In this document: positions 1 through 64,000 of the stretch, one piece after another
Layout of the letters: each line of letters begins with the position of its first letter
Numbering within the stretch: the stretch's first letter is position 1
DNA from: Paraburkholderia phenazinium
GTDB taxonomy: Bacteria; Pseudomonadota; Gammaproteobacteria; Burkholderiales; Burkholderiaceae
Reading direction: 5' to 3'
Assembly: GCF_900142845.1 (NCBI RefSeq)
Contig: NZ_FSRU01000001.1
Span: 1,550,001 to 1,614,000, forward strand
DNA length: 64,000 nt
Position numbers and translations under genes: made by a program
Notes under the pieces: model-generated
What the model saw: only the letters and a program-made list of their open reading frames with translations
Database searches by the model: none
What the model was told of the DNA's origin: nothing

Positions 1-45
1 GGGCCGCGCCAGACTGGGCGCACTGATGAGAACGTGGTGGAGTGA
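1..45 (+). CDS. 3' end of a gene entering from the left edge
   Basis: Frame 1 is open from the first base and stops at a TGA at 43-45, giving a 14-residue tail that begins GPRQTGRTDE. A strong intrinsic terminator starts 16 bases later, which is what one expects just after a real gene end and is the main reason for choosing this frame. Frame 2 is also open for longer but would run through the terminator. The product cannot be identified from so short a piece. Confidence 0.45.
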   Translation, partial: GPRQTGRTDENVVE

Positions 46-60
46 AGCCGCGCAGATGGA

Positions 61-94
61 AATGGCCGCAGAGCAATCTGCGGCCATTTTTTTA
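61..94 (+). terminator. Rho-independent terminator
   Basis: An 11-bp perfect stem (atggccgcaga at 62-72 against tctgcggccat at 77-87) closes a 4-base loop and is followed by a run of seven T. It lies just behind the partial gene that ends at 45 and should end its transcript. Confidence 0.9.
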
Positions 95-122
95 TTCGCT
101 GACGGGGGGTGAGCGAGGTATT

Positions 123-181
123 GGCTCGCCGCAGGCTATGCTGCAGCCGAGCCCGCCGGCACACCGCGGGACGGGTGTGCC
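123..181. terminator. Two hairpins behind the small secreted protein gene
   Basis: Two inverted repeats follow each other: ggctcg/cgagcc arms at 123-128 and 148-153, and a perfect 8-bp stem ggcacacc (158-165) / ggtgtgcc (174-181). The second lies 13 bases past the stop of the minus-strand gene at 194-331. There is no T run on the minus strand, so it may be a 3'-end stabiliser or a weak terminator, not a classical one. Confidence 0.4.
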
Positions 182-193
182 TGAGCGTGTGCC

Positions 194-331
194 TTAATGG
201 CAGCGCTTTTCCCAATGATGATGGACCTTCACCTTGTGGCAAACCGGATGGTGATGATCGTCGGCGTAGGCCGGGGTGATGACGCCAACGGTGACAGCGG
301 CGAGCGTGAGCGCAAGCAAAATTTTCTTCAT
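194..331 (-). CDS. Small His-rich secreted protein (HHHH-motif type)
   Basis: A 45-residue product starts at the ATG at 331 behind a GAGGAAG ribosome site. Residues 1-23 form a signal peptide (MKKILLALTLAAVTVGVI, cleavage after AYA). The mature part is only about 22 residues with two His clusters (DDHHH and HHH), two Cys and a C-terminal His. It resembles the tiny HHHH-motif proteins annotated in Burkholderiaceae, whose function is unknown. The His and Cys content suggests metal binding in the periplasm, which is inference. Confidence 0.75.
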   Translation of the reverse strand: MKKILLALTLAAVTVGVITPAYADDHHHPVCHKVKVHHHWEKRCH

Positions 332-467
332 GGGGGCTTCCTCGGTCGGACTGACCTGGTTGATGAACGGTCCGCTATCTTAGCCCGAGTGCCGTGACAA
401 CACTGTCAAGGAAATGCAAAACGTGTGTGGTTAGCGACGCAGCGTAGCGAACTGCTCAGCTTGCCTG

Positions 468-812
468 CTAGTGCCCGTGTCCGCCGCCACTGCTGCCGCC
501 GCCCTGGAACGTGCCGCCGCCACCGCCACCGCCGCTATGACCGCCGTGTCCGCCACCGCCGTGCCAGCCGCCGTTGCCATGCCATCCATGGCCGCCGTGC
601 CAATAGCCGCCGCCGTGCGGGTAGTAGCAGCAACCGCCGCCACCGCCGCCCCAGACGGTGACCGAGCCATAGGCCGGCGCATAGCCGTAGCCATATCCAT
701 AACCGTAGTCCGGATAGTACGGTTGATCGTAGTATGGATAGCCATAACCCGGCGCGACCGCACAACCGGCCAGAGCCGCCGCCACCCCGAGCGCCGCAAT
801 CAGGCGAAGCAT
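468..812 (-). CDS. Gly/Tyr/His-rich lipoprotein
   Basis: The 114-residue product has a lipoprotein signal peptide with lipobox LAGC (Cys16). Residues 20-48 are repeats of Tyr-Gly and Tyr-Pro; residues 55-114 are almost wholly Gly and His, with a CC pair around residue 61. Such glycine-rich lipoproteins are common and poorly characterised in Burkholderia. The protein should be anchored in the outer membrane; the His-Gly tail could bind metal or surface polymers. The base composition is skewed enough that other frames look open across the same DNA, but only this frame has a signal peptide and lipobox. Confidence 0.75.
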   Translation of the reverse strand: MLRLIAALGVAAALAGCAVAPGYGYPYYDQPYYPDYGYGYGYGYAPAYGSVTVWGGGGGGCCYYPHGGGYWHGGHGWHGNGGWHGGGGHGGHSGGGGGGGTFQGGGSSGGGHGH

Positions 813-963
813 GATGTTCTCCCTCGATATGCTTAAGAAAGAACTAGCCGCATCAAGTTCCAGCGTAATTGTGTCCTCCGTTTACCGAAACAGTGATTGA
901 TCGATACTTCTGACGTGAGCCGCGCGTCGTCATGCATAGCGGCGCTTCAGACGCGTTGCCGCT

Positions 964-1000
964 GAAACGCCTCCGCACGCTCGCAGCGGCGTTTTCGTTT
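964..1000. terminator. Possible bidirectional terminator behind the DUF2891 gene
   Basis: A 7-bp stem (aaacgcc/ggcgttt) spans 965-994 and is flanked by a T-rich run on the plus side and an A/T-containing flank on the minus side. It sits about 30 bases past the end of the minus-strand operon at 1025-3694. Confidence 0.35.
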
Positions 1001-1024
1001 CATCGCATCAAATGCATTCAGCAC

Positions 1025-2035
1025 TCACGCTTCGAGCGCGAGCGTCGCGAAAGTGGCGAGCCAATGTTCGCCCATGTAGTCCCCGGCCACATGCGCAAGC
1101 GCGCTGTCGAGATGGACTTCGGCGGCTTCGTTGAGCAGTGCTTGGCGCGCGTCGTCGGCCGGCAGCGCGCGGGCGAGCGAACGTTGACACCAAGCGCGGC
1201 TCAGATTCAGGCCGTCGAGGTGGGCGATCTTGCCGTCGCTGCGATCGGCCACCGTCACCGGGACGAACAGCGTGGCCGGCTGGCGCGCGGCGAGCTGCGG
1301 CAGGAACGCGCCGAACCAGTCGACGAACTGCCCGGCCGGCAACACGCGGCGCATCAGTTCGGCTTCCATGAGCGAGGGCGAAAGGAATTCATCGCCCGCC
1401 GGCTCCCACGCCTGACAGGCCACGTCATTCAGAAACCAGCGCTGCGATGTCTCTACGACCAGCGCCGCCAGCGATTCGCGCGCTGTCTGCCGCGCGAAAT
1501 CTAGCGTCAGGGCGAGCGCGAACGCCATGTTGAAATGCGTGCCCACGCGCAGCGGATAGGTGGCCTTCGGCAGGAACTCCTCGAAGCGCTCGACGAACGC
1601 ATCTGTTAGCGGTGCGAAGGTTTTGCTCCAGCGAGCCGCTTGCGGTAGTGTCAGCGCATCGATTTGCGCCGAGAGCGCCAGCAGCCAGGCCCAGCCGTAC
1701 GGCCGCTCGAAGCCGCGATTGTGCGGCAGGTCGAGATAGGCGCGCTCGCCGGCCACGTTGGCCTCGGTGAAGTGCTGGTCGACCACGGCGACGATGCGCG
1801 CGGCCTCGGGCAGATCGGGAAAGCGTTCGAGCAGATGGAGGATCAGCCAGTAGCCATGCACGCACGAATGCCAGTCGTAGCTGCCGTAAAAAATCGGATG
1901 CAGCGCACGCGGTCCCAGCACGTCTTGCGGACCGTCCAGCGAGTGAGTCAGCTTGTTCGGATACTCGCGTGTGAGGTGATCCAATGCCAGGCTGGCGAAT
2001 TTCGATGCGATAGCGGAAGTGAGTTGAGCGGTCAT
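1025..2035 (-). CDS. DUF2891 domain protein
   Basis: The 336-residue protein fits the DUF2891 family over its full length, with the family-like block around residues 45-65 (HPIFYGSYDWHSCVHGYW). No signal peptide or membrane segment is seen, so it is probably cytosolic. The fold looks all-helical and rich in Trp, Tyr and His. The biochemical role of the family is not established. It is the third gene of an operon with two membrane proteins (22 bases after DUF979), so it may act on the substrate they import. The ATG at 2035 is the only sensible start. Confidence 0.85.
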   Translation of the reverse strand: MTAQLTSAIASKFASLALDHLTREYPNKLTHSLDGPQDVLGPRALHPIFYGSYDWHSCVHGYWLILHLLERFPDLPEAARIVAVVDQHFTEANVAGERAYLDLPHNRGFERPYGWAWLLALSAQIDALTLPQAARWSKTFAPLTDAFVERFEEFLPKATYPLRVGTHFNMAFALALTLDFARQTARESLAALVVETSQRWFLNDVACQAWEPAGDEFLSPSLMEAELMRRVLPAGQFVDWFGAFLPQLAARQPATLFVPVTVADRSDGKIAHLDGLNLSRAWCQRSLARALPADDARQALLNEAAEVHLDSALAHVAGDYMGEHWLATFATLALEA

Positions 2036-2057
2036 CGGCGGCCTCGTCGGGAGCAGG

Positions 2058-3008
2058 TCAAAAGCGGAATACGAAGAGATACATCAGGACGGTGTTGACG
2101 ATCAACAGCAGCAACGCGGTCGGCCATTGTGCCTTGATCACGCCATTCTGGTCTTTCAGTTCGAGCAGGGCGGCGGGCACGATGTTGAAGTTGGCCGCCA
2201 TCGGCGTCATCAGCGTACCGCAGAAGCCGCACAACATGCCGATTGCGCCGAGGATCGCCGGATTGCCGTGGAACTGATGAACGATCAGCGGCAGGCCGAT
2301 GCCCGCGGTCATCACCGGAAACGCGGCGAACGCGTTGCCCATGATCATGGTGAAGATGGCCATGCCGAAGGTGTAGGCGGCCACTACGGCGAAAGCCGAA
2401 TCGAGCGGAATCCACGCTTTGACGAGTTCGGACACGACGTGGCCGACGCCCGCCACCGCGAACAGTGCGCCGAGCGCCGCGAGCATCTGCGGCAGAATCG
2501 CGGCCCAGCCGACGGTGTCCATCGTATGCCGTGCATCCTTGAGCGCATGGACCGGCGAATCGCGCAGCATCGCGAGCGCCGTGCCGAAGGCGACCAGCGT
2601 GCCGAGCACGAGTGCAATCAGCGTTACGCTCTTCGGATCGACGAACGGCACATATTTAAGCGTGAAGGTGCCGAGCAAGGTGACGAGCGGAATCAGCAGC
2701 GCCGGAACGAACAGCTTGTTGCCGAAGCGTTGTGCGTTCGCCTCGCGACGGGTGGCCGCCGCGGCGCTGGCGCTATCCGGATTGCCTTTGCCGAGCTTGC
2801 CCGAACCGGCAATCAGCGCGAGTGCGATGGCGAGGCAGCCGGTCACGAAGTGCGGCAACTCGGCGCCGAACATGAACGTGATGGCGTAGATGCCCCAGAA
2901 CAGAAAGTTGACGACGCGGCGCGGATTCGAGCGGTCTTGCAGACTGAACAGCGCAAAGGCGGCGAACATCAGGCCGGCGAGGATGTACAGGGTCTCGAGC
3001 TTGATCAT
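2058..3008 (-). CDS. DUF979 membrane protein, probable permease subunit
   Basis: The 316-residue protein has about nine hydrophobic segments, starting with LYILAGLMFAAFALFSL near the N-terminus. DUF979 proteins almost always travel with DUF969, and the pair is thought to be a two-part inner-membrane transporter; I recall it beside pyrrolidone-carboxylate peptidase genes in Gram-positive cocci and beside 5-oxoprolinase genes elsewhere, which suggests 5-oxoproline or peptide-derived substrates. The start at 3008 (MIKLETLY) was chosen because it overlaps the DUF969 stop by four bases (ATGA), a coupling arrangement; the longer open frame upstream overlaps DUF969. Confidence 0.85.
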   Translation of the reverse strand: MIKLETLYILAGLMFAAFALFSLQDRSNPRRVVNFLFWGIYAITFMFGAELPHFVTGCLAIALALIAGSGKLGKGNPDSASAAAATRREANAQRFGNKLFVPALLIPLVTLLGTFTLKYVPFVDPKSVTLIALVLGTLVAFGTALAMLRDSPVHALKDARHTMDTVGWAAILPQMLAALGALFAVAGVGHVVSELVKAWIPLDSAFAVVAAYTFGMAIFTMIMGNAFAAFPVMTAGIGLPLIVHQFHGNPAILGAIGMLCGFCGTLMTPMAANFNIVPAALLELKDQNGVIKAQWPTALLLLIVNTVLMYLFVFRF

Positions 3009-3694
3009 GGTGCGAGGCTCCGTCCATGGGCCTTCATCCGGTAGGACAGATTGCGGTCGAGCAGCATCAGGCGGGTGCAGTGGATGAGAAGTGCCGCCAC
3101 CGCGGTCGGAATGGCCCACACGGAAATATGCAGCGGTTCGACCATCACGCCGTTCTGTTCGAGAAAGCCTTTGATCAGCAAAATGGACTGGATGGCGATG
3201 AAGATGTCTTCGCCGAAGAACACCGCGATGTTGTCGACGGCCGAGGCGTTGGCGCGAATCTGCTGGCGCACTTCATCGGGCAGCTCGCCGTAGCGGTTCG
3301 CGGCGGCGGCTTCCGCCATCGGCGCAATCAACGGACGCACCATCTGCGCGTGACCGCCCAGCGAGGTCAGTCCGAGCGCCGCGGTGATCTGGCGGATCAC
3401 GAAGTACAGCATCAGCACGCGGCCAGTGGTGGCCGCCTGCAAGCGGGAGATCAGATGCCGCGCCTGTTCCTTCAAACCATTGCGTTCGAGCAGGGCGATC
3501 ACCGGCAGCGTCAGCCAGATGAGGCCCATATAGCGGTTCTCGGCGAAGGCCTTGCCGAACGCGCTAATGATCTCGACCGTGTGGAGGCCGCCGGCCAGCC
3601 CGGTTGCAAGGCCCGCGATGGTTACGACCAGTAGCGCGTTAAAGCGCAGCGCGAAGCCGATCACGACGATCGGTATCCCTATCAGAACCAGCAT
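3005..3694 (-). CDS. DUF969 membrane protein, probable permease subunit
   Basis: The 229-residue inner-membrane protein starts MLVLIGIPIVVIGFALRF and has about five to six membrane segments. A conserved central block contains the polar stretch NASAVDNIAVFFGEDIF (about residues 135-151), which could line a transport path. It is the first gene of the DUF969-DUF979-DUF2891 operon. The start at 3694 was preferred to the open frame reaching 3802 because the extra 36 residues are Arg/Ser-rich and unlike the family. Confidence 0.85.
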   Translation of the reverse strand: MLVLIGIPIVVIGFALRFNALLVVTIAGLATGLAGGLHTVEIISAFGKAFAENRYMGLIWLTLPVIALLERNGLKEQARHLISRLQAATTGRVLMLYFVIRQITAALGLTSLGGHAQMVRPLIAPMAEAAAANRYGELPDEVRQQIRANASAVDNIAVFFGEDIFIAIQSILLIKGFLEQNGVMVEPLHISVWAIPTAVAALLIHCTRLMLLDRNLSYRMKAHGRSLAP

Positions 3695-4199
3695 GTTTCC
3701 TCCCGTGTCGCTGTGTGGCGGTGACGCGCGCCGGCGGGACGCGCATGGTGCGAAGCCGCCGGCTATGTGAATCGCATGAAACGCGGCGAGGCAATCTAAC
3801 ACGATAAATTATCGATAAATAGTCAATAAAGTGCGGTTTCAGGGTAAACGAGGGGGAGGTAGGGCGGTTCGGCATGTCGCGCGCCGGCATCCATATAAAT
3901 ACGACCTCGTCACACGGTCTTGCTGTTGCAATGGACTGGCGCCTCTTCTCTCTTGAGCGGGGCGCGTTCTGCGAAGGCGAATTTTTCCTTCTACATCGAT
4001 AAGGATGGCGAAATGAATGTCGAACCAGCAACTGCAGTAACCGGCCTGCCGGAACCTGGCGCAGCGAGGATGGCAAACCAGGCGGCGATGGCAATGGAAT
4101 TTCTTTTCCTGGCGCTAGATAAGCAAAGTTTGCGTTACTTCGCTACAGTACGTCTTGTCTCGTTGTCGGGCTGTTTATCCGGTAATCAGGGGAACGCAC
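3695..4199. promoter_or_regulatory. Divergent control region between the DUF969 operon and the RND efflux operon
   Basis: This 505-base spacer must carry both promoters. An AT-rich block at 3795-3830 holds the perfect 10-bp palindrome ttatcgataa (3809-3818), a likely operator for the minus-strand operon. A 65-codon frame from the ATG at 4013, with an AAGGA site, runs to 4210 and overlaps the efflux start; it could be a leader peptide but has no recognisable content and is not called as a gene. Confidence 0.4.
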
Positions 4200-5771
4200 T
4201 TGAAAAGTGATTTACGGACCTTGGATTCTGCTTACGAAGAGATTACGCATTCCCGGTCGCGGCGCGCGGCGAAGGGTGCGCTCGCGCTCGTCGTCGCCAC
4301 GTCCCTTGCGGCGTGTATGGTCGGACCGGACTATCGCAAGCCCGCGCTCCAGGTACCGGAGGGATTCAAGGAGGGCGTCGACTGGCAGCGCGCCGAGGTG
4401 AATCCGCAGGCTGCGATCTCGAGCACATGGTGGCGCATGTACGGCGACGACCAGCTCAACGGTCTCGTCGAACAGGCGTTGCGGGCCAACCAGTCAATCG
4501 CCTCGGCGGAAGCCGCCTACCGGGTCGCGCTCGCGACCGTGGAAAGCAGCCGGGCGAGTCTGTTCCCCGTCGTCACGGCCGGCCTCTCCGGTGCGCGTTC
4601 CGGCGGCAACCTCGCCGGGCTCGAGGGGAGCGGCACCAGCTCGACCTCGGTGCCGGCCTCCAACAGTGTGATTGCCAGTGGAACCGTGAGCTGGGAGCTG
4701 GACCTGTGGGGCGAGGTACGGCGCGAAGTCGAGGAAGCGAAAGCGAATGCCGAGGCGTCGGATGCGCAGCTTGCCGGCGAGCGCATTTCGATCGCGGCCA
4801 GCGTGGCGACCGACTACTTCCAGTTGAGACAGGCCGACTACGACATCCGCGCGCTGCAGGAACAGCAGGACATCTACGGCCGCATCCTCGTGATGACGCA
4901 GACCGGGCTCAAGGAAGGCTTCGCGTCGAACGACGACGTGCTCAACGCGCAGGAAAACCTGCAGACCGTGATCGCCGACCTGCAGACCACCGAAACCACA
5001 CGCGAGCAGGATGAGCACGCCATCGCCGTGCTGACCGGCACGCCGCCGGAATCGTTCAGCATCGCACCCGATCCCGACTATCGCTTCCCTTCGCCCGACG
5101 TGCCGCCCGCGCTGCCTTCGCAACTGCTCGAGCGTCGCTATGACGTGGTCAGCGCCGAGCGCACGGCGGCGGGGGCCAATGCGAGCATCGGCGTGGCCGA
5201 AGCCGCGTACTTTCCAACGCTCACGCTCTCGGCCGAGGGCGGCTTTGCGCACAACACGTTCGCGCAACTGTTCACGGTGCCAAGCCGCTTCTGGACGCTC
5301 GGCCCTGCGCTCGCCGGGACGATTTTCGACGGCGGCGAGCGTACGGCCGCGGTGCACAAGGCGCGCGCGACCTACGACGAAGACGTCGCGACCTACCGCA
5401 ATACCGTGCTGACGGCGTTCCAGAGCGTGGAGGACAGCCTGTCGTCGATGAACCATCTGCGGGCGCAGGAAGAGGCGTTCGCGAGGGTGCTCGACAGCAG
5501 CAGCCGGCTGTTCGCGAGCCAGCAGGCGCAGTTCAATGCCGGCGCGTCCAGCCAGCAGAACGTGCTGACGCAACGGTTGACGCTGATTCAGGCGCAAGAG
5601 AGCGTGCGGGATACGCAGGCGCTGCTCGCCGAAAGCAACGTCACGCTCGTCAAGAATCTTGGCGGTGGGTGGCAGGGCAATGACGCCGAGATGGCGTCGG
5701 CGCCGGCCGCCGCTTCATCGCCCGCTTCGAAAACGGCAACACAACCTGTCCCGGCGCGGTCAGCCGACTGA
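4200..5771 (+). CDS. Outer-membrane efflux lipoprotein, NodT/OprM family
   Basis: The 523-residue protein is the TolC-like channel of a tripartite RND pump. A basic N-terminus leads into a lipoprotein signal (GALALVVATSLAAC), then the family start CMVGPDYRKP. Two repeated outer-membrane-efflux domains follow, each with long helices (for example QDIYGRILVMTQTGLKEGFA). The TTG at 4200 has a well-spaced AGGGGA site; the TTG at 4155 has none. It is the first gene of the pump operon, ahead of adaptor and permease, which is less usual than having the channel last. The C-terminus ends in an Ala/Ser/Pro-rich tail of about 35 residues. Confidence 0.92.
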   Translation: MKSDLRTLDSAYEEITHSRSRRAAKGALALVVATSLAACMVGPDYRKPALQVPEGFKEGVDWQRAEVNPQAAISSTWWRMYGDDQLNGLVEQALRANQSIASAEAAYRVALATVESSRASLFPVVTAGLSGARSGGNLAGLEGSGTSSTSVPASNSVIASGTVSWELDLWGEVRREVEEAKANAEASDAQLAGERISIAASVATDYFQLRQADYDIRALQEQQDIYGRILVMTQTGLKEGFASNDDVLNAQENLQTVIADLQTTETTREQDEHAIAVLTGTPPESFSIAPDPDYRFPSPDVPPALPSQLLERRYDVVSAERTAAGANASIGVAEAAYFPTLTLSAEGGFAHNTFAQLFTVPSRFWTLGPALAGTIFDGGERTAAVHKARATYDEDVATYRNTVLTAFQSVEDSLSSMNHLRAQEEAFARVLDSSSRLFASQQAQFNAGASSQQNVLTQRLTLIQAQESVRDTQALLAESNVTLVKNLGGGWQGNDAEMASAPAAASSPASKTATQPVPARSAD

Positions 5772-5845
5772 CTCACACGCTGTTCCACAGGATCCGGCAT
5801 ACCGCCCAACCGCGCATGCCGGCCTCAAGCAAGAACGGAGTTCTC

Positions 5846-7111
5846 ATGAAGTCACGTCCTCAGCGCGCGTCGCTGTCGTATCTGTGTCTGATCGTACTCG
5901 CCGCCTGCTCGAAACCCGCGGCGCCGCCTCCGCCACCGCAGGTCGCGGTGGTGACGGCGCATATGCAGTCGGTGCCGCTCGAGCGGCAATTCGCCGGCCG
6001 GCTTTCGCCTTACTACAGCGCGAATGTCACGGCCCGCGTGTCGGGCGTGCTGCTGCGGCGCAATTACACGGAAGGCTCGCCGGTTCGCGCGGGGCAACTG
6101 TTGTTCGAGATCGACCCGGTCGTGTACCGCGCGCAGCTCGATAGCGACGTTGCGCTGCTGGCCGAGGATCAGGCCACTTACGTCAACGATCACATCACGG
6201 CCGTGCGTAACCGCAAGCTGTTGCCGGTCGGTTCGGTCTCGCAGCAGACCGTCGACAATTCCGATGCTGCCGAACGCAGCGCCGCGGCCAAGGTCAAGGC
6301 CGACGAGGCGACCGTCGAGAGCGCACGGGTCTCGCTCAATTACACGCGCGTGACCGCGCCGATCAACGGTATCGCCGGACAACAGCAGGTGACGGCGGGT
6401 GCGGTGGTCGGCAGCAGCACGTCCGACACGGGCGGAAGCGGCACGCTGTTGACGACGGTCCAGCAGATCGACCCGATGTACGTAAACTTCACGATCAGCT
6501 CCGCCGATCTGGCCACGCTGCAGGATTCGCAGAGCGCCGGCTCGGTCGATCTGTCGCAGCAGAACCGCACCACGGTGCAGATCGCGCTGCCGAACCGGGC
6601 GGAGTACGGCACGGCGGGCACGCTCGATTTCTCCGACGTGACGGTGAACGCGGCAACCGGCTCGGTCAATCTGCGTGCGCTGGTTGCGAACCCGCAGCGG
6701 CGTCTTCTGCCGGGCATGTTTGTGACGCTGACCGTCAATTTCGGTCAACGAAACAATGTATTTCTGATTCCGCAGCAGGGCGTGCAGCGCGACACGGTCG
6801 GCGCATATGTGTTCGTGGTCGGCGCGGACAACAAGGTGGCGCGCAAGGACGTGGTGGCGAACGACAGCCTCGGCAGCAACTGGGTCGTGACGCAGGGGCT
6901 GGCAGATGGCGACCAGATCATCGTGACGGGTGTGCAGATGGCGCGGGAAGGGGCCGCGGTGAAGACCGTCGCGTGGCAGCCGCCTGCGGCAGCTTCGGGA
7001 GCGTCCGCAGCAGCGGCCGGGTCGGCAGCGTCCACGGCGCCGGCCGCGTCGAGCCCGGCGTCCGCGCCGGTTTCCACAGCGTCAGCGGCTTCGGCCGCCT
7101 CGGCGCAGTAG
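5846..7111 (+). CDS. RND efflux periplasmic adaptor (membrane fusion protein)
   Basis: The 421-residue protein is an AcrA/MexA-type lipoprotein: signal peptide with lipobox LAAC followed by KPAAPPPPPQ, a barrel-sandwich domain (VSGVLLRRNYTEGSPVRAGQ), a coiled-coil hairpin, and beta-barrel and membrane-proximal domains (LLPGMFVTLTV). It links the inner-membrane pump to the outer channel. The ATG at 5846 has a GGAG site; an earlier open start at 5816 would spoil the signal peptide. The last 45 residues are nearly all Ala and Ser, a low-complexity tail not needed for the fold. Confidence 0.93.
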   Translation: MKSRPQRASLSYLCLIVLAACSKPAAPPPPPQVAVVTAHMQSVPLERQFAGRLSPYYSANVTARVSGVLLRRNYTEGSPVRAGQLLFEIDPVVYRAQLDSDVALLAEDQATYVNDHITAVRNRKLLPVGSVSQQTVDNSDAAERSAAAKVKADEATVESARVSLNYTRVTAPINGIAGQQQVTAGAVVGSSTSDTGGSGTLLTTVQQIDPMYVNFTISSADLATLQDSQSAGSVDLSQQNRTTVQIALPNRAEYGTAGTLDFSDVTVNAATGSVNLRALVANPQRRLLPGMFVTLTVNFGQRNNVFLIPQQGVQRDTVGAYVFVVGADNKVARKDVVANDSLGSNWVVTQGLADGDQIIVTGVQMAREGAAVKTVAWQPPAAASGASAAAAGSAASTAPAASSPASAPVSTASAASAASAQ

Positions 7112-7121
7112 GAGACCGCAC

Positions 7122-10100
7122 ATGCCGAGTTTTTTCATCAACCGTCCCGTCTTCGCCTGGGTTATCGCGATCCTGATCTGCCTGTTCGGCATCATCTCGG
7201 TGCACAGCATGGGGATCGATTCGTACCCGGACATCGCGCCGCCGGAAGTGACCGTCACCGCGCAGTATCCGGGCGCGAGCGCCCAGACGATGGAATCGAC
7301 GGTGACCCAGGTGATCGAGCAGCAGCTCACCGGCATCGACAATCTGCTGTATTTCAGTTCGACGTCGAGCTCGAATGGCCAGACGCAGATCACCCTCACG
7401 TTCGCGACCGGCACCAACCCGGACATCGCCCAGGTGCAGGTGCAGAACAAGGTCACGCTCGCCCAGCCGCTGCTGCCTTCGCAGGTCACGCAGCAAGGCG
7501 TGGTGGTGGCGAAGGCGAGCCCGGACATCCTGATGTTCGTCGCGCTGCAATCGGACAATGCGGCGATCGACGCCGGCCGTCTCTCCGATATTCTCGCTTC
7601 GCAGATCCAGCCTAACATCGGCCGTGTGAACGGCGTCGGCAATACCACGCTGCTGGGCTCGGAGTACGCGGTGCGCATCTGGCTCGACCCCAACAAGCTG
7701 CAGAGCTACGGGTTGTCGACGACCCAGGTGCTGAATGCCGTGACCTCGCAGAATGCGCAGTTCGCGGCCGGCTCGCTCGGTGCGGATCCGGCCGTGAAAG
7801 GCCAGGTGTTTACGGCGAACGTGACGGGCGACAGCCTCTTTTCGTCGCTCAAGCAGTTCCAGGACATCATTATCGTCGCCAACAACAACGGCACCACGGT
7901 CAAGCTCTCGGACGTCGCGCGTATTTCGTTCGGCTCGCAGACGTATGGTTTCGCGCCGGTCTATAACGGCAAGGCGGCGGGGGGGATGGCCGTGTTCCTG
8001 CTGCCGGGCGCCAATGCGCTCGCGGTCGCGAAGGCGGTCAAAGCCGAGATGGCGACGCTGGCGAAGGATCTGCCGGAAGGCGTGACATGGAGCGTGCCTT
8101 ACGACACCACGCCGTTCATTACCGCGTCGATCGTCGACGTGATCCGCACGCTTGTCGAGGCGATCGTGCTGGTGTTCTTCGTAATGCTGATCTTTCTGCA
8201 GAATCTGCGGGCCACGATCATCCCGACGCTGGTGATTCCGGTTGCGCTGCTCGGAACCTTCATCGGCCTGTCGGCGCTGCATTACACGCTGAATCAGTTG
8301 ACGCTGTTCGGCATGGTGCTGGCAATCGGCATCGTGGTGGACGATGCGATCGTCGTGATCGAAAACGTCGAACGCATCATGACCGAGGAGCATCTCGAGC
8401 CAAGGGCGGCGACCCGCAAGGCGATGGGCCAGATCACCGGCGCCATCATCGCGATTACGGTGGTGCTGTCCGCCGTCTTCATCCCGTCTGCGCTGCAGCC
8501 TGGCGCGACCGGCATCATCTATGCGCAGTTCGCGCTGACGATCGCGGTGTCGATGGGATTCTCCGCGTTTCTCGCGATGTCGTTCACCCCGTCGCTGTGC
8601 GCGGCGATCCTGAGGCCCGAGCACGCGAAGAAAAAGAACGCGTTCTACCGCTGGTTCGATCGTAGTTTCGAGTGGACATCGAGCAAGTATCTCGGCCACG
8701 CCGGCCGGGCCGTGACTCATGCGCCGCGCTGGATGATCGTATTCGTGCTGGTGGTGGTGCTGACGGGTTTCCTGTATACGAAGCTGCCGACCAGTTTCGT
8801 GCCGGACGAGGATCAGGGCTTCGTGCTTGCGCTGATCAATCTTCCGCCAGGCTCGACGCTGCAGAGCACCGATCATGTGATGGCCGAGGTGCGCGACAAG
8901 CTCGCGAACAGTCCGGTCGGCAAGGAAATCGTGGGGATTTTCCAGCCGGAGGGTTTCAGCTTTGTCGGCACGAGCGAAAACGTCGGCATGTCGTTTATCA
9001 AGCTGGCGGACTGGGACAAGCGTCACGACACCGCGATGACGATGATTCCGAAGATCAACCAGATCCTCCATAGCATTCCCGATGCGCAGATCTTTGCGGT
9101 GAACCTGCCGACCATTCGCGGTCTCAGCCAGTTCGGCGGTATCGACATGTACTTGCAGGCGCGTGAGGGCCAGTCGCGTGGTGAGCTTGCGCAGGCCACG
9201 GGCACGTTGCTCGCGGGGGCGACGAAGAGCCCGGTGCTGTTCGGGATCCGCCCCAACTCGCTGCCGAGCGCACCGCAACTGGACATCGCGGTGGACCGTA
9301 CGCAGGCCGAAGCAATGGGCCTGTCGCTGACCGATGTCTACGACACGCTCCAGATGGAGCTCGCGCCGTTTTACATCGACCAGTTCACCTACGGCGGGCG
9401 CGTGAAGCGCGTCTATATCCAGGCGGATGCACCGTACCGGATGGGGATCGACGCGCTTCAGCATCTGTATACGCCGAGCCTGTTTACCAGCAGCGGCACG
9501 AGCGCGAGCTCCAGCTCCAGCCAGTCGTCGAGCAGTGCGAGCGCGTCGAACGGCTTCACGACGCCCGTCGACCCGTCGCCCGCGAATACCTCGATCAGCC
9601 CCTACAACATGGTGCCGCTCTCCAGCGTGGTGAATACCAAATGGAGTTTCGGGCCGACGGTGCTGCCGCGCTACAACGGCTACTCGGCAATCGAGATTGT
9701 CGGTAATTCCGCGCCGGGTTATTCGACCGGGCAGGCGATCGACGTGCTGCAGAACATCGTCGATCGCCAGTTGCCGACCGGTTTTGCGGCCGACTGGACC
9801 GGACAGTCGTTCCAGGAACTGCTGTCGGGTTCGTCGGCGGTGACGCTGCTGTTGCTGTCGATCGTGGTGGTGTTCCTGTGTCTCGCCGCGTTGTATGAAA
9901 GCTGGTCGATTCCGGCCGCGGTGCTGCTTGTCGTGCCGCTCGGCATGCTCGGCATGCTGGCGTTCTGTCTGTCGTTCGGTGTACCGAACGACATCTACTT
10001 CAAGATTGGTCTCGTGACGGTGATTGGCCTCGCGGCGAAAAACGCCATCCTGATCGTCGAGTTCGCGGTGGAAGGGCAGCAACGTGGCATGACGCTGCGC

Positions 10101-10472
10101 GACGCGGTCATGACCGCGGCACGGCTGAGACTGCGGCCGATTCTGATGACCTCGATGGCTTTTATTCTCGGCGTGTTCCCGCTCGTGATCTCGTCGGGTG
10201 CAGGCGCGGCTTCGCGTCACGAAATCGGCACCGGCGTGATCGGCGGCATGCTGTTCGCGACCTTCCTCGGCTTGCTGCTGATACCGGTGTTCTATGTGGT
10301 CGTACGCCGGCTGCTTGGCGACAAGCTCGACGAGGTATCGCACAAGATGCCGCATCACGATGAGGACGGCGACGGTGAGGGCGGTCATGGCGGCACACCT
10401 GGTGGCGGGGGCGGCCACGACGGCGGTGGCGCGGGCGGTGCGAATCCTGCAGGGGAGGGCACGCCAGCCTAG
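7122..10472 (+). CDS. RND efflux pump inner-membrane transporter (HAE1 family)
   Basis: The 1116-residue AcrB/MexB-type proton antiporter begins MPSFFINRPVFAWVIAILIC. The proton-relay signature is intact: VDDAIVVIENVERIM in TM4, Lys in GLAAKNAILIVEFA in TM10, and the TM11 block RLRPILMTSMAFILGVFPL. Two oddities stand out. A Ser-rich insertion of about 40 residues (about 788-829) sits in the periplasmic docking region, where AcrB has a short loop. The last 44 residues form a cytosolic Gly/His/Asp tail (HHDEDGDGEGGHGG and following) absent from AcrB. The substrate is probably a hydrophobic drug or aromatic compound, but sequence alone does not say. Confidence 0.95.
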   Translation: MPSFFINRPVFAWVIAILICLFGIISVHSMGIDSYPDIAPPEVTVTAQYPGASAQTMESTVTQVIEQQLTGIDNLLYFSSTSSSNGQTQITLTFATGTNPDIAQVQVQNKVTLAQPLLPSQVTQQGVVVAKASPDILMFVALQSDNAAIDAGRLSDILASQIQPNIGRVNGVGNTTLLGSEYAVRIWLDPNKLQSYGLSTTQVLNAVTSQNAQFAAGSLGADPAVKGQVFTANVTGDSLFSSLKQFQDIIIVANNNGTTVKLSDVARISFGSQTYGFAPVYNGKAAGGMAVFLLPGANALAVAKAVKAEMATLAKDLPEGVTWSVPYDTTPFITASIVDVIRTLVEAIVLVFFVMLIFLQNLRATIIPTLVIPVALLGTFIGLSALHYTLNQLTLFGMVLAIGIVVDDAIVVIENVERIMTEEHLEPRAATRKAMGQITGAIIAITVVLSAVFIPSALQPGATGIIYAQFALTIAVSMGFSAFLAMSFTPSLCAAILRPEHAKKKNAFYRWFDRSFEWTSSKYLGHAGRAVTHAPRWMIVFVLVVVLTGFLYTKLPTSFVPDEDQGFVLALINLPPGSTLQSTDHVMAEVRDKLANSPVGKEIVGIFQPEGFSFVGTSENVGMSFIKLADWDKRHDTAMTMIPKINQILHSIPDAQIFAVNLPTIRGLSQFGGIDMYLQAREGQSRGELAQATGTLLAGATKSPVLFGIRPNSLPSAPQLDIAVDRTQAEAMGLSLTDVYDTLQMELAPFYIDQFTYGGRVKRVYIQADAPYRMGIDALQHLYTPSLFTSSGTSASSSSSQSSSSASASNGFTTPVDPSPANTSISPYNMVPLSSVVNTKWSFGPTVLPRYNGYSAIEIVGNSAPGYSTGQAIDVLQNIVDRQLPTGFAADWTGQSFQELLSGSSAVTLLLLSIVVVFLCLAALYESWSIPAAVLLVVPLGMLGMLAFCLSFGVPNDIYFKIGLVTVIGLAAKNAILIVEFAVEGQQRGMTLRDAVMTAARLRLRPILMTSMAFILGVFPLVISSGAGAASRHEIGTGVIGGMLFATFLGLLLIPVFYVVVRRLLGDKLDEVSHKMPHHDEDGDGEGGHGGTPGGGGGHDGGGAGGANPAGEGTPA

Positions 10473-10532
10473 CGAATCGATGCGCGCCCGGCACGGCGCG
10501 CTTCAGTCAACCAGCCACCGGCGCAGCGAGCG

Positions 10533-11189
10533 ATGAAACGGACACGGCAACAGGCGCTGGACACGCGCAACCAGATTCTCGACGCGGCCGAGTGGGTGTT
10601 CGCCGAGCGAGGCGTCGCCCGTGCCTCGCTGGAGGATGTCGCGGTGCGGGCCGGGTTCACGCGCGGCGCGATTTATGGACACTTCCGCAACAAGGGGGAA
10701 CTGTTCGTTGCCATGACGAACCGCGTCACATTGCCGATGGAGATGCTGGTGGGGGCGTCGGTCGATGCCGGAGAGTCGGATCCGCTCGGCAAGATCCGCC
10801 AGCTCCTGGTGTTCTGCCTAAGTAAGGCCGTGGTGGAACCGCACAGCCGCCGCGTGTTCGAAGTGCTGTTCACTAAGTGCGAGCACACGCGCGATACGGA
10901 CCTTGTGTTCGATCGACAGCGGAACGCTGCCCGCAACGGCAGAAAGCAGCTTGAGCTTGCGCTGCGAAATGCGATTGGACGAGGGCAGTTGCCGTCCGAC
11001 CTGGATACGGTTCGCGCATCCGGTGTCGTGCATGCGTTTCTCGACGGCGTGTTGCGAGACTGGCTGCTGGAGCAGGATTCGATCGTCTTGCCGCGCGATG
11101 CCGAGTATCTGGTGGATGTGTGCATCGGCATGCTGCGGCATTCGGCTTCGTTGGGGCAAGGGGTTGGGGCGGTGCGGTCGGCAGGGTGA
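10533..11189 (+). CDS. TetR-family regulator of the adjacent efflux operon
   Basis: The 218-residue protein has an N-terminal TetR helix-turn-helix (residues 10-56, with VAVRAGFTRGAIYGHFRNKGE) close to AcrR/TtgR/MexZ-type repressors, then an all-helical ligand domain. It lies 60 bases behind the pump gene and in the same direction, unlike the usual divergent arrangement, so it may be read partly from the efflux transcript and shut it off by feedback. The target operator was not identified with confidence. Confidence 0.88.
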   Translation: MKRTRQQALDTRNQILDAAEWVFAERGVARASLEDVAVRAGFTRGAIYGHFRNKGELFVAMTNRVTLPMEMLVGASVDAGESDPLGKIRQLLVFCLSKAVVEPHSRRVFEVLFTKCEHTRDTDLVFDRQRNAARNGRKQLELALRNAIGRGQLPSDLDTVRASGVVHAFLDGVLRDWLLEQDSIVLPRDAEYLVDVCIGMLRHSASLGQGVGAVRSAG

Positions 11190-11234
11190 CGTGGATGGGT
11201 CGTTCGTCGCGTGCCTGGCCGACGCCGCTCACCC

Positions 11235-12209
11235 TCAGAGGTGTCCCTCGTTGTAAGGGGTACTGGATGACGCAACGTGTGTGTGGCTGGGGGCGCTTGA
11301 TGACGCAGCGGCTATCTCACTGGAGGCGCTCGATGACGCAACGGATATCGCAGCCTCTGTGAGTGGTACCCATCCGGCAGCGTCATCCTTGTATATGTCC
11401 GGTTCTTTGACCTGTTGGTACGATAAAACGGGGTATCTAAAATATAATTTGTCGGCTTGAATCGGGGTCTTGGTCGTTGCCGCATCCTCTTGCGCGTGAT
11501 CAAGCTTAGGTTTCGGGACATCCTCAAACTTGACGCGAAGGAGAAATACTCTATCTATTGTTGTGCGCAGGAGTTTGACATATTTCTCGAAATGCTCTTT
11601 AACGCCTTTTTCAGTAAGAAAATAAACGCGTTCGCTCGTTATTTGTTCTTCGGAATCTTCGATAGTCTGTCTGATTTTTACTGCCAATTTAAATAAAAAA
11701 TGATTCTGGTATTTCGAGGTGTCGCTCTGATTTAATTTTTCAATTTTCTTTAACTCCTGGCTCACGACATTATGGGCCTTGATCTTGTCGACTTTTGTTT
11801 GCTCGATAGGATTTCCCTTCAGTGCATTGCCAAAATGCGCCAAACATTCTGTCCTGAATACAGATGCATCGGTACTGGCTAAACTTGTCGATCCAAAACG
11901 CATCTGATCTATACCAAATTGAAATTCGATCTCCAGCACCATCCCATGATTCTGTCTCCAGTGTAACGAATCGATAAAATGAGAGTCTGTCTGGAATTCA
12001 AGAAGGTCTTGAAATGGATAGCCCTCGTTTACGAAATACTTCAAGTGTGCCTTAAAGGCGGTCCAGATGTCTTTCGACTCCTTGTTCCGCCTGGTTTCCT
12101 TCGTCACGCCATCCGCCCCGGTTGTCTTGCGCAGTATTTTCGGGACCAGACCGTTTTCCTTGATCAATTCGAGATTTTCCACTTTCGAAATATGATAAAG
12201 ATATGGCAC
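11235..12209 (-). CDS. AT-rich orphan protein, possible ADP-ribosyltransferase-like fold
   Basis: The 324-residue product starts at the GTG at 12209 behind a well-placed GGAGAG site. I do not recognise the family with certainty. The N-terminus YHISKVENLELIKENGLVP matches the His-strand of ART-superfamily enzymes (Tyr-His, then a helix ending in xxGL), and SERVYFLTEKGVKEHF near residue 195 resembles the second ART strand and helix. Lys-rich helices lie between. The C-terminus (about 289-323) is an 11-residue repeat, ASSSAxS-type, three copies. DNA here is clearly richer in A/T than both neighbours and Lys/Asn/Phe use is high, indicating recent transfer. There is no partner gene that would make an obvious toxin-antitoxin pair. 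Confidence 0.7.
   Translation of the reverse strand: MPYLYHISKVENLELIKENGLVPKILRKTTGADGVTKETRRNKESKDIWTAFKAHLKYFVNEGYPFQDLLEFQTDSHFIDSLHWRQNHGMVLEIEFQFGIDQMRFGSTSLASTDASVFRTECLAHFGNALKGNPIEQTKVDKIKAHNVVSQELKKIEKLNQSDTSKYQNHFLFKLAVKIRQTIEDSEEQITSERVYFLTEKGVKEHFEKYVKLLRTTIDRVFLLRVKFEDVPKPKLDHAQEDAATTKTPIQADKLYFRYPVLSYQQVKEPDIYKDDAAGWVPLTEAAISVASSSASSEIAAASSSAPSHTHVASSSTPYNEGHL
11266..11364. repeat. 33-bp tandem repeat, three copies
   Basis: Units begin with gatgacgca at 11266, 11299 and 11332, exactly 33 bases apart. They code on the minus strand for the 11-residue Ser/Ala tail of the orphan protein. Copies one and two match best; the third diverges towards its end. Because the period is a multiple of three, copy-number change would alter tail length without a frameshift. 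Confidence 0.75.
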
Positions 12210-12296
12210 GATCGCTCTCCGTTATTTAAATAATAAGGTCATGGTTCATAGGCCCTCTTGCGCCCTTTACCCACGCCTGATCGAAACGCCCCTCCA

Positions 12297-13190
12297 TCAT
12301 GCCCGCTCCGACATGTAGCGTGCGGGCGGCGAGCCGAGGTTTTTGCGGAACATCGACACGAAGCTGCTTGCGCTCTCATAGCCAAGGTCGTCGGCAACCT
12401 GTTGTACCGATGCACCGGCGCCTAGCCATCTCACCGCCAGCATGAGATGAAGCTGCTGGCGCCAGCGGCCGAAGCTCATGCCCGTTTGACTGGCGAGCAC
12501 ACGCGCCAGCGTACGCTCGCTCATGCCCACTCTGCGCGCCCACGTCTCCATCGTGCCGCGATCGGCGGGACTGGCCGCAATCATTTCGACGATCTTGCGC
12601 AGCCGCGCATCCGTGGGCATCGGCAGATGAAGGTTGCCGATCGGCGCCGCCGCAATTTCATCCAGCAGCAGCGTGACCAGATGCGATTCGATGCCACCAT
12701 CCGCATACAGCATCGGCAGGCTGGCAGAGCGGATCAGCAGTTCGCGCAGCAGCGGCGTCGTCGAAAGGGCGCAGCACGTCGACGGCAGGTTCGACTCGAC
12801 ACTCGGGTCAATGAAGGCGACATAGCACTCGAGCGTGCCGGTGGCGACGAACTTGTGCACGACGCCGCCCGGCACCCAGATCGCGCTCTGTGGCGGAACG
12901 ATCCATAAGCCGCCCTCCACCTCGCAGGTCAGCACACCGCGCAGCGCAAGCAGCAGTTCGCCCTTGCGATGATGATGAAAATCCATTTCCTTCCGGTCCC
13001 GATACAAGGCAGCCGCTTTTTCATCGAGCGCTTTCATGTCGATGCCGGTCGCGCCAACCGTCACCACCGGACGAGGCACGTCGTCGGGATTCAGCCACTC
13101 GGCGGGATCGGACAGTTGACTGAGAACGGGCATGGCGGGGAACCGGGTGGGCGCGCAGGCCTGCGACGTGTCGATTGGCAGGAATTCCAC
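12297..13190 (-). CDS. AraC-family regulator with cupin sensor domain
   Basis: The protein has an N-terminal cupin (EMDFHHHRKGELLLALRG, then WIVPPQSAIWVPGGVVHKF) and two C-terminal AraC helix-turn-helix motifs (residues about 195-295; second motif VQQVADDLGYESASSFVSMF). This architecture is that of NimR/YeaM-type regulators, which often control a divergent transporter or enzyme. It is divergent from the O-methyltransferase gene at 13328 and probably controls it. Start is uncertain: the GTG at 13190 gives 297 residues with a distant GAGGGAA site, the ATG at 13133 gives 278. Confidence 0.85.
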   Translation of the reverse strand: MEFLPIDTSQACAPTRFPAMPVLSQLSDPAEWLNPDDVPRPVVTVGATGIDMKALDEKAAALYRDRKEMDFHHHRKGELLLALRGVLTCEVEGGLWIVPPQSAIWVPGGVVHKFVATGTLECYVAFIDPSVESNLPSTCCALSTTPLLRELLIRSASLPMLYADGGIESHLVTLLLDEIAAAPIGNLHLPMPTDARLRKIVEMIAASPADRGTMETWARRVGMSERTLARVLASQTGMSFGRWRQQLHLMLAVRWLGAGASVQQVADDLGYESASSFVSMFRKNLGSPPARYMSERA

Positions 13191-13327
13191 ATATTTTGGC
13201 TATGTTCCCTCATGTTGCCAAGCGCAAGCTTGTTTAGCATGCCAGTGGCACTAACGGATTGGTTGAACGGGACTGTCCCGGCATCCTCCGTCGACAATTT
13301 CCGAAACCCTTCAGGGCACACGAGACC

Positions 13328-14026
13328 ATGGATTCATTGAGCACCGGGCGCGTCGCCCATACCTTGCAGCAGATGTTTGCAGAAGCGGAACAAGCCGATC
13401 GCGCGTTGATGGCACAGTTCAGCGAGACCGACCACCCCGAGCAACTGATTGCCGACACCATCGCCGAACATTTCGCCGAAGAACGCCGAGACCTGCGCGG
13501 CTTCTATCACGGCTACGCGGACAACTTCCTGAACGTGACGCCGGCATACGGGCAATTCCTCTACCAATGCGCACGCGCAAGCAAGGCAACGCGGATTGTC
13601 GAGTTCGGGACGTCGATGGGGGTGTCCACGGTCTATCTGGCGGCGGCACTGCGCGACATGGGCGGCGGCCATCTGATCGGCAGTGAGCTGGAACCCGGCA
13701 AAGCGGCGCGCGCGCGTGCCAACCTCGAAGCCGCGGGTCTTGCCGATCTGGTCGACATCCGCGTCGGCGATGCGCGCGAAACGCTCTCCGATGTGCATGG
13801 CGCAATCGATCTGGTCCTGCTCGACGGTGCGTTCAGCTTGTATCTGCCGGTGTTGAAGCTGCTCGAGCCGCATTTAAAGAGCGGCGCGCTGATCCTCGCG
13901 GAGAACGCGTTCGATCATGAGAACGACTACCTGGACTATGTCCGCGATCCAGCGAACAGCTACCTCTCGCAGTCGATTCCGATCAACCCGGGCCGGGGTA
14001 ATGAGTTCAGCCTCGTGACGCGTTGA
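13328..14026 (+). CDS. SAM-dependent O-methyltransferase (class I, COMT-like)
   Basis: The 232-residue protein has the methyltransferase motif I VEFGTSMGVSTVYLAAAL (about 95-112), an acidic residue after the next strand (IGSELEPGKA), and the metal-site strand VLLDGAFSLYLPVLKLLEPHL. It matches the catechol/caffeoyl-CoA O-methyltransferase fold that methylates small phenolics with a divalent metal; the true substrate is unknown. The ATG at 13328 was chosen because the open frame upstream lies in the promoter shared with the AraC gene. Confidence 0.85.
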   Translation: MDSLSTGRVAHTLQQMFAEAEQADRALMAQFSETDHPEQLIADTIAEHFAEERRDLRGFYHGYADNFLNVTPAYGQFLYQCARASKATRIVEFGTSMGVSTVYLAAALRDMGGGHLIGSELEPGKAARARANLEAAGLADLVDIRVGDARETLSDVHGAIDLVLLDGAFSLYLPVLKLLEPHLKSGALILAENAFDHENDYLDYVRDPANSYLSQSIPINPGRGNEFSLVTR

Positions 14027-14053
14027 TCTGGCGAGGAGGTTCAGTAGCCCTGA

Positions 14054-15615
14054 TTAGTTCGTGCTTGCCCGAGCGCTCGAGATTTTCGCAGCAGCCGCGA
14101 ACCGCGTTTCAGGAAGAAAGACCAGGCCAATCACAAACGTACAGGACGCGACCACGACCGGGTACCACAGTCCGTAGTAAATATCGCCTGTCGCGGCGAC
14201 CATCGCGAAGGCGGTCGCCGGCAGGAAGCCCCCGAACCATCCATTGCCGATGTTGTATGGCAGTGATGTAGCGGTGTAGCGAATCTGCGGTGGGAAGAGT
14301 TCAACCAGCCATGCTGCGGCCGGGCTGTACACCATTGTCAGATAGACGATAAGGATGGTGATGAGCAGTACCAGCATCGGCCGATTGACGTCAGCCGGCA
14401 CGGCGGTCGCTGGGTATCCGCTCGACGCCAGAGCGTGCGCCACTTGCGCATCGAACGCCGCTGTCTGTGCCGCGAACTGCGAGCGCGACAACCCCTTGCC
14501 GTCGACTGCTGAAATCACCTGCTCGCCTATGTGGATGGAGGCCACGGTGCCTGGCGGTTGTGCGACCGTACTGTATGGAACGGCGTTGCGCGCGAGCGCG
14601 GCTTTGGCCGAGTCGCAGGAACGGGTGAACGATGCGGTTCCAACGGGGTTGAACTGCAGTGAGCACTCTCCAGGCGGCGCATATACCGTAACCGGGGCCA
14701 TGGTGTGCGCGTGTTCGAGCTGCGGATTCGCGTAGTGTGCGATTGACTTGTAGATTGGAAAATACGTCACCGCGGCCAGCAGACAGCCCGTCAGGATAAC
14801 GGGCTTGCGTCCAATCCGGTCCGACAGCCATCCAAAGAAAACGTAGAACGGCAGACCAAGGACAAGCGCTATCGCAAGCACTTCGTTTGCAATCCGCCCG
14901 TCGACCTTGAGGGTTTGCAACAGGAAGAACTGAACGTAAAACTGACTCGTGTAAGCCACCACGCCCAAACCCGCGGTACAACCGAGTAGCGACAGGAGAA
15001 CCGTCATGGCGTTGCGACGATTGCCGAAGGTGTCGCGCAACGGCGACTTTGAGCGGGTTCCCTGGACCTTCATCTTCTCGAACTCCGGACTCTCTTTGAG
15101 CTTGAGGCGAATCCACATCGACACGCCCAGAAGCGCAATGGAGAACAGGAACGGTATCCGCCAGCCCCACGATGCGAACTGCTCTTCGCCGGTCAGGGTG
15201 CGGACGCCGAGAATGACGAAAAGCGAAAGAAGAAGCCCGCCTGTGCCGGTGGTCTGAATCCACGACGTATTGAAACCGCGATTCGACGGCGTGGAATACT
15301 CGGCGACATACGTGACGGCGCCGCCATACTCTCCGCCGACCGCCAGTCCTTGCAGCAGTCGCAGCGCAATCAGTGCTATTGGCGCGGCCATGCCGATCGT
15401 CGCATACGACGGCAGCAGGCCCACTATGAACGTCGGCAATCCCATCAGGACAATGGTGATAAGGAACGTGTGCTTCCGTCCGCTCATGTCGCCGAGCCGC
15501 CCGAAGACCAGGGAACCGAAGGGCCGAACGATGAAACCGGCGGCGAATGCCAGCAAGGCGAATATGAACGATGCGGTCGGATTGACGCCCGAGAAAAACT
15601 GCTTCGCGATAACGG
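14054..15615 (-). pseudogene. MFS metabolite:H+ symporter, 5' end lost
   Basis: From about 15615 the minus strand reads as an MHS-family (ProP/KgtP-like) permease: VIAKQFFSGVNPTASFIF, then LAFAAGFIVRPFGSLVFGRLGD with the MFS motif, down to a normal C-terminus at 14054. It lacks the usual first 40 or so residues, including TM1 with its WYDF-type motif. No start codon precedes the homology except an internal TTG at 15556. Beyond 15620 the sequence belongs to another gene on the opposite strand. A 110-residue periplasmic loop with two Cys (about 275-385 of the open frame) is typical of a subgroup of this family. I infer a nonfunctional remnant. Confidence 0.65.
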
Positions 15616-15621
15616 TCGGGA

Positions 15622-15970
15622 CCGTGGCTGAAAGAGGCCGACTGGGTGCTGTCCTGCGTAGTGGGGACCCAATCGCTTGAGGTCGCGACGCAGTGCTTCG
15701 GGTACATGCGGCGCGGCGCCTCGTTCGCCGACTTTACGACCGCCGCGCCCGACCTGAAGCGGCAGGCAGCGGCCGTGGCGGGAAACCCGACGATGCGTGC
15801 TTGCGGCCGGTTTCGCACTCTTCGACGCAGGCCTGTATCCCACGCTCATTACCGATCTTACGGTTGGCTCGTCACTCGACAGATCGGGCCAGCTAGGGAT
15901 CAAGCTCTGGACGCATCATTTCCGGCAGACCATCTCGAGAGCCGAAGTGCTCGCAGGGTTGCAGGCTTGA
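15622..15970 (+). pseudogene. Remnant of an NAD-binding dehydrogenase-like gene, frameshifted
   Basis: The plus strand reads WLKEADWVLSCVVGTQSLEV and on to NPTM at 15795, then continues in the next frame as VLAAGFALFDAGLYPTLITD to a TGA at 15968-15970. The first part looks like the Rossmann region of a 3-hydroxyisobutyrate or 6-phosphogluconate dehydrogenase-type protein (ADWVLS strand); that is a tentative match. There is no N-terminus, and a one-base shift near 15796 breaks the frame. It abuts the broken MFS gene directly, so one rearrangement probably destroyed both. Confidence 0.5.
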
Positions 15971-16088
15971 CGCAGATTCATGGTGTCGCGCCGCTTGCAT
16001 ACTTGCGGATGCGACGGCTCAATTGCGGTCGGCCAGGACGAAGTCCGTGCCTGGCCGATCCCGTCTGCAACGTTAGCGAGATCGAGCG
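15971..16088. other. Short spacer with a hairpin
   Basis: The only structure is an 8-bp inverted repeat, cggccagg (16030-16037) against cctggccg (16050-16057). It lies about 30 bases past the stop of the minus-strand puuB gene and may help end that transcript, but it has no T run. Confidence 0.3.
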
Positions 16089-17393
16089 CTACAACAACTC
16101 CCGAATCCGGTGGTACAACATCCCGAGCTCGAGCGCAGGCCCACGCAACGCCGGCCCACCCGGAAAGCGCGCATGCCGCAGCTTCGCGAACAGATCGAAT
16201 GCCGCCGTCTCTCCCGCCATAGCCTGCGCCACGACGCGCCCCGCGATCCCGGTCAGCGCCACGCCGTGCCCCGAAAACCCCTGCACGTAGAAGTAGTTCG
16301 GATCGATGGAGCCAAAATCCGGCGCACGATTACGCGTGACGTCCACAAAACCGCCCCACGCGAATTCGACCCGCGCATCGGCGACTTGCGGAAACACGCC
16401 AACCATCCGCTTGCGAATCTGCTCCGACAACTGCGCGGGCGACGCACCCGTCGAACTGGCGCGTCCACCGAACAGCACCCGGTGATCGGCGGACACGCGG
16501 AAGTAGTCGAGAAAGAAATTGTTATCGCAGACAGCAGCGCGTCCCGGTATCAACGCAGAGGCACGCGCTTCGCCAAGCGGCTCGGTAGCGACGATATACG
16601 AAGCGATCGGCGCGATACGTGCAGCAACGCCGGAAGGCAGCACGTTGCCGATGGTCGCGTTACCGCAGGCAGCGACAAAGCGGCAGCGCACTTCACCCGT
16701 AGCAGTCCGCACGACCGGCTGCGCGCCGCGCACGACTTCAAGCACCGGAGAGTGCGCGAACAGCCGCGCGCCTTCCTGTCTCGCCGCCTCGGCCAGGCCG
16801 AGACAATATTTGAGCGGATGCAGATGCCCGGAAAACGGATCGTAGACGCCGGCCAGATAGCGTTCCGAGGCGACGCGCGCACGGACTTCATCCGTATCGA
16901 GCCACGCGAGTTTCGGATAGCCCCAGCGCGATGATGCATCCTCCATCCACGAACGCAGGTCGGGCACGCGTTTCGGTTTGGTGGCGACGGTCAGATAGCC
17001 CGACGTGAAATCGCACTGGATGCCATACCGTTCGATGCGCTCGCGTACCAGCCTGACGCCTTCCACCGACATCGCCCAGGCCGCGCGCGCACCCTCGAGT
17101 CCGAGTTGCTTTTCGATGACCTCGTCTTTCGCGAAACCCACCAGCGTCTGGCCGCCATTGCGACCCGATGCGCCCCAGCCGGGACGATGCGCGTCGAGCA
17201 CGATCACAGACAAACCACGCGCCCGGCATTCGAGCGCGACGGACAAGCCGGCGAAACCCGCGCCGATCACGCAGACGTCGGCCTCGAGCGTGCCCTCGAG
17301 CATCGGATCGTCGGCGAGCGGGCGCGTAACGCTGGCTTCGTAATAGGAGTTGCGGATCAACGCATCCGCGCGGCGGTCGAGACTGTCGGTCAT
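16089..17393 (-). CDS. puuB: FAD-dependent gamma-glutamylputrescine oxidase-type protein (copy 1)
   Basis: The 434-residue protein is a DAO-fold flavoenzyme: dinucleotide motif VCVIGAGFAGLSVALECRARG at about 37-57, PuuB signature GWGASGRNGGQ, the GHLHPLKYC block, and the C-terminal FAD loop YVQGFSGHGVALTGIAGR. PuuB oxidises gamma-glutamylputrescine to the aldehyde with release of ammonia and peroxide. The ATG at 17393 overlaps the stop of the upstream paralog by one base (TGATG), so the two are translationally coupled. It is the last gene of the polyamine run. It could instead act on another N-acylated amine. Confidence 0.85.
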   Translation of the reverse strand: MTDSLDRRADALIRNSYYEASVTRPLADDPMLEGTLEADVCVIGAGFAGLSVALECRARGLSVIVLDAHRPGWGASGRNGGQTLVGFAKDEVIEKQLGLEGARAAWAMSVEGVRLVRERIERYGIQCDFTSGYLTVATKPKRVPDLRSWMEDASSRWGYPKLAWLDTDEVRARVASERYLAGVYDPFSGHLHPLKYCLGLAEAARQEGARLFAHSPVLEVVRGAQPVVRTATGEVRCRFVAACGNATIGNVLPSGVAARIAPIASYIVATEPLGEARASALIPGRAAVCDNNFFLDYFRVSADHRVLFGGRASSTGASPAQLSEQIRKRMVGVFPQVADARVEFAWGGFVDVTRNRAPDFGSIDPNYFYVQGFSGHGVALTGIAGRVVAQAMAGETAAFDLFAKLRHARFPGGPALRGPALELGMLYHRIRELL

Positions 17394-18685
17394 CAAAGCA
17401 GGTCCTTCATTCGATACCAGGCCATCGCGAGCACGAGGGCAGGGGTGCGCAGTGTAGCGCCGCCCGGGAAATCGCGGTGGCGAATCTTGCCGAACAGGTC
17501 GAAACGCGCGGCCTGGCCGTGGATCGCTTCGGCAATCAGCTTGCCGGCGAGGCCCGTTGTGTTGACGCCATGGCCGGAGAAGCCTTGCGCGAAATACACG
17601 GTTGGCGAGAGACGGCCGAAATGCGGCGCGCGATTCATCGTGATATCCACAAAGCCGCCCCACGCATAATCCACCTTGACGTCGGCCAGTTGCGGGAACG
17701 TCTTCAGCATATCGCGGCGCATCGCTTCGCCCAGATTGCGCGGCGCAAACGTCGAGTAGCTGACCTTGCCGCCCCACAATACGCGATTGTCGGGGGCGGG
17801 CCGGAAATAGTCGAGCACGAAGCGGCTGTCACAGATCGCCGCCTGCGCGGGCATCAATGCCTGGGCACGGGCGGCGTCGAGCGGTTCGGTGGCGATCACA
17901 TAGGTGCCCACCGGCATGATCTTGCGCGCCACGTCCGGCGCGAGCGCGCCGAGCCAGGTATTGCATGCGAGCGCAACGAACTGCGCCTGAACCTGGCCGC
18001 GCGCGGTTTCGATCACATGCCCGCTGCCTTCGCTGCGCATGTGGGTCACGCAACTGTCTTCGAAAATCTGTACGCCGGCGGCACGCGCGGCGCGCGCGAG
18101 GCCCAGCGTGTAATTCAATGGATGCAGGTGGCCGCTGTCCGGATCGAACAGGCCGCCCAGGTAGCGGGTGGACTGCACATAGTGGTCGAGCGACTCGCGC
18201 TCGATATAACGGAAACGGTCGTAACCGAAGCGTTGTTGTGCCTCGTCACGCCACTCGCGCAATGCCGCGACATCACGCGGTTTATTTGCCGCATGCAGAT
18301 AGCCGAACTGGAGATCGCAGTCGATCTGGTGCTTCGCCACGCGCTCCCTGACGATATCCAGCGTCTCGAGTCCCATCGCCCACATGCGTTTGACGTCTTC
18401 TGCAGGCATGTGCTTCGCGAACGTATCCATATCGCACGCAAAGCCGCCGATCAACTGGCCGCCGTTGCGGCCGCTCGCCGCCCAGCCGACTTTGGACGCT
18501 TCCAGCACCGCGACCGAATAGCCGCGTTCAGCGAGGTTGAGCGCAGTCGAGATGCCGGTGAGGCCGGCGCCGATCACGCACACATCCACTTTCAAAGGGC
18601 CGTCGAGCGGAGCGTGACGGGTTGTATCGTTGAGCGTCGCGGCGTAGTACGACGCGGCGTGAGGCTGGTTCGCGAAACGGAGCAT
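17393..18685 (-). CDS. puuB: FAD-dependent gamma-glutamylputrescine oxidase (copy 2)
   Basis: The 430-residue paralog of the next gene has VCVIGAGLTGISTALNLAERG (about 33-53), GWAASGRNGGQLIGG and YFAQGFSGHGVNTTGLAGK. It opens with QPHAASYYAAT, like E. coli PuuB (SSYYAAS), and is the better candidate for the true PuuB. It carries out step two of the gamma-glutamylated putrescine route, after PuuA and before PuuC. Start at 18685 places the SYYAA block at its usual distance from the N-terminus. It lies 67 bases after the porin gene. Confidence 0.9.
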   Translation of the reverse strand: MLRFANQPHAASYYAATLNDTTRHAPLDGPLKVDVCVIGAGLTGISTALNLAERGYSVAVLEASKVGWAASGRNGGQLIGGFACDMDTFAKHMPAEDVKRMWAMGLETLDIVRERVAKHQIDCDLQFGYLHAANKPRDVAALREWRDEAQQRFGYDRFRYIERESLDHYVQSTRYLGGLFDPDSGHLHPLNYTLGLARAARAAGVQIFEDSCVTHMRSEGSGHVIETARGQVQAQFVALACNTWLGALAPDVARKIMPVGTYVIATEPLDAARAQALMPAQAAICDSRFVLDYFRPAPDNRVLWGGKVSYSTFAPRNLGEAMRRDMLKTFPQLADVKVDYAWGGFVDITMNRAPHFGRLSPTVYFAQGFSGHGVNTTGLAGKLIAEAIHGQAARFDLFGKIRHRDFPGGATLRTPALVLAMAWYRMKDLL

Positions 18686-18752
18686 AGGCAGAACACATGA
18701 AAAGCCGAAACGCGTTGCCGCACAGCGAGGCGCCGCGCTTCGGCTGGACTGA

Positions 18753-20339
18753 TTAGAACGAGTAGATGAACTGCGTCGCAAGGATGTCGTTGGACTTGCT
18801 GTACGAGCCGTCGTTGCGCAGGAACACATTCTGGCTGGCCCAGTCGTGCCGGTATTCCACCTTCACAGTAATCTGCTGGGTTGCGTAGAACAGCACGTCG
18901 AGCGCGACGTCCTGGTGGGTGGCGCCCTTGCACTCGAAGCCGTGGTTCGACGAGTTGGCGAGACAGTTCGCGCCAATGCCGAAGCCGTCGGCCGTATCCA
19001 TGCCGTTCGAGTTCAGCGCAATGCCACCGCCGCCGCCGCCGTTCTTCTGGTCGACCAGCAGGTCGTAGCGCAGGGTCGCGCCCATGCGGCCCACCGTCGG
19101 CAAGGTGAACTTGCGGTGCGCGAGCAGCGACAGACCGTACCACTGTGCCTGGCCGCCGTTGTACGCGGCGTTCTGCTGCTGGCCATAGTCGAGCTCGGCG
19201 TTGTACTGCACGTCGGCGAGCGTGTAAGCCGCATCCGCTTCGGTGAAGAAGAACGTCCCGAAGGCGCTCGGCGCTGCACCGCCTACGCCATACACCGGCG
19301 TGCCATCGGAATTGATTCCGGAGGCGAGCGTCTGGCGGCCAATATTGAACGAACCGCCGATATCCAGCGCGCTAGACCACGTATAGTCGACGCGACCCGT
19401 GAACGTTGGGATCTTGTTGCTGCTGGTGATCGGATCGCCCAACGCGTTGGTGCCCGTCTGCACCACCGAGCCATAGGTGCGGTATTGTTCGTTGCCCAGC
19501 ATGAACTTCCACGCCCAGTTGCTGCCGTCGCCCGTGTAGTTCACGCCGACACCCACGTAGCTGCCCGGATCCGAGAAGTCGTACAGCAGGTTGTGCGTGA
19601 GCGTCACCATCTGGTTCGACTGCTGCACCTCGTAGCCGCCGAAGCTGGGCATCAAGCCCGCCACGAAGGTGGTCGTCGCCGTCACCGGCACGGTCACCAC
19701 CGCGGTGTTCAGGATGTTGTCGCTGATCGTGCCATGTTCGTTCTGCAGCAGCGTGATGCCGTTGCCGCGGTTCGGCATCAAGGTGATTTCAGCCGACGGC
19801 GCCATCGGGCCGACACCGAAGGTCTTCTTGATGTCGAGGTAGAGATCGCCGAAGGTGCTGTTGAAGTAGTTGTAGCTGCTTTCGTGGTTCGCGAACAGGA
19901 ACGATGAGCTGCTCAGATCGCGGTTATACATGTAGGTGGGGTCGATATAACCCGTCACCGACAGACCCGCGATCGGCCCGGTGTTTTGCGCATCCACCAG
20001 CGAATCGACCTTCAGTTGCTGATTGGCGATCTGCTGCTTCATCGAGTCGACCTGGTCGTTGGTCAGCGTGGCCTGTGCCTTGCCGTAGTCCGGCGACGAG
20101 ATATCCACCGGCGCCGCGGCCACGGCAGGAGCCGCAGCCGGTGCTGCCGCCGGTGCTGCCGCCGGTGCCGCCGCGACCGCTTTGGGCTTGGCCGCCACTT
20201 CCGCCCGCAACTGCTTCACTTCTTTTTGCAACGAGTTCAGTTGCGCCTGCAACGCCTTGATCTCATCGCTGGTGGCGTCTGCCATGGCCACACCAGGCAG
20301 ACTCCCCGCCACTAGCAGGCAGATGAGTTTCTTTCTCAT
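18753..20339 (-). CDS. DUF3138 outer-membrane porin-like protein
   Basis: The 528-residue protein has a signal peptide (MRKKLICLLVAGSLPGVAMA), then a coiled-coil (DEIKALQAQLNSLQKEVKQL, about 25-50), an Ala/Pro linker, and a long beta-strand-rich region with alternating aromatic residues ending in Phe (LATQFIYSF), the classic outer-membrane C-terminus. The coiled coil before a barrel recalls trimeric porins that reach to peptidoglycan. It stands inside the polyamine run between potI and puuB, so I infer that it lets polyamines or their precursors through the outer membrane. The ATG at 20339 has GGAG at seven bases; the ATG at 20345 is too close. Confidence 0.85.
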   Translation of the reverse strand: MRKKLICLLVAGSLPGVAMADATSDEIKALQAQLNSLQKEVKQLRAEVAAKPKAVAAAPAAAPAAAPAAAPAVAAAPVDISSPDYGKAQATLTNDQVDSMKQQIANQQLKVDSLVDAQNTGPIAGLSVTGYIDPTYMYNRDLSSSSFLFANHESSYNYFNSTFGDLYLDIKKTFGVGPMAPSAEITLMPNRGNGITLLQNEHGTISDNILNTAVVTVPVTATTTFVAGLMPSFGGYEVQQSNQMVTLTHNLLYDFSDPGSYVGVGVNYTGDGSNWAWKFMLGNEQYRTYGSVVQTGTNALGDPITSSNKIPTFTGRVDYTWSSALDIGGSFNIGRQTLASGINSDGTPVYGVGGAAPSAFGTFFFTEADAAYTLADVQYNAELDYGQQQNAAYNGGQAQWYGLSLLAHRKFTLPTVGRMGATLRYDLLVDQKNGGGGGGIALNSNGMDTADGFGIGANCLANSSNHGFECKGATHQDVALDVLFYATQQITVKVEYRHDWASQNVFLRNDGSYSKSNDILATQFIYSF

Positions 20340-20382
20340 GCACATTCTCCTTGTTGGTCGTATTGCTAGAAACTGCTTGGGC

Positions 20383-21288
20383 TCAGGCGGTACCGAGCGA
20401 TTTGCGCACGGTAGCGGGTTGCGGGGTAACGGGTGCGGCGTCGGCGGCCTCCGCCACGGCGAAGGCCATCTGCATGTCGCGGGTACGCTTGCGTTCGCGG
20501 ACCTGCATCCAGCGGTTGACGGCAATCACCCCGACCGTCACCACGCTGATAAAGATCGTTGCGAGCGCATTCATTTCCGGATTCAGTCCGAGACGCACGC
20601 GCGAAAACACGACGAGCGGCAGCGTGGTGGAGCCGGGGCCCGAGAGGAACGCGGACAGCACGAGGTCGTCGAACGAAAGCGTGAACGACAGCAGCCAGCC
20701 GGACATCAACGCCTGCGAGATCAGCGGCAGGGTGATCAGGAAGAACACCTTGAACGGCGTTGCACCGAGATCGAGTGCGGCTTCTTCAAGCGACTTGTTC
20801 AGCTCCTTGACGCGCGACTGCACGATGATCGCCACATAGGACACGCACAGCATCACGTGACCGATCCAGATCGTCAGCAGGCCGCGGCCCTTCGGCCAGC
20901 CGAGCATCTGTTCGAGCGCCACGAACAGGAGCAGCAGCGAGATGCCCTGAATCACTTCAGGAATCACCAGCGGCGCGTTGATCATGCCGGCGAACAGCGT
21001 GAAACCGCGAAAGCGGCCGAAGCGCGCGAGCACGAAACCGGCCCACGTGCCGATCACGACGGACGCACAGGCGGTCAGCAGACCGATCTTGAGCGAGAGC
21101 CAGGCGGCGCTCAGCAATTCGTCGTCCTGCAGCAGCGCGCCATACCATTTCAGCGAGAAGCCGGACCATACGGTGACGAGCTTCGATTCGTTGAACGAAT
21201 ACACCACGAGGCTGATGATCGGGATATAGAGGAACAGAAACCCGAGCGTCAGGACGGTGTTGGACAGCTTCCTGTTTGGCTTGATCAT
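20383..21288 (-). CDS. potI: Putrescine ABC transporter permease PotI
   Basis: The 301-residue inner-membrane permease has six predicted segments and the ABC EAA loop (LEEAALDLGATPFKVFFLITLP, cut here for length as EEAALDLGATPFKVF) that docks on PotG. It starts MIKPNRKLSNTVLTLGFLFLY at 21288, overlapping the potH stop by four bases. The C-terminal 35 residues are Ala/Pro-rich and cytosolic. With PotH it forms the membrane channel of the importer. Confidence 0.93.
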   Translation of the reverse strand: MIKPNRKLSNTVLTLGFLFLYIPIISLVVYSFNESKLVTVWSGFSLKWYGALLQDDELLSAAWLSLKIGLLTACASVVIGTWAGFVLARFGRFRGFTLFAGMINAPLVIPEVIQGISLLLLFVALEQMLGWPKGRGLLTIWIGHVMLCVSYVAIIVQSRVKELNKSLEEAALDLGATPFKVFFLITLPLISQALMSGWLLSFTLSFDDLVLSAFLSGPGSTTLPLVVFSRVRLGLNPEMNALATIFISVVTVGVIAVNRWMQVRERKRTRDMQMAFAVAEAADAAPVTPQPATVRKSLGTA

Positions 21289-22256
21289 TTCGCGCCCTCC
21301 AGTTCCTTGACCTGGTAGTACTGAAACACGGCCATCGGCACGAGCAGCAGCAGAACCATCGCGACCGTCACGGCGGATGCCATCGGCCAGTCCATATCGT
21401 TGAAGAACTCGTCCCACATGACGCGGCCGATCATCAGCGTGTCGGCGCCGCCGAGCAGTTCGGGAATCACGTACTCGCCCACCGCCGGGATGAACACCAG
21501 CAGGCTGCCGGCGATGATGCCGTTCTTCGACAACGGCAAGGTGATGCGGGTGAAGGCGGTCCACGGTTTGGCGCCGAGGTCGTAGGCGGCTTCGAGCAGC
21601 GTCAGGTCCATCTTCACCAGGTGGGCGTACAGCGGCATCACCATGAACGGCAGGTACGAATAAACCATGCCGATATAGACGCCGATATCGGTGTGGTATA
21701 GCCGCAACGGCGAATGGATCATGCCGATCGCCATCAGCGTGTGATTGAGCAGGCCGTCGTCCTTCAGGATGCCGATCCATGCGTACACGCGGATCAGGAA
21801 CGACGTCCAGAACGGCAGCATCACGCCCATCATCAGCAGGTTGCGCTTGGCCGGTTCCGAGCGGGCGATGTAGTACGCCACCGGATAGCCGATCAACAGG
21901 CAGAAGAAGGTCGAAATGGCCGCCATCTTCAGCGAGCTGATGTAGGTCGCGATATACAGGTCGTCCTGCAGCAGAAACGCGTAGTGACCGAGCTGGATCG
22001 CGAAGTGCACGACCCCGTCCTTCATGCTGAGGAGGTCCGTGTACGGCGGAATGCCGAGCCGCAGATCGGCGAAGCTGATCTTCAGCACCAGCACGAATGG
22101 CAACGCGAAGAACAGCGTGAGCCACAGGAACGGCACGCCGATCACCGTCGTGCGGCCCGACGGCAGCAGGGCGCCGAGCCGTTTTTTCAGCGCGGCGAGC
22201 GCACCGCTCGCGTGCGGCGCATTCAGCGCCGGGGAGGTGGGGGCGGGCGTTCTCAT
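21285..22256 (-). CDS. potH: Putrescine ABC transporter permease PotH
   Basis: The 323-residue permease has six membrane segments (first FLWLTLFFALPFVLVLKISF after about 40 residues) and the EAA loop LLEAAYDLGAKPWTAFTRIT. Its start at 22256 overlaps the potG stop by four bases and its own stop overlaps potI, so potG-potH-potI are tightly coupled. Confidence 0.93.
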   Translation of the reverse strand: MRTPAPTSPALNAPHASGALAALKKRLGALLPSGRTTVIGVPFLWLTLFFALPFVLVLKISFADLRLGIPPYTDLLSMKDGVVHFAIQLGHYAFLLQDDLYIATYISSLKMAAISTFFCLLIGYPVAYYIARSEPAKRNLLMMGVMLPFWTSFLIRVYAWIGILKDDGLLNHTLMAIGMIHSPLRLYHTDIGVYIGMVYSYLPFMVMPLYAHLVKMDLTLLEAAYDLGAKPWTAFTRITLPLSKNGIIAGSLLVFIPAVGEYVIPELLGGADTLMIGRVMWDEFFNDMDWPMASAVTVAMVLLLLVPMAVFQYYQVKELEGAK

Positions 22257-23419
22257 TGCGTCACCACTACGCCGCTAGCGGGCGACCAGTAGACGAACAC
22301 GTCGTCGTTATAGGCGGGCGCGCCTTCGCTCATCAGATGCGAGCTGGACAGGTTCGAAACGACCGTCTTGCCGCTCGGCAGGCGCACGTGATACAGCGAA
22401 TAGCTGCCCATGTATGCGACGTCCGAGACCACGCCACGGGCCCAGTTATGCGGCGTGCCCGGCTTGTCGCGCGAGACCTTCACGCGTTCCGGACGCACCG
22501 AGATGCCCACCGGCATGCCGAGCGGCCCGGTAATGCCGTGGCTCACATACATGCGTGCTTCAAGGTCTTCGCTTTCGACGAAGATGTGGTCCGGTTCGTC
22601 CTCCACCACCACGCCTTCGAACATGTTGGTCGAGCCGATGAATTCGGCCGAGAAGCGGCTGTTCGGAAACTCGTAGACCTGCGAGGGCGTACCGATCTGC
22701 ACGATGCGGCCTTCGCTCATCACGGCGAGCCGTCCGGCCATGGTCATGGCCTCTTCCTGATCGTGCGTCACCATCACGCAGGTCACGTCGACCTTCTCGA
22801 TGATGTTGACCAGTTCGAGCTGCGTCTTCTGGCGAATCTTCTTGTCGAGCGCGGACATCGGCTCGTCGAGCAGCAGCAGCTTGGGGCGCTTGACGAGCGA
22901 GCGGGCGAGCGCCACGCGCTGCTGCTGGCCGCCGGAGAGCTGATGTGGCTTGCGGCCCGCGAACTTGCTCATCTGCACGAGGTGGAGCGCATCCGCGACG
23001 CGTTCCTTGATTTCGTTCTTCGGCGTGCCTTCCTGCTTGAGACCGAAGGCGATGTTCCCCTCGACGCTCATGTGCGGAAACAGCGCGTACGACTGGAACA
23101 TCATGTTGACCGGGCGCTTGTACGGCGGCATGGCGGCGAGGTCCTCGCCGTCGACGAAGATGCGGCCCGAGGTGGCCGTCTCCAGGCCGGCGAGCATGCG
23201 CAGAAGCGTGGACTTGCCGCAGCCCGAACTGCCGAGCAGTGCGAACAGTTCGTTCTTCGCTATGGTCAGGTTGACATTGTCGACAGCGACGCTGTCGCCG
23301 AATTTCTTCACGACGTTTTCAATCCGGACGAATTCATCCGGTTTGCTTTTGGTCGTCACCGCGAGTTTGGCCGCTTGAGGTGTTGCCTGGGCGGCGTTAT
23401 TTGAGGTCGTCGAGTTCAT
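22253..23419 (-). CDS. potG: Putrescine ABC transporter ATP-binding protein PotG
   Basis: The 388-residue ATPase has Walker A GSSGCGKST (about 68-76), Q-loop FQSYALFPHM, signature LSGGQQQR, Walker B LLLLDEP and switch MVTHDQEEAMT. A C-terminal TOBE-type regulatory domain follows (about 300-388, SVRPERVKVS). The start at 23419 gives a short Ala/Thr-rich N-terminus; the open frame to 23527 has no ribosome site. It drives the PotFGHI putrescine importer. Confidence 0.95.
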   Translation of the reverse strand: MNSTTSNNAAQATPQAAKLAVTTKSKPDEFVRIENVVKKFGDSVAVDNVNLTIAKNELFALLGSSGCGKSTLLRMLAGLETATSGRIFVDGEDLAAMPPYKRPVNMMFQSYALFPHMSVEGNIAFGLKQEGTPKNEIKERVADALHLVQMSKFAGRKPHQLSGGQQQRVALARSLVKRPKLLLLDEPMSALDKKIRQKTQLELVNIIEKVDVTCVMVTHDQEEAMTMAGRLAVMSEGRIVQIGTPSQVYEFPNSRFSAEFIGSTNMFEGVVVEDEPDHIFVESEDLEARMYVSHGITGPLGMPVGISVRPERVKVSRDKPGTPHNWARGVVSDVAYMGSYSLYHVRLPSGKTVVSNLSSSHLMSEGAPAYNDDVFVYWSPASGVVVTQ

Positions 23420-23549
23420 GGTGTAACCATTCCTTGCGGATCGCGGGCGTAAGCATCCCCGTGTGGGGCGCGCGAGGCGGCTCACAAAGGTCTGCTGCGA
23501 TCGGGAAACATGGGACTGCGCTTGCAAGGCGCAGGCTGACTGCCTTATT

Positions 23550-23591
23550 GCCTGATTCAGGCGGAGAGGGATCGAGCGATCCCTGCTCCGC
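23550..23591. promoter_or_regulatory. Intercistronic hairpins between potF and potG
   Basis: A long stem, gcggag-agggatcg (23561-23574) against cgatccct-g-ctccgc (23577-23591), pairs over 14 bases with one bulge. It directly abuts a 13-base palindrome gcctgattcaggc (23550-23562). Such hairpins after a binding-protein gene usually stabilise its mRNA or attenuate read-through, giving more PotF than PotGHI. No strong T run follows, so it is not a full terminator. Confidence 0.6.
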
Positions 23592-23624
23592 GATTAAATA
23601 TGCTTATCGGCTATGAGTAAAAAA

Positions 23625-24758
23625 TCAGTGGCCGGTTTTGAGCTGAGCCCAAAGACGGTTTTCAAGGCGCAGGATGTCGCTCGGCATCGGCTTCATCAGC
23701 GTCATCTTGCTCAGCACTTCGTCACCCGGATAGACGGTGGTGTCCTGAGCGACACCCGGCGTCACGAACTGACGGGCTGCCTTGTTGGCGGTCGGGTAGA
23801 ACACTTCGTTGGTGATGGCGGCGTTGACCTTCGGATCTTCGATGTAGTTGATCCACTTGAGCGCGGCTTCAGGGTGCGGTGCATCCTTCGGGATCACCAT
23901 CACGTCGAACCACAGCAGGCCGCCTTCCTTGACGTTGGAGAACTTGACCGTGTACGAGCGCTTCGCTTCAGCGGCGCGGCGGCTGGCGATGCCGACGTCG
24001 CCCGACCATGCCACGGCGACGCACACGTCGTTGTTGGCGAGGTCGTTGATGTAACCGGACGAGTTGAACTGGGTGATATACGGACGGACTTTCTTCAGCA
24101 CTTCGAAGGCGGCCTGGTAGTCGGCCGGGTTCGTGCTGTTCGGGTCCTTGTGCATGTATTGCAGCACGGAGGCGAATACGTCGACGGCCTGGTCGAGGAA
24201 CGACACGCCGCAACCCTTCAGCTTGGAGAGGTTGGCCGGATCGAACACGAGGGCCCAGCTATCCACCGGTGCATTGGCGCCGAGCGCTTTCTGCACCGCT
24301 TCCACGTTATAGCCGATACCGTCCGTCCCGTAGGCCCAGGGTACGCCGTACTGGTTACCCGGATCGGCGTCGGTGATCATCTTCATCAGAACCGGGTCGA
24401 GATTCGCCAGGTTCGGCAGCTTCGACTTGTCGAGCTTCTGGTACACGCCGGCCTGAATCTGCTTGGCCATGTAGTTCGAGGTCGGCACCACAATGTCGTA
24501 GCCCGAACTGCCGGCGAGCAGCTTGGCCTGCAGCGTGTCGTCGCTATCGTAGTTGTCGTACTTGACGTGGATGCCATCCTGCTTCTCGAAGTTCGGAATC
24601 GTGTCCTTGGCGATGTAATCCGACCAGTTGTACACGTTCAGATCGGTGTCGGCCGCAAGCGCCGGTGTGACCGACAGCGCCGCAAAGCTCGTGACGGCGA
24701 GAAGCGCGGCCCCCGCGACCGCATGACGAAGATGACGTCCAGTATGACTAGCGCTCAT
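23625..24758 (-). CDS. potF: Periplasmic putrescine-binding protein PotF
   Basis: The 377-residue protein has a signal peptide (cleavage after ALA, about residue 35) and the mature start ADTDLNVYNWSDYIAKDT, close to PotF/SpuD. The WSDY aromatic block and YGTDGIGYN stretch are part of the polyamine pocket in the family. It delivers putrescine to PotHI. It could prefer spermidine, as SpuE does, but the operon points to putrescine. Confidence 0.95.
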   Translation of the reverse strand: MSASHTGRHLRHAVAGAALLAVTSFAALSVTPALAADTDLNVYNWSDYIAKDTIPNFEKQDGIHVKYDNYDSDDTLQAKLLAGSSGYDIVVPTSNYMAKQIQAGVYQKLDKSKLPNLANLDPVLMKMITDADPGNQYGVPWAYGTDGIGYNVEAVQKALGANAPVDSWALVFDPANLSKLKGCGVSFLDQAVDVFASVLQYMHKDPNSTNPADYQAAFEVLKKVRPYITQFNSSGYINDLANNDVCVAVAWSGDVGIASRRAAEAKRSYTVKFSNVKEGGLLWFDVMVIPKDAPHPEAALKWINYIEDPKVNAAITNEVFYPTANKAARQFVTPGVAQDTTVYPGDEVLSKMTLMKPMPSDILRLENRLWAQLKTGH

Positions 24759-24834
24759 GACTTTTTTTCCCTTGAAGTTGAAGTCCCGGCATGAGCGCGT
24801 GTCGTGATGCGCCCACGCCGGAAAAGAACTGCCG

Positions 24835-26271
24835 TTACGAAATTCCGAGTTGTTGTGCGGTCGCGTCAATGGCCTTTTTCGCCTTCGACACGATCTCGTC
24901 GATCTCCTGCTTCGTGATCACGAGCGGCGGCGACAGCAGCATCCGGTCGCCGGTGGCGCGCATGATCAGGTTGCCGTTGAAGCAGAAGTCGCGGCAGATC
25001 GTGCCGACCTCGCCTCCATTGGCAAAACGCTTGCGCGTTTTCGGTTCCTGCGCGAGTTGCAGGCCGGCCACCAGCCCCACACCGGCGATATCGCCGACGA
25101 TCGGATGGTTCGCAAAGGTGTCGCGCAGCTTCTTCTGGAAGTACGGGCCCGTATCGGTCTTGACGCGCTCGATGATTTTTTCGTCGCGCAGCAGCTTCAG
25201 GTTGGCGACCGCCACGGCTGCCGCGACCGGATGGCCGGAGTAGGTGAGGCCGTGATTGAAGTCGCCGTTCTCGATGATCGCGCGGGCGACGCGGTCGTGC
25301 AGACCCACTGCGCCCATCGGCACGTAGCCGCTCGTCAGACCCTTGGCGAGCGTGATGAGGTCGGGTTCGAAGCCGAAGTGCTGATGCGCGAACCATTCGC
25401 CGGTGCGGCCGAAACCGCCGATCACTTCATCGGCCACCAGCAGGATGTCGTACTTGCGGCAGATGCGCTGGATTTCAGGCCAGTAAGTGGACGGCGGGAA
25501 AATCACTCCGCCCGCTCCCTGGAAAGGCTCACCGATAAACGCGGCGACGTTCTCTGCACCGACCTCGAGGATCTTCGCTTCGAGTTGCTGCGCGCGGGCG
25601 AGGCCGAATTCTTCCGGCGTCAGGTTGCCCTCGGCTTCGCCGAAGAAATACGGCTGGTCGATGTGGACGATGTTCTCGACCTTCGAGGGCATCTGCTCAT
25701 GCATGTAGCCCATGCCGCCGAGCGTACCGCCGGCAATCGTCGAACCGTGGTAACCGTTCTTGCGCGAGATCACCACTTTCTTCGCTGCCTTGCCTTGCGT
25801 CGCCCAGTATTGATGGACGATGCGCAGCACGGTGTCGTTGCCTTCCGAACCGCTGTTGCAATAGAAGAAGTGGTTGAAGGGCGCCGGCGCCAGTTCCGCG
25901 AGCAGCGCGGAGAGTTCGATCACCGGCGGATGCGTGGTCTTGAAGAAGGTGTTGTAGAAGGGCAGTTCCTGCATTTGCCGGTATGCCGCGTCCGCGAGTT
26001 CCTTGCGGCCGTAGCCGACGTTCACGCACCACAGGCCCGCCATGCCGTCGATGATCTGATTGCCTTCGGAGTCCCACAGGTACACACCCTTGGCCTTCAC
26101 GATCACGCGGCTGCCGGCCTTGTTGAGCGAACCCATGTCCGAAAACGGATGGATGTGGTGCGCGGCGTCGAGCGCGCGATATTCGGCCGTGCTGCGTTGT
26201 TGCGAAACCTGCGCGGCTGCAGCCGGCTGGGCCGGTTGCACGTACGCGACTTCTTCTGTTCTGTAGCTCAT
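24835..26271 (-). CDS. spuC: Putrescine--pyruvate aminotransferase, SpuC type (PLP class III)
   Basis: The 478-residue omega-aminotransferase carries the PLP lysine at 310 (TLAKGLTSGYVPMGAV), the aspartate strand LLVADEVIGGFGRTG, and the family start HHIHPFSDMGSLNKAGSRV. SpuC moves the amino group of putrescine (or cadaverine, spermidine) to pyruvate, forming 4-aminobutanal. This offers a second route beside the PuuA pathway, or the enzyme may act on GABA, since no gabT/puuE is in the window. It is 76 bases upstream of potF in the same run. Confidence 0.92.
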   Translation of the reverse strand: MSYRTEEVAYVQPAQPAAAAQVSQQRSTAEYRALDAAHHIHPFSDMGSLNKAGSRVIVKAKGVYLWDSEGNQIIDGMAGLWCVNVGYGRKELADAAYRQMQELPFYNTFFKTTHPPVIELSALLAELAPAPFNHFFYCNSGSEGNDTVLRIVHQYWATQGKAAKKVVISRKNGYHGSTIAGGTLGGMGYMHEQMPSKVENIVHIDQPYFFGEAEGNLTPEEFGLARAQQLEAKILEVGAENVAAFIGEPFQGAGGVIFPPSTYWPEIQRICRKYDILLVADEVIGGFGRTGEWFAHQHFGFEPDLITLAKGLTSGYVPMGAVGLHDRVARAIIENGDFNHGLTYSGHPVAAAVAVANLKLLRDEKIIERVKTDTGPYFQKKLRDTFANHPIVGDIAGVGLVAGLQLAQEPKTRKRFANGGEVGTICRDFCFNGNLIMRATGDRMLLSPPLVITKQEIDEIVSKAKKAIDATAQQLGIS

Positions 26272-26306
26272 GTTGCCTCCAGTTGTTCTGTTTGCTCAGG
26301 CGCGTC

Positions 26307-27641
26307 CTAGACGTGCAGCAGCAAATGCCGGCGTTCCCACGAACTGATCACGCGGAAGAACGCTTCGTATTCGGTTTCCTTCAATGCCAGGTAGGCCTTG
26401 ACGAATTTCTCGCCGAGCACTTCGGCGATCGGTTCGCACGCGCCCATCAGCGTCAAACCCTCTTCGAGATTGCGCGGCAGTTGGTAGGGCAGTTCGTAGC
26501 CATCGCTGATCAGCGGTTCGGTGGGGCGCAGATTTTGCGTCATGCCGAGATAGCCGGCCGCGAGTGTGGCGGCAATCGCGAGGTACGGATTGCAGTCGAC
26601 ACCCGGAATGCGGTTTTCGATGCGGCGCGCAGCCGGGCCCGAATGCGGAATCCGGAAGCCCACCGTGCGGTTGTCGTAGCCCCACGCTACGTTGATCGGC
26701 GCTGCCATGAAGCGCGAGAGCCGGCGGTACGAGTTGATGTACGGTGCAAAAATCGGCATCAACGCCGGGGTGTACTTCTGCAGGCCGGCGATATAGCCGT
26801 CGAATAGCTGGGTGGGCTTGCCGTCGGCGCCGGTGAACAGGTTGTGGCCGCTTTCCTCGTCGACGAGACTCTGATGCATGTGCATCGCCGAGCCCGGTTC
26901 GTTTTCCATCGGCTTGGCCATGAACGTCGCATACATCTTGTGACGCAGCGCGGCCTCGCGCACCGTGCGCTTGAACAGGAACACGCTGTCCGCGAGCTTG
27001 AGCGGATCGCCGTGCATGAAGTTGATTTCCATCTGCGCCGCGCCGACTTCGTGAATCAGCGTGTCGACTTCCAGTTCCTGAATGTCGCAGTACTCATAGA
27101 TGTCCTCGAAGAGCGGATCGAATTCGTTGACCGCTTCGATCGAGTACGCCTGACGGCCCGTCTCCGGACGCCCGGTCCGGCCGATCGGCGGTTGCAGCGG
27201 CAGATCCGGGTCCTTGTTCATGTCGACGAGGTAGAACTCGAGTTCCGGCGCGATCACCGGCTTCCAGCCCTTTGCCTTGTACAGTTCGAGCACCTGACGC
27301 AGCACCCGGCGCGGCGAGATCGCCACGGGCGTGCCGTCGAAGTGCACGCAGTCGTGAATCACCTGCGCGGTGGGGTCGACAGCCCACGGGATCAGGCGAA
27401 TGGTCGATGCATCGGGAACGCAGACCATGTCCGGGTCGGTGACGCCGGTCAGGGATCCGTCTTCCGGATAGTCCCCCGTGACGGTCTGGATCATCACCGC
27501 TTGCGGCAGGCGCATGGATTCGCCGGATTCGAACTTGCTGCGCGGAATGATCTTGCCGCGCGCGATCCCGGCCATGTCGGGAATGATTGCTTCGATCTCG
27601 GTGATGCGGTGTTGCTTCAGAAATTCGTCGATGTCTTGCAT
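26307..27641 (-). CDS. puuA: Gamma-glutamylputrescine synthetase (glutamine synthetase family)
   Basis: The 444-residue ATP-dependent ligase has the GS catalytic blocks APELEFYLVD, EVGAAQMEINF, GSAMHMHQSL and NRTVGFRIPHSG, then ENRIPGVDCNPYLAIAATLA. PuuA joins glutamate to putrescine as the first step of the Puu route. The divergent N-terminus (FLKQHRITEIEAIIPDMAG) is that of PuuA/GlnA3-like enzymes and not of housekeeping GlnA. The start at 27641 is placed at MQDIDEFL, after which the family alignment begins. Confidence 0.93.
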   Translation of the reverse strand: MQDIDEFLKQHRITEIEAIIPDMAGIARGKIIPRSKFESGESMRLPQAVMIQTVTGDYPEDGSLTGVTDPDMVCVPDASTIRLIPWAVDPTAQVIHDCVHFDGTPVAISPRRVLRQVLELYKAKGWKPVIAPELEFYLVDMNKDPDLPLQPPIGRTGRPETGRQAYSIEAVNEFDPLFEDIYEYCDIQELEVDTLIHEVGAAQMEINFMHGDPLKLADSVFLFKRTVREAALRHKMYATFMAKPMENEPGSAMHMHQSLVDEESGHNLFTGADGKPTQLFDGYIAGLQKYTPALMPIFAPYINSYRRLSRFMAAPINVAWGYDNRTVGFRIPHSGPAARRIENRIPGVDCNPYLAIAATLAAGYLGMTQNLRPTEPLISDGYELPYQLPRNLEEGLTLMGACEPIAEVLGEKFVKAYLALKETEYEAFFRVISSWERRHLLLHV

Positions 27642-27672
27642 GATTGTTCTCTCAGTTTTTGCGCGGACCGGC

Positions 27673-28467
27673 CTAGGCGTGCGTGGCGGCGGTGGATACC
27701 GCGCCGTGGCCGGCCCTGGTGCGCATTCGATCGCGGCATGCGTCGCCGAACGCCCGGAAGATCGCGGTGGACAGCGCGTCGCTCGCATGCTTCCACTCGG
27801 GGTGCCACTGCACACCCAGAGCGAAGGCGCGCGCATCCTTGACGCTCACCGCTTCGATCAATCCGTCCGGCGCAGTGGCTTCGGCCACAAGGCCGTTGCC
27901 CAGCCGCTCGACGCCCTGGCCGTGCAGGGAATTCACCCGCGCTTCGTTCGCCCCTGCCGCGAGGCGCTGCAACAAGCCGCCTCGCGTCAGTGCGATGGAA
28001 TGCGACGGTGCGTATTGCACGTCCAGTTCGTCTTCCTTGTTCTCGCGGTGATCGTTCAAGCCGGTCACTGCGTGAACGCTTTGATGCAGCGTCCCGCCAA
28101 ACACCACGTTCATTTCCTGAAAGCCGCGACAGACAGCAAGGACCGGCACACCGGCGTCGATGGCCGCGGCAAGCAGCGGCAGCGTCGTCGCATCGCGTGC
28201 GGCGTCGTGCAGCGTGCCCGGCGCACTGGCGTGGCCGCCGTAATGCTGCGGTTCCACATTCGAATAGCTGCCGGTAAACAGCAACCCGTCGACCGCCTCG
28301 AGAATCTCGGCGGCGGCCTGACGGTTGCCGAGCGCGGGCAGCAGCATCGCCAGCGCCTGTGAGCCGTCGACCACGGCAGCGATGTACTTCTCGCCCACCG
28401 TGTGCGACGGGTGCACTCCCATCATCGTTCTATCGGCGCTAATGCCGACCAGAGGTCTGGTTCGCAT
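27673..28467 (-). CDS. puuD: Gamma-glutamyl-GABA hydrolase (class I glutamine amidotransferase)
   Basis: The 264-residue enzyme has the nucleophile Cys113 in VCRGFQEMNV and the His-x-Glu pair in GVQWHPEW. It releases GABA and glutamate from gamma-glutamyl-GABA, the last step of the Puu pathway. It is the first gene of the minus-strand polyamine run, so the promoter for that run should lie just upstream of 28467. Confidence 0.93.
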   Translation of the reverse strand: MRTRPLVGISADRTMMGVHPSHTVGEKYIAAVVDGSQALAMLLPALGNRQAAAEILEAVDGLLFTGSYSNVEPQHYGGHASAPGTLHDAARDATTLPLLAAAIDAGVPVLAVCRGFQEMNVVFGGTLHQSVHAVTGLNDHRENKEDELDVQYAPSHSIALTRGGLLQRLAAGANEARVNSLHGQGVERLGNGLVAEATAPDGLIEAVSVKDARAFALGVQWHPEWKHASDALSTAIFRAFGDACRDRMRTRAGHGAVSTAATHA

Positions 28468-29453
28468 GACTAATTGAATGGACGTGTTGGTTCCCCGCGG
28501 GATGCGGCACGAACAACGTTAAAACAGGCGCGGCACGATTCCGCAGCCGTGCGCAGGGCGCAAAGCCACCAGAAGTCCAGGCGGGGGTCGTTAGCGGACC
28601 GCGCCGCGCGTTGCTATCAGGAAGACCGTTCGATTCAGCCCGTTATCCGGCGCGATCCGCAGAACATGCGCACACGGCAGGCGAAACAAGGCACGCATAA
28701 GCGCGGACGCCATCAAAGGCGCGCTCAGGCAAACAGGTGAACCGAACGGTAAGCGGGAGAGAGGCGCTACGGCAGCAGCGAAGCGACTTCGTCCGTGCGT
28801 ACGGCGATGAAAGCGCGCGCAGAGACGGAATTGTGGCGTCGGACAGAACGGCGGGACAGGATCGTGAAGACGGACAGAAAGCGGCGAAACGCAAGGCTGC
28901 CGTTGCTGCCGTCGGCGATGGTGCCTTCAGGACGAAGACATCTCGCCTGACTGCGTTCCCACCTAACCAAAGGGCCTCGGACTCTCACGATTACACTCGA
29001 CTAGCGACGTTGAAAGTATTGAACGCCTCGCTCCAGAAACGCACCGTGCGTTTAAAGAAACGTGACGCGGGATGATCGCCGGGTAGCCTCGCGAATCGGG
29101 ATTACCCGCTTCGCTGCGCCGCAAAACACTGTGTTCAGCGTCTGTGACGTAGGCATGACGATCGCCTGTGAACCAGCATATACGAGCCAATATTGCCGTC
29201 AAATCATTTTTATAAAAGATTTATCAGGGCTTACCCGAGGCAATAGGCCTAAACCCGGGGGTTGGGTATGCTCGTTGCGTAAGTCAGTATTTCGAAATGC
29301 TTGCAGGGTTTTCCCCAGCAGCGGCGGCAATAAAGTGATTAGAATATTCAACACTCGCGCCGGTCGTGCATGACCCATGTGTGCCCAATGCGTGACCTGT
29401 GTCCGATTTCTGCCTGTTTCCTAAACCGGTTCATCCACTCTGAGAGTGCAGCG
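28468..29453. promoter_or_regulatory. Divergent control region between puuD and puuR
   Basis: This spacer of nearly 1 kb holds no convincing gene; the short open frames on both strands lack ribosome sites and family features. It must contain the promoters of both halves of the polyamine module. Visible elements are AT-rich DNA around 29190-29225, the 12-base repeat aacccgggggtt near 29254-29265, and a 16-base near-perfect palindrome around ATTTCGAAAT (29286-29301, one mismatch), the best candidate for a PuuR-type operator. Confidence 0.5.
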
Positions 29454-30005
29454 ATGTCCATCGAAGTAGCGACCCGCTTGCAGTACATCCGTAAGAAGAA
29501 TGGCCTGTCTCAGCGCGAGCTGGCCAAGCGGGCGGGGGTCACCAACGGCACCATTTCGTTGATCGAACAAAATCGCGTGAGCCCCTCGGTCGGTTCGTTG
29601 AAGAAGCTGCTCGAATCCATTCCGATGAGCCTCGCCGAGTTCTTTACGTTCGAAGTCGAAGCGGACTGCTCCGTGGTGTCGCGCCGCGTCGACATGCCGA
29701 ATCTCGGCAACGAGTCGATTGAGTTCTATCTCGCCGGTGCGGGCGTAAAAGACCGCAACATGGGCATCCTGCGCGAGGTCTATCAGCCGCTCGCGGACAC
29801 GGGGCCGGAAATGCTGGTGCATACAGGACACGAGGGCGGCGTGATCGTCAGCGGCCAGATCGAATTGACCGTGGACGGCGCCACATGGCTGCTCGACCCC
29901 GGCGACAGCTACTACTTCGAAAGCCGCCGGCCGCATCGTTTTCGCAATCCCAGCGCGGAACACGTCTGCGAAATCGTCTCGGCGAATTCACCGCCGAGCT
30001 TCTAG
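29454..30005 (+). CDS. puuR: PuuR-type repressor (HTH plus cupin)
   Basis: The 183-residue protein has an XRE helix-turn-helix (residues 7-62; LSQRELAKRAGVTNGTISLI) and a C-terminal cupin (about 110-180; GPEMLVHTGHEGGVIVSGQI, PHRFRNPSA). E. coli PuuR has the same architecture and represses puu genes until putrescine binds. The start at 29454 was chosen because upstream codons in frame do not match the family. It heads the plus-strand half, 91 bases before puuC. Confidence 0.92.
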   Translation: MSIEVATRLQYIRKKNGLSQRELAKRAGVTNGTISLIEQNRVSPSVGSLKKLLESIPMSLAEFFTFEVEADCSVVSRRVDMPNLGNESIEFYLAGAGVKDRNMGILREVYQPLADTGPEMLVHTGHEGGVIVSGQIELTVDGATWLLDPGDSYYFESRRPHRFRNPSAEHVCEIVSANSPPSF

Positions 30006-30096
30006 ACATTCCGCGTCAACGTCGTTGCGACGCGCGTGATGGCTGCAAGGGCAACCCTCACGTTGAACGTCGAACGCATAACATTGAGGCATCCTG

Positions 30097-31584
30097 ATGG
30101 AAAAGACTCTCGCTTACTGGCAAGACAAGGCCGCAACGCTTTCAATCGAAGGCCGCGCGTTTATCGACGGCGAATATCGCCATGCAGCCAGCGGGCGCAC
30201 CTTCGATTGCCTGAGCCCGATCGACGGCAAGCTGCTCGTCAAGGTGGCCGATAGCGCCAGCGAAGACGTGAACGCAGCCGTGGCCGCGGCGCGGCGCGCC
30301 TTCGACTCGGGTGCCTGGTCCGGCCTGAATCCGCGCAAACGCAAAGCAATCCTGCTGCGTTGGGCCGGTCTATTGCGCGAGCATCTCGACGAGCTGTCGC
30401 TGCTCGAGACGCTCGATGCGGGCAAGCCGATCGGCGATACGACCTCGGTGGATGTGCCGGGCGCGGCGTATTGCGTCGAGTGGTTTGCCGAAGCGATCGA
30501 CAAGATCGGCGGCGAAGTGGCCCCGGCCGACCATCATCTGGTCGGGCTCGTCACGCGTGAGCCGATCGGTGTGGTGGCCGCGGTGGTGCCGTGGAATTTC
30601 CCGATCCTGATGGCGTCGTGGAAGTTCGGCCCGGCTCTCGCCGCGGGCAACAGCGTCGTGCTGAAGCCCTCCGAAAAATCGCCGCTGACGGCCATTCGTA
30701 TTGCGCAGCTCGCGCATGAGGCCGGCATTCCGGCGGGCGTGTTCAACGTCGTGCCGGGTGCGGGCGAGCCGGGCAAACTGCTGGCCTTGCATCCCGACGT
30801 CGATTGCCTGGCCTTCACCGGTTCGACCAACGTCGGCAAGCTGATCATGCAGTACGCCGGCCAATCGAATCTGAAGCGCGTGTGGCTCGAGCTCGGCGGC
30901 AAGTCGCCGAACATCGTGATGCCCGACTGTGCCGATCTCGACCGCGCCGCCAATGCGGCAGCGGGCGCGATCTTCTACAACATGGGCGAGATGTGCACGG
31001 CGGGTTCGCGCCTGCTCGTGCATCGCGACATCAAGGACGTGTTCCTCGACAAGCTGATCGCAGCGGCGCGCAGTTATACGCCGGGCAATCCGCTGGATCC
31101 GAAGACGTCGATGGGGGCGATCGTCGACCAGGTGCAACTGGACCGCGTGTTGAGCTATATCGAGGCCGGACGGGCGGAATCGAAGCTGCTGCTCGGCGGC
31201 GGCCGCGTGAAGCAGGAAAGCGGCGGCTACTATATCGAGCCGACCATCTTCGACACCAAGGCGGATGCTAAAATCGCCCGTGAAGAAATCTTCGGACCGG
31301 TGCTGTCGGTGATCACGTTCGATACGGCCGAAGAAGCCATCAGGATTGCCAACAATAGCGAATACGGTCTTGCCGCTGCGGTCTGGACCTCCAACCTCAC
31401 CACCGCGCATGAAATGGCGCGCAGCCTGCGGGCCGGCACGGTGTGGGTCAACTGCTACGACGAAGGGGGCGATATGAACTTCCCGTTCGGCGGCTACAAA
31501 CAATCGGGCAACGGCCGTGACAAGTCGTTGCACGCACTGGAGAAGTACACCGAGCTGAAGTCTACGCTGGTGCGGCTGCGCTAA
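30097..31584 (+). CDS. puuC: Gamma-glutamyl-gamma-aminobutyraldehyde dehydrogenase
   Basis: The 495-residue NAD(P)-dependent aldehyde dehydrogenase has catalytic Cys300 (GEMCTAGSR), general base Glu265 (LELGGKSPN) and the cofactor block VVPWNFPILMASWK. It oxidises gamma-glutamyl-aminobutyraldehyde to gamma-glutamyl-GABA, following PuuB. The opening MEKTLAYWQDKAATLSIEGR matches PuuC. It can probably also use 4-aminobutanal from SpuC. Confidence 0.94.
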   Translation: MEKTLAYWQDKAATLSIEGRAFIDGEYRHAASGRTFDCLSPIDGKLLVKVADSASEDVNAAVAAARRAFDSGAWSGLNPRKRKAILLRWAGLLREHLDELSLLETLDAGKPIGDTTSVDVPGAAYCVEWFAEAIDKIGGEVAPADHHLVGLVTREPIGVVAAVVPWNFPILMASWKFGPALAAGNSVVLKPSEKSPLTAIRIAQLAHEAGIPAGVFNVVPGAGEPGKLLALHPDVDCLAFTGSTNVGKLIMQYAGQSNLKRVWLELGGKSPNIVMPDCADLDRAANAAAGAIFYNMGEMCTAGSRLLVHRDIKDVFLDKLIAAARSYTPGNPLDPKTSMGAIVDQVQLDRVLSYIEAGRAESKLLLGGGRVKQESGGYYIEPTIFDTKADAKIAREEIFGPVLSVITFDTAEEAIRIANNSEYGLAAAVWTSNLTTAHEMARSLRAGTVWVNCYDEGGDMNFPFGGYKQSGNGRDKSLHALEKYTELKSTLVRLR

Positions 31585-31716
31585 AGGATTCGCAAGCCAG
31601 CGCGGCGGTGCGTCGTTCCGGCGCCGTCGCGTTCCCAATGAATCCGAAGCCGGGTGATACGCGCACAACCTCAGGAAAACCGCGTGTGTTGCCGGCATGT
31701 TTTATCAGGTCATCCC

Positions 31717-32679
31717 ATGACTGAACTCCTCTATGGCGACGGTGCAATCCGCCGTCCGTCCCTCTACGGGTCCTCGATCGAAAATACCTATGCGGGCGTG
31801 CTGTCGTTCATGCGACGCAAGTACACGCGCGAACTGGCCGGGGCCGATGTGGTCGTTTCCGGCGTGCCGCTCGATCTGGCCACCACCTTCCGCTCCGGCG
31901 CGCGCCTCGGTCCCGCTGCGGTGCGGGCGGCGAGTGTGCAGTTGTCCGAGTTGCATCCCTATCCGTGGGGCTTCAATCCGTTCGACGATCTCGCCGTGAC
32001 GGATTACGGCGACTGCTGGTTCGACGCGCACAACCCGATGACCGTCAAGCCGGCCATCGTCGAGCATGCCCGCACGATTCTGCGTTCGGATGCGAAGATG
32101 CTGACGTTGGGTGGCGATCACTACATCACCTATCCGTTGCTGATTGCGCATGCGGAGAAGTACGGCAAGCCCTTGTCGCTGATCCATTTCGACGCCCACT
32201 GCGATACCTGGGCCGACGATAGTCCGGACAGCCTGAATCACGGCTCGATGTTCTACAAGGCGGTGAAGGACGGCCTGATCGATCCGAAGACGTCGGTGCA
32301 GATCGGCATCCGCACGTGGAACGACGACTTCATGGGCATCAACATCCTCGATGCGGCGTGGGTGCATGAGCATGGCACGCGCGCTGCGGTGGAGCGGATC
32401 ATGTCGATTGTCGGCGAGCGTCCCACGTATCTGACCTTCGATATCGACTGTCTCGATCCGGCTTTTGCACCGGGCACGGGCACGCCGGTAGCCGGCGGCT
32501 TGTCGTCGGCACAGGGGCTCGCCATCGTGCGGGGCCTGGGCGGCGTGAACCTGATTGGCGCGGACGTCGTCGAAGTGGCGCCCGCCTACGACCAGAGCGA
32601 GATCACCGCCATTGCCGCCGCGCACATTGCCTGCGACGTGCTGTGCCTGTGGCGGCAACGCAAGGTAGCGGGGCGTTGA
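31717..32679 (+). CDS. speB: Agmatinase
   Basis: The 320-residue ureohydrolase shows all three manganese-binding blocks: GGDHYITYP, HFDAHCDTW and FDIDCLDPAFAPGTGTP, then DVVEVAPAYDQSEIT. It hydrolyses agmatine to putrescine and urea, feeding the Puu route. The similarity to E. coli SpeB is high in the metal blocks, though guanidinobutyrase is a possible alternative. The start at 31717 has an AGGT site. It follows puuC by 132 bases and is probably co-transcribed. Confidence 0.9.
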   Translation: MTELLYGDGAIRRPSLYGSSIENTYAGVLSFMRRKYTRELAGADVVVSGVPLDLATTFRSGARLGPAAVRAASVQLSELHPYPWGFNPFDDLAVTDYGDCWFDAHNPMTVKPAIVEHARTILRSDAKMLTLGGDHYITYPLLIAHAEKYGKPLSLIHFDAHCDTWADDSPDSLNHGSMFYKAVKDGLIDPKTSVQIGIRTWNDDFMGINILDAAWVHEHGTRAAVERIMSIVGERPTYLTFDIDCLDPAFAPGTGTPVAGGLSSAQGLAIVRGLGGVNLIGADVVEVAPAYDQSEITAIAAAHIACDVLCLWRQRKVAGR

Positions 32680-32705
32680 CGTTGTTGTAAGCAGTGCGGC
32701 CGGCG

Positions 32706-33989
32706 TCAGCTCGCGGAGGACGCTTCGCGAGGTTGGCGCCGGCCTTCCAGTAGACCGAGTGTGTATATGGCAAGCGCGCCGCTGGCGAGCGCGAGTTGCC
32801 ACATCAGCATGTCGCTGCCTAGTGCCTTCATGGCGAAGCCGGCGAGCAACGGACCGGCAATCGAGCTGACCGTGAAGGTCAGCGAAACCAGCCGCATGTT
32901 GCGGGTCAAGGCGGCTTTATCGCCGCTTGCGGCGGCGAACATCCCTAGCGTGATAAAGGCGCTATTCATTCCACCCAGCAAGACTGCGCTCGCCGCCAGC
33001 AGCCCCGACGCAGGCGCGGCCAGGGCGAACGACACGACTGCGAGCGCGCTTGCTGCTGCACAGACGACGACCGCTGCGGCGAGACTGACGCGCTGGGCGA
33101 ACCAGCCAACCGGAAACTGCAACGCCATCCCGCCGATACCGAAGCAGGTGAGCAGGGTAGCGGTTTGTGTCGCGCTGAGTCCGCGTCCGTCGGCGAAGAG
33201 CGGAAAGAGGCCGTAGAGCGCGCCGTCGCCGAGACCACCAAATGCCACGACCACCATGCCGAGACAGACGAGCGGGCCGATTGCCGTTGTTTGGGACCTG
33301 GCCTTGGCAGGTTCGGTTGCGACATGTGCGGGTAAGTGAGGTTGCAGTGCTAGCTCGCGGGTCTGCGGCGTTGTTGGCGCAGCGAGCGGATTCGCCGGAC
33401 GTCCGCTTGAGCGCGCAGCGTTGGGACGGCGCGACTCGGCAGCGGTCAACCATAGCGGAATCGCCGCGGCAAACGTGAACAACGCCCCCGCACCAAAGGT
33501 GATGCGGCCATCGACGGCGCACCACGTTGCAAGAGCCGGCCCGATTACACCGGCCGCTGCGATCAGCGCTTCATGAATGCCGACCACCCGGCCACTGGCC
33601 CGCTCGGGCACTAGTCTGTACAGCCAGGTTTCATTGGCGATCCAGCGCAGGCCGATGCCGAGTCCGGTCAGCATGCCGGGAATTAGCCACCACGGCCACG
33701 CCAGCCAGCCTATCGTTGCGAATGCAACGATGCTCGCCGCAAGCCCCAGCGTAACGGTTGCCTTTGCACCGATTCGCTCCGCCAGATGCGGCGCCGCCAG
33801 CAGCCCCGCGACCATGCCGGCCCACTGGGCAGCGGAAAACAGCCCCGCGCGCGGTGCGTCGAGGCCGTGATGCGCCAGCCAGACCGGCAACACCATAAAA
33901 CCGATCCCGAACTGACCGATCTGCGCCAGCGCCGACACGGCGGTCAGCGCGCCGATCGCACGCCAGCGCACCGGCGTCGCGGGATTCAT
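32706..33989 (-). CDS. MFS transporter (YcaD/sugar-efflux-like, 12 TM)
   Basis: The 427-residue protein has about 12 membrane segments in two halves joined by a polar linker (about 195-245, rich in Ala, Pro and Arg). It has the family blocks GIGLRWIANETWLYRLVPE and GALYGLFPLFADGRGLS, resembling the YcaD/UMF-type transporters of unknown substrate. Start at 33989 overlaps the MarR stop by four bases, so regulator and transporter are coupled and the substrate is probably the MarR ligand. Export is more likely than import. Confidence 0.85.
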   Translation of the reverse strand: MNPATPVRWRAIGALTAVSALAQIGQFGIGFMVLPVWLAHHGLDAPRAGLFSAAQWAGMVAGLLAAPHLAERIGAKATVTLGLAASIVAFATIGWLAWPWWLIPGMLTGLGIGLRWIANETWLYRLVPERASGRVVGIHEALIAAAGVIGPALATWCAVDGRITFGAGALFTFAAAIPLWLTAAESRRPNAARSSGRPANPLAAPTTPQTRELALQPHLPAHVATEPAKARSQTTAIGPLVCLGMVVVAFGGLGDGALYGLFPLFADGRGLSATQTATLLTCFGIGGMALQFPVGWFAQRVSLAAAVVVCAAASALAVVSFALAAPASGLLAASAVLLGGMNSAFITLGMFAAASGDKAALTRNMRLVSLTFTVSSIAGPLLAGFAMKALGSDMLMWQLALASGALAIYTLGLLEGRRQPREASSAS

Positions 33990-34519
33990 GAGCCGCTCCG
34001 TTCGGGCATCGGCAAGCCCTGTTCGCGGCATTCGACCGGGCAACCTGCTGCGAGGCACGGACCGTCGTCGCATAGACGACACAACTGCATGGCATGCGCA
34101 GGGTCGCGCGTTTCATGCCAGAGAATCTTGATCAACAGGTCTTCGAACACGACCCGTTCGTCGTCATCGAGCCGGCTTACCACGCGCTGCAGCATGCGTT
34201 CGCGCGCTGTCTGCATGCGCTTCGCTTCGCGCCGGCCAGCAGTGGTCAGCGCCAGCGCCACCGCGCGTTTGTCGGCGCCTGGTTTCTTTTCGATCAGGCC
34301 GGCCTCGACCAGACCCGCCACCGCGCGGACGGCCGCCGGATGCGACAGATCGACCGCATCGCGCAGCACTTCAATGGAGGAATCCGGATACTGGCCCACC
34401 GCATTGAGGATGGCGCGCGCCGTGGGACCGGCGAGCGCGGCCACGGTGGTCTGCGCATTCATCTCGTCCGTCACCAGCAGGGCGAGCACCCCAAGCAGAT
34501 TTTCTGTGCGCTGCGTCAT
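33986..34519 (-). CDS. MarR-family regulator with C-terminal Cys cluster
   Basis: The 177-residue winged-helix protein has the recognition region IEVLRDAVDLSHPAAVRAVAGL (about 49-70) and wing EKKPGADKRAVAL. The C-terminus carries five cysteines at 147, 150, 155, 160 and 164 (CRLCDDGPC, GCPVEC), a CxxCx4Cx4Cx3C pattern suited to binding zinc or an iron-sulfur cluster or to redox switching. It is cotranscribed with the MFS gene and lies directly behind a long palindrome (34527-34572), so self-repression is likely. Confidence 0.85.
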   Translation of the reverse strand: MTQRTENLLGVLALLVTDEMNAQTTVAALAGPTARAILNAVGQYPDSSIEVLRDAVDLSHPAAVRAVAGLVEAGLIEKKPGADKRAVALALTTAGRREAKRMQTARERMLQRVVSRLDDDERVVFEDLLIKILWHETRDPAHAMQLCRLCDDGPCLAAGCPVECREQGLPMPERSGS

Positions 34520-34526
34520 GGCAATA

Positions 34527-34572
34527 CCTCAATGTGTGCGGTCTGCATATATGCATGATGCACACATTGAGG
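34527..34572. promoter_or_regulatory. 46-bp nested palindromic operator upstream of marR
   Basis: Two perfect 13-base arms, cctcaatgtgtgc (34527-34539) and gcacacattgagg (34560-34572), flank a central perfect 12-base palindrome tgcatatatgca (34544-34555). All three share the same centre, 34549.5. It begins seven bases upstream of the marR start. This is a likely MarR binding site overlapping the promoter. Confidence 0.8.
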
Positions 34573-34622
34573 AGGGAGCGCAAGTTTACTTTTGCGGTGG
34601 CGAGTCAGCCTGAAATCGCCGC

Positions 34623-35855
34623 TTAGGCCTGCTGCGTCCTCGTTGATGCGATCACATCGGCCACGCCCGTAGCGGTCGCAGCGGACAGCGTCCAGCCAAG
34701 ATGCCCGTGTCCGGTGTTATAGAACACGCCGGGCAGGCGGCCTTTGCCGACCTTTGGCAACATGCTGGGCAGCATCGGACGCAAACCGGCCCATGGAATG
34801 ACGCGCGACGTATTCACCTGCGGGAAGTAGCGACGGGTCCATTCGGTGAGCGGAGCAATGCGTTCGGCGCGGATATCGCGATTGAAGCCGTTGATTTCGG
34901 CTGTGCCGGCCACGCGGAAGCGGTCGGCGCCGAGACGGCTCGTGACGATCTTCGCGCTGTCGTCGAGCAGGCTGACCCAGGGCGCGCCTTGCTGGCTCGC
35001 GGCGTCGTCGAGGCACACGGTGATCGAATAGCCTTTGACCGGGTAGATGTTGACCCGGTCGCCGAGCATCGACGCGAATGCGCGGCTCTTCACGCCGGCA
35101 CACACGACGATCTGCGCAAACGTCTGCTGAAACGGCTCGCCCGCCTGCTTCGCGGCGACGCTGAAGGCGCCGGCGGAATCGCGCGTGATCGACGCAATCT
35201 CCGTGTCGTAGCGGAATTCGACGCCATGACGCTCGCACGCTTGCGCGAGGCCGCGGGTGAACTTGTGGATGTCGCCGGTCGAATCTGAGGGCGTGAAGAA
35301 GCCGCCGTGGAAGGCGCCGTCGAGCGTCGGTTCAATGCGGCGAATGTCGGCCACGTTCACCGCGTTGCGCTCGAGGCCGCCTTCGTTGAGCAGCGCATTC
35401 ACCTTCGCTGCTGCATCGAACTCCTTGCGGGTCTTGTAGACGTGCAGAATGCCGCGCTTTTCGAGGTCGAAATCGATCTGCTCGCGCGCCGCAATCGAAA
35501 ACAGATGCTCACGCGCGGCGATCGCCAGCCGCACGGTTTCGATGGTGTTGGCACGGTAATGCGGAATCTGCCGCAGGAATTCGCCCATCCACGAGTACTT
35601 GTGCCAGCTCGGCAGCGGATTGAGCAACAGCGGGGCGTCGCGCGTCAGCATCCAGCGCAGGCCTTTGACGACCGTGGCGGTGCTGTTCCACACCTCGGCG
35701 TTGCTGACCGATAGCTGGCCGCCGTTGGCGAATGAGGTTTCCATCGCGGCGTAGCGGTGGCGTTCGAACACGGTTACGTTGAAGCCGCGTTGCGCGAGGG
35801 CGTAAGCGGTCGTGACGCCGGTAATGCCGGCGCCAATGATGGCGATGCGTGACAT
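34623..35855 (-). CDS. dadA: D-amino acid dehydrogenase / glycine-oxidase-type flavoenzyme
   Basis: The 410-residue FAD protein has IIGAGITGVTTAYALAQRG at the N-terminus, the DadA block ETSFANGGQLSVSNAEVW, and the C-terminal FAD loop YNTGHGHLGWTLSAATA. DadA enzymes oxidise D-amino acids to keto acids at the membrane. The tandem glycine riboswitch upstream suggests that glycine, or a D-amino acid linked with glycine metabolism, is the relevant substrate; a glycine oxidase role is possible. The start at 35855 is set by the flavin motif. No alr/dadX partner is adjacent. Confidence 0.88.
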   Translation of the reverse strand: MSRIAIIGAGITGVTTAYALAQRGFNVTVFERHRYAAMETSFANGGQLSVSNAEVWNSTATVVKGLRWMLTRDAPLLLNPLPSWHKYSWMGEFLRQIPHYRANTIETVRLAIAAREHLFSIAAREQIDFDLEKRGILHVYKTRKEFDAAAKVNALLNEGGLERNAVNVADIRRIEPTLDGAFHGGFFTPSDSTGDIHKFTRGLAQACERHGVEFRYDTEIASITRDSAGAFSVAAKQAGEPFQQTFAQIVVCAGVKSRAFASMLGDRVNIYPVKGYSITVCLDDAASQQGAPWVSLLDDSAKIVTSRLGADRFRVAGTAEINGFNRDIRAERIAPLTEWTRRYFPQVNTSRVIPWAGLRPMLPSMLPKVGKGRLPGVFYNTGHGHLGWTLSAATATGVADVIASTRTQQA

Positions 35856-35907
35856 GTCATGGTCCAGAGTGAGTGAGCAGGGCCGTTGCCGGCTTCCATG
35901 CCCCATC

Positions 35908-36097
35908 TGTCCATGTACCTGAGAGTTTCTTTCCGCGCGCATCCCGTTGCCGGGCGGGCGGAAATCCCCTTCGGTGGGCGCGTTAAGCGCCGCTCTCCAG
36001 ATGTTCCCGCTGGGCGGTCCTTGTGCCTGAGAGTTTCCGGGGCGGTTGCTCCGTCGGCGCCGTCACCGCATTTCTGCGTGACAGTCTCTCCCGCGAC
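35908..36097 (-). promoter_or_regulatory. Tandem glycine riboswitch
   Basis: Read on the minus strand, two glycine aptamers follow each other. Aptamer 1 (about 36092-36023) opens ggagagac, has ccgacggagcaa in the core, and closes aaactctcaggcac. Aptamer 2 (about 35998-35912) opens ggagagcgg, has ccgaaggggattt, and closes aaactctcaggtac. These are the invariant elements of the cooperative two-aptamer class. The 3' end lies about 55 bases before the dadA start. No clear terminator hairpin was seen in that gap, so control may act on translation. Confidence 0.92.
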
Positions 36098-36271
36098 AGC
36101 GTGTAGAACGGCGTAACGGTAGCCGTTCGCAAATAATCCGGCAAGCGTTTTTTTGCGGTTGCGGTTTTCTGTCCGAGCGGGGCGGGTGGTTCGTATATTT
36201 GCGCCGGGTGCATCAATCGTATAGCCTTGGTCAGGTTCGCCAGCCTTGATCCAACCCAACTATCCTGCACC

Positions 36272-37174
36272 GTGAAGGACATCCTCGCCCTCAAGCTCTA
36301 CACCCGCGTTGCGCGTCTCGGCAGTTTCTCGGCTGCGGCGCGTGAGTTCGGGCTGTCGCAATCGCAGGTGTCGCGCATCGTCGCCGAGCTGGAAGGCGAC
36401 CTGGGCGCGCGTCTGCTCACGCGTACCACGCGGGCGGTCGTGCTGACCGACGCGGGCGCCGAGTTCCTGTCGCGTCTGGACCCGATCCTCATGGCGCTCG
36501 AGGACGCCGAGCAGAGCGTGCGCGAAGGCAGCGAGTTGCGCGGCATGTTGCGCATGAGCATGCCCAGCAGTGTCGCAATCCGCGAAGTCATTCCACGGCT
36601 CGCGCCGTTTCTCCAACGTCATCCGGAGCTGCGTCTGCAGATGTTGCTCGGCGACCGCCCGCAGGATCTCGTCAAGGACGCGGTGGATGTCGCCATCCGG
36701 CTCGGGCGTCTGGTGGATTCGAGCGCGACGGCCACGCTGATCACGCAGATTGCGCGGGTGATCGTCGCCTCGCCCGATTACCTCGAGCGCCATGGTGTGC
36801 CGGTGACGCCCGATCAACTGACGCAGCACCGCATCGTGGGTGGACCTGCGTCCGTGGTCCCGACGGGCTGGAAGTTCGCACGCGCAGGCGAGGAGGTGGC
36901 GCTCGACCTCGACGCGCATTTCTCGACCAACGAGAACGAGGGCGCCGTCGCTGCCGCGGCTGCCGGCATCGGCATTGCTTCGACCAGCGAATGGGCTTGC
37001 CGCCGCGAACTGGCCGATGGCTCGCTGGTCCGGCTGCTGGTCGACTGGAAGACGGCCGACATCCCGGTGCATGCGTACTTTCCGATGGGCCGCGCAACCC
37101 GCGCCGCCGGGCGCGCGGTCGTCGAACATCTCATGGCCGATTTCAGGCGCGAACAGCACGCCGCTGTTTTGTGA
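36272..37174 (+). CDS. LysR-family regulator
   Basis: The 300-residue regulator has the N-terminal winged helix (FSAAAREFGLSQSQVSRIVA, about 19-38) and a LysR substrate-binding domain from about 90. It starts at the GTG at 36272, which gives the usual distance to the helix-turn-helix; there is no clear Shine-Dalgarno site. It is divergent from dadA, with the riboswitch leader between. The targets could be the SnoaL and dehydrogenase genes downstream or dadA itself. Confidence 0.87.
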   Translation: MKDILALKLYTRVARLGSFSAAAREFGLSQSQVSRIVAELEGDLGARLLTRTTRAVVLTDAGAEFLSRLDPILMALEDAEQSVREGSELRGMLRMSMPSSVAIREVIPRLAPFLQRHPELRLQMLLGDRPQDLVKDAVDVAIRLGRLVDSSATATLITQIARVIVASPDYLERHGVPVTPDQLTQHRIVGGPASVVPTGWKFARAGEEVALDLDAHFSTNENEGAVAAAAAGIGIASTSEWACRRELADGSLVRLLVDWKTADIPVHAYFPMGRATRAAGRAVVEHLMADFRREQHAAVL

Positions 37175-37412
37175 ACCTCACGATTCCTGCGCCTTAGTGC
37201 CGGCTTGTCGCGGCGGCCTCCGGTCGCCTGGCGTATGACGTATGGGCCACCCGCCGCGTCGCCATCTATGCATCCCATACATAAGACATAGCAGAAACCG
37301 ATGGCTACCGCCGGCGGCGGCGCGCGCTTATCTTCTCCATCATCCGCTTAGCCAATACCTGACTCACATGGGGCGGCGGCGATTCGATTCATTCACGTTC
37401 ATCGAGACTGAC

Positions 37413-37814
37413 ATGAGCAAAACGACACCGGAGCAAAACAAGGCCCTCGTCCTGGAGGCATTCGATACGCTGTTCAACCAGCGCGACTATGAGGCGGCTG
37501 AACGCTTCTGGTCGGACCGCTACATTCAGCACAGTGCGCATATCGCGCCGGGACGCGAGGGTCTGTTTGCGCTGATCCGCACGCTGCCCGACACGCTGCG
37601 CTACGAGAATCAGTTGATCGTGGCCGAAGGCGACTACGTGATCGCGCACGGCCGTTTCTCCGGCAGCGGCAGACCGGCCGCGTGGATTGCTGCGGACGTC
37701 GTCCGCTTTGAGGACGGCAAGCTCGCCGAACACTGGGACGTGCTGCAAGACGAAGTCACTGCGGCGCAATCGGTCAGCGGCCTGCCGATGTTCGGCGACC
37801 GATTCCCCGGTTGA
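37413..37814 (+). CDS. SnoaL-like / NTF2-fold protein
   Basis: The 133-residue protein has the SnoaL-type polyketide cyclase-like pattern: FDTLFNQRDYEAAERFWSD, then YIQHSAHIAPGREGL, and a C-terminal ADVVRFEDGKLAEHWDVLQD. Members of this small barrel family isomerise or hydrolyse small molecules, or have no known function. It is 60 bases ahead of a short-chain dehydrogenase in the same direction and may work with it. The start at 37413 is the first Met that fits the fold. Confidence 0.85.
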   Translation: MSKTTPEQNKALVLEAFDTLFNQRDYEAAERFWSDRYIQHSAHIAPGREGLFALIRTLPDTLRYENQLIVAEGDYVIAHGRFSGSGRPAAWIAADVVRFEDGKLAEHWDVLQDEVTAAQSVSGLPMFGDRFPG

Positions 37815-37874
37815 GCGCTGAAGTCACTATTGCGGCAGTCTCAACTTATCTGCGATATCCTTAAGGAGTCCATC

Positions 37875-38630
37875 ATGAAACTCAGCGGCAACACGATCTT
37901 CATTACGGGCGGCGGTTCAGGCATTGGCCGTGGGCTGGCCGAGGCGCTGCATCGGCGCGGCAACAAGGTGATTATCGGCGGACGGCGGCGCAGCCATCTC
38001 GACGAGGTGGTGGCCGCGAACCCCGGCATGGCGGCAGTCGAGCTGGACATCACCGATGCGGCGGACATCGAGCGGGTGGCGGCGCAACTGATCAAGGCGT
38101 ATCCCGCCCTCAACGTGCTGATCAACAACGCGGGTGTGATGCAAACGGATGCGGCGGCCGGCCGCATCGACGATGCGCTGATGGTCTCCACCATCACGAC
38201 CAACCTGATGGGGCCGATCCGCATGACCTCCGCGCTGATCGACCATCTCAAGACGAAGAACGATGCCGTGGTCGCCTATACCAGTTCGGTGCTGGCGTTC
38301 GTGCCGCTAGCGGTGACGGCGGTGTATTCGTCGACCAAGGCGGCACTGCATTCGTATGTCATGTCGCAACGCTTCATGCTGCGCGATACCACGGTACGTG
38401 TGCTCGAAATCGCGCCGCCGTGGGTGCGCACCGATCTGATGAACAGCCGCGAGGCCGAACAGGCCATGCCGCTGGATGCGTTTATCGACGAAACGATTGC
38501 CGCTCTCGGCACCGACGCCAATGAGGTGCTGGTCGAGAACGCCAGGTTGTTCCGCGGTAACCCCGGGCCGGGCGAGCATGATCTTGTGAACGGCTTTAAC
38601 GCGCAGATGGTTGAAGTGTTCTCGGGGTGA
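37875..38630 (+). CDS. Short-chain dehydrogenase (DltE-like)
   Basis: The 251-residue SDR has TGGGSGIGRGLAEAL at the cofactor site, NNAG at about 88-91, and the catalytic Tyr-Lys in VYSSTKAAL. It begins at the ATG at 37875 behind a good AAGGAG site. The closest recognisable group is the DltE-like SDRs, which have unknown substrates. It probably forms a two-gene unit with the SnoaL-like protein. Confidence 0.9.
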   Translation: MKLSGNTIFITGGGSGIGRGLAEALHRRGNKVIIGGRRRSHLDEVVAANPGMAAVELDITDAADIERVAAQLIKAYPALNVLINNAGVMQTDAAAGRIDDALMVSTITTNLMGPIRMTSALIDHLKTKNDAVVAYTSSVLAFVPLAVTAVYSSTKAALHSYVMSQRFMLRDTTVRVLEIAPPWVRTDLMNSREAEQAMPLDAFIDETIAALGTDANEVLVENARLFRGNPGPGEHDLVNGFNAQMVEVFSG

Positions 38631-38665
38631 GGCGGGGTCTTTATGAAGCGCCATGCGTGCTCGGG

Positions 38666-39160
38666 CTACTTAACCTCAAACACGCTATAGACCGGGCCAT
38701 CCGCAAACCGGTGGCCCGTTCCGATCGCAACCACCCGGTTCAGCCATTCATACTTGCCGGCAGGTGCTTCAAAGAGCGGATTGATGCGGAAGTAGTAGCT
38801 GGCCGGATCGACTTCCTCGCCTTTTTCCAGCCGCTGGATCACGTCGGCCGCGCCGTGGCGGATGCCGCGATAGGCCATCGTGATGTGAGCACCGTCGTCG
38901 GTTTCAAGGATCAGGCGCACGTCGAGCGTGGTGCTGCCGTCGCTGCGCACGGTCTGCCAGTCGCTGCCGCCGTCCAGCACCTTGCCGGATAGACGCTCGC
39001 CGGCGAAGGTGCCGGACGGCACGATACCGATGCGTCGAAACTGTCCCGGCGTCGCGCCGACCATCACGATCGGTTTGACGTCGAGGCGCATCACGAACAG
39101 CGGTCGTGTTTGCACACTCTGGAGCGGTGCGGGGAGCTCGTGGAAAGCGGGCGTGGACAT
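38666..39160 (-). CDS. DUF3237 family protein
   Basis: The 164-residue protein fits DUF3237: RPLFVMRLDVKPIVMVGATP at the N-terminus, GDWQTVRSDG-like block (GGSDWQTVRSDGS), and the conserved Tyr-rich YYFRINPLFEAPAGKYEWLN. It is predicted to be cytosolic and beta-rich. The function is unknown. It converges with the SDR gene at 37875. The start at 39160 is the first Met in line with the family. Confidence 0.85.
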   Translation of the reverse strand: MSTPAFHELPAPLQSVQTRPLFVMRLDVKPIVMVGATPGQFRRIGIVPSGTFAGERLSGKVLDGGSDWQTVRSDGSTTLDVRLILETDDGAHITMAYRGIRHGAADVIQRLEKGEEVDPASYYFRINPLFEAPAGKYEWLNRVVAIGTGHRFADGPVYSVFEVK

Positions 39161-39442
39161 CGTAATCACCTTGAGCGTTGAGCGCATGACGTTGCGTGTC
39201 ATGTGGTTGAGTTTACCGGTTTTGATCGATCGTCGGGGCCGCTACTTCAGCGGCGAGAACTCCGTGGGACGCATTATTCTCTCCTGAAGCCACGGCACGC
39301 CTTGAGTCGGTGCTGCCGGTGATCGCTGCCGTAGAACGCATCAGCAATGACACAGAAGGCTCAATAAAAATAAACCGGATAACTAAACAAATACCGATTT
39401 ATCCAGGCCGAACGAAACCTGCATGACAGACACTGCCGATCG
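39161..39442. other. Spacer with the DUF3237 promoter
   Basis: No gene is seen. The stretch 39360-39420 is markedly A/T-rich and is the likely site of promoters or of a transcript end for the neighbouring minus-strand genes. Confidence 0.35.
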
Positions 39443-40192
39443 TTACGCAGCGGTTCTTCCGCCATTGACCCTGAGAATTTCGCCGGTCATGAAGCTGGCC
39501 TTTTCCGACGCCACGAACACGATCGCCTCAGCGATTTCCTCCGGCGTTCCCGCACGCTTGAGCGGGACCGTCGCGAGCATGCCGGCCTTACGTTCCGCGC
39601 CGGCGGTGAGCCGGTTCAGCATCGCGGTTTCAACAGGACCGGGCGCGACGGCGTTGACCCGCACGCCGAATGCCGCGGCTTCGAGCGCCGCCGATTTGGT
39701 GAGTCCCTCTACGGCATGCTTGCTGGCGACATACAGCGAGAGGCCGGCCGCGCCTCGCAGGCCCATGGTCGACGAGATATTGACGATGCTGCCGCTGCCT
39801 TGCGCCGACATGACGCGCAGTTCGTGTTTCATCGCGAGCAGCGTGCCGAGCACGTTGGTGTCGAACACAGCCGTGTAGCGCTCGGGTGTCTGATCCAGCA
39901 CCGGGATGGTTTCGCCCTCGGTACCTGCCGCGTTCACGGCGATGTCCAACCGGCCGAAGCGTGCGACGACGGCGTCCACCAGCTTGCTCACGTCGTCTTC
40001 GAAGCGCACGTCCGATTGCACGAACTCGGCTTGTGAGCCGGTGGAACGCAGTTCCTCGGCGAGTTGCCGGCCTTCTTCCACGCGCCGGCCTGAGACGACG
40101 ACACGGGCCTTGTCACGCGCAAAAGCAAAAGCGGTGGCGCGACCGATGCCTGTGAGCGCGCCGGTGATGAGTACAACGGGTTGGGTGGTCAT
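39443..40192 (-). CDS. Short-chain dehydrogenase (classical SDR)
   Basis: The 249-residue enzyme has TGALTGIGRATAFAFA at the NAD(P) site, an NAAG variant of the structural motif, and catalytic Ser/Tyr/Lys (NISSTMG, LYVASKHAV). It ends with the SDR C-terminal block FMTGEILRVNGGRTAA. The Arg in SGRRVEEG after strand two favours NADPH. It lies 55 bases after the DUF427 gene and is probably co-transcribed. Confidence 0.9.
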   Translation of the reverse strand: MTTQPVVLITGALTGIGRATAFAFARDKARVVVSGRRVEEGRQLAEELRSTGSQAEFVQSDVRFEDDVSKLVDAVVARFGRLDIAVNAAGTEGETIPVLDQTPERYTAVFDTNVLGTLLAMKHELRVMSAQGSGSIVNISSTMGLRGAAGLSLYVASKHAVEGLTKSAALEAAAFGVRVNAVAPGPVETAMLNRLTAGAERKAGMLATVPLKRAGTPEEIAEAIVFVASEKASFMTGEILRVNGGRTAA

Positions 40193-40247
40193 GGATAGTC
40201 CTTGATCGGGTGGCGCGAGCCGTCCTTGCGGCGGCTCGCTGCCGAGC

Positions 40248-40643
40248 TCAGTCCTGCACGTCGATGGCGTCGACGCGGTCGGGGTAGAAAGCGACGTGAG
40301 CCTTGATCTCTTCGACCGCCGCATACGGATTCTCATACGTCCAAACCGCATTCACCGAGCGCGCGCCGCCCGCTGGAATCGAGTAGTACGAGCAGTCGCC
40401 CTTGTAGGGGCAATACGTGGCATGCTCGGTGCGTTCCAGCAGGGTCATGTCCACGTCCTTTCGCGGGATGTACAGCACAGCGGGGTAGGCGGCCTCGCGC
40501 AGCGTCAGCGCCTCGCGCGTATCGGCGATCACCTTGCCGGCAAGCGTGACCACGACGCGCGCCGGGTTCGGCTCGATGGTGATCGGATGATCGGGGCCCG
40601 GTACCTTGACGGTCTTGCCTGACGGGTTGAGGTTGCTTGACAT
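40248..40643 (-). CDS. DUF427 family protein
   Basis: The 131-residue protein shows the DUF427 pattern: HPITIEPNPARVVVTLAGKV, YIPRKDVDM, the conserved TYCPYKGDCSYYSI with two Cys, and WTYENPYAAVEEIKAHVAFY. It forms a small beta barrel; function is unknown, though the conserved Cys and Tyr suggest ligand or metal binding. The start is at 40643. Confidence 0.88.
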   Translation of the reverse strand: MSSNLNPSGKTVKVPGPDHPITIEPNPARVVVTLAGKVIADTREALTLREAAYPAVLYIPRKDVDMTLLERTEHATYCPYKGDCSYYSIPAGGARSVNAVWTYENPYAAVEEIKAHVAFYPDRVDAIDVQD

Positions 40644-40712
40644 GGAAACACTCCTTGAGTTGATCGCCGTGCGCAAGAGCCAGGCGAGACCGGTGCTGCG
40701 GGCCGCTGCCGT

Positions 40713-40886
40713 TCAGGCGGCAGACGGCAGGAAGTCGAAATATGAACGTTCGTCGCCGCGTTGCAGGATGTCCTCGGCGCCTTCGCGGTCGAATCCACCT
40801 GCTGCCATGATGGGCCCTTTGAAGAATTTGCGCAGAAACGATGATGCGACCGGCGACTGACCCCGGCCCAGGCCGTTCAGGTTCAT
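40713..40886 (-). pseudogene. Internal fragment of an Old Yellow Enzyme-type flavin oxidoreductase
   Basis: A 57-codon frame reads GPIMAAGGFDREGAEDILQR, the phosphate-binding segment near the C-terminus of OYE/NADH:flavin oxidoreductases (usually AGGYDRExAExxLxxGxAD). The expected AFGRxFIANPDLP continuation is missing and the frame instead ends FDFLPSAA. The N-terminal barrel is absent. I infer a deletion remnant between two dehydrogenase genes. Confidence 0.55.
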
Positions 40887-40957
40887 TTCGACATCCTGAT
40901 TGATGGAAGCTGTCTCAGTTCTAAAAGCCAGCCTCTGTCAGCTCTTCACCGCGGCAA

Positions 40958-41704
40958 TCAAAGCTTCGAACCGCCGTCGACGTGCAGCGTGTCGCCCGTC
41001 ACCCAGCGTGCGTCGTCGGAGGCGAGGAAAGCGACGGCGCCGGCGATGTCGTCGGGTTGTGCGATGCGCTTGAGCGCCTGCATGCCCAACGTCATATCGC
41101 GGCCAGCATCGGTCTTGGTGAAGCTCGACATGTCGGTGGCGACTACGCCGGGTGCGACGGCGTTGACGCGAATGCCGCGTTCGCCGAGTGCAGCGGCAAA
41201 GTGCTTGACCAGCGTATCGACGGCGCCTTTCGTCGCTGCGTAAGCCGACAGCGCGCCGACTGCGGCATGCGCCGCCAGCGAGGACAGCAGCACAACGCTG
41301 CTGCCTTCGCCCAGCACCGGCAGCAACTGCTGTACGAGGAAATAGGGAGCCCGCACATTCACGGCGAACAGGTTGTCGAAGTCTTCGACGGTGGTGTCTT
41401 CGATGCTCGCGGCCTTCGCGATGCCGGCGTTGGCGACAAGCACATCCAGACGCGCGCCGACGATCTCGCGCACTTGCCTGGCAAGCGTCTGCGGACCGTC
41501 AGCCGCGCGCAGATCGGCGCCGACTTTCTGGGCCTTGCCGCCTGCCGCGCGGATTTCGGCGACCACCGCATCCGCTTCCTTTTCTCCACTGCTGTAGTGC
41601 ACCAGTACTTCGGCGCCCTGTTTGGCGAGGGCTAGGGCGCTGGCGCGGCCAATGCCGCGGGAAGCGCCGGTGACGAGGGCGGTCTTGCCGTTCAGATTAG
41701 TCAT
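40958..41704 (-). CDS. Short-chain dehydrogenase (classical SDR)
   Basis: The 248-residue SDR has [22 protein letters not shown] at about 88-90 (VLVANAGIA), and catalytic SAYAATKGAV. The terminus WVTGDTLHVDGGSKL is typical. The ATG at 41704 has an AGGAG site. Its close paralog at 43413-43754 has lost the middle. The operator-like element at 41847-41893 lies about 145 bases upstream and is shared with the LysR gene at 43994. Confidence 0.92.
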   Translation of the reverse strand: MTNLNGKTALVTGASRGIGRASALALAKQGAEVLVHYSSGEKEADAVVAEIRAAGGKAQKVGADLRAADGPQTLARQVREIVGARLDVLVANAGIAKAASIEDTTVEDFDNLFAVNVRAPYFLVQQLLPVLGEGSSVVLLSSLAAHAAVGALSAYAATKGAVDTLVKHFAAALGERGIRVNAVAPGVVATDMSSFTKTDAGRDMTLGMQALKRIAQPDDIAGAVAFLASDDARWVTGDTLHVDGGSKL

Positions 41705-42178
41705 GATCAAGCTCCTGTGAGGTTGAAAGCTGGTGTGCCTGCGGAGTGGGGATGCACGCCGCGTGACCTGCGAATCGGAGCAGCGGTGCGTGGCGTCATA
41801 TCCGTTTGCGTCGCTGTCTTGGAAGCTAATTTAGTGGCGCGCGCGGCAAAGGAAAAAGACTTTGTGGGCTGGTGGCCATGCTTCGGGAGCATGCCTCAGT
41901 GGTGTCGCGCGCAATTGTTCGCGCTGTGCAGCCCAATAGGGCGTGATACGGCGGGATGTCGGAAGAATGAAAGCATGCGGGCGCATGCATGGCTGGGGGT
42001 GTGGTGCCGCGCGACGGCAGCGGAGGAGACTAATGGACCATCTACAAGGAGGCGGCGGAGGTGTCCGTTAAAGTGCGGCGGCGGGTCGGGATAAGCGCCA
42101 CGGAGGGCCGGCGCGCGGCGGCTAGCGGGCCACCGCCCACCGTCCACCGCTCGCACCGAATCGCAGCTATACGCTCTT
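41705..42178. other. Intergenic region carrying a copied control element
   Basis: There is no credible gene over these 474 bases. It carries the composite operator described separately at 41847-41893. A 12-codon frame at 42033-42071 with strong ribosome sites is too short and Gly-rich to call. Confidence 0.4.
41847..41893. promoter_or_regulatory. Composite operator, copy A
   Basis: An inverted repeat caaagg-N6-actttg (41847-41864) is followed 12 bases later by a second one, catgct-N5-agcatg (41877-41893). Copy B at 43929-43975 has the same two elements at the same 12-base distance. It precedes the SDR gene at 40958-41704 and is inferred to be a binding site for the LysR regulator encoded at 43994. 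Confidence 0.6.
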
Positions 42179-42862
42179 TCAGGCCGCCCCTTCCAGATAC
42201 TCGATCGCTTCGGCCAGCACCATTTGCGCGGCATTGGCCGGACGTGCCGCCGTGCGGCCGGCCGGTCCATACACGGCGTCGCCGCGCACGATGCTGTTGC
42301 CCGTGAGCGCGCAGACGCCTTGCGAACGCGCGATGCGGCGAATCCACAACTGCTCGCAATAGTTGGCCGCAGTGGAGTCGCGCCAGGTAATCGATACGGA
42401 CTTCGCGGTGAAACGCTCGACAAAAGTCACGACAGCGCTCTTCGCAAGCGCCGATGGCGCGCGTGCACGATCGGCCGCGGCGCCGCGGCGCACGCGCCCG
42501 GTGCATTCGCGCCCGGCGCGTTGCGCGGACTGGCGAAGGTCTTCGGTGGCTTTCCGCGCGGTTGCATTGACTTTCGATTCGCTTTCGCTCGCTTCGTTCG
42601 ACACCGGCTCGGCGTCGTCCCCCACGTGCTTGGCGTCCTTCAGTCCGGCAATGACGAAAGCCCATGGGTCCGCAAGGCGGGCAGGCGTCAAGGTGGACAC
42701 CATCGCCGGTCCGGCGGGCGGCGCCAAGGCCTCGCCGCCTGACGGGAAGGCACGTTCGGTGGCGTCGTGATGGTCGGCAGAGTCGGCCTTCAGGCGTCGA
42801 TTGCGCGGCGCGGTCCGTTGATGCGTGGCCGCGAAGTCTGACCCGGTTCCTGTTCCGTTCAC
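42179..42862 (-). CDS. DUF3331 family protein
   Basis: The 227-residue protein has a variable, charged N-terminal half and the DUF3331 domain in the C-terminal 90 residues: SITWRDSTAANYCEQLWIRR, CALTGNSIVRGDAVYGP and ANAAQMVLAEAI. The Cys pair and the CALTGxxIxRGD block look like a small treble-clef or zinc-ribbon-like element. The family is largely confined to Burkholderia and has no known function. The GTG at 42862 has a well-spaced AAGGA site and was preferred to the upstream open frame. Confidence 0.75.
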   Translation of the reverse strand: MNGTGTGSDFAATHQRTAPRNRRLKADSADHHDATERAFPSGGEALAPPAGPAMVSTLTPARLADPWAFVIAGLKDAKHVGDDAEPVSNEASESESKVNATARKATEDLRQSAQRAGRECTGRVRRGAAADRARAPSALAKSAVVTFVERFTAKSVSITWRDSTAANYCEQLWIRRIARSQGVCALTGNSIVRGDAVYGPAGRTAARPANAAQMVLAEAIEYLEGAA

Positions 42863-43140
42863 GTCGAATCCTTTGTTTGGCTCTATCCTCGCGGACAGAA
42901 CGGACTGTAACGATGTGCTGCCTCGATGCACTTCGGCACCCCTGCCGCAGCGCGGCGAGAAGACGCCAATGCCCGTCGTGGCGGCGTGCGGCACAACGGG
43001 ATATGAAGTGTGGATGCCCTTTACGACACCCTCGACGCATCATATCGGCTGCGTTGCAGCGGATAAATACGCGTTCCCTGAAAACTCCGTTTGCGTTCGG
43101 CTAACAATCGGCCATGGGTCGCGCGGGCGCCCTATGGCGG
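42863..43140. other. Spacer upstream of the DUF3331 gene
   Basis: No gene is recognisable in these 278 bases; they hold the DUF3331 promoter and the area past the alcohol dehydrogenase fragment. Confidence 0.3.
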
Positions 43141-43380
43141 TCACACGGTCACGACGATCTTGCCGAACTGGCCGTTTTCCTCCAGATGGCAGTGGACGTC
43201 CAGGATATCGTCGAACTTGAAGGTACGATCGATCACCGGTTCGAGTGCGCCGCTCTCCAGGCCTTTGAGGACAAATTCCATTGCCGCTTCGCGGCGGATC
43301 TGATCGCCGCTCGGATGCTTCACGACCGCGTAGTCAGGCGCGGTGATGACTTCGCCGTAGGTCGAGTAGTGCGGTAGGGT
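43141..43380 (-). pseudogene. C-terminal fragment of a zinc-type alcohol dehydrogenase
   Basis: The frame reads HYSTYGEVITAPDYAVVKHP, then EFVLKGLESGALEPVIDRTF and a normal C-terminus ENGQFGKIVVTV. This is the last 75-80 residues of an MDR-family oxidoreductase; the catalytic and cofactor domains are gone. The break is near 43380 at the A/T-rich direct repeat ttgctaattaa (two copies, 43379-43403). Confidence 0.75.
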
Positions 43381-43412
43381 TGCTAATTAAGATTGCTAAT
43401 TAAATTGATTGA

Positions 43413-43772
<360 letters not shown>

Positions 43773-43928
43773 TCAATGCTCACCGCTGATCACCACAACC
43801 GGTGTGCTCATGTCGGTTCTTCAACGGCATAGATGGAAGGCATGAGGCGCAGCCGCTACCGAACCCGATCGTGCTGATCGTGTTGCCGTCGCTTCCGCCT
43901 CTGCTGCTCAATCTAGCCGGGGCTTGCG

Positions 43929-43975
43929 CAAAGTGAAAAGACTTTGTAGGCTGGCCGGCATGCCTGTCAGGCATG
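43929..43975. promoter_or_regulatory. Composite operator, copy B
   Basis: A perfect inverted repeat caaagt-N6-actttg (43929-43946) is followed after 12 bases by a perfect 8-base arm repeat catgcctg-t-caggcatg (43959-43975). It lies 48 bases upstream of the LysR start and about 175 bases from the truncated SDR, the classical position for autoregulation and divergent activation. Confidence 0.65.
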
Positions 43976-43993
43976 GACCGCCACCGAGGGCCT

Positions 43994-44896
43994 ATGGAGC
44001 TTCGCCATTTGCGGTATTTCATCGCCGTCGCCGAGACCGGCAGCTTGACGGTTGCAGCCGAACGCCGGCTGTTCACCTCGCAGCCGTCGCTGAGCCGCCA
44101 GATTCGCGATCTGGAAGAGGAGGTCGGTGCCGAACTGTTCAATCGCAGCGCGCGTGGCGTCGAGCTGACCGCGTCGGGCAAGGCGTTTCTCGATCATGCG
44201 CGGCTCGCGCTGTCGCAAGTCGATGCCGCCACCGAAGCCGCGCGGCGCGCCTCGCAGCCCACCAGGCAGGTCTTCGCGCTGGGCTTTCTGACGGGCGAGG
44301 AGATGACGTGGCTGCCGCGCGCGATGCAGGTGCTGCGCGACGAATTGCCGAAGATCGACGTTACCGTGTCGAGTCACTATTCACCGGATCTGGCCGACGG
44401 GCTGGCGCGCGGCAAGCTCGATCTCGCGTTTCTACGCGCCGAACCGGGTTTCGATCTCGACTATCGCGTGGTGAGCCGCGAGAAACTCATTGTGCTGATG
44501 CCGAGTGACCATCCGCTGACCGAGCGCACCAGCATCCGCCCCGAGGATTTCAGGGGCGAGCCCTTCATCATGGCGACGAACAAGGCGACGGTGCTGAATC
44601 AGGTGATCCTGGGGTATCTGCGCGAGAACGCGATCGATGTCGCGCCCGAACACGGGGTCGACAATCTCGCGATGGCTATGTCGCTGGTGGCGTCGACGCG
44701 TGGGCTCGCGCTATTGCCGGAGTACGCCAACAATCTGCTCCCGTGGTCGGTGGTAAGCCGTCCGCTCGAAGGCGAGGCTCCGACCATCGATCTGGTGATC
44801 GGTTATAGCAAGTCGAATACGTCTGCCGTGTTGAAGCTGTTTCTTTCCAGAGCGGACGAGTTGATGGGCGGACTGTATTCGACGACGAGTATCTGA
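43994..44896 (+). CDS. LysR-family regulator
   Basis: The 300-residue regulator starts MELRHLRYFIAVAETGSLTV with helix-turn-helix FTSQPSLSRQIRDLEEEVGA, as in the BenM/CatM/HcaR-type subgroup that senses aromatic acids. The ATG at 43994 has a GAGGG site. It is divergent from the broken SDR and lies next to operator copy B; I infer that it controls both SDR loci. Confidence 0.9.
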   Translation: MELRHLRYFIAVAETGSLTVAAERRLFTSQPSLSRQIRDLEEEVGAELFNRSARGVELTASGKAFLDHARLALSQVDAATEAARRASQPTRQVFALGFLTGEEMTWLPRAMQVLRDELPKIDVTVSSHYSPDLADGLARGKLDLAFLRAEPGFDLDYRVVSREKLIVLMPSDHPLTERTSIRPEDFRGEPFIMATNKATVLNQVILGYLRENAIDVAPEHGVDNLAMAMSLVASTRGLALLPEYANNLLPWSVVSRPLEGEAPTIDLVIGYSKSNTSAVLKLFLSRADELMGGLYSTTSI

Positions 44897-44957
44897 CCTG
44901 AGTTCGCCCTCAACGACCCGCCATGACACAGCCGGGATGTTGGAGGGTGCTCAACCA

Positions 44958-45605
44958 TCAGGCGATGCCGCCCAGCTTCAAGGCATCGAGCGTCATGTGT
45001 GCGCCGAGCGTGACCAGAACGGCTCCCATCGCCCAGCGTTGCGCCAGCAGAAGTCCCGGCCGTCTCGCGAGGAACGTCGCCATGCTGCCGGAGCAGACGG
45101 CTACGAAGCCATTGACCGAAGCGAACGCAACAATCAACGACGAGCCAAGCACGAGCGATTGCCTGAGTACGCTGCCGTCCTGATAGTCGATGAATTGCGG
45201 CAGGAGCGACAGGAAGATCATCGCCAGCTTGGGATTCAGCAGACTGGTCGTGGCGCCCATCGCGAGGAGCCGGCGGGGCTGCTCACGAGGCAGTTCGCGA
45301 ACTTCGAGGGGAGAGCGGCCACCCGGCTTCACCGCCTGCCACGCCAGATAGAACAGATACGCGGCACCCACCGCACCCAACGCGCTGGCTGCATAAGGCA
45401 CGCTCAGGAACAACGCCGTGATGCCGAACGCTGCCGCGAACATATAGAAGAGGTATCCGAGCATGACGCCCGCTAGCGATATCAAGCCGGCCGTGCGTCC
45501 TTGCGCAATGGAGCGCGACATCACGTAGACCATGTTCGGGCCGGGCGTCACAGCCAGCATGCCACCCACCATCAGAAATCCGTAAATCGACCCTGTACCG
45601 TGCAT
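44958..45605 (-). CDS. LysE/RhtB-family amino acid exporter
   Basis: The 215-residue membrane protein has about six segments and the family start GGMLAVTPGPNMVYVMSRSI, followed by GVMLGYLFYMFAAAFGITAL and NPKLAMIFLSLLPQF. RhtB-type exporters expel amino acids such as homoserine, threonine or lysine. It is divergent from the LysR gene at 45708, the standard ArgP/LysG-LysE arrangement, so the LysR protein probably switches it on when the amino acid accumulates. Confidence 0.92.
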   Translation of the reverse strand: MHGTGSIYGFLMVGGMLAVTPGPNMVYVMSRSIAQGRTAGLISLAGVMLGYLFYMFAAAFGITALFLSVPYAASALGAVGAAYLFYLAWQAVKPGGRSPLEVRELPREQPRRLLAMGATTSLLNPKLAMIFLSLLPQFIDYQDGSVLRQSLVLGSSLIVAFASVNGFVAVCSGSMATFLARRPGLLLAQRWAMGAVLVTLGAHMTLDALKLGGIA

Positions 45606-45707
45606 TTCGCGGGCTCCCCCAAGTGCGCATGGGTCGTAGTATCGGTTTGACGCTTAATCTGGTAAAACGAATTAAATTGAATGAATTGATCAGATTTTCT
45701 GACGAAC

Positions 45708-46556
45708 ATGAAAAAACTCGATCTGGACGTGCTTGAAATGCTGGTCGCGGTTGCCGATACGGGATCGTTTGCTAGAGGTGCGGAGTCCGTGCATCGTTCG
45801 CCGTCGGCGGTGAGCATGCAGGTCAAGGCGCTTGAAGAAGCGCTGGGAAAGCCGCTCTTCGTGCGCAGCACGCGTAACGTGGCGATTACCGCAGAGGGCA
45901 AGACGCTGCTGGACTATGGCCGGCGAATGCTGGCGATGCGCGAGGAAGCGTGGGCGTCGGTCGTTCGCCCGGAGATGAAGGGCCGCGTCACGATTGGCGT
46001 GCCTGACGACTACGTTTCTTCGGTGCTGCCCCAGGTTCTGGGAAAGTTTGCCATGGCTCATCCACGTGTCGAGATTCGGGTCATCGGTCTGCCTAGCAGC
46101 GCGCTCGCGCCCTTGCTCAAAGACAACACGCTAGATCTCGCGTGTATGACGAAAACAAAGGGCGTCGCAGGCGATTTCATCCGTTTCGAGCCGATGGTGT
46201 GGGCCGGGTCGTCCGCAAGAAAGGTGTGGAAAGAGCGTCCGCTTCCGCTTGCCGTTTTCGCCGACGGCAGCACTGCGCGTGCTTATGCCGTCAGCGCGCT
46301 TCAGCGTGCAAATATCAAGTATCGGATGTCCTACGAAAGCCCGAGTTTGCTGGGCCTGATCAGCATGGTCGAAGCCGGGCTCGCGGTCGCGCCGCTCGCA
46401 AGATGCAGCGTGCCGGACCATCTGGTTCAGTTGTCGCAGAACGAAGGCTTGCCGCCCCTGGACGAGCTCGAAGTCATTCTTGCGCGCAGTGCCCGGTCTG
46501 CGCGACCGCCCTGCGATTTTCTCGCTGAGCAGATTCTGGCCGAGTTGAGGACCTGA
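45708..46556 (+). CDS. LysR-family regulator of the adjacent exporter
   Basis: The 282-residue protein starts MKKLDLDVLEMLVAVADTGS with helix-turn-helix SPSAVSMQVKALEEALGKPL. The ligand domain from about 88 (MKGRVTIGVPDDY) is of normal length, although the protein is slightly shorter than most LysR members. It shares a 102-base A/T-rich promoter gap with the RhtB gene. Confidence 0.9.
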   Translation: MKKLDLDVLEMLVAVADTGSFARGAESVHRSPSAVSMQVKALEEALGKPLFVRSTRNVAITAEGKTLLDYGRRMLAMREEAWASVVRPEMKGRVTIGVPDDYVSSVLPQVLGKFAMAHPRVEIRVIGLPSSALAPLLKDNTLDLACMTKTKGVAGDFIRFEPMVWAGSSARKVWKERPLPLAVFADGSTARAYAVSALQRANIKYRMSYESPSLLGLISMVEAGLAVAPLARCSVPDHLVQLSQNEGLPPLDELEVILARSARSARPPCDFLAEQILAELRT

Positions 46557-46605
46557 TGCGGTGGTTCTGCTTCGAGGGCGATGTGCGACAGAACGTAGTT
46601 AGCCT

Positions 46606-47409
46606 TCAAAGCCGTTCAATGATCGCCTTCGCCGCGGCCGGATTGCGCTCCTTGAAACCGCTGATCACGTAGAGATAAACATCGCGCCCGCCCTTGGCGG
46701 CGGCCTTCGCCTCCACCGGCTGCAGATCGTCAGGGACCGTGCCGGCGGCCAACTGACGGGCCCGCTCGGCCCATGCGTCGAGCGCCTTCTTCGAATAGCC
46801 TTGCGCCTGCGCGTCGGACGTCCCCATGATGCGCGCATACACGAACGGCGCGGTGATGTTGGCGATCTGCGGATAGTCGCTGTCGCCGGCGAGTACGATC
46901 GCCACGTCGTATTTGCGCGCCAACGTGACGAAGGTTTCAGTGCGGAAACTCTCGTGCCGCACTTCGACAGCATGCCTCAGCGTAAGGCCGTCCAGTTTCT
47001 TCGGCAGCAAGGCCAGAAATGCTTCGAAATCCTCTGCATCGAATTGCTTGGTGGTGGCGAACTGCCAGTTGATCGGGCCGAGTTTCTGTTTCAGATGCTC
47101 GAGGCCGCTGCCGAAGAAGCGCTCGATACTGTCGCCGGCTTCGGCCAGCACGCGCCGGTTCGTCGCGTAGCGCGGCGCCTTTAAGGCGAACGCGAAGTCG
47201 TCGGGCGTTTCGTCGTGCCACTTCATATAGCTCTCGGGCTTTTGCAAGCCGTAGAACGTGCCGTTGATTTCGATGGTGGTCAACTGGCGGCTCGCGTACT
47301 CGAGCTCGCGCTTTTGCGTGAGGTCGTCGGGATAAAACACGCCGCGCCATGGGGCATAGGTCCAGCCTCCAATGCCGACCCGAATGTGCGGTTTCGTGCG
47401 CGTTGCCAT
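46606..47409 (-). CDS. DUF72 family protein (TIM-barrel)
   Basis: The 267-residue protein has the DUF72 hallmarks: VGIGGWTYAPWRGVFYP at the start, TTIEINGTFYGLQ, HAVEVRHESF and the conserved arginine-containing strands VYARIMG and VYLYVISGF. DUF72 proteins adopt a TIM barrel related to endonuclease IV-like folds and have no settled function. It stands alone, divergent from pobA. Confidence 0.88.
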   Translation of the reverse strand: MATRTKPHIRVGIGGWTYAPWRGVFYPDDLTQKRELEYASRQLTTIEINGTFYGLQKPESYMKWHDETPDDFAFALKAPRYATNRRVLAEAGDSIERFFGSGLEHLKQKLGPINWQFATTKQFDAEDFEAFLALLPKKLDGLTLRHAVEVRHESFRTETFVTLARKYDVAIVLAGDSDYPQIANITAPFVYARIMGTSDAQAQGYSKKALDAWAERARQLAAGTVPDDLQPVEAKAAAKGGRDVYLYVISGFKERNPAAAKAIIERL

Positions 47410-47549
47410 ATGCAGTTTTCCTCGTTGTTCCGGTTTGCCTTCGGCGAGCGCCCAGCTTAACGCAGCCGCCGTGCCGTTGTCTCAGATCTGCCGCAAACAC
47501 CTTCTCCTGCTGCCCGCAGGCCCTCATTGGCTATCTCAAAACGGGATAG

Positions 47550-48809
<1,260 letters not shown>

Positions 48810-48851
48810 GCCAACGCGCTGGCCGGAAGATCGGATGCGCGAAGCGACGCG

Positions 48852-49661
48852 TTACGCACCATCCGCACCACCGACCTTCCGGCCGCGCCGCCCAGCCGGC
48901 GCGGCTGCGCTTGCCGCCCGCTGCGCCGCTTCGACCGTCTCGGCCGCTTCCAGGCGCCGGCTTGCTTCGCCCACCTCATGCCTGAATTGCACCAACGCGG
49001 CCAGCGCCGCATCGGGCGGCTGCAGGGCCGCCCATAACACTTCGATCAGACTGTCCGCGGTGGCTTCGATATCCGTGCGGCGGTTGGCGAGCGTCGCGTC
49101 CCACAAGACGTGCTCCATCGGCCCGAACACCATGGAACGCAAGAGCCGCAACGGCACATCCGCGCGCACCTGGCCGGTTTCCTGGCCGTGCGCCAGCACG
49201 CGCATCAGCGGGGCCGTATAGCGCCGCTGCATATCGGTCAGCGTTTCGCTGAGTTCGTGATGCCGCGCACGCCCCTCCGACAGCACCAGCGCGCACAGGT
49301 CCGTGCCGTTCACCAGCATCAATCGCAGATGCATCCGCACAATGAAGGCGAATTGTTGCCGCACGCTGCCGTCGCGCGGCAGGCCGGTTTCGATTGCCTC
49401 GATGATTTCGTCATACCAGTCGCCGATCACCCGCGCGCACAACTCGCGCTTGCCGCGAAAGTAGCTGAATACCGTTGCCTCGGAGATACCCAGGCGCTGC
49501 GCGATCTCCGCCGTGGTGGCGCGCTCGTAGCCCTTCTCGGAGAACACGTCGCGCCCGGCCTGAAGAATTTCCTTCACGCGCTGCTGCGATTTGCGGCCGG
49601 CCGGCTGGCGGCGCGATGCCGGCGCTTCGGCCCTGGTTACGGCCTTCGGTGCGGCCATCAT
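48852..49661 (-). CDS. TetR-family regulator, probable LiuQ-type repressor of leucine catabolism
   Basis: The 269-residue protein has helix-turn-helix TTAEIAQRLGISEATVFSYF (about 50-69) after a basic, Ala-rich N-terminus, and an Ala-rich basic C-terminal tail (about 240-269) not needed for the fold. It is divergent from the liu genes. TetR-type LiuQ regulators are described for leucine/isovalerate genes in betaproteobacteria, so position makes that role likely; sequence identity was not checked. Double Met codons at 49661/49658 leave the start uncertain by one residue. Confidence 0.82.
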   Translation of the reverse strand: MMAAPKAVTRAEAPASRRQPAGRKSQQRVKEILQAGRDVFSEKGYERATTAEIAQRLGISEATVFSYFRGKRELCARVIGDWYDEIIEAIETGLPRDGSVRQQFAFIVRMHLRLMLVNGTDLCALVLSEGRARHHELSETLTDMQRRYTAPLMRVLAHGQETGQVRADVPLRLLRSMVFGPMEHVLWDATLANRRTDIEATADSLIEVLWAALQPPDAALAALVQFRHEVGEASRRLEAAETVEAAQRAASAAAPAGRRGRKVGGADGA

Positions 49662-49775
49662 ATGAGTCCAGTTCAAGTTTCGATTCCGGACAATCCCGGT
49701 GCCGCCGAGTTTAGCACGCTGGAACATGGCTAAAACGTGCTTCCGGCATATCTGAGTATCACTCAAAAATACCTA

Positions 49776-49791
49776 TTGACGTATACGTAAA
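49776..49791. promoter_or_regulatory. Liu operator-like palindrome
   Basis: The 16-base element ttgacgtatacgtaaa has arms that match but for one base, with a perfect ACGTATACGT core. It lies in the divergent gap 100 bases before liuA and resembles the ACGT-repeat sites reported for Liu regulators in proteobacteria. Confidence 0.6.
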
Positions 49792-49890
49792 TCTAGCGTG
49801 AAATTCGGCTTGGGCGAGCGCGTGTGGCCGCCGCGTCCGCAAGCGCGGCTGAGCGCGCACGAATGCCGATGAATTCCTGGAGACACTGCA

Positions 49891-51072
49891 ATGAGTAACC
49901 TGCCCGGTTTGCAATTCCCGCTTGGTGAAGAGATCGAAATGCTGCGCGACAGCCTCGCCGGTTTTGCGGCGAAGGAAATCGCGCCGCGCGCCGCGGAGAT
50001 CGATCGCACCGACCAGTTCCCGATGGACCTGTGGAAGAAGTTCGGCGATCTGGGCGTGCTGGGCATGACCGTGTCGGAGGAGTATGGCGGCGCCAACATG
50101 GGCTACACGGCGCACATGATCGCCATGGAGGAGATCTCGCGGGCGTCGGCTTCGGTCGGCCTGTCGTATGGCGCGCATTCGAACCTGTGCGTGAACCAGA
50201 TCCACCGCAACGGCACCGAGGCGCAAAAGCAGAAGTACTTGCCGAAGCTGGTGTCGGGCGAACACGTCGGCGCGCTCGCCATGAGCGAGCCGAACGCCGG
50301 CTCGGACGTGGTCAGCATGAAGCTGCGCGCGGACAAGAAGGGCGGCCACTACGTGCTGAACGGCACCAAGATGTGGATCACCAACGGCCCCGATTGCGAC
50401 ACGCTGGTGGTCTACGCAAAGACGGATCTCGAAGCCGGCCCGCGCGGCATCACGGCGTTTATTGTCGAAAAGGGCATGAAGGGTTTTTCGGTTGCGCAGA
50501 AACTCGACAAGCTCGGCATGCGCGGCTCGCATACGGGCGAACTGGTGTTCGAGAACGTCGAAGTGCCGGAAGAAAACATCCTCGGCCAGTTGAACGGCGG
50601 CGTGAAGGTACTCATGAGCGGGCTCGATTACGAGCGCGCGGTGCTCGCGGGCGGCCCCACCGGCATCATGGTCGCGGTGATGGACGCGGTGGTCCCGTAC
50701 ATTCACGACCGCAAGCAGTTCGGTCAGTCGATCGGCGAATTCCAGCTCATTCAAGGCAAGGTGGCCGATCTGTACACCACGCTGCAGGCATGCCGCGCGT
50801 ATCTGTACGCGGTGGGCCGTCAGCTCGACACCATGGGCGCCGAGCACGTGCGTCAGATGCGCAAGGACTGCGCGGGCGTGATTCTCTATACCGCTGAAAA
50901 AGCCACGTGGATGGCCGGCGAAGCGATCCAGATTCTCGGCGGTAACGGTTACATCAACGAGTATCCGGTGGGACGTCTGTGGCGCGATGCGAAGCTCTAT
51001 GAGATCGGCGCGGGCACCAGCGAGATCCGCCGCATGCTGATTGGCCGCGAACTGTTTGCGGAAACGGCTTGA
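49891..51072 (+). CDS. liuA: Isovaleryl-CoA dehydrogenase
   Basis: The 393-residue acyl-CoA dehydrogenase has the catalytic Glu248 in [17 protein letters not shown], the helix-G position that distinguishes isovaleryl-CoA dehydrogenases from most others, as well as [10 protein letters not shown] and the C-terminal [19 protein letters not shown]. It oxidises isovaleryl-CoA to 3-methylcrotonyl-CoA in leucine breakdown, passing electrons to ETF. It is the first gene of the liu operon. Confidence 0.95.
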
Positions 51073-51149
51073 TCCCTGAGCAGGGCCACCCGGCCGCCCC
51101 GGTTTAACGGAGCGGCGAAGAGAACCACGGCGCACAGGAGAGCCACGCA

Positions 51150-52757
51150 ATGCCGATCATCGAAACAAAGCTGAATCCGCGCTCGGACGATTTCCGCAAC
51201 AACGCGGCCGCGCTCGAGGCACTGGTTGCCGATCTGCGCGCCAAGGTCGACAAGCTCGCGCTGGGCGGTGGCCAGGCCGCGCGCGACAAGCACGTGGGAC
51301 GCGGCAAGCTGCTGCCGCGCGACCGGATCGCGCAACTGCTCGATCCGGGCACGCCATTCCTCGAACTGTCGCAACTGGCCGCGTTCGGCATGTATCACGA
51401 CGACGCGCCGGGTGCCGGCGTGATCACCGGCATTGGCCGCATTGCCGGGCAGGAATGCGTGATCGTTTGCAACGACGCCACGGTGAAGGGCGGCACGTAC
51501 TACCCGGTGACGGTGAAGAAGCACGTGCGTGCCCAGGAGATCGCAGCGGAGAACCACTTGCCATGCGTGTATCTGGTGGATTCCGGCGGCGCGAACCTGC
51601 CGAATCAGGACGATGTGTTCCCCGATCGCGATCACTTCGGGCGCATCTTCTTCAATCAGGCCAACCTGTCCGCGGCCGGCATTCCGCAGATCGCGGTGGT
51701 GATGGGCTCGTGCACGGCAGGCGGCGCGTATGTGCCGGCGATGAGCGACGAGTCGATCATCGTCAAGAATCAAGGGACGATTTTTCTGGGCGGCCCGCCT
51801 CTGGTGAAGGCCGCCACCGGCGAAGTGGTCAGCGCCGAAGATCTCGGCGGCGGCGACGTGCATACGCGTCTGTCCGGCGTGGTCGATCATCTCGCGCAGA
51901 ACGACGCGCATGCGTTGGGGATTGCGCGCAGCATCGTCGGCAATCTGAATCGCACGAAGCAGGTGCCGGTGGCACTGCAGGAGCCGAAGCCGCCGCGCTA
52001 CGACCCGAAGAGCCTGTACGGCGTGATTCCGGTCGATACGCGCAAGCCGTTCGATATTCGCGAGGTGATCGCGCGCATCGTCGACGATTCCGCCTTCGAT
52101 GAATTCAAGGCCCGCTACGGCACCACGCTCGTCACCGGCTTCGCGCATATCTGGGGGCATCCGGTCGGCATCATCGCCAACAACGGCATCCTGTTTTCGG
52201 AGTCGGCGTTAAAGGGCGCGCACTTTATCGAACTGTGCTGCCAGCGCAAGATTCCGCTCGTGTTCCTGCAGAACATCACGGGCTTCATGGTAGGCCGCAA
52301 GTACGAAAACGAAGGTATTGCGCGCAACGGCGCCAAGATGGTGACGGCAGTGGCCACGGCCAAGGTGCCGAAGTTCACGGTGATCATCGGCGGCTCGTTC
52401 GGCGCGGGCAACTACGGCATGTGCGGTCGCGCCTATTCGCCGCGCTTCCTGTGGATGTGGCCGAACGCGCGCATCTCGGTGATGGGCGGCGAGCAGGCCG
52501 CTTCAGTGCTGGCGACCGTCAAACGCGACGGCATCGAAGGCAAGGGTGGCACGTGGACGGCCGAGCAGGAAGAGGCGTTCAAGCAGCCGATCCGCGAGCA
52601 ATATGAACACCAGGGGCATCCGTATTACGCCAGCGCCCGCCTGTGGGACGACGGCGTGATCGACCCGGCGCAAACCCGCGATGTGCTCGGCCTCGGACTG
52701 TCCGCATCGATGAACGCACCGATCGAAGATACGCGCTTCGGCGTGTTCAGAATGTAA
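51150..52757 (+). CDS. liuB: Methylcrotonoyl-CoA carboxylase, carboxyltransferase (beta) subunit
   Basis: The 535-residue crotonase-fold carboxyltransferase has the two oxyanion regions ([18 protein letters not shown] and the [20 protein letters not shown] segment) typical of MccB. It transfers CO2 from biotin to 3-methylcrotonyl-CoA, forming 3-methylglutaconyl-CoA together with LiuD. It lies 77 bases after liuA. Confidence 0.95.
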
Positions 52758-52788
52758 GGCCGGGCCTCGAGCGAAGGAGTCGATCGAT

Positions 52789-53574
52789 ATGCAATACGAA
52801 ACTTTAAGCCTGACTGTCGCCGGCCAGGTGGCGACGGTCACGCTGAACCGCCCGGACGTGCGCAACGCGTTCAACGAAACGATGATCGCGGAACTGACCG
52901 CGGCGTTTGTCGCATTGAACGCGCGCGACGACATCAGGGCAGTCGTGCTGGCCGCCAACGGCAAGGCCTTTTGCGCGGGCGCGGATCTGAACTGGATGAA
53001 GAAGATGGCCGGTTATTCCGACGAGGAGAACCGCGCCGATGCCCTGCGTCTCGCGGCGATGCTTTCGGCAATCTACCGCTGCAACAAGCCGGTGATCGCG
53101 CGCGTCAATGGCGACGCCTACGCGGGCGGCATGGGTTTGATCTGCGCCTGCGACATCGTGGTGGCGCTGGACACGGCGCGCTTCTGTCTCTCCGAAGCGC
53201 GCCTCGGCCTGATCCCTGCGACGATCGCGCCATACGTGATTCGCGCCCTCGGCGAGCAGGCTTCGCGGCGTTACTTTACGACCGCCGAGCTGTTCGACTG
53301 CGCGACGGCGCTGCGTCTGGGCCTCGTCAGCGAAGCCGTGAGCGAAGACCGGCTCGACGCGACCGTGCAGCAACTGGCCGACACGCTCTGCGCCAACGGC
53401 CCGCAAGCGGTGCGTGCCTGCAAGCAGCTCGTGCAGGACATCGCGGGACGTGAGCTGAACGAAGCGTTGATCGAAGACACGGCCTCGCGCATCGCCCGTG
53501 TGCGCGCCGGCGCGGAAGGCCGCGAAGGGGTGGCGTCATTCCTCGAAAAGCGCGCGCCGGCATGGCGCAACTGA
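52789..53574 (+). CDS. liuC: Methylglutaconyl-CoA hydratase (enoyl-CoA hydratase family)
   Basis: The 261-residue crotonase has FCAGADLNWMKKMAGYSDEE (oxyanion hole) and NGDAYAGGMGLICACDIVVA. The DLNWMKKM stretch is typical of methylglutaconyl-CoA hydratases. It makes HMG-CoA from methylglutaconyl-CoA. The gene lies 31 bases behind liuB with a GAAGGAG site. Confidence 0.92.
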   Translation: MQYETLSLTVAGQVATVTLNRPDVRNAFNETMIAELTAAFVALNARDDIRAVVLAANGKAFCAGADLNWMKKMAGYSDEENRADALRLAAMLSAIYRCNKPVIARVNGDAYAGGMGLICACDIVVALDTARFCLSEARLGLIPATIAPYVIRALGEQASRRYFTTAELFDCATALRLGLVSEAVSEDRLDATVQQLADTLCANGPQAVRACKQLVQDIAGRELNEALIEDTASRIARVRAGAEGREGVASFLEKRAPAWRN

Positions 53575-53641
53575 CGCCTGCGCATGCCACGACAAACCGC
53601 AGAACTCCAGTCCTGAACGGGACACCTGAGCGAGACATCTC

Positions 53642-55696
53642 ATGTTCAACAAGATTCTGATCGCCAACCGCGGCGAGATTGCCTGCCGGGTTGCCGCGAC
53701 CTGCAAGCGTCTCGGCATCGCGAGCGTGGCGGTGTATTCCGATGCGGATGCCAACGCGAAGCACGTCGCGGCGTGCGACGAAGCGGTGCATATCGGCGGT
53801 TCGACCGCGGCTGAGAGTTATCTGCGCTACGAGCGCATCATCGCGGCGGCGCTCGCTACCGGCGCGCAGGCGGTACATCCGGGCTACGGATTTCTGTCGG
53901 AGAACGAAGCTTTTGCGCAGGCTTGCGAAGCGGCGGGCATTGTTTTTATCGGGCCGCCGGTCGAGGCGATCGCGGCAATGGGTTCGAAAGCGGCCGCCAA
54001 GGCGTTGATGCATGCAGCGGCCGTGCCGCTGGTGCCCGGCTATCACGGCGACGATCAGGACGCGCAATTGCTGCAGCGTGAAGCGGATGCGATGGGCTAT
54101 CCGGTGCTGCTTAAGGCGAGCGCGGGTGGTGGTGGTAAAGGCATGCGGGGGGTCGAGCGCAGCGAAGACTTCGCGGCGGCGCTTGCTTCGTGCAAACGCG
54201 AGGCGGCCAGCAGCTTCGGCAACGACCGGGTGCTGATCGAGAAGTATCTGACGCGGCCGCGTCACGTCGAAGTGCAAGTATTTGCCGATCAGCATGGCGG
54301 CGCCGTGTATCTGTTCGATCGCGACTGCTCGGTGCAGCGCCGCCATCAGAAGGTACTGGAAGAAGCGCCGGCGCCGGGTCTGTCCGCCGAACTGCGCCGC
54401 GAGATGGGCGAGGCGGCGGTGGCGGCGGCACGCGCGGTGAACTACGTCGGCGCGGGCACGGTCGAGTTCATCATGACCGGCGCGAGCGATTTCTACTTCA
54501 TGGAAATGAACACGCGCCTGCAGGTCGAGCATCCGGTGACCGAGATGGTGACGGGCCTCGATCTGGTCGAATGGCAATTGCGTGTCGCGTCCGGCGAGCC
54601 GTTGCCGCTCACGCAGGCGCAACTGAAACTCGACGGTCATGCCATCGAGGCGCGCATCTATGCAGAGCATCCGGCGCGCGGCTTCCTGCCGTCGACGGGC
54701 ACGCTCAAGCATCTGCGCATGCCGGAAGGCGTGGAGTTCACGATCAGTCCGGCGGGTGCGCCCGGCTCACGCGCGGCCGTGCGGATCGACAGCGGCGTGC
54801 GCGAAGGCGATACGATCACGCCGTTCTACGATCCGATGATCGCCAAGCTGATCGTGCACGGCGCCACGCGCGCCGAAGCGCTCGCGCGGATGAGCCGCGC
54901 ATTGCGGGCTTGCGAGGTGGTGGGCCCGCATACCAATGTCGAGTTCCTGCAGCGTATCGTTGCGAGCGAGCCGTTCTCTGGCGGCGATCTCGATACCGGC
55001 CTGATCGAGCGGCATCACGAGGCCCTGTTCGCGCCGGTGAAAAAGCCCTTCCGGGAAGCGCTGGCGCTGGCCTGTGCGGCGTTGCTCACGCGTGAGGGCG
55101 GTACCGCGCATGGCGCGTCGCCCTGGGATGCCTTGTCGCACTGGCGCCTGAACGGCGGCTATACGCAGACCTTCGCGTGGCGCGATATCGAAAGCGAAAC
55201 CGCCTTTGCCGCGACTTTCGCGCGCGATAGCCGGGATAGCCACGACAGCGGCGGGCAGACGCTGGAATACGCGGGGCAGCGCGACAGCTTTACATGGTGG
55301 AGCGGCACGGGTGCGCACGAGTTCGGCGCGACGCTCGGCGACTCGCATGTCACGGGGCGCGTGTTTGTCGACGGCGACGTGTTTCATGTGTTCTGCCTCG
55401 GCGAGGCGCAGGCCTTCGAATGGCAGAACCTGCTTGCGCATGCCGCGGATGCCGAACACGGCGAAGGGCGTCTTACCGCGCCGATGCCAGGCAAGGTGAT
55501 CGCGGTGTTAGTTGAACCGGGTACGGTGGTCGAGAAAGGCACACCGCTGATCGTGATGGAAGCCATGAAGATGGAGCATACGATCGGGGCGCCGGCGGCC
55601 GGCACGGTGTCGGAAGTGCTGTATGCGGTGGGCGATCAGGTGGCCGATGGGGCGCAGTTGCTGGTGCTTGAGGTGGGTTTATCCGGCGCGGCGTGA
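53642..55696 (+). CDS. liuD: Methylcrotonoyl-CoA carboxylase, biotin-containing alpha subunit
   Basis: The 684-residue protein has a biotin carboxylase N-half (ANRGEIACRVAATCKRLGI; ATP-grasp glycine loop GGGGKGMRGV around 160-168; EMNTRLQVEHPVTEM) and a C-terminal biotinyl domain with VMEAMKMEH, biotin on Lys643. A BT-type linker domain lies between. With LiuB it carboxylates 3-methylcrotonyl-CoA. It is the last liu gene here; a liuE (HMG-CoA lyase) gene does not follow. Confidence 0.95.
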   Translation: MFNKILIANRGEIACRVAATCKRLGIASVAVYSDADANAKHVAACDEAVHIGGSTAAESYLRYERIIAAALATGAQAVHPGYGFLSENEAFAQACEAAGIVFIGPPVEAIAAMGSKAAAKALMHAAAVPLVPGYHGDDQDAQLLQREADAMGYPVLLKASAGGGGKGMRGVERSEDFAAALASCKREAASSFGNDRVLIEKYLTRPRHVEVQVFADQHGGAVYLFDRDCSVQRRHQKVLEEAPAPGLSAELRREMGEAAVAAARAVNYVGAGTVEFIMTGASDFYFMEMNTRLQVEHPVTEMVTGLDLVEWQLRVASGEPLPLTQAQLKLDGHAIEARIYAEHPARGFLPSTGTLKHLRMPEGVEFTISPAGAPGSRAAVRIDSGVREGDTITPFYDPMIAKLIVHGATRAEALARMSRALRACEVVGPHTNVEFLQRIVASEPFSGGDLDTGLIERHHEALFAPVKKPFREALALACAALLTREGGTAHGASPWDALSHWRLNGGYTQTFAWRDIESETAFAATFARDSRDSHDSGGQTLEYAGQRDSFTWWSGTGAHEFGATLGDSHVTGRVFVDGDVFHVFCLGEAQAFEWQNLLAHAADAEHGEGRLTAPMPGKVIAVLVEPGTVVEKGTPLIVMEAMKMEHTIGAPAAGTVSEVLYAVGDQVADGAQLLVLEVGLSGAA

Positions 55697-55723
55697 TGTG
55701 ACGTGCCGCAAGCGCCATTCGTG

Positions 55724-55747
55724 CTGCCGTAGTTACCGCAGCGGCAG
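55724..55747 (+). terminator. Weak hairpin after liuD
   Basis: Arms ctgccg (55724-55729) and cggcag (55742-55747) can pair about 30 bases past liuD, between two converging genes. No T run follows, so this is only a candidate transcript end. Confidence 0.25.
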
Positions 55748-55784
55748 TGGCAATGGCCGTCGTAGTTGAAGTCACACCGCCAGT

Positions 55785-56576
55785 TCAGGCGAGGCGCGCG
55801 TAGCCCAAAGCTTGCGCCTCGTTTTCCAGTTGCGTAATGCGGGCATAGTCGCTCAGCGGCAAGCTCGCAAATCCCTTCAGTCGCAGTCGTGCAGCACGTT
55901 CGGGCTGCGCCGCCACGGCTTCGTTCAGCGCCGCACGCAACGCCTCGATCACAGCCAACGGCACCGTGTTGGCGGCAATCAGCGGCAAACCCGGCGATGC
56001 AGCGGTCCAGCCGATTTCCCGCACCTGTCGTGCGAGTTCCGGCATGTCGTCGCGCACGAACGCAAAGGTCACGCAGTCGATGGCGGCGATATCCGCGCGG
56101 TCTTCCGCCACCGCTCGCAGCGAGCCGAGGTGAGACCCGGTGCGGTTCACCTCGCTAAAAAATTTCCCGCCTCGTGCCAGCGGCGCGACCGCGTGCCGCA
56201 ACACATTCATGCCGCTATTCGAATCGTCCTGGTTGTACGCGGCGCGTGCGCCACTGCATGCCTCAAGCGTGTCGAACGGTGCGTCGGAGCGTGTGATCAG
56301 GACACTTGAATAATCCGCATCCGTGCAACCCGGTGCATCGAATAGCGGCGTCGCGATCAACTGGACGTGCTCATGCAGGCCGCTCATCAGCGGATAGCCG
56401 CAGGTCTGCGAAACCAGCAGGTCGGGGCGGCGCCACAGGGCGTGCAGATCGTCGCCGGGGTCCACGATGCGGGCGTGCGGGTCGACGGCTTGCAGGACGT
56501 CACCGAGCAAGGCGCGCCACTCGGCGGCGAGGGCGGGCGTGACGTTGTACATGGGGAGGGCGGCGATCCGGTTCAT
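55785..56576 (-). CDS. PhnD-like substrate-binding-fold protein without signal peptide
   Basis: The 263-residue protein matches the phosphate/phosphonate periplasmic-binding family (PhnD-like): AALPMYNVTP at the start, DLLVSQTCGYPLMSGL, YNQDDSNSGMNVLRHAVAPL and DIAAIDCVTFAFVRDDMPEL. Unlike true PhnD it has no signal peptide and no transporter genes beside it, so it may be cytosolic or have another role. A start further upstream at 56660 also gives no signal peptide. It converges with liuD. Confidence 0.8.
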   Translation of the reverse strand: MNRIAALPMYNVTPALAAEWRALLGDVLQAVDPHARIVDPGDDLHALWRRPDLLVSQTCGYPLMSGLHEHVQLIATPLFDAPGCTDADYSSVLITRSDAPFDTLEACSGARAAYNQDDSNSGMNVLRHAVAPLARGGKFFSEVNRTGSHLGSLRAVAEDRADIAAIDCVTFAFVRDDMPELARQVREIGWTAASPGLPLIAANTVPLAVIEALRAALNEAVAAQPERAARLRLKGFASLPLSDYARITQLENEAQALGYARLA

Positions 56577-56625
56577 GGATGCGATTCTGGCATATCGCTC
56601 GCCCGATGGGGTACCGCCTGGCGTC

Positions 56626-57555
56626 TTACCTCGAGGCAGGAGCGGTGGCGGCGAGGGCATCCTGCGCGGCTTTGGGAAACAGCGATTGCGCCATGAAGTC
56701 GATCAGCACGCGGTTTTTCGGCAGCAGATGGCGGCTCGACGGCCACAGGACCCAGAAGGTACCGGTCACGCTGTAGTCGGTGAGGATTGCGCGCAGCGCG
56801 CCGCTGGCGAACGCTTCGCGAGCGACGAAATCGGGCAGGTAAGCGATGCCCGTGCCGCTGACGCAGGCCGACAACACGGCTTCGATGTTGTTCATCACGG
56901 CGGCCGGGGAGATTCTGGCCTGAACGACGCGATTCCCCGACTTTAATGTCCAGCTTTGCAATTTACCGTTTGACGGGAATTTGAAATAAATGCCGTCGAA
57001 AGCGGATAGCGCATCAAGCGAATCGGGTTCGCCATAGCGATTCAGAAAATCGGGCGAAGCATACAGATTAACGCGGTATTGGCCGAGCGGTTTCGACATC
57101 AGGCTGGAATCGGGCAGATCGCCGCTGCGGACCACGGCGTCGAAGCCTTCTTCGACCAGATCGACCATCCGGTCGCTGAAATCGAGTTCGAGTTCGATGT
57201 GCGGATAGAGGCGCCGGAAGGCGGGCAGGACAGGGGCGATCAGGCGGTAGCCGACCGCCGGAAAGCTGACCCGCACGCGGCCGCGCGGCTCGCCGACGTT
57301 CAGGCTCAGTTCGGCCTCGGCGTTCTCAAGGTCGCGCACGATGTCGCGGCAGCGGGCGAAGAATTGCGCCCCTTCCTGAGTCAGGCTGATCTGGCGGGTG
57401 TTGCGATGGAACAGACGGACGCCGAGTCGTTCTTCGAGGCGCGTAATGCTTTTACCGACTGCCGACGACGAAATGCCGAGGTTGCGGCCGGCAATCGTAA
57501 AGCTTTCGTGTTGAGCGGCCTGGACGAATACGGTGAGGCTGTTCAGATTATCCAC
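56626..57555 (-). CDS. LysR-family regulator of the divergent MFS gene
   Basis: The 309-residue regulator starts at the GTG at 57555 (MDNLNSLTVFVQAAQHESFT) with helix-turn-helix ISSSAVGKSITRLEERLGVR, of the CrgA/DmlR-type subgroup. The ligand domain is complete. A GGGAGG site sits unusually close (3 bases) to the GTG. It is divergent from the MFS gene at 57728 and probably controls it. Confidence 0.87.
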   Translation of the reverse strand: MDNLNSLTVFVQAAQHESFTIAGRNLGISSSAVGKSITRLEERLGVRLFHRNTRQISLTQEGAQFFARCRDIVRDLENAEAELSLNVGEPRGRVRVSFPAVGYRLIAPVLPAFRRLYPHIELELDFSDRMVDLVEEGFDAVVRSGDLPDSSLMSKPLGQYRVNLYASPDFLNRYGEPDSLDALSAFDGIYFKFPSNGKLQSWTLKSGNRVVQARISPAAVMNNIEAVLSACVSGTGIAYLPDFVAREAFASGALRAILTDYSVTGTFWVLWPSSRHLLPKNRVLIDFMAQSLFPKAAQDALAATAPASR

Positions 57556-57727
57556 GCGCCTCCCACTTTGGCCTATTTGTCCGATCAGCGCGGAGTTTAT
57601 CACCTCAATTTGATTACGTTGCCGAACATATGATCGAGAGCAGCTACCACGGGTCATGCCATTAGTCGTTGCGTCGATGGCGCGTGGTTTTTAATTGAGG
57701 CGATTCAATTTCTATGCAAACAACATC

Positions 57728-59302
57728 ATGAAGACTGATCAGATCGACATCCGGGTGGGACGACGTTCCGGCGCCCAGAAGCTGCTGGGGTTGTGCGCGG
57801 TGTGTCTGGCCGCGCTGTGCATGCCGCTTAGTTTCACCGGGCCGGCGGTCGCGCTGCCGGATATCGCCCGCGAACTCGGTGGCAGCCCGCTCGCGCTGAG
57901 CTGGATCACTAATGCCTTCATGCTCTGCTTCGGGGGCTTCCTGCTAGTGGCCGGCGCGTTGGCGGACCGCGTCGGCCGCAAGAAAGTGTTCCTCGCCGGC
58001 GTGGTGGTGTTCATCGCCGCCTCGTTCAGCCTGTCGCACGCATCGAGCATCGTTGCGCTCGACCTGCTGCGCGCGTTGCAGGGTCTGGCGGCCGCGGCCG
58101 CGCTGTCGGGTGGCGGCGCCGCCCTTGCGCAGGACTTCGAAGGCGCGGCCATGACGCGGGCCTTCAGTTGCCTCGGCAGCTCGTTCGGGGTCGGCCTGGC
58201 ATTCGGCCCGATCCTTGCCGGTTTCCTGATCCAGCACAGCGGGTGGCGCAGTGTGTTTGCCGGCACCGCGGCGATCGGCATTGTTGCGCTCGTGCTGGCG
58301 ACGCTCTGCATGCGCGATTCCCGCGACCGCGCCGCAACAGGTCTCGACTGGCCCGGCGCGGCGAGCTTTACGGCCGCGCTCGCACTGCTGACCTACGCCG
58401 TGCTGCGCGCTCCCGATAGCGGTTGGAGCAGCCCGTCGGTGCTCGGCCTGCTGGCGTGCGCCGTTGTGTTGTTCGGAGCGTTCGTGGCGATCGAGAACAC
58501 GGTGCATCGCCCGCTGCTGGATCTGTCGCTGTTCCGCTACCGCCGCTTTATCGGCGTGCAGTTTCTTGCGGCCGCGCCGGCCTATTCGTACGTTGTACTA
58601 CTGGTGTTGCTGCCGGTGCGGCTGATCAGTATCGAAGGCTACGGTTCGCTCGAAGCCGGTCAGATCATGTTCGCGATTTCCGCGCCGCTGCTCGTGTTGC
58701 CGATGGTGGCCGGGCTACTGACGCGCTGGTTCAGTGCGGGTTCGATCTGCGGCGTCGGCCTGGTGGTGGCCGCGGCTGGTTTGCTGTGGCTCGCGCAATG
58801 TCCGCCGGCTCACTCGGCGGTGGCGATCGTGCCGGCCATGTTCATCATCGGCGTGGGTGTGTCGTTGCCGTGGGGTTTGATGGACGGCCTCGCGGTCAGC
58901 GTGGTGCCGAAGGAGCGTGCTGGTATGGCGACCGGCGTGTTCAACACCACCCGGGTCGCCGGCGAAAGCATTGCGCTGGCGGTCGTCGCCGCCGTGCTCG
59001 CGGCGTTCGCCGAAACCGGCTTGCGCGACGCGACGGCCGGCGCGAGTTTGCCGCCGGCGTCGCAAGCGCTGTCGGAAGCTGCGCATTGGCTGTCGCTCGG
59101 GAGCGTCGGAGAAGTCTCGCGGCTGCTGCCGGGCCTCGATCATGCCGCGCTGCTGGCGAGCTACGGGCGTGCGTTCAGCGACCTCGTCTATGTGCTTGCC
59201 GCCATCACGCTGCTTTCCGCCGTGATGATCTTCAGCTTCCTGACGCGGGCTCGCCCGGCCGTTTCGACACACCTTGGCGGTGCCGATTCGGTCGCTGAGT
59301 AA
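57728..59302 (+). CDS. MFS drug:H+ antiporter, DHA2 family (14 TM)
   Basis: The 524-residue protein has about 14 hydrophobic segments and the DHA2 blocks: GPAVALPDIARELGGSPLAL with SWITNAFMLCFGGFLLVAGA, motif A ADRVGRKKVFLAG, and motif C-like GPILAGFLIQ. Such proteins export drugs or metabolites. The start at 57728 fits the short cytosolic N-terminus. LysR control by the neighbour at 56626 is inferred from the 172-base divergent gap. Confidence 0.92.
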   Translation: MKTDQIDIRVGRRSGAQKLLGLCAVCLAALCMPLSFTGPAVALPDIARELGGSPLALSWITNAFMLCFGGFLLVAGALADRVGRKKVFLAGVVVFIAASFSLSHASSIVALDLLRALQGLAAAAALSGGGAALAQDFEGAAMTRAFSCLGSSFGVGLAFGPILAGFLIQHSGWRSVFAGTAAIGIVALVLATLCMRDSRDRAATGLDWPGAASFTAALALLTYAVLRAPDSGWSSPSVLGLLACAVVLFGAFVAIENTVHRPLLDLSLFRYRRFIGVQFLAAAPAYSYVVLLVLLPVRLISIEGYGSLEAGQIMFAISAPLLVLPMVAGLLTRWFSAGSICGVGLVVAAAGLLWLAQCPPAHSAVAIVPAMFIIGVGVSLPWGLMDGLAVSVVPKERAGMATGVFNTTRVAGESIALAVVAAVLAAFAETGLRDATAGASLPPASQALSEAAHWLSLGSVGEVSRLLPGLDHAALLASYGRAFSDLVYVLAAITLLSAVMIFSFLTRARPAVSTHLGGADSVAE

Positions 59303-59585
59303 TCCGGGCGACGTGCGGCGTCCTGGCTCAGGTGAATGCGTTGCTCGAAGCGGCTGAGCCGGTTGCTTCGCCAGGCGCGAATGCGTAGCGTCGCAACCAT
59401 TCGCTATAACCCTGGATTGTCGACGATCGGTTCGCGGCGATAATGACAATTGCCTTCGCGGAACACCCGTCTGGCTTTTCCATCAGCTTCGCATAGCTCG
59501 GACAGTTGAAGGCTCTTCCTGCCCTGAAGCATTTCCGCCAAACTGTGCGGAATCGATTTGTCAGCGTGGAATTACGGAGCCTCAC
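59303..59585. other. Spacer with possible degraded coding DNA
   Basis: No gene is called. Minus-strand frames across 59328-59510 show protein-like stretches (for example EGNCHYRREPIVDNPGL and GYSEWLRRYAFAPGE) in different frames broken by a stop. This may be an old remnant but no family is recognised. Confidence 0.3.
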
Positions 59586-60047
59586 ATGCCCAAGATTAAC
59601 ATCGCCGACGTACCGGAACGTCAAGGTACAGGTTATCCGCCACCGTTCGATGCCCCCTGCGCCGACCGTATACGTCAGCGACTGGGCAACGCCGGCGGAC
59701 TCAGTGACTTCGGGGTCAATCTTATGCGCTTGCCGCCGGGCAATTGGTCAAGCCAACGCCATTGGCACTCTGCCGAAGACGAATTTGTCTACGTGCTTGA
59801 AGGCGAGCTTACCTTGATCGAGGACGGCGGCGAAACGGTGCTCCAGGCCGGCGACTGTGCTGCCTTTCCAAAAAACACCGGAAACGGCCATCACATGATT
59901 AACAGGTCGAACGTGATGGCCGTTTACCTCGAAGTCGGTTCGCGGTCGCCTGCGGATGTCATTACCTGCTCCGACGTCGACATGATGAGCCCGAGTGTCG
60001 ACGGCCGGTTCTTGCGTAAAGACGGTACCCCGTATTCCGATACTTGA
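59586..60047 (+). CDS. Cupin-domain protein
   Basis: The 153-residue single-cupin protein carries motif 1 HWHSAEDEFVYVLEGEL with two His and a Glu for a metal, and motif 2 AAFPKNTGNGHHM. It fits small cupins that bind sugars or metals or act as isomerases; several family members are annotated as transcriptional-regulator-like. The ATG at 59586 has a GGAG site. The substrate is unknown. Confidence 0.9.
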   Translation: MPKINIADVPERQGTGYPPPFDAPCADRIRQRLGNAGGLSDFGVNLMRLPPGNWSSQRHWHSAEDEFVYVLEGELTLIEDGGETVLQAGDCAAFPKNTGNGHHMINRSNVMAVYLEVGSRSPADVITCSDVDMMSPSVDGRFLRKDGTPYSDT

Positions 60048-60157
60048 CGACCATGCAATATCCGGGATGACGACCTGAAGCCACGTTCTTATGGGGACGC
60101 CGCGTCCGTAAAGTAGTGGAACGCGGACCGTTATGCACCAATTATTTCCATCCAACC

Positions 60158-60577
60158 ATGCCTGTCGACACTGAACGCAACCTGACGGAGCCGTGGAATG
60201 CGGCCACGATCCTGATGATGCTCATGGGTTGCGTTGTCCTTACCTACATCGCATGGCATACCTTTCAGACCGCTGCGTTCCTGCACCATGCGACCCGCGT
60301 CACGGGGGTGGTCGTCGATCCTGCAGGACACCCCAGGATACGGTTCAGTACTGCCGATGGTGTGCCGGTTGAATTCGTACAAAACGGTTTCATTTCGCGC
60401 CCGCGCGGCGCGGCGGTGCCGGTAGCTTACGACCCGCACAATCCCGCCATGACGGCGCAAGCGGCAACCTTCTGGGCAAACTGGGGCGAATCATTGTGGT
60501 TGCTGCCGATGGGACTGGGCTTTACTCTGCTGCCGCTGTTCGGCGCACGGGCGCGGTTTCGTCCGGGACGATATTGA
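60158..60577 (+). CDS. DUF3592 family membrane protein
   Basis: The 139-residue protein has two membrane segments, ILMMLMGCVVLTYIAWHTF (about 20-38) and WLLPMGLGFTLLPLFGA (about 112-128), around a small soluble part with the DUF3592 pattern (TRVTGVVVD ... VPVAYDPHNPAM). The periplasmic part is a beta-rich module. No function is known. The ATG at 60158 was chosen over an upstream start that adds a polar stretch. Confidence 0.85.
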   Translation: MPVDTERNLTEPWNAATILMMLMGCVVLTYIAWHTFQTAAFLHHATRVTGVVVDPAGHPRIRFSTADGVPVEFVQNGFISRPRGAAVPVAYDPHNPAMTAQAATFWANWGESLWLLPMGLGFTLLPLFGARARFRPGRY

Positions 60578-61346
60578 TCACGGCTCTTGAGGTTCTGTGT
60601 CATGTTCGATGCGCGAGAGGCGATGTTGGTGATTGGGGGCCGAACTGGATCGAGAATATCCAATAGGGACGCCGCTACGCACGCGGTATCGCAACGCCGC
60701 GTCGCACCCGGATCAGGCGAGTGCTGCTGCCGATACTTGCCTTGTTGGGCAGGTTGACTTGCATCTCATGCTGGCGCTCGACCCGACGTCAAGAGATGTG
60801 ATGCTACTGACGGGCAAGGTTGGGGGTTACGCCTGATGCGCCACGCGTCCCTCCAGCTTGCCTGAAGGGAAAGCCTCGACTATAGGTCTAACTTATGTCT
60901 GGAATGGACCGACCTGTTTTCTATTCTCGGTCGGGGCTCGTATTGCCTGGGCCGACTGAGTAGTTCCGGGTTCGGCCAACTCCAGCCGTTCGGCCGCGCG
61001 CCAGGAAGGGCACTCGAACTCGGTTTTTGTGTTTCATTGCCTACCAACCAAATATGCGTTTTGCTATTGCCCAATTGTTAAATATCTCAATGTTTCGACT
61101 TCAATTGGTTTTAGTAGACAAATGAAAAATCCTATGCGAAAGTTTCATTGAGCGCTTACAAGAACTTACTTGCCTTGAGCTGCGACACGAAAAGTCGAAT
61201 TCGACGCGAATGTTTTCCGGTCGTCAGATTGCGTAGTGCGCAAAATTTTGCCGAAATAGAAATGTGACGCTTGCAGCGCGGAATGAGCGTTTGCCCTGTC
61301 GCGCCGAGAACACGATGCAGTACCTCATTTAGGGGGGGCGGAAATT

Positions 61347-61472
61347 ATGAGTATTCCGGACAAGACAATGCAAGGCAAACGTTTGGCAAGCCAACGATTG
61401 CGTTTAGACGTGCAATTAGCTCCTCGTCACACAGCTGACATCGATATGCCGTTGCCCTTCGGACCTTCATAA
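61347..61472 (+). CDS. Possible 41-residue small protein
   Basis: The ATG at 61347 follows a strong AGGGGGGCGG site and opens a 41-residue frame (MSIPDKTMQGKRLASQRLRL at its start) ending in a TAA at 61470-61472. It is basic, has no signal peptide and no recognised family. The ribosome site is the only positive evidence. Confidence 0.25.
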   Translation: MSIPDKTMQGKRLASQRLRLDVQLAPRHTADIDMPLPFGPS

Positions 61473-61681
61473 GCCAACGGTCCGCACCGCCGAGGTGCAA
61501 GAAAAATAGAAGTATTTTAACTACGTCTTATCTATACCCTCCTCACGTGGATTATCCGGGAAGGAGGATGGCGCACGTTTGTACTTAGGAAATCTAAGTA
61601 TTGATGCCGGGTCCATAAAAATAGAGTTCCACAATAATCCAATGAAACGCCAACATTTTACTTTCATATTGATTGCGTAGT

Positions 61682-61706
61682 TATCCTTATGAAAGATTAT
61701 AGGATA
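61682..61706. promoter_or_regulatory. Inverted repeat in the adhesin leader
   Basis: Arms tatcct (61682-61687) and aggata (61701-61706) pair perfectly across 13 A/T-rich bases, 28 bases before the GTG start. It could be an operator or an RNA hairpin in the 5' leader. Confidence 0.4.
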
Positions 61707-61733
61707 GTGTCAATAATATTAAAGAGGAAAAAT

Positions 61734-64000
61734 GTGAACAAGATATATCGGTCGATCTGGAATAACGCGCTCGGCGCGTTTGTGGCTGTATCGGAGCTCG
61801 GAAAGTCGCGGGGTAAAGGGAAATCGGGCGCATCTGGTGTCGTATGTGACAGTCGCCATGAGGAGCAGGACGCGATCACCGCGCGGCATCGAACATCCAG
61901 GATTCTCCTCGGCCTTGCAATACCGTTGTGTCTTGGCCTGTCAGGCCAGAACGCCCACGCCCAGTACGACGCAGGCGGTGGCACGGCGACAGGCGGTAAT
62001 TCAATTTCCATCGGCACTACCAGTACTGCGAGCGGACAGTATGCGACCGCCTTCGGAATTAGCTCGACAGCCTCTGGGACGAGCACCATTGCGATTGGTC
62101 CAGATTCAACGGCCTCCGTCTTGTACGGTGTGGCAATTGGCAATCTCGCACAGGCGACCAACGCGGGAGCGATAGCACTGGCCGCGGGCGCTGTCGCATC
62201 GGGAAATGAAGCGGTGGCCCTTGGCTTTAATGCAGCATCGAGCGGATCATCCAGCGTTGCGCTGGGATCTACAGCTGCCGCCAGCAGCACTAACGCCACG
62301 GCGCTCGGTGCCGGCGCTGTTGCCTCGGGGGATCATTCGACTGCGTTGAGCACGCAGTCGACCGCAGCAGGCGAATATTCAGTCGCTATTGGCTATGCGG
62401 CGATTACGACCACTACCGCCGCTGCCGGGGTAGCGCTGGGTTCAGGCGCCTCAGCCAGTGGCGCATCCGCCGTTTCGATAGGCGTCAACAGCGGCGCGTC
62501 CGGTACCGGTGCGGTAGCCATCGGGGTGGGCGGCACCGCCGGTGTCCCTGGTTCGGGTACGCAGGCAACTGGCGAAGAGGCGACCGCCATTGGCTTTAAC
62601 AGTCTCGCCAGCGGGACATCCGCACAGGCATTCGGGACTACGTCGACGGCCAGCGGAACCAGTTCTATTGCCATGGGCGTGTCCGCCGTATCGTCCAGCC
62701 TGTTTGGCATCGCCCTGGGCGATCTGGCGGCGGCAAGCGGCACGTCCGCGGTCGCACTGGGTCCTGGGACCCACGCAACTGCCAATAACTCCACGGCTTT
62801 GGGCATCAACGCGACCGCGTCCGGCGCACAAAGCGCGGCACTGGGAGGATCGGCGACGGCCAGCAGCACCGGTACAACCGCCGTCGGCGGTCAGGCAATC
62901 GCCTCGGCGGCGGAGGCGACGGCGATAGGTGCAGATTCGCAGGCACTTGCCGCCTCGACCGTCGCTCTGGGCTACAGCAACACGGTGGCCGCGGCAGCGG
63001 GCACGGGCTCGATTGCGGGCGGCTACAACTCGCAGGTCACGAGCGGCACAGGAGCGGTGGCGCTCGGCGAAGGCCAGACAGCAAGCGGCAACGGTGCAGT
63101 GGCCATTGGCGATCCGAACACGGCCACGGGCAACGGCGCGGTCGCGATGGGTGCCGACAACACGGCCAACGGGCAGGGTGCGATTGCGTTGGGTAATCTC
63201 AATGCCGCGACGGGCCAGGGCTCGGTGGCACTGGGCAACAGTTCCACCGCCGCGGCCGCCGGCGGTGTTGCACTGGGCGACACGGCTCGCGCGCTGGCCG
63301 GCGACGGCGTGGCGTTAGGCTCAAACGCTGTGGCGACCAATGCAAACGACGTGGCGCTGGGAGCAGGCTCGAGCACGGCGGCAGCCGACACAGGTACCAC
63401 TGCACTGTATGGCGGTACCGCAGCGGGCGTGGCGAAGACCGCCTCCGGAGTCGTCTCGGTAGGTAGCGCGGGCAACGAGCGCCAGATTCAGAACGTGGCG
63501 GCAGGCGTGATCTCCTCGAGCAGCACCGACGCGATCAACGGATCGCAACTGTTCTCCGTTGCAACCGGCGTCAACAACCTGGGCAGCGCGACGGCAAGCG
63601 CACTGGGCGGCGGAGCGACCTACAACAGTTCGACCGGAGCGATCAGTGCGCCAAGCTATACGGTCGACGGCAATACCTACACCAACGTGGGCAGTGCGCT
63701 GGAAAGCATCAATAACTCACTGACTGGCGGTGGGATCGAGTACTTCCATGCGAACTCGACGCTTGCGGATTCGACGGCGACCGGTACCAATAGCGTCGCA
63801 GTCGGTCCGGTTGCGGTCTCTACCGGAGCGTCTTCAGTGGCAATCGGCAATGGGGCGCAAGCCAGCAATGCGAACGATGTTGCTCTGGGCGCCGGGTCCA
63901 CAACTGCGGCACCGCATACCGGGACGTTCGACATGACGGGCGGTACGGCCGAGGCAACCGCGCCCACTTCTGTCGTGTCGATCGGCGCGGCCGGATCGGA
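61734..64000 (+). CDS. Trimeric autotransporter adhesin (YadA-like), 5' part
   Basis: A frame from the GTG at 61734 (site AGAGGA) stays open to the window end, giving 755 residues without a stop. It begins with the extended signal peptide region [20 protein letters not shown], a basic linker, and a second hydrophobic stretch ending AHA/QYD at about residue 76. A long YadA-type head follows, with 14-residue repeats of the pattern AxAIGxxxxASGxxS (Hep_Hag repeats). A neck, [20 protein letters not shown] with NGSQLF, occurs at about 580-605, then a second head repeat set ([20 protein letters not shown]). The coiled-coil stalk and membrane anchor must lie beyond the edge. It would mediate adhesion or aggregation at the surface. 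Confidence 0.95.

Follow-up and report, generated by a model that had tools for sequence, protein, structure and literature searches.

A tandem glycine riboswitch precedes a DadA-like gene of Paraburkholderia phenazinium whose FAD-dependent product is predicted to oxidize glycine

The riboswitch and the gene that it precedes

The 64-kb stretch of Paraburkholderia phenazinium DNA analyzed here (the window) carries on its minus strand a tandem glycine riboswitch, followed by a gene for an FAD-dependent protein of the DAO family. The presence of a real tandem riboswitch at this position is confirmed. Covariance-model searches with the Rfam model RF00504 find both aptamers on the minus strand, and bear out a preliminary description of this DNA that had placed two complete glycine aptamers in the leader of a dadA-like gene. 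Aptamer 1 occupies 36005-36104 (54.9 bits, E = 4.6e-10 in a search of the whole genome, where it lies at C1:1586005-1586104), and aptamer 2 occupies 35897-36010 (57.9 bits, E = 2.3e-9 in the window and E = 7.2e-11 in the whole genome, at C1:1585897-1586010). Both are far above the gathering score of 32 bits, ruling out a chance or partial riboswitch. The window search keeps only the best match of each clan, and since the aptamers overlap by six bases aptamer 1 is absent from it. A plus-strand match to sroD (35774-35839) was discarded, with 18.4 bits against a cut-off of 50.

The gene runs on the minus strand from its ATG at 35855, 41 bases past aptamer 2, to 34623, and encodes 410 amino acids. 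A longer alternative frame from 35942 begins within aptamer 2; the start at 35855 is the one kept among relatives. The glycine cleavage genes lie elsewhere. A tblastn search of the window with the GcvT and GcvP proteins of the same genome gave no match, in agreement with the earlier statement that no gcv gene is near, and together with the family models described below this rejects the idea that a gcv or transporter gene had been mistaken for dadA. The genome (8 526 942 bases in three contigs) contains three tandem glycine riboswitches. One precedes the gcvT-gcvH-gcvP genes on another contig (C2:3261616-3261929), where GcvT and GcvP were confirmed by Pfam and GcvH was recognized by eye. The third (C1:2155098-2155305) has a Cupriavidus-like leader and is followed by the 5′ portion of a second dadA-like gene, which has ATC as its start codon and is interrupted by an IS66-family element identified by Pfam.

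To which family does the encoded protein belong? It scores 732.1 bits against NCBIfam NF009074 (PRK12409; cut-off 494) and 244.3 bits against PF01266. It falls below the cut-off of the DadA model PRK00711 (352.4 versus 383 bits), and also below that of the ThiO model TIGR02352 (136.8 versus 250.8 bits). NF009074 is a well separated family. In tblastn searches of a spread sample (60 of 334 plasmid records) identity drops from 57.7 to 36.4% with nothing between, and the closest non-member in our genome sets is 41.7% identical. NCBIfam names the family a D-amino acid dehydrogenase. Indeed the protein belongs to the same superfamily as Escherichia coli DadA (PRK00711) and has the GLRPM and TGHG.LGW motifs in common with it; yet the two are only 33% identical, and the E. 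coli enzyme is partnered by an alanine racemase and has no riboswitch. When solved structures were searched by sequence the best matches were glycine oxidases, at low similarity. Those of the ThiO type (TIGR02352; PDB 7cyx) would share the reaction that we propose for the window protein, whereas the latter lacks the TGHYRNG-like stretch of 7cyx as well as scoring under the model cut-off.

Association of the riboswitch with the NF009074 family

How general is the arrangement found in the window? Among 59 relatives the NF009074 gene scores over the cut-off in 22, all of the same genus, and 21 of these have an RF00504 match directly upstream on the same strand, genes and aptamers being paired by their coordinates. 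Two aptamers are over threshold in 20 of the 21, and a single one in G008. Each of 13 genomes of the genus that do not have the gene contains two aptamer matches, and the 21 contain between three and six. In a second set, comprising 60 genomes from the family, 14 have the gene over the cut-off, and in 13 of them it is preceded by two aptamers; a further genome, G156, is not counted, as its aptamers precede a gene fragment cut by the contig end. When the sets are combined (the P. phenazinium genome, G000, being in both), 33 of the 35 genomes with the gene have an aptamer directly upstream, the exceptions being G010 and G167.

The association extends well beyond these genomes. All 20 annotated records of NF009074 members that were fetched (15 of the top 40, four members of the spread list and one record of a phage collection) have an aptamer directly upstream of the gene. 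They are from Caballeronia, Burkholderia vietnamiensis, two Paraburkholderia, Pseudorhizobium, Agrobacterium, Halomonas, Aminobacter, Ideonella, three Cupriavidus, Comamonas, two Rhizobium leguminosarum, Shinella, Bosea, Sinorhizobium, Massilia and an Acinetobacter contig deposited as phage. Of 59 plasmid records sharing 60-80% identity, part were fetched. None of eight controls at 36% identity or less, E. coli dadA included, has a glycine riboswitch. Since 33 of 35 genomes and all 20 fetched records carry the upstream aptamer, the link is no local accident, and an accident of lineage is rejected because the association spans three classes. The contig deposited as Acinetobacter phage has fumC, argF and ispF beside the riboswitch and gene, and looks like bacterial chromosome.

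A tree of 97 protein sequences places all 63 NF009074 members in one clade with support of 100/100. Directly upstream of the gene, 61 of these 63 have the riboswitch; three pairs are identical (L126/L203, L125/L197 and L056/L156), so that the count for distinct proteins is 58 of 60. They come from alpha-, beta- and gamma-proteobacteria. None of the 24 members on the side of E. coli DadA has one. The protein of G029, a genome of the same genus as the window, is identical to its counterpart in P. sprentiae. The riboswitch labels were taken from a count of upstream motifs, with L180, which has the motif and no Rfam match, counted as negative; L063 was dropped from the tree as a duplicate of L086. 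Comparison of the sequences revealed 34 positions that are fixed differently from the 23 DadA-side members in 62 or 63 of the 63 NF009074 proteins, L179 being left out. These include N52 and H385, which are tyrosine and threonine, respectively, in DadA.

The tree has a third clade, of 10 members from other Burkholderiales families, and three of these (G037, G046 and G051) have a glycine riboswitch. Their proteins are over the PRK00711 cut-off (485.1-498.7 bits) and their leaders have RF00504 matches, indicating that a second clade of DadA-like enzymes is also under a glycine riboswitch. The order in which the three clades branch is unsure, as the tree flags long branches. In G037 (L086 3254-3500) the riboswitch that precedes the DadA-type gene is followed by what appears by eye to be a terminator-like hairpin and U run, unlike the leader in the window.

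The same switch is present in nearly every relative examined, across three classes, which makes it most likely that the enzyme degrades glycine and bears the wrong name. We think it somewhat more probable than otherwise that NF009074 is a separate and widespread family of riboswitch-controlled FAD glycine dehydrogenases under a wrong name, and that DadA-like enzymes have come under a glycine riboswitch more than once; the latter is suggested by its presence in the separate clade of G037, G046 and G051.

Expression platform and mode of control

No intrinsic terminator was found between 34400 and 36400, as had been said earlier of the interval between aptamer 2 and the start, and a terminator-based switch in the window is rejected. 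In the minimum free energy fold predicted for the ligand-free leader, the 3′ core and P1 strand of aptamer 2 (35899-35916) pair with the leader just before the gene. Nucleotides 35915-35911 are paired with 35858-35862, and 35909-35899 with 35865-35879 in a bulged helix. The complementary segment, at 35858-35879, is a putative expression platform on the evidence of this fold and of 31 of the 34 leaders analyzed below. It includes a weak SD-like GGA (35865-35863), of which only G35865 is paired. The pairing excludes the P1 helix of aptamer 2. From the sequence and the RF00504 alignment, the 5′ strand of P1 (CAUCUG, 35998-36003) pairs within the aptamer with 35904-35909, for which it would compete as the rival partner. 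All these elements are on the minus strand.

Leaders of 34 members, in three diverged groups (26 in A, five in B and three in C), were compared; they are related, and so do not count as independent. L058 and L137, which have no riboswitch, and L086-L088 were left out. The segment linking the 3′ end of aptamer 2 with the start is more stable than its shuffles, with a mean z of –2.61 over the 34 and –1.54 in the window; the complete window leader gains little over its shuffles (z = –1.38). When the 3′ strand of aptamer 2 is masked, the ribosome-binding site (RBS) becomes more accessible in 33 of 34 leaders, the mean rise being 0.345 compared with 0.115 for shuffled RBS regions. The native rise is above the shuffled mean in 31 leaders and above 95% of shuffles in 10, including that of the window, and there is no platform signal in L044, L129 and L134. 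The energy of the duplex between strand and RBS is below 95% of shuffles in 22 of 34 leaders; in the window it is no better than 13.5% of shuffles. When RBS regions were swapped between groups, native pairs were not separated from foreign ones, A with B1 (–20.97) and B1 with A (–25.49) scoring as well as A with A (–19.00).

Other conserved pairing is more local. The consensus fold of all 34 leaders contains only a local stem at the end of the aptamer, and that of the 26 group A leaders consists mainly of a small hairpin (GGGCA...UGCUC, 35875-35903, minus strand) between aptamer 2 and the start, and not of the long platform. This hairpin is also present in the forced aptamer-2 fold of the window, and pair counts in group A reveal a stem partly varying in step. 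By inspection, the outermost helix in group A is broken in L049, L050, L056 and L057, and changes in step in L059. In the window, forcing the aptamer-2 fold frees G35865 and opens the RBS region no further than from 0.30 to 0.46; pairing of the AUG increases, its mean unpaired probability falling from 0.79 to 0.19. The forced fold is 8.3 kcal/mol weaker than the free fold, as computed in the absence of ligand and tertiary contacts. Single-sequence modelling of the window's own leader thus gives mixed support for the platform.

The masking result in 31 of 34 leaders suggests a translational ON switch like that of gcvT in Neisseria. According to PMC13104608, experiments showed that the N. gonorrhoeae gcvT riboswitch acts as a translational ON switch: the RBS is sequestered with the aid of aptamer 2, and glycine relieves this. 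The two systems would have in common the pair of RF00504 aptamers, a catabolic target and the involvement of aptamer 2 in RBS sequestration; in Neisseria the target is the cleavage system, whereas here it is an FAD oxidoreductase whose switching is predicted from folding. On this model, the 3′ strand of aptamer 2 would pair with the leader at the ribosome-binding region when glycine is absent, hindering translation, and when glycine is bound the strand would be taken into the aptamer and its P1 stem so that the enzyme is made. Taking glycine to be the substrate, we regard both the translational mode and the ON direction as likely.

The most durable alternative retains glycine as the substrate and has a control that is Rho-dependent, co-transcriptional or OFF in direction. 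It would account for the closing of the AUG in the forced fold of the window, the weakness of the GGA and the lack of significance in the window's own duplex test, and it could draw on the terminator-like hairpin seen in G037, a genome of another family. Yet no terminator was found in the window, strands complementary to the RBS region recur in leaders of three diverged groups, and ON logic suits a catabolic target, as it does for gcv. We consider this alternative unlikely, and prefer the translational ON switch.

The probable substrate and its metabolic setting

The genes around NF009074 members give some indication of function. In the window, the nearest are genes for MarR-type and MFS proteins downstream and a divergent LysR regulator, and there is no alanine racemase among the 13 proteins scanned (29370-41710). 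In Aminobacter a malate synthase G gene lies directly downstream; in Paraburkholderia phenoliruptrix the neighbours are an HbpS-like gene, glycine C-acetyltransferase (kbl) and threonine dehydrogenase (tdh); and in Comamonas there is a PF03458 glycine transporter among the neighbours. RidA is nearby in three records (L155, L166 and L174) and HbpS-like genes in five of 20. Most neighbours in the fetched records have no clear link to glycine. The P. phenazinium genome encodes both malate synthase G (1192.4 bits) and glyoxylate carboligase (1193.3 bits), each over its cut-off.

Several other regulatory RNA elements were observed in the relatives. G015 has an extra glycine aptamer preceding a PF03458 glycine transporter (L091 1719-2692). 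In G002 the aptamer is retained and the transporter is reduced to its last 49 residues right behind it (L090 1470-1737), so that the switch looks orphaned. In P. phenoliruptrix a SAM-I/IV riboswitch match of 60 bits lies just upstream of the glycine riboswitch on the opposite strand (L169 3378-3483, minus strand).

A gene that may correspond to this one has appeared in metabolic engineering. The original description of DadA6 is reportedly that of Claassens 2020. In PMC11879842, dadA6 of an engineered Cupriavidus necator is called a glycine oxidase, and its deletion as a possible glycine sink gave no further gain in growth or yield; PMC12421819 describes DadA6 as a D-amino acid dehydrogenase orthologous to ThiO. 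We located the gene through its check primers. The reverse primer has no exact match in 60 genomes of the genus of C. lacunae; allowing up to two mismatches it matches in 27, and there are ten sites with one mismatch. In C. lacunae the site is inside a gene for a TonB receptor and, from a position ∼1.2 kb upstream, points toward the riboswitch and NF009074 gene. Eight of the other nine one-mismatch sites were fetched, and in seven both aptamers and the gene follow 1174-1237 bases on; L204 has such a site without the gene. In 10 of 15 loci from the search with up to two mismatches the gene is seen at the edge of the retrieved sequence. No match to the forward primer was found close to the NF009074 gene in the Cupriavidus loci; this primer matches on four contigs, including one of C. 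lacunae, where it falls in a PAAR-like gene with no dadA among the listed ORFs. Synteny would thus place dadA6 at the NF009074 locus, with the reservation that this comes from one primer and from Cupriavidus relatives that carry the riboswitch and gene rather than from C. necator H16 itself. The available text of PMC11879842 makes no mention of riboswitch control. An RF01695 match (C4 antisense RNA) lies a few hundred bases downstream of the gene in five (L197, L199, L201, L202 and L203) of the seven Cupriavidus-group loci that hold it.

Could the enzyme be a true D-amino acid dehydrogenase, acting on D-alanine, D-serine or a broad range, with glycine merely signalling a general surplus of amino acids? 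The NCBIfam name would then be correct, the motifs in common with E. coli DadA would be expected, and there is an alanine racemase near the gene of B. vietnamiensis, as at DadA loci; moreover three proteins over the PRK00711 cut-off also have a glycine riboswitch. But the window protein is under that cut-off, its family forms a separate riboswitch-bearing clade as opposed to the riboswitch-free E. coli DadA side, and the fixed differences, such as N52 for tyrosine and H385 for threonine, set the two apart. Furthermore, a racemase adjoins the gene in five of eight DadA-side controls compared with one of the 20 records of NF009074 members, among which three lack a gene table. A D-amino acid substrate is consequently rather improbable, and the suspicion voiced at the outset that the name DadA is wrong gains from the family models, the tree, some of the neighbours and the synteny with Cupriavidus dadA6. 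Least probable, to the point of being very doubtful, is that the substrate is sarcosine, dimethylglycine or another compound that yields glycine, with glycine sensed as a product or indirect signal: the sequence matches to sarcosine and dimethylglycine oxidases are weak and rank below those to glycine oxidases, in single cases the neighbours consume glyoxylate or produce glycine, dadA6 has been described as a glycine oxidase, and an ON switch induced by the product would seem less economical.

We infer that glycine itself is very likely the substrate of the NF009074 enzyme. The locus would be a one-gene glycine-catabolic unit in which the tandem riboswitch of the 5′ leader senses glycine, and the FAD enzyme would oxidize it to iminoacetate or glyoxylate in a branch beside the glycine cleavage system. 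Either malate synthase G or glyoxylate carboligase could then use the glyoxylate. The most likely prediction is an ON switch that controls a glycine dehydrogenase or oxidase. The complete statement, that glycine switches on the translation of an FAD enzyme oxidizing glycine to glyoxylate, joins substrate and mode, and the window leader backs the platform less than does the family as a whole; for these reasons we hold it to be probable on balance and less secure than the substrate taken singly.

The sources surveyed, in the parts available, list as targets of glycine riboswitches gcv genes, sodium:alanine symporters, glycine transporters, serine genes, malate synthase and phosphoserine aminotransferase, and according to Torgerson et al., as cited in PMC13104608, 81% of tandem glycine riboswitches are upstream of glycine catabolism genes. 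Our literature search found no paper that pairs a glycine riboswitch with a D-amino acid dehydrogenase; it covered main texts, and regulon tables such as the supplement of Sun et al. 2013 may list the pairing. Within the literature surveyed, the riboswitch belongs to a known class, and its target family here had not been named.

If glycine is indeed the substrate, the curated name of NF009074 should be corrected and a glycine-oxidizing flavoenzyme added to the glycine riboswitch regulon. Alpha-, beta- and gamma-proteobacteria would then have a second catabolic branch, independent of lipoyl protein and tetrahydrofolate, and this would explain how bacteria of soil and plants can consume or detoxify glycine by a route other than the cleavage system. 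The reductive glycine pathway engineered in Cupriavidus is concerned too: should dadA6 be the NF009074 gene, high glycine would itself induce a glycine oxidase that drains the pathway.

Elsewhere in the window, genes for a PuuR-like regulator, a PuuC-like aldehyde dehydrogenase and agmatinase lie in a row at 29370-32679, and are likely to form a polyamine catabolic cluster.
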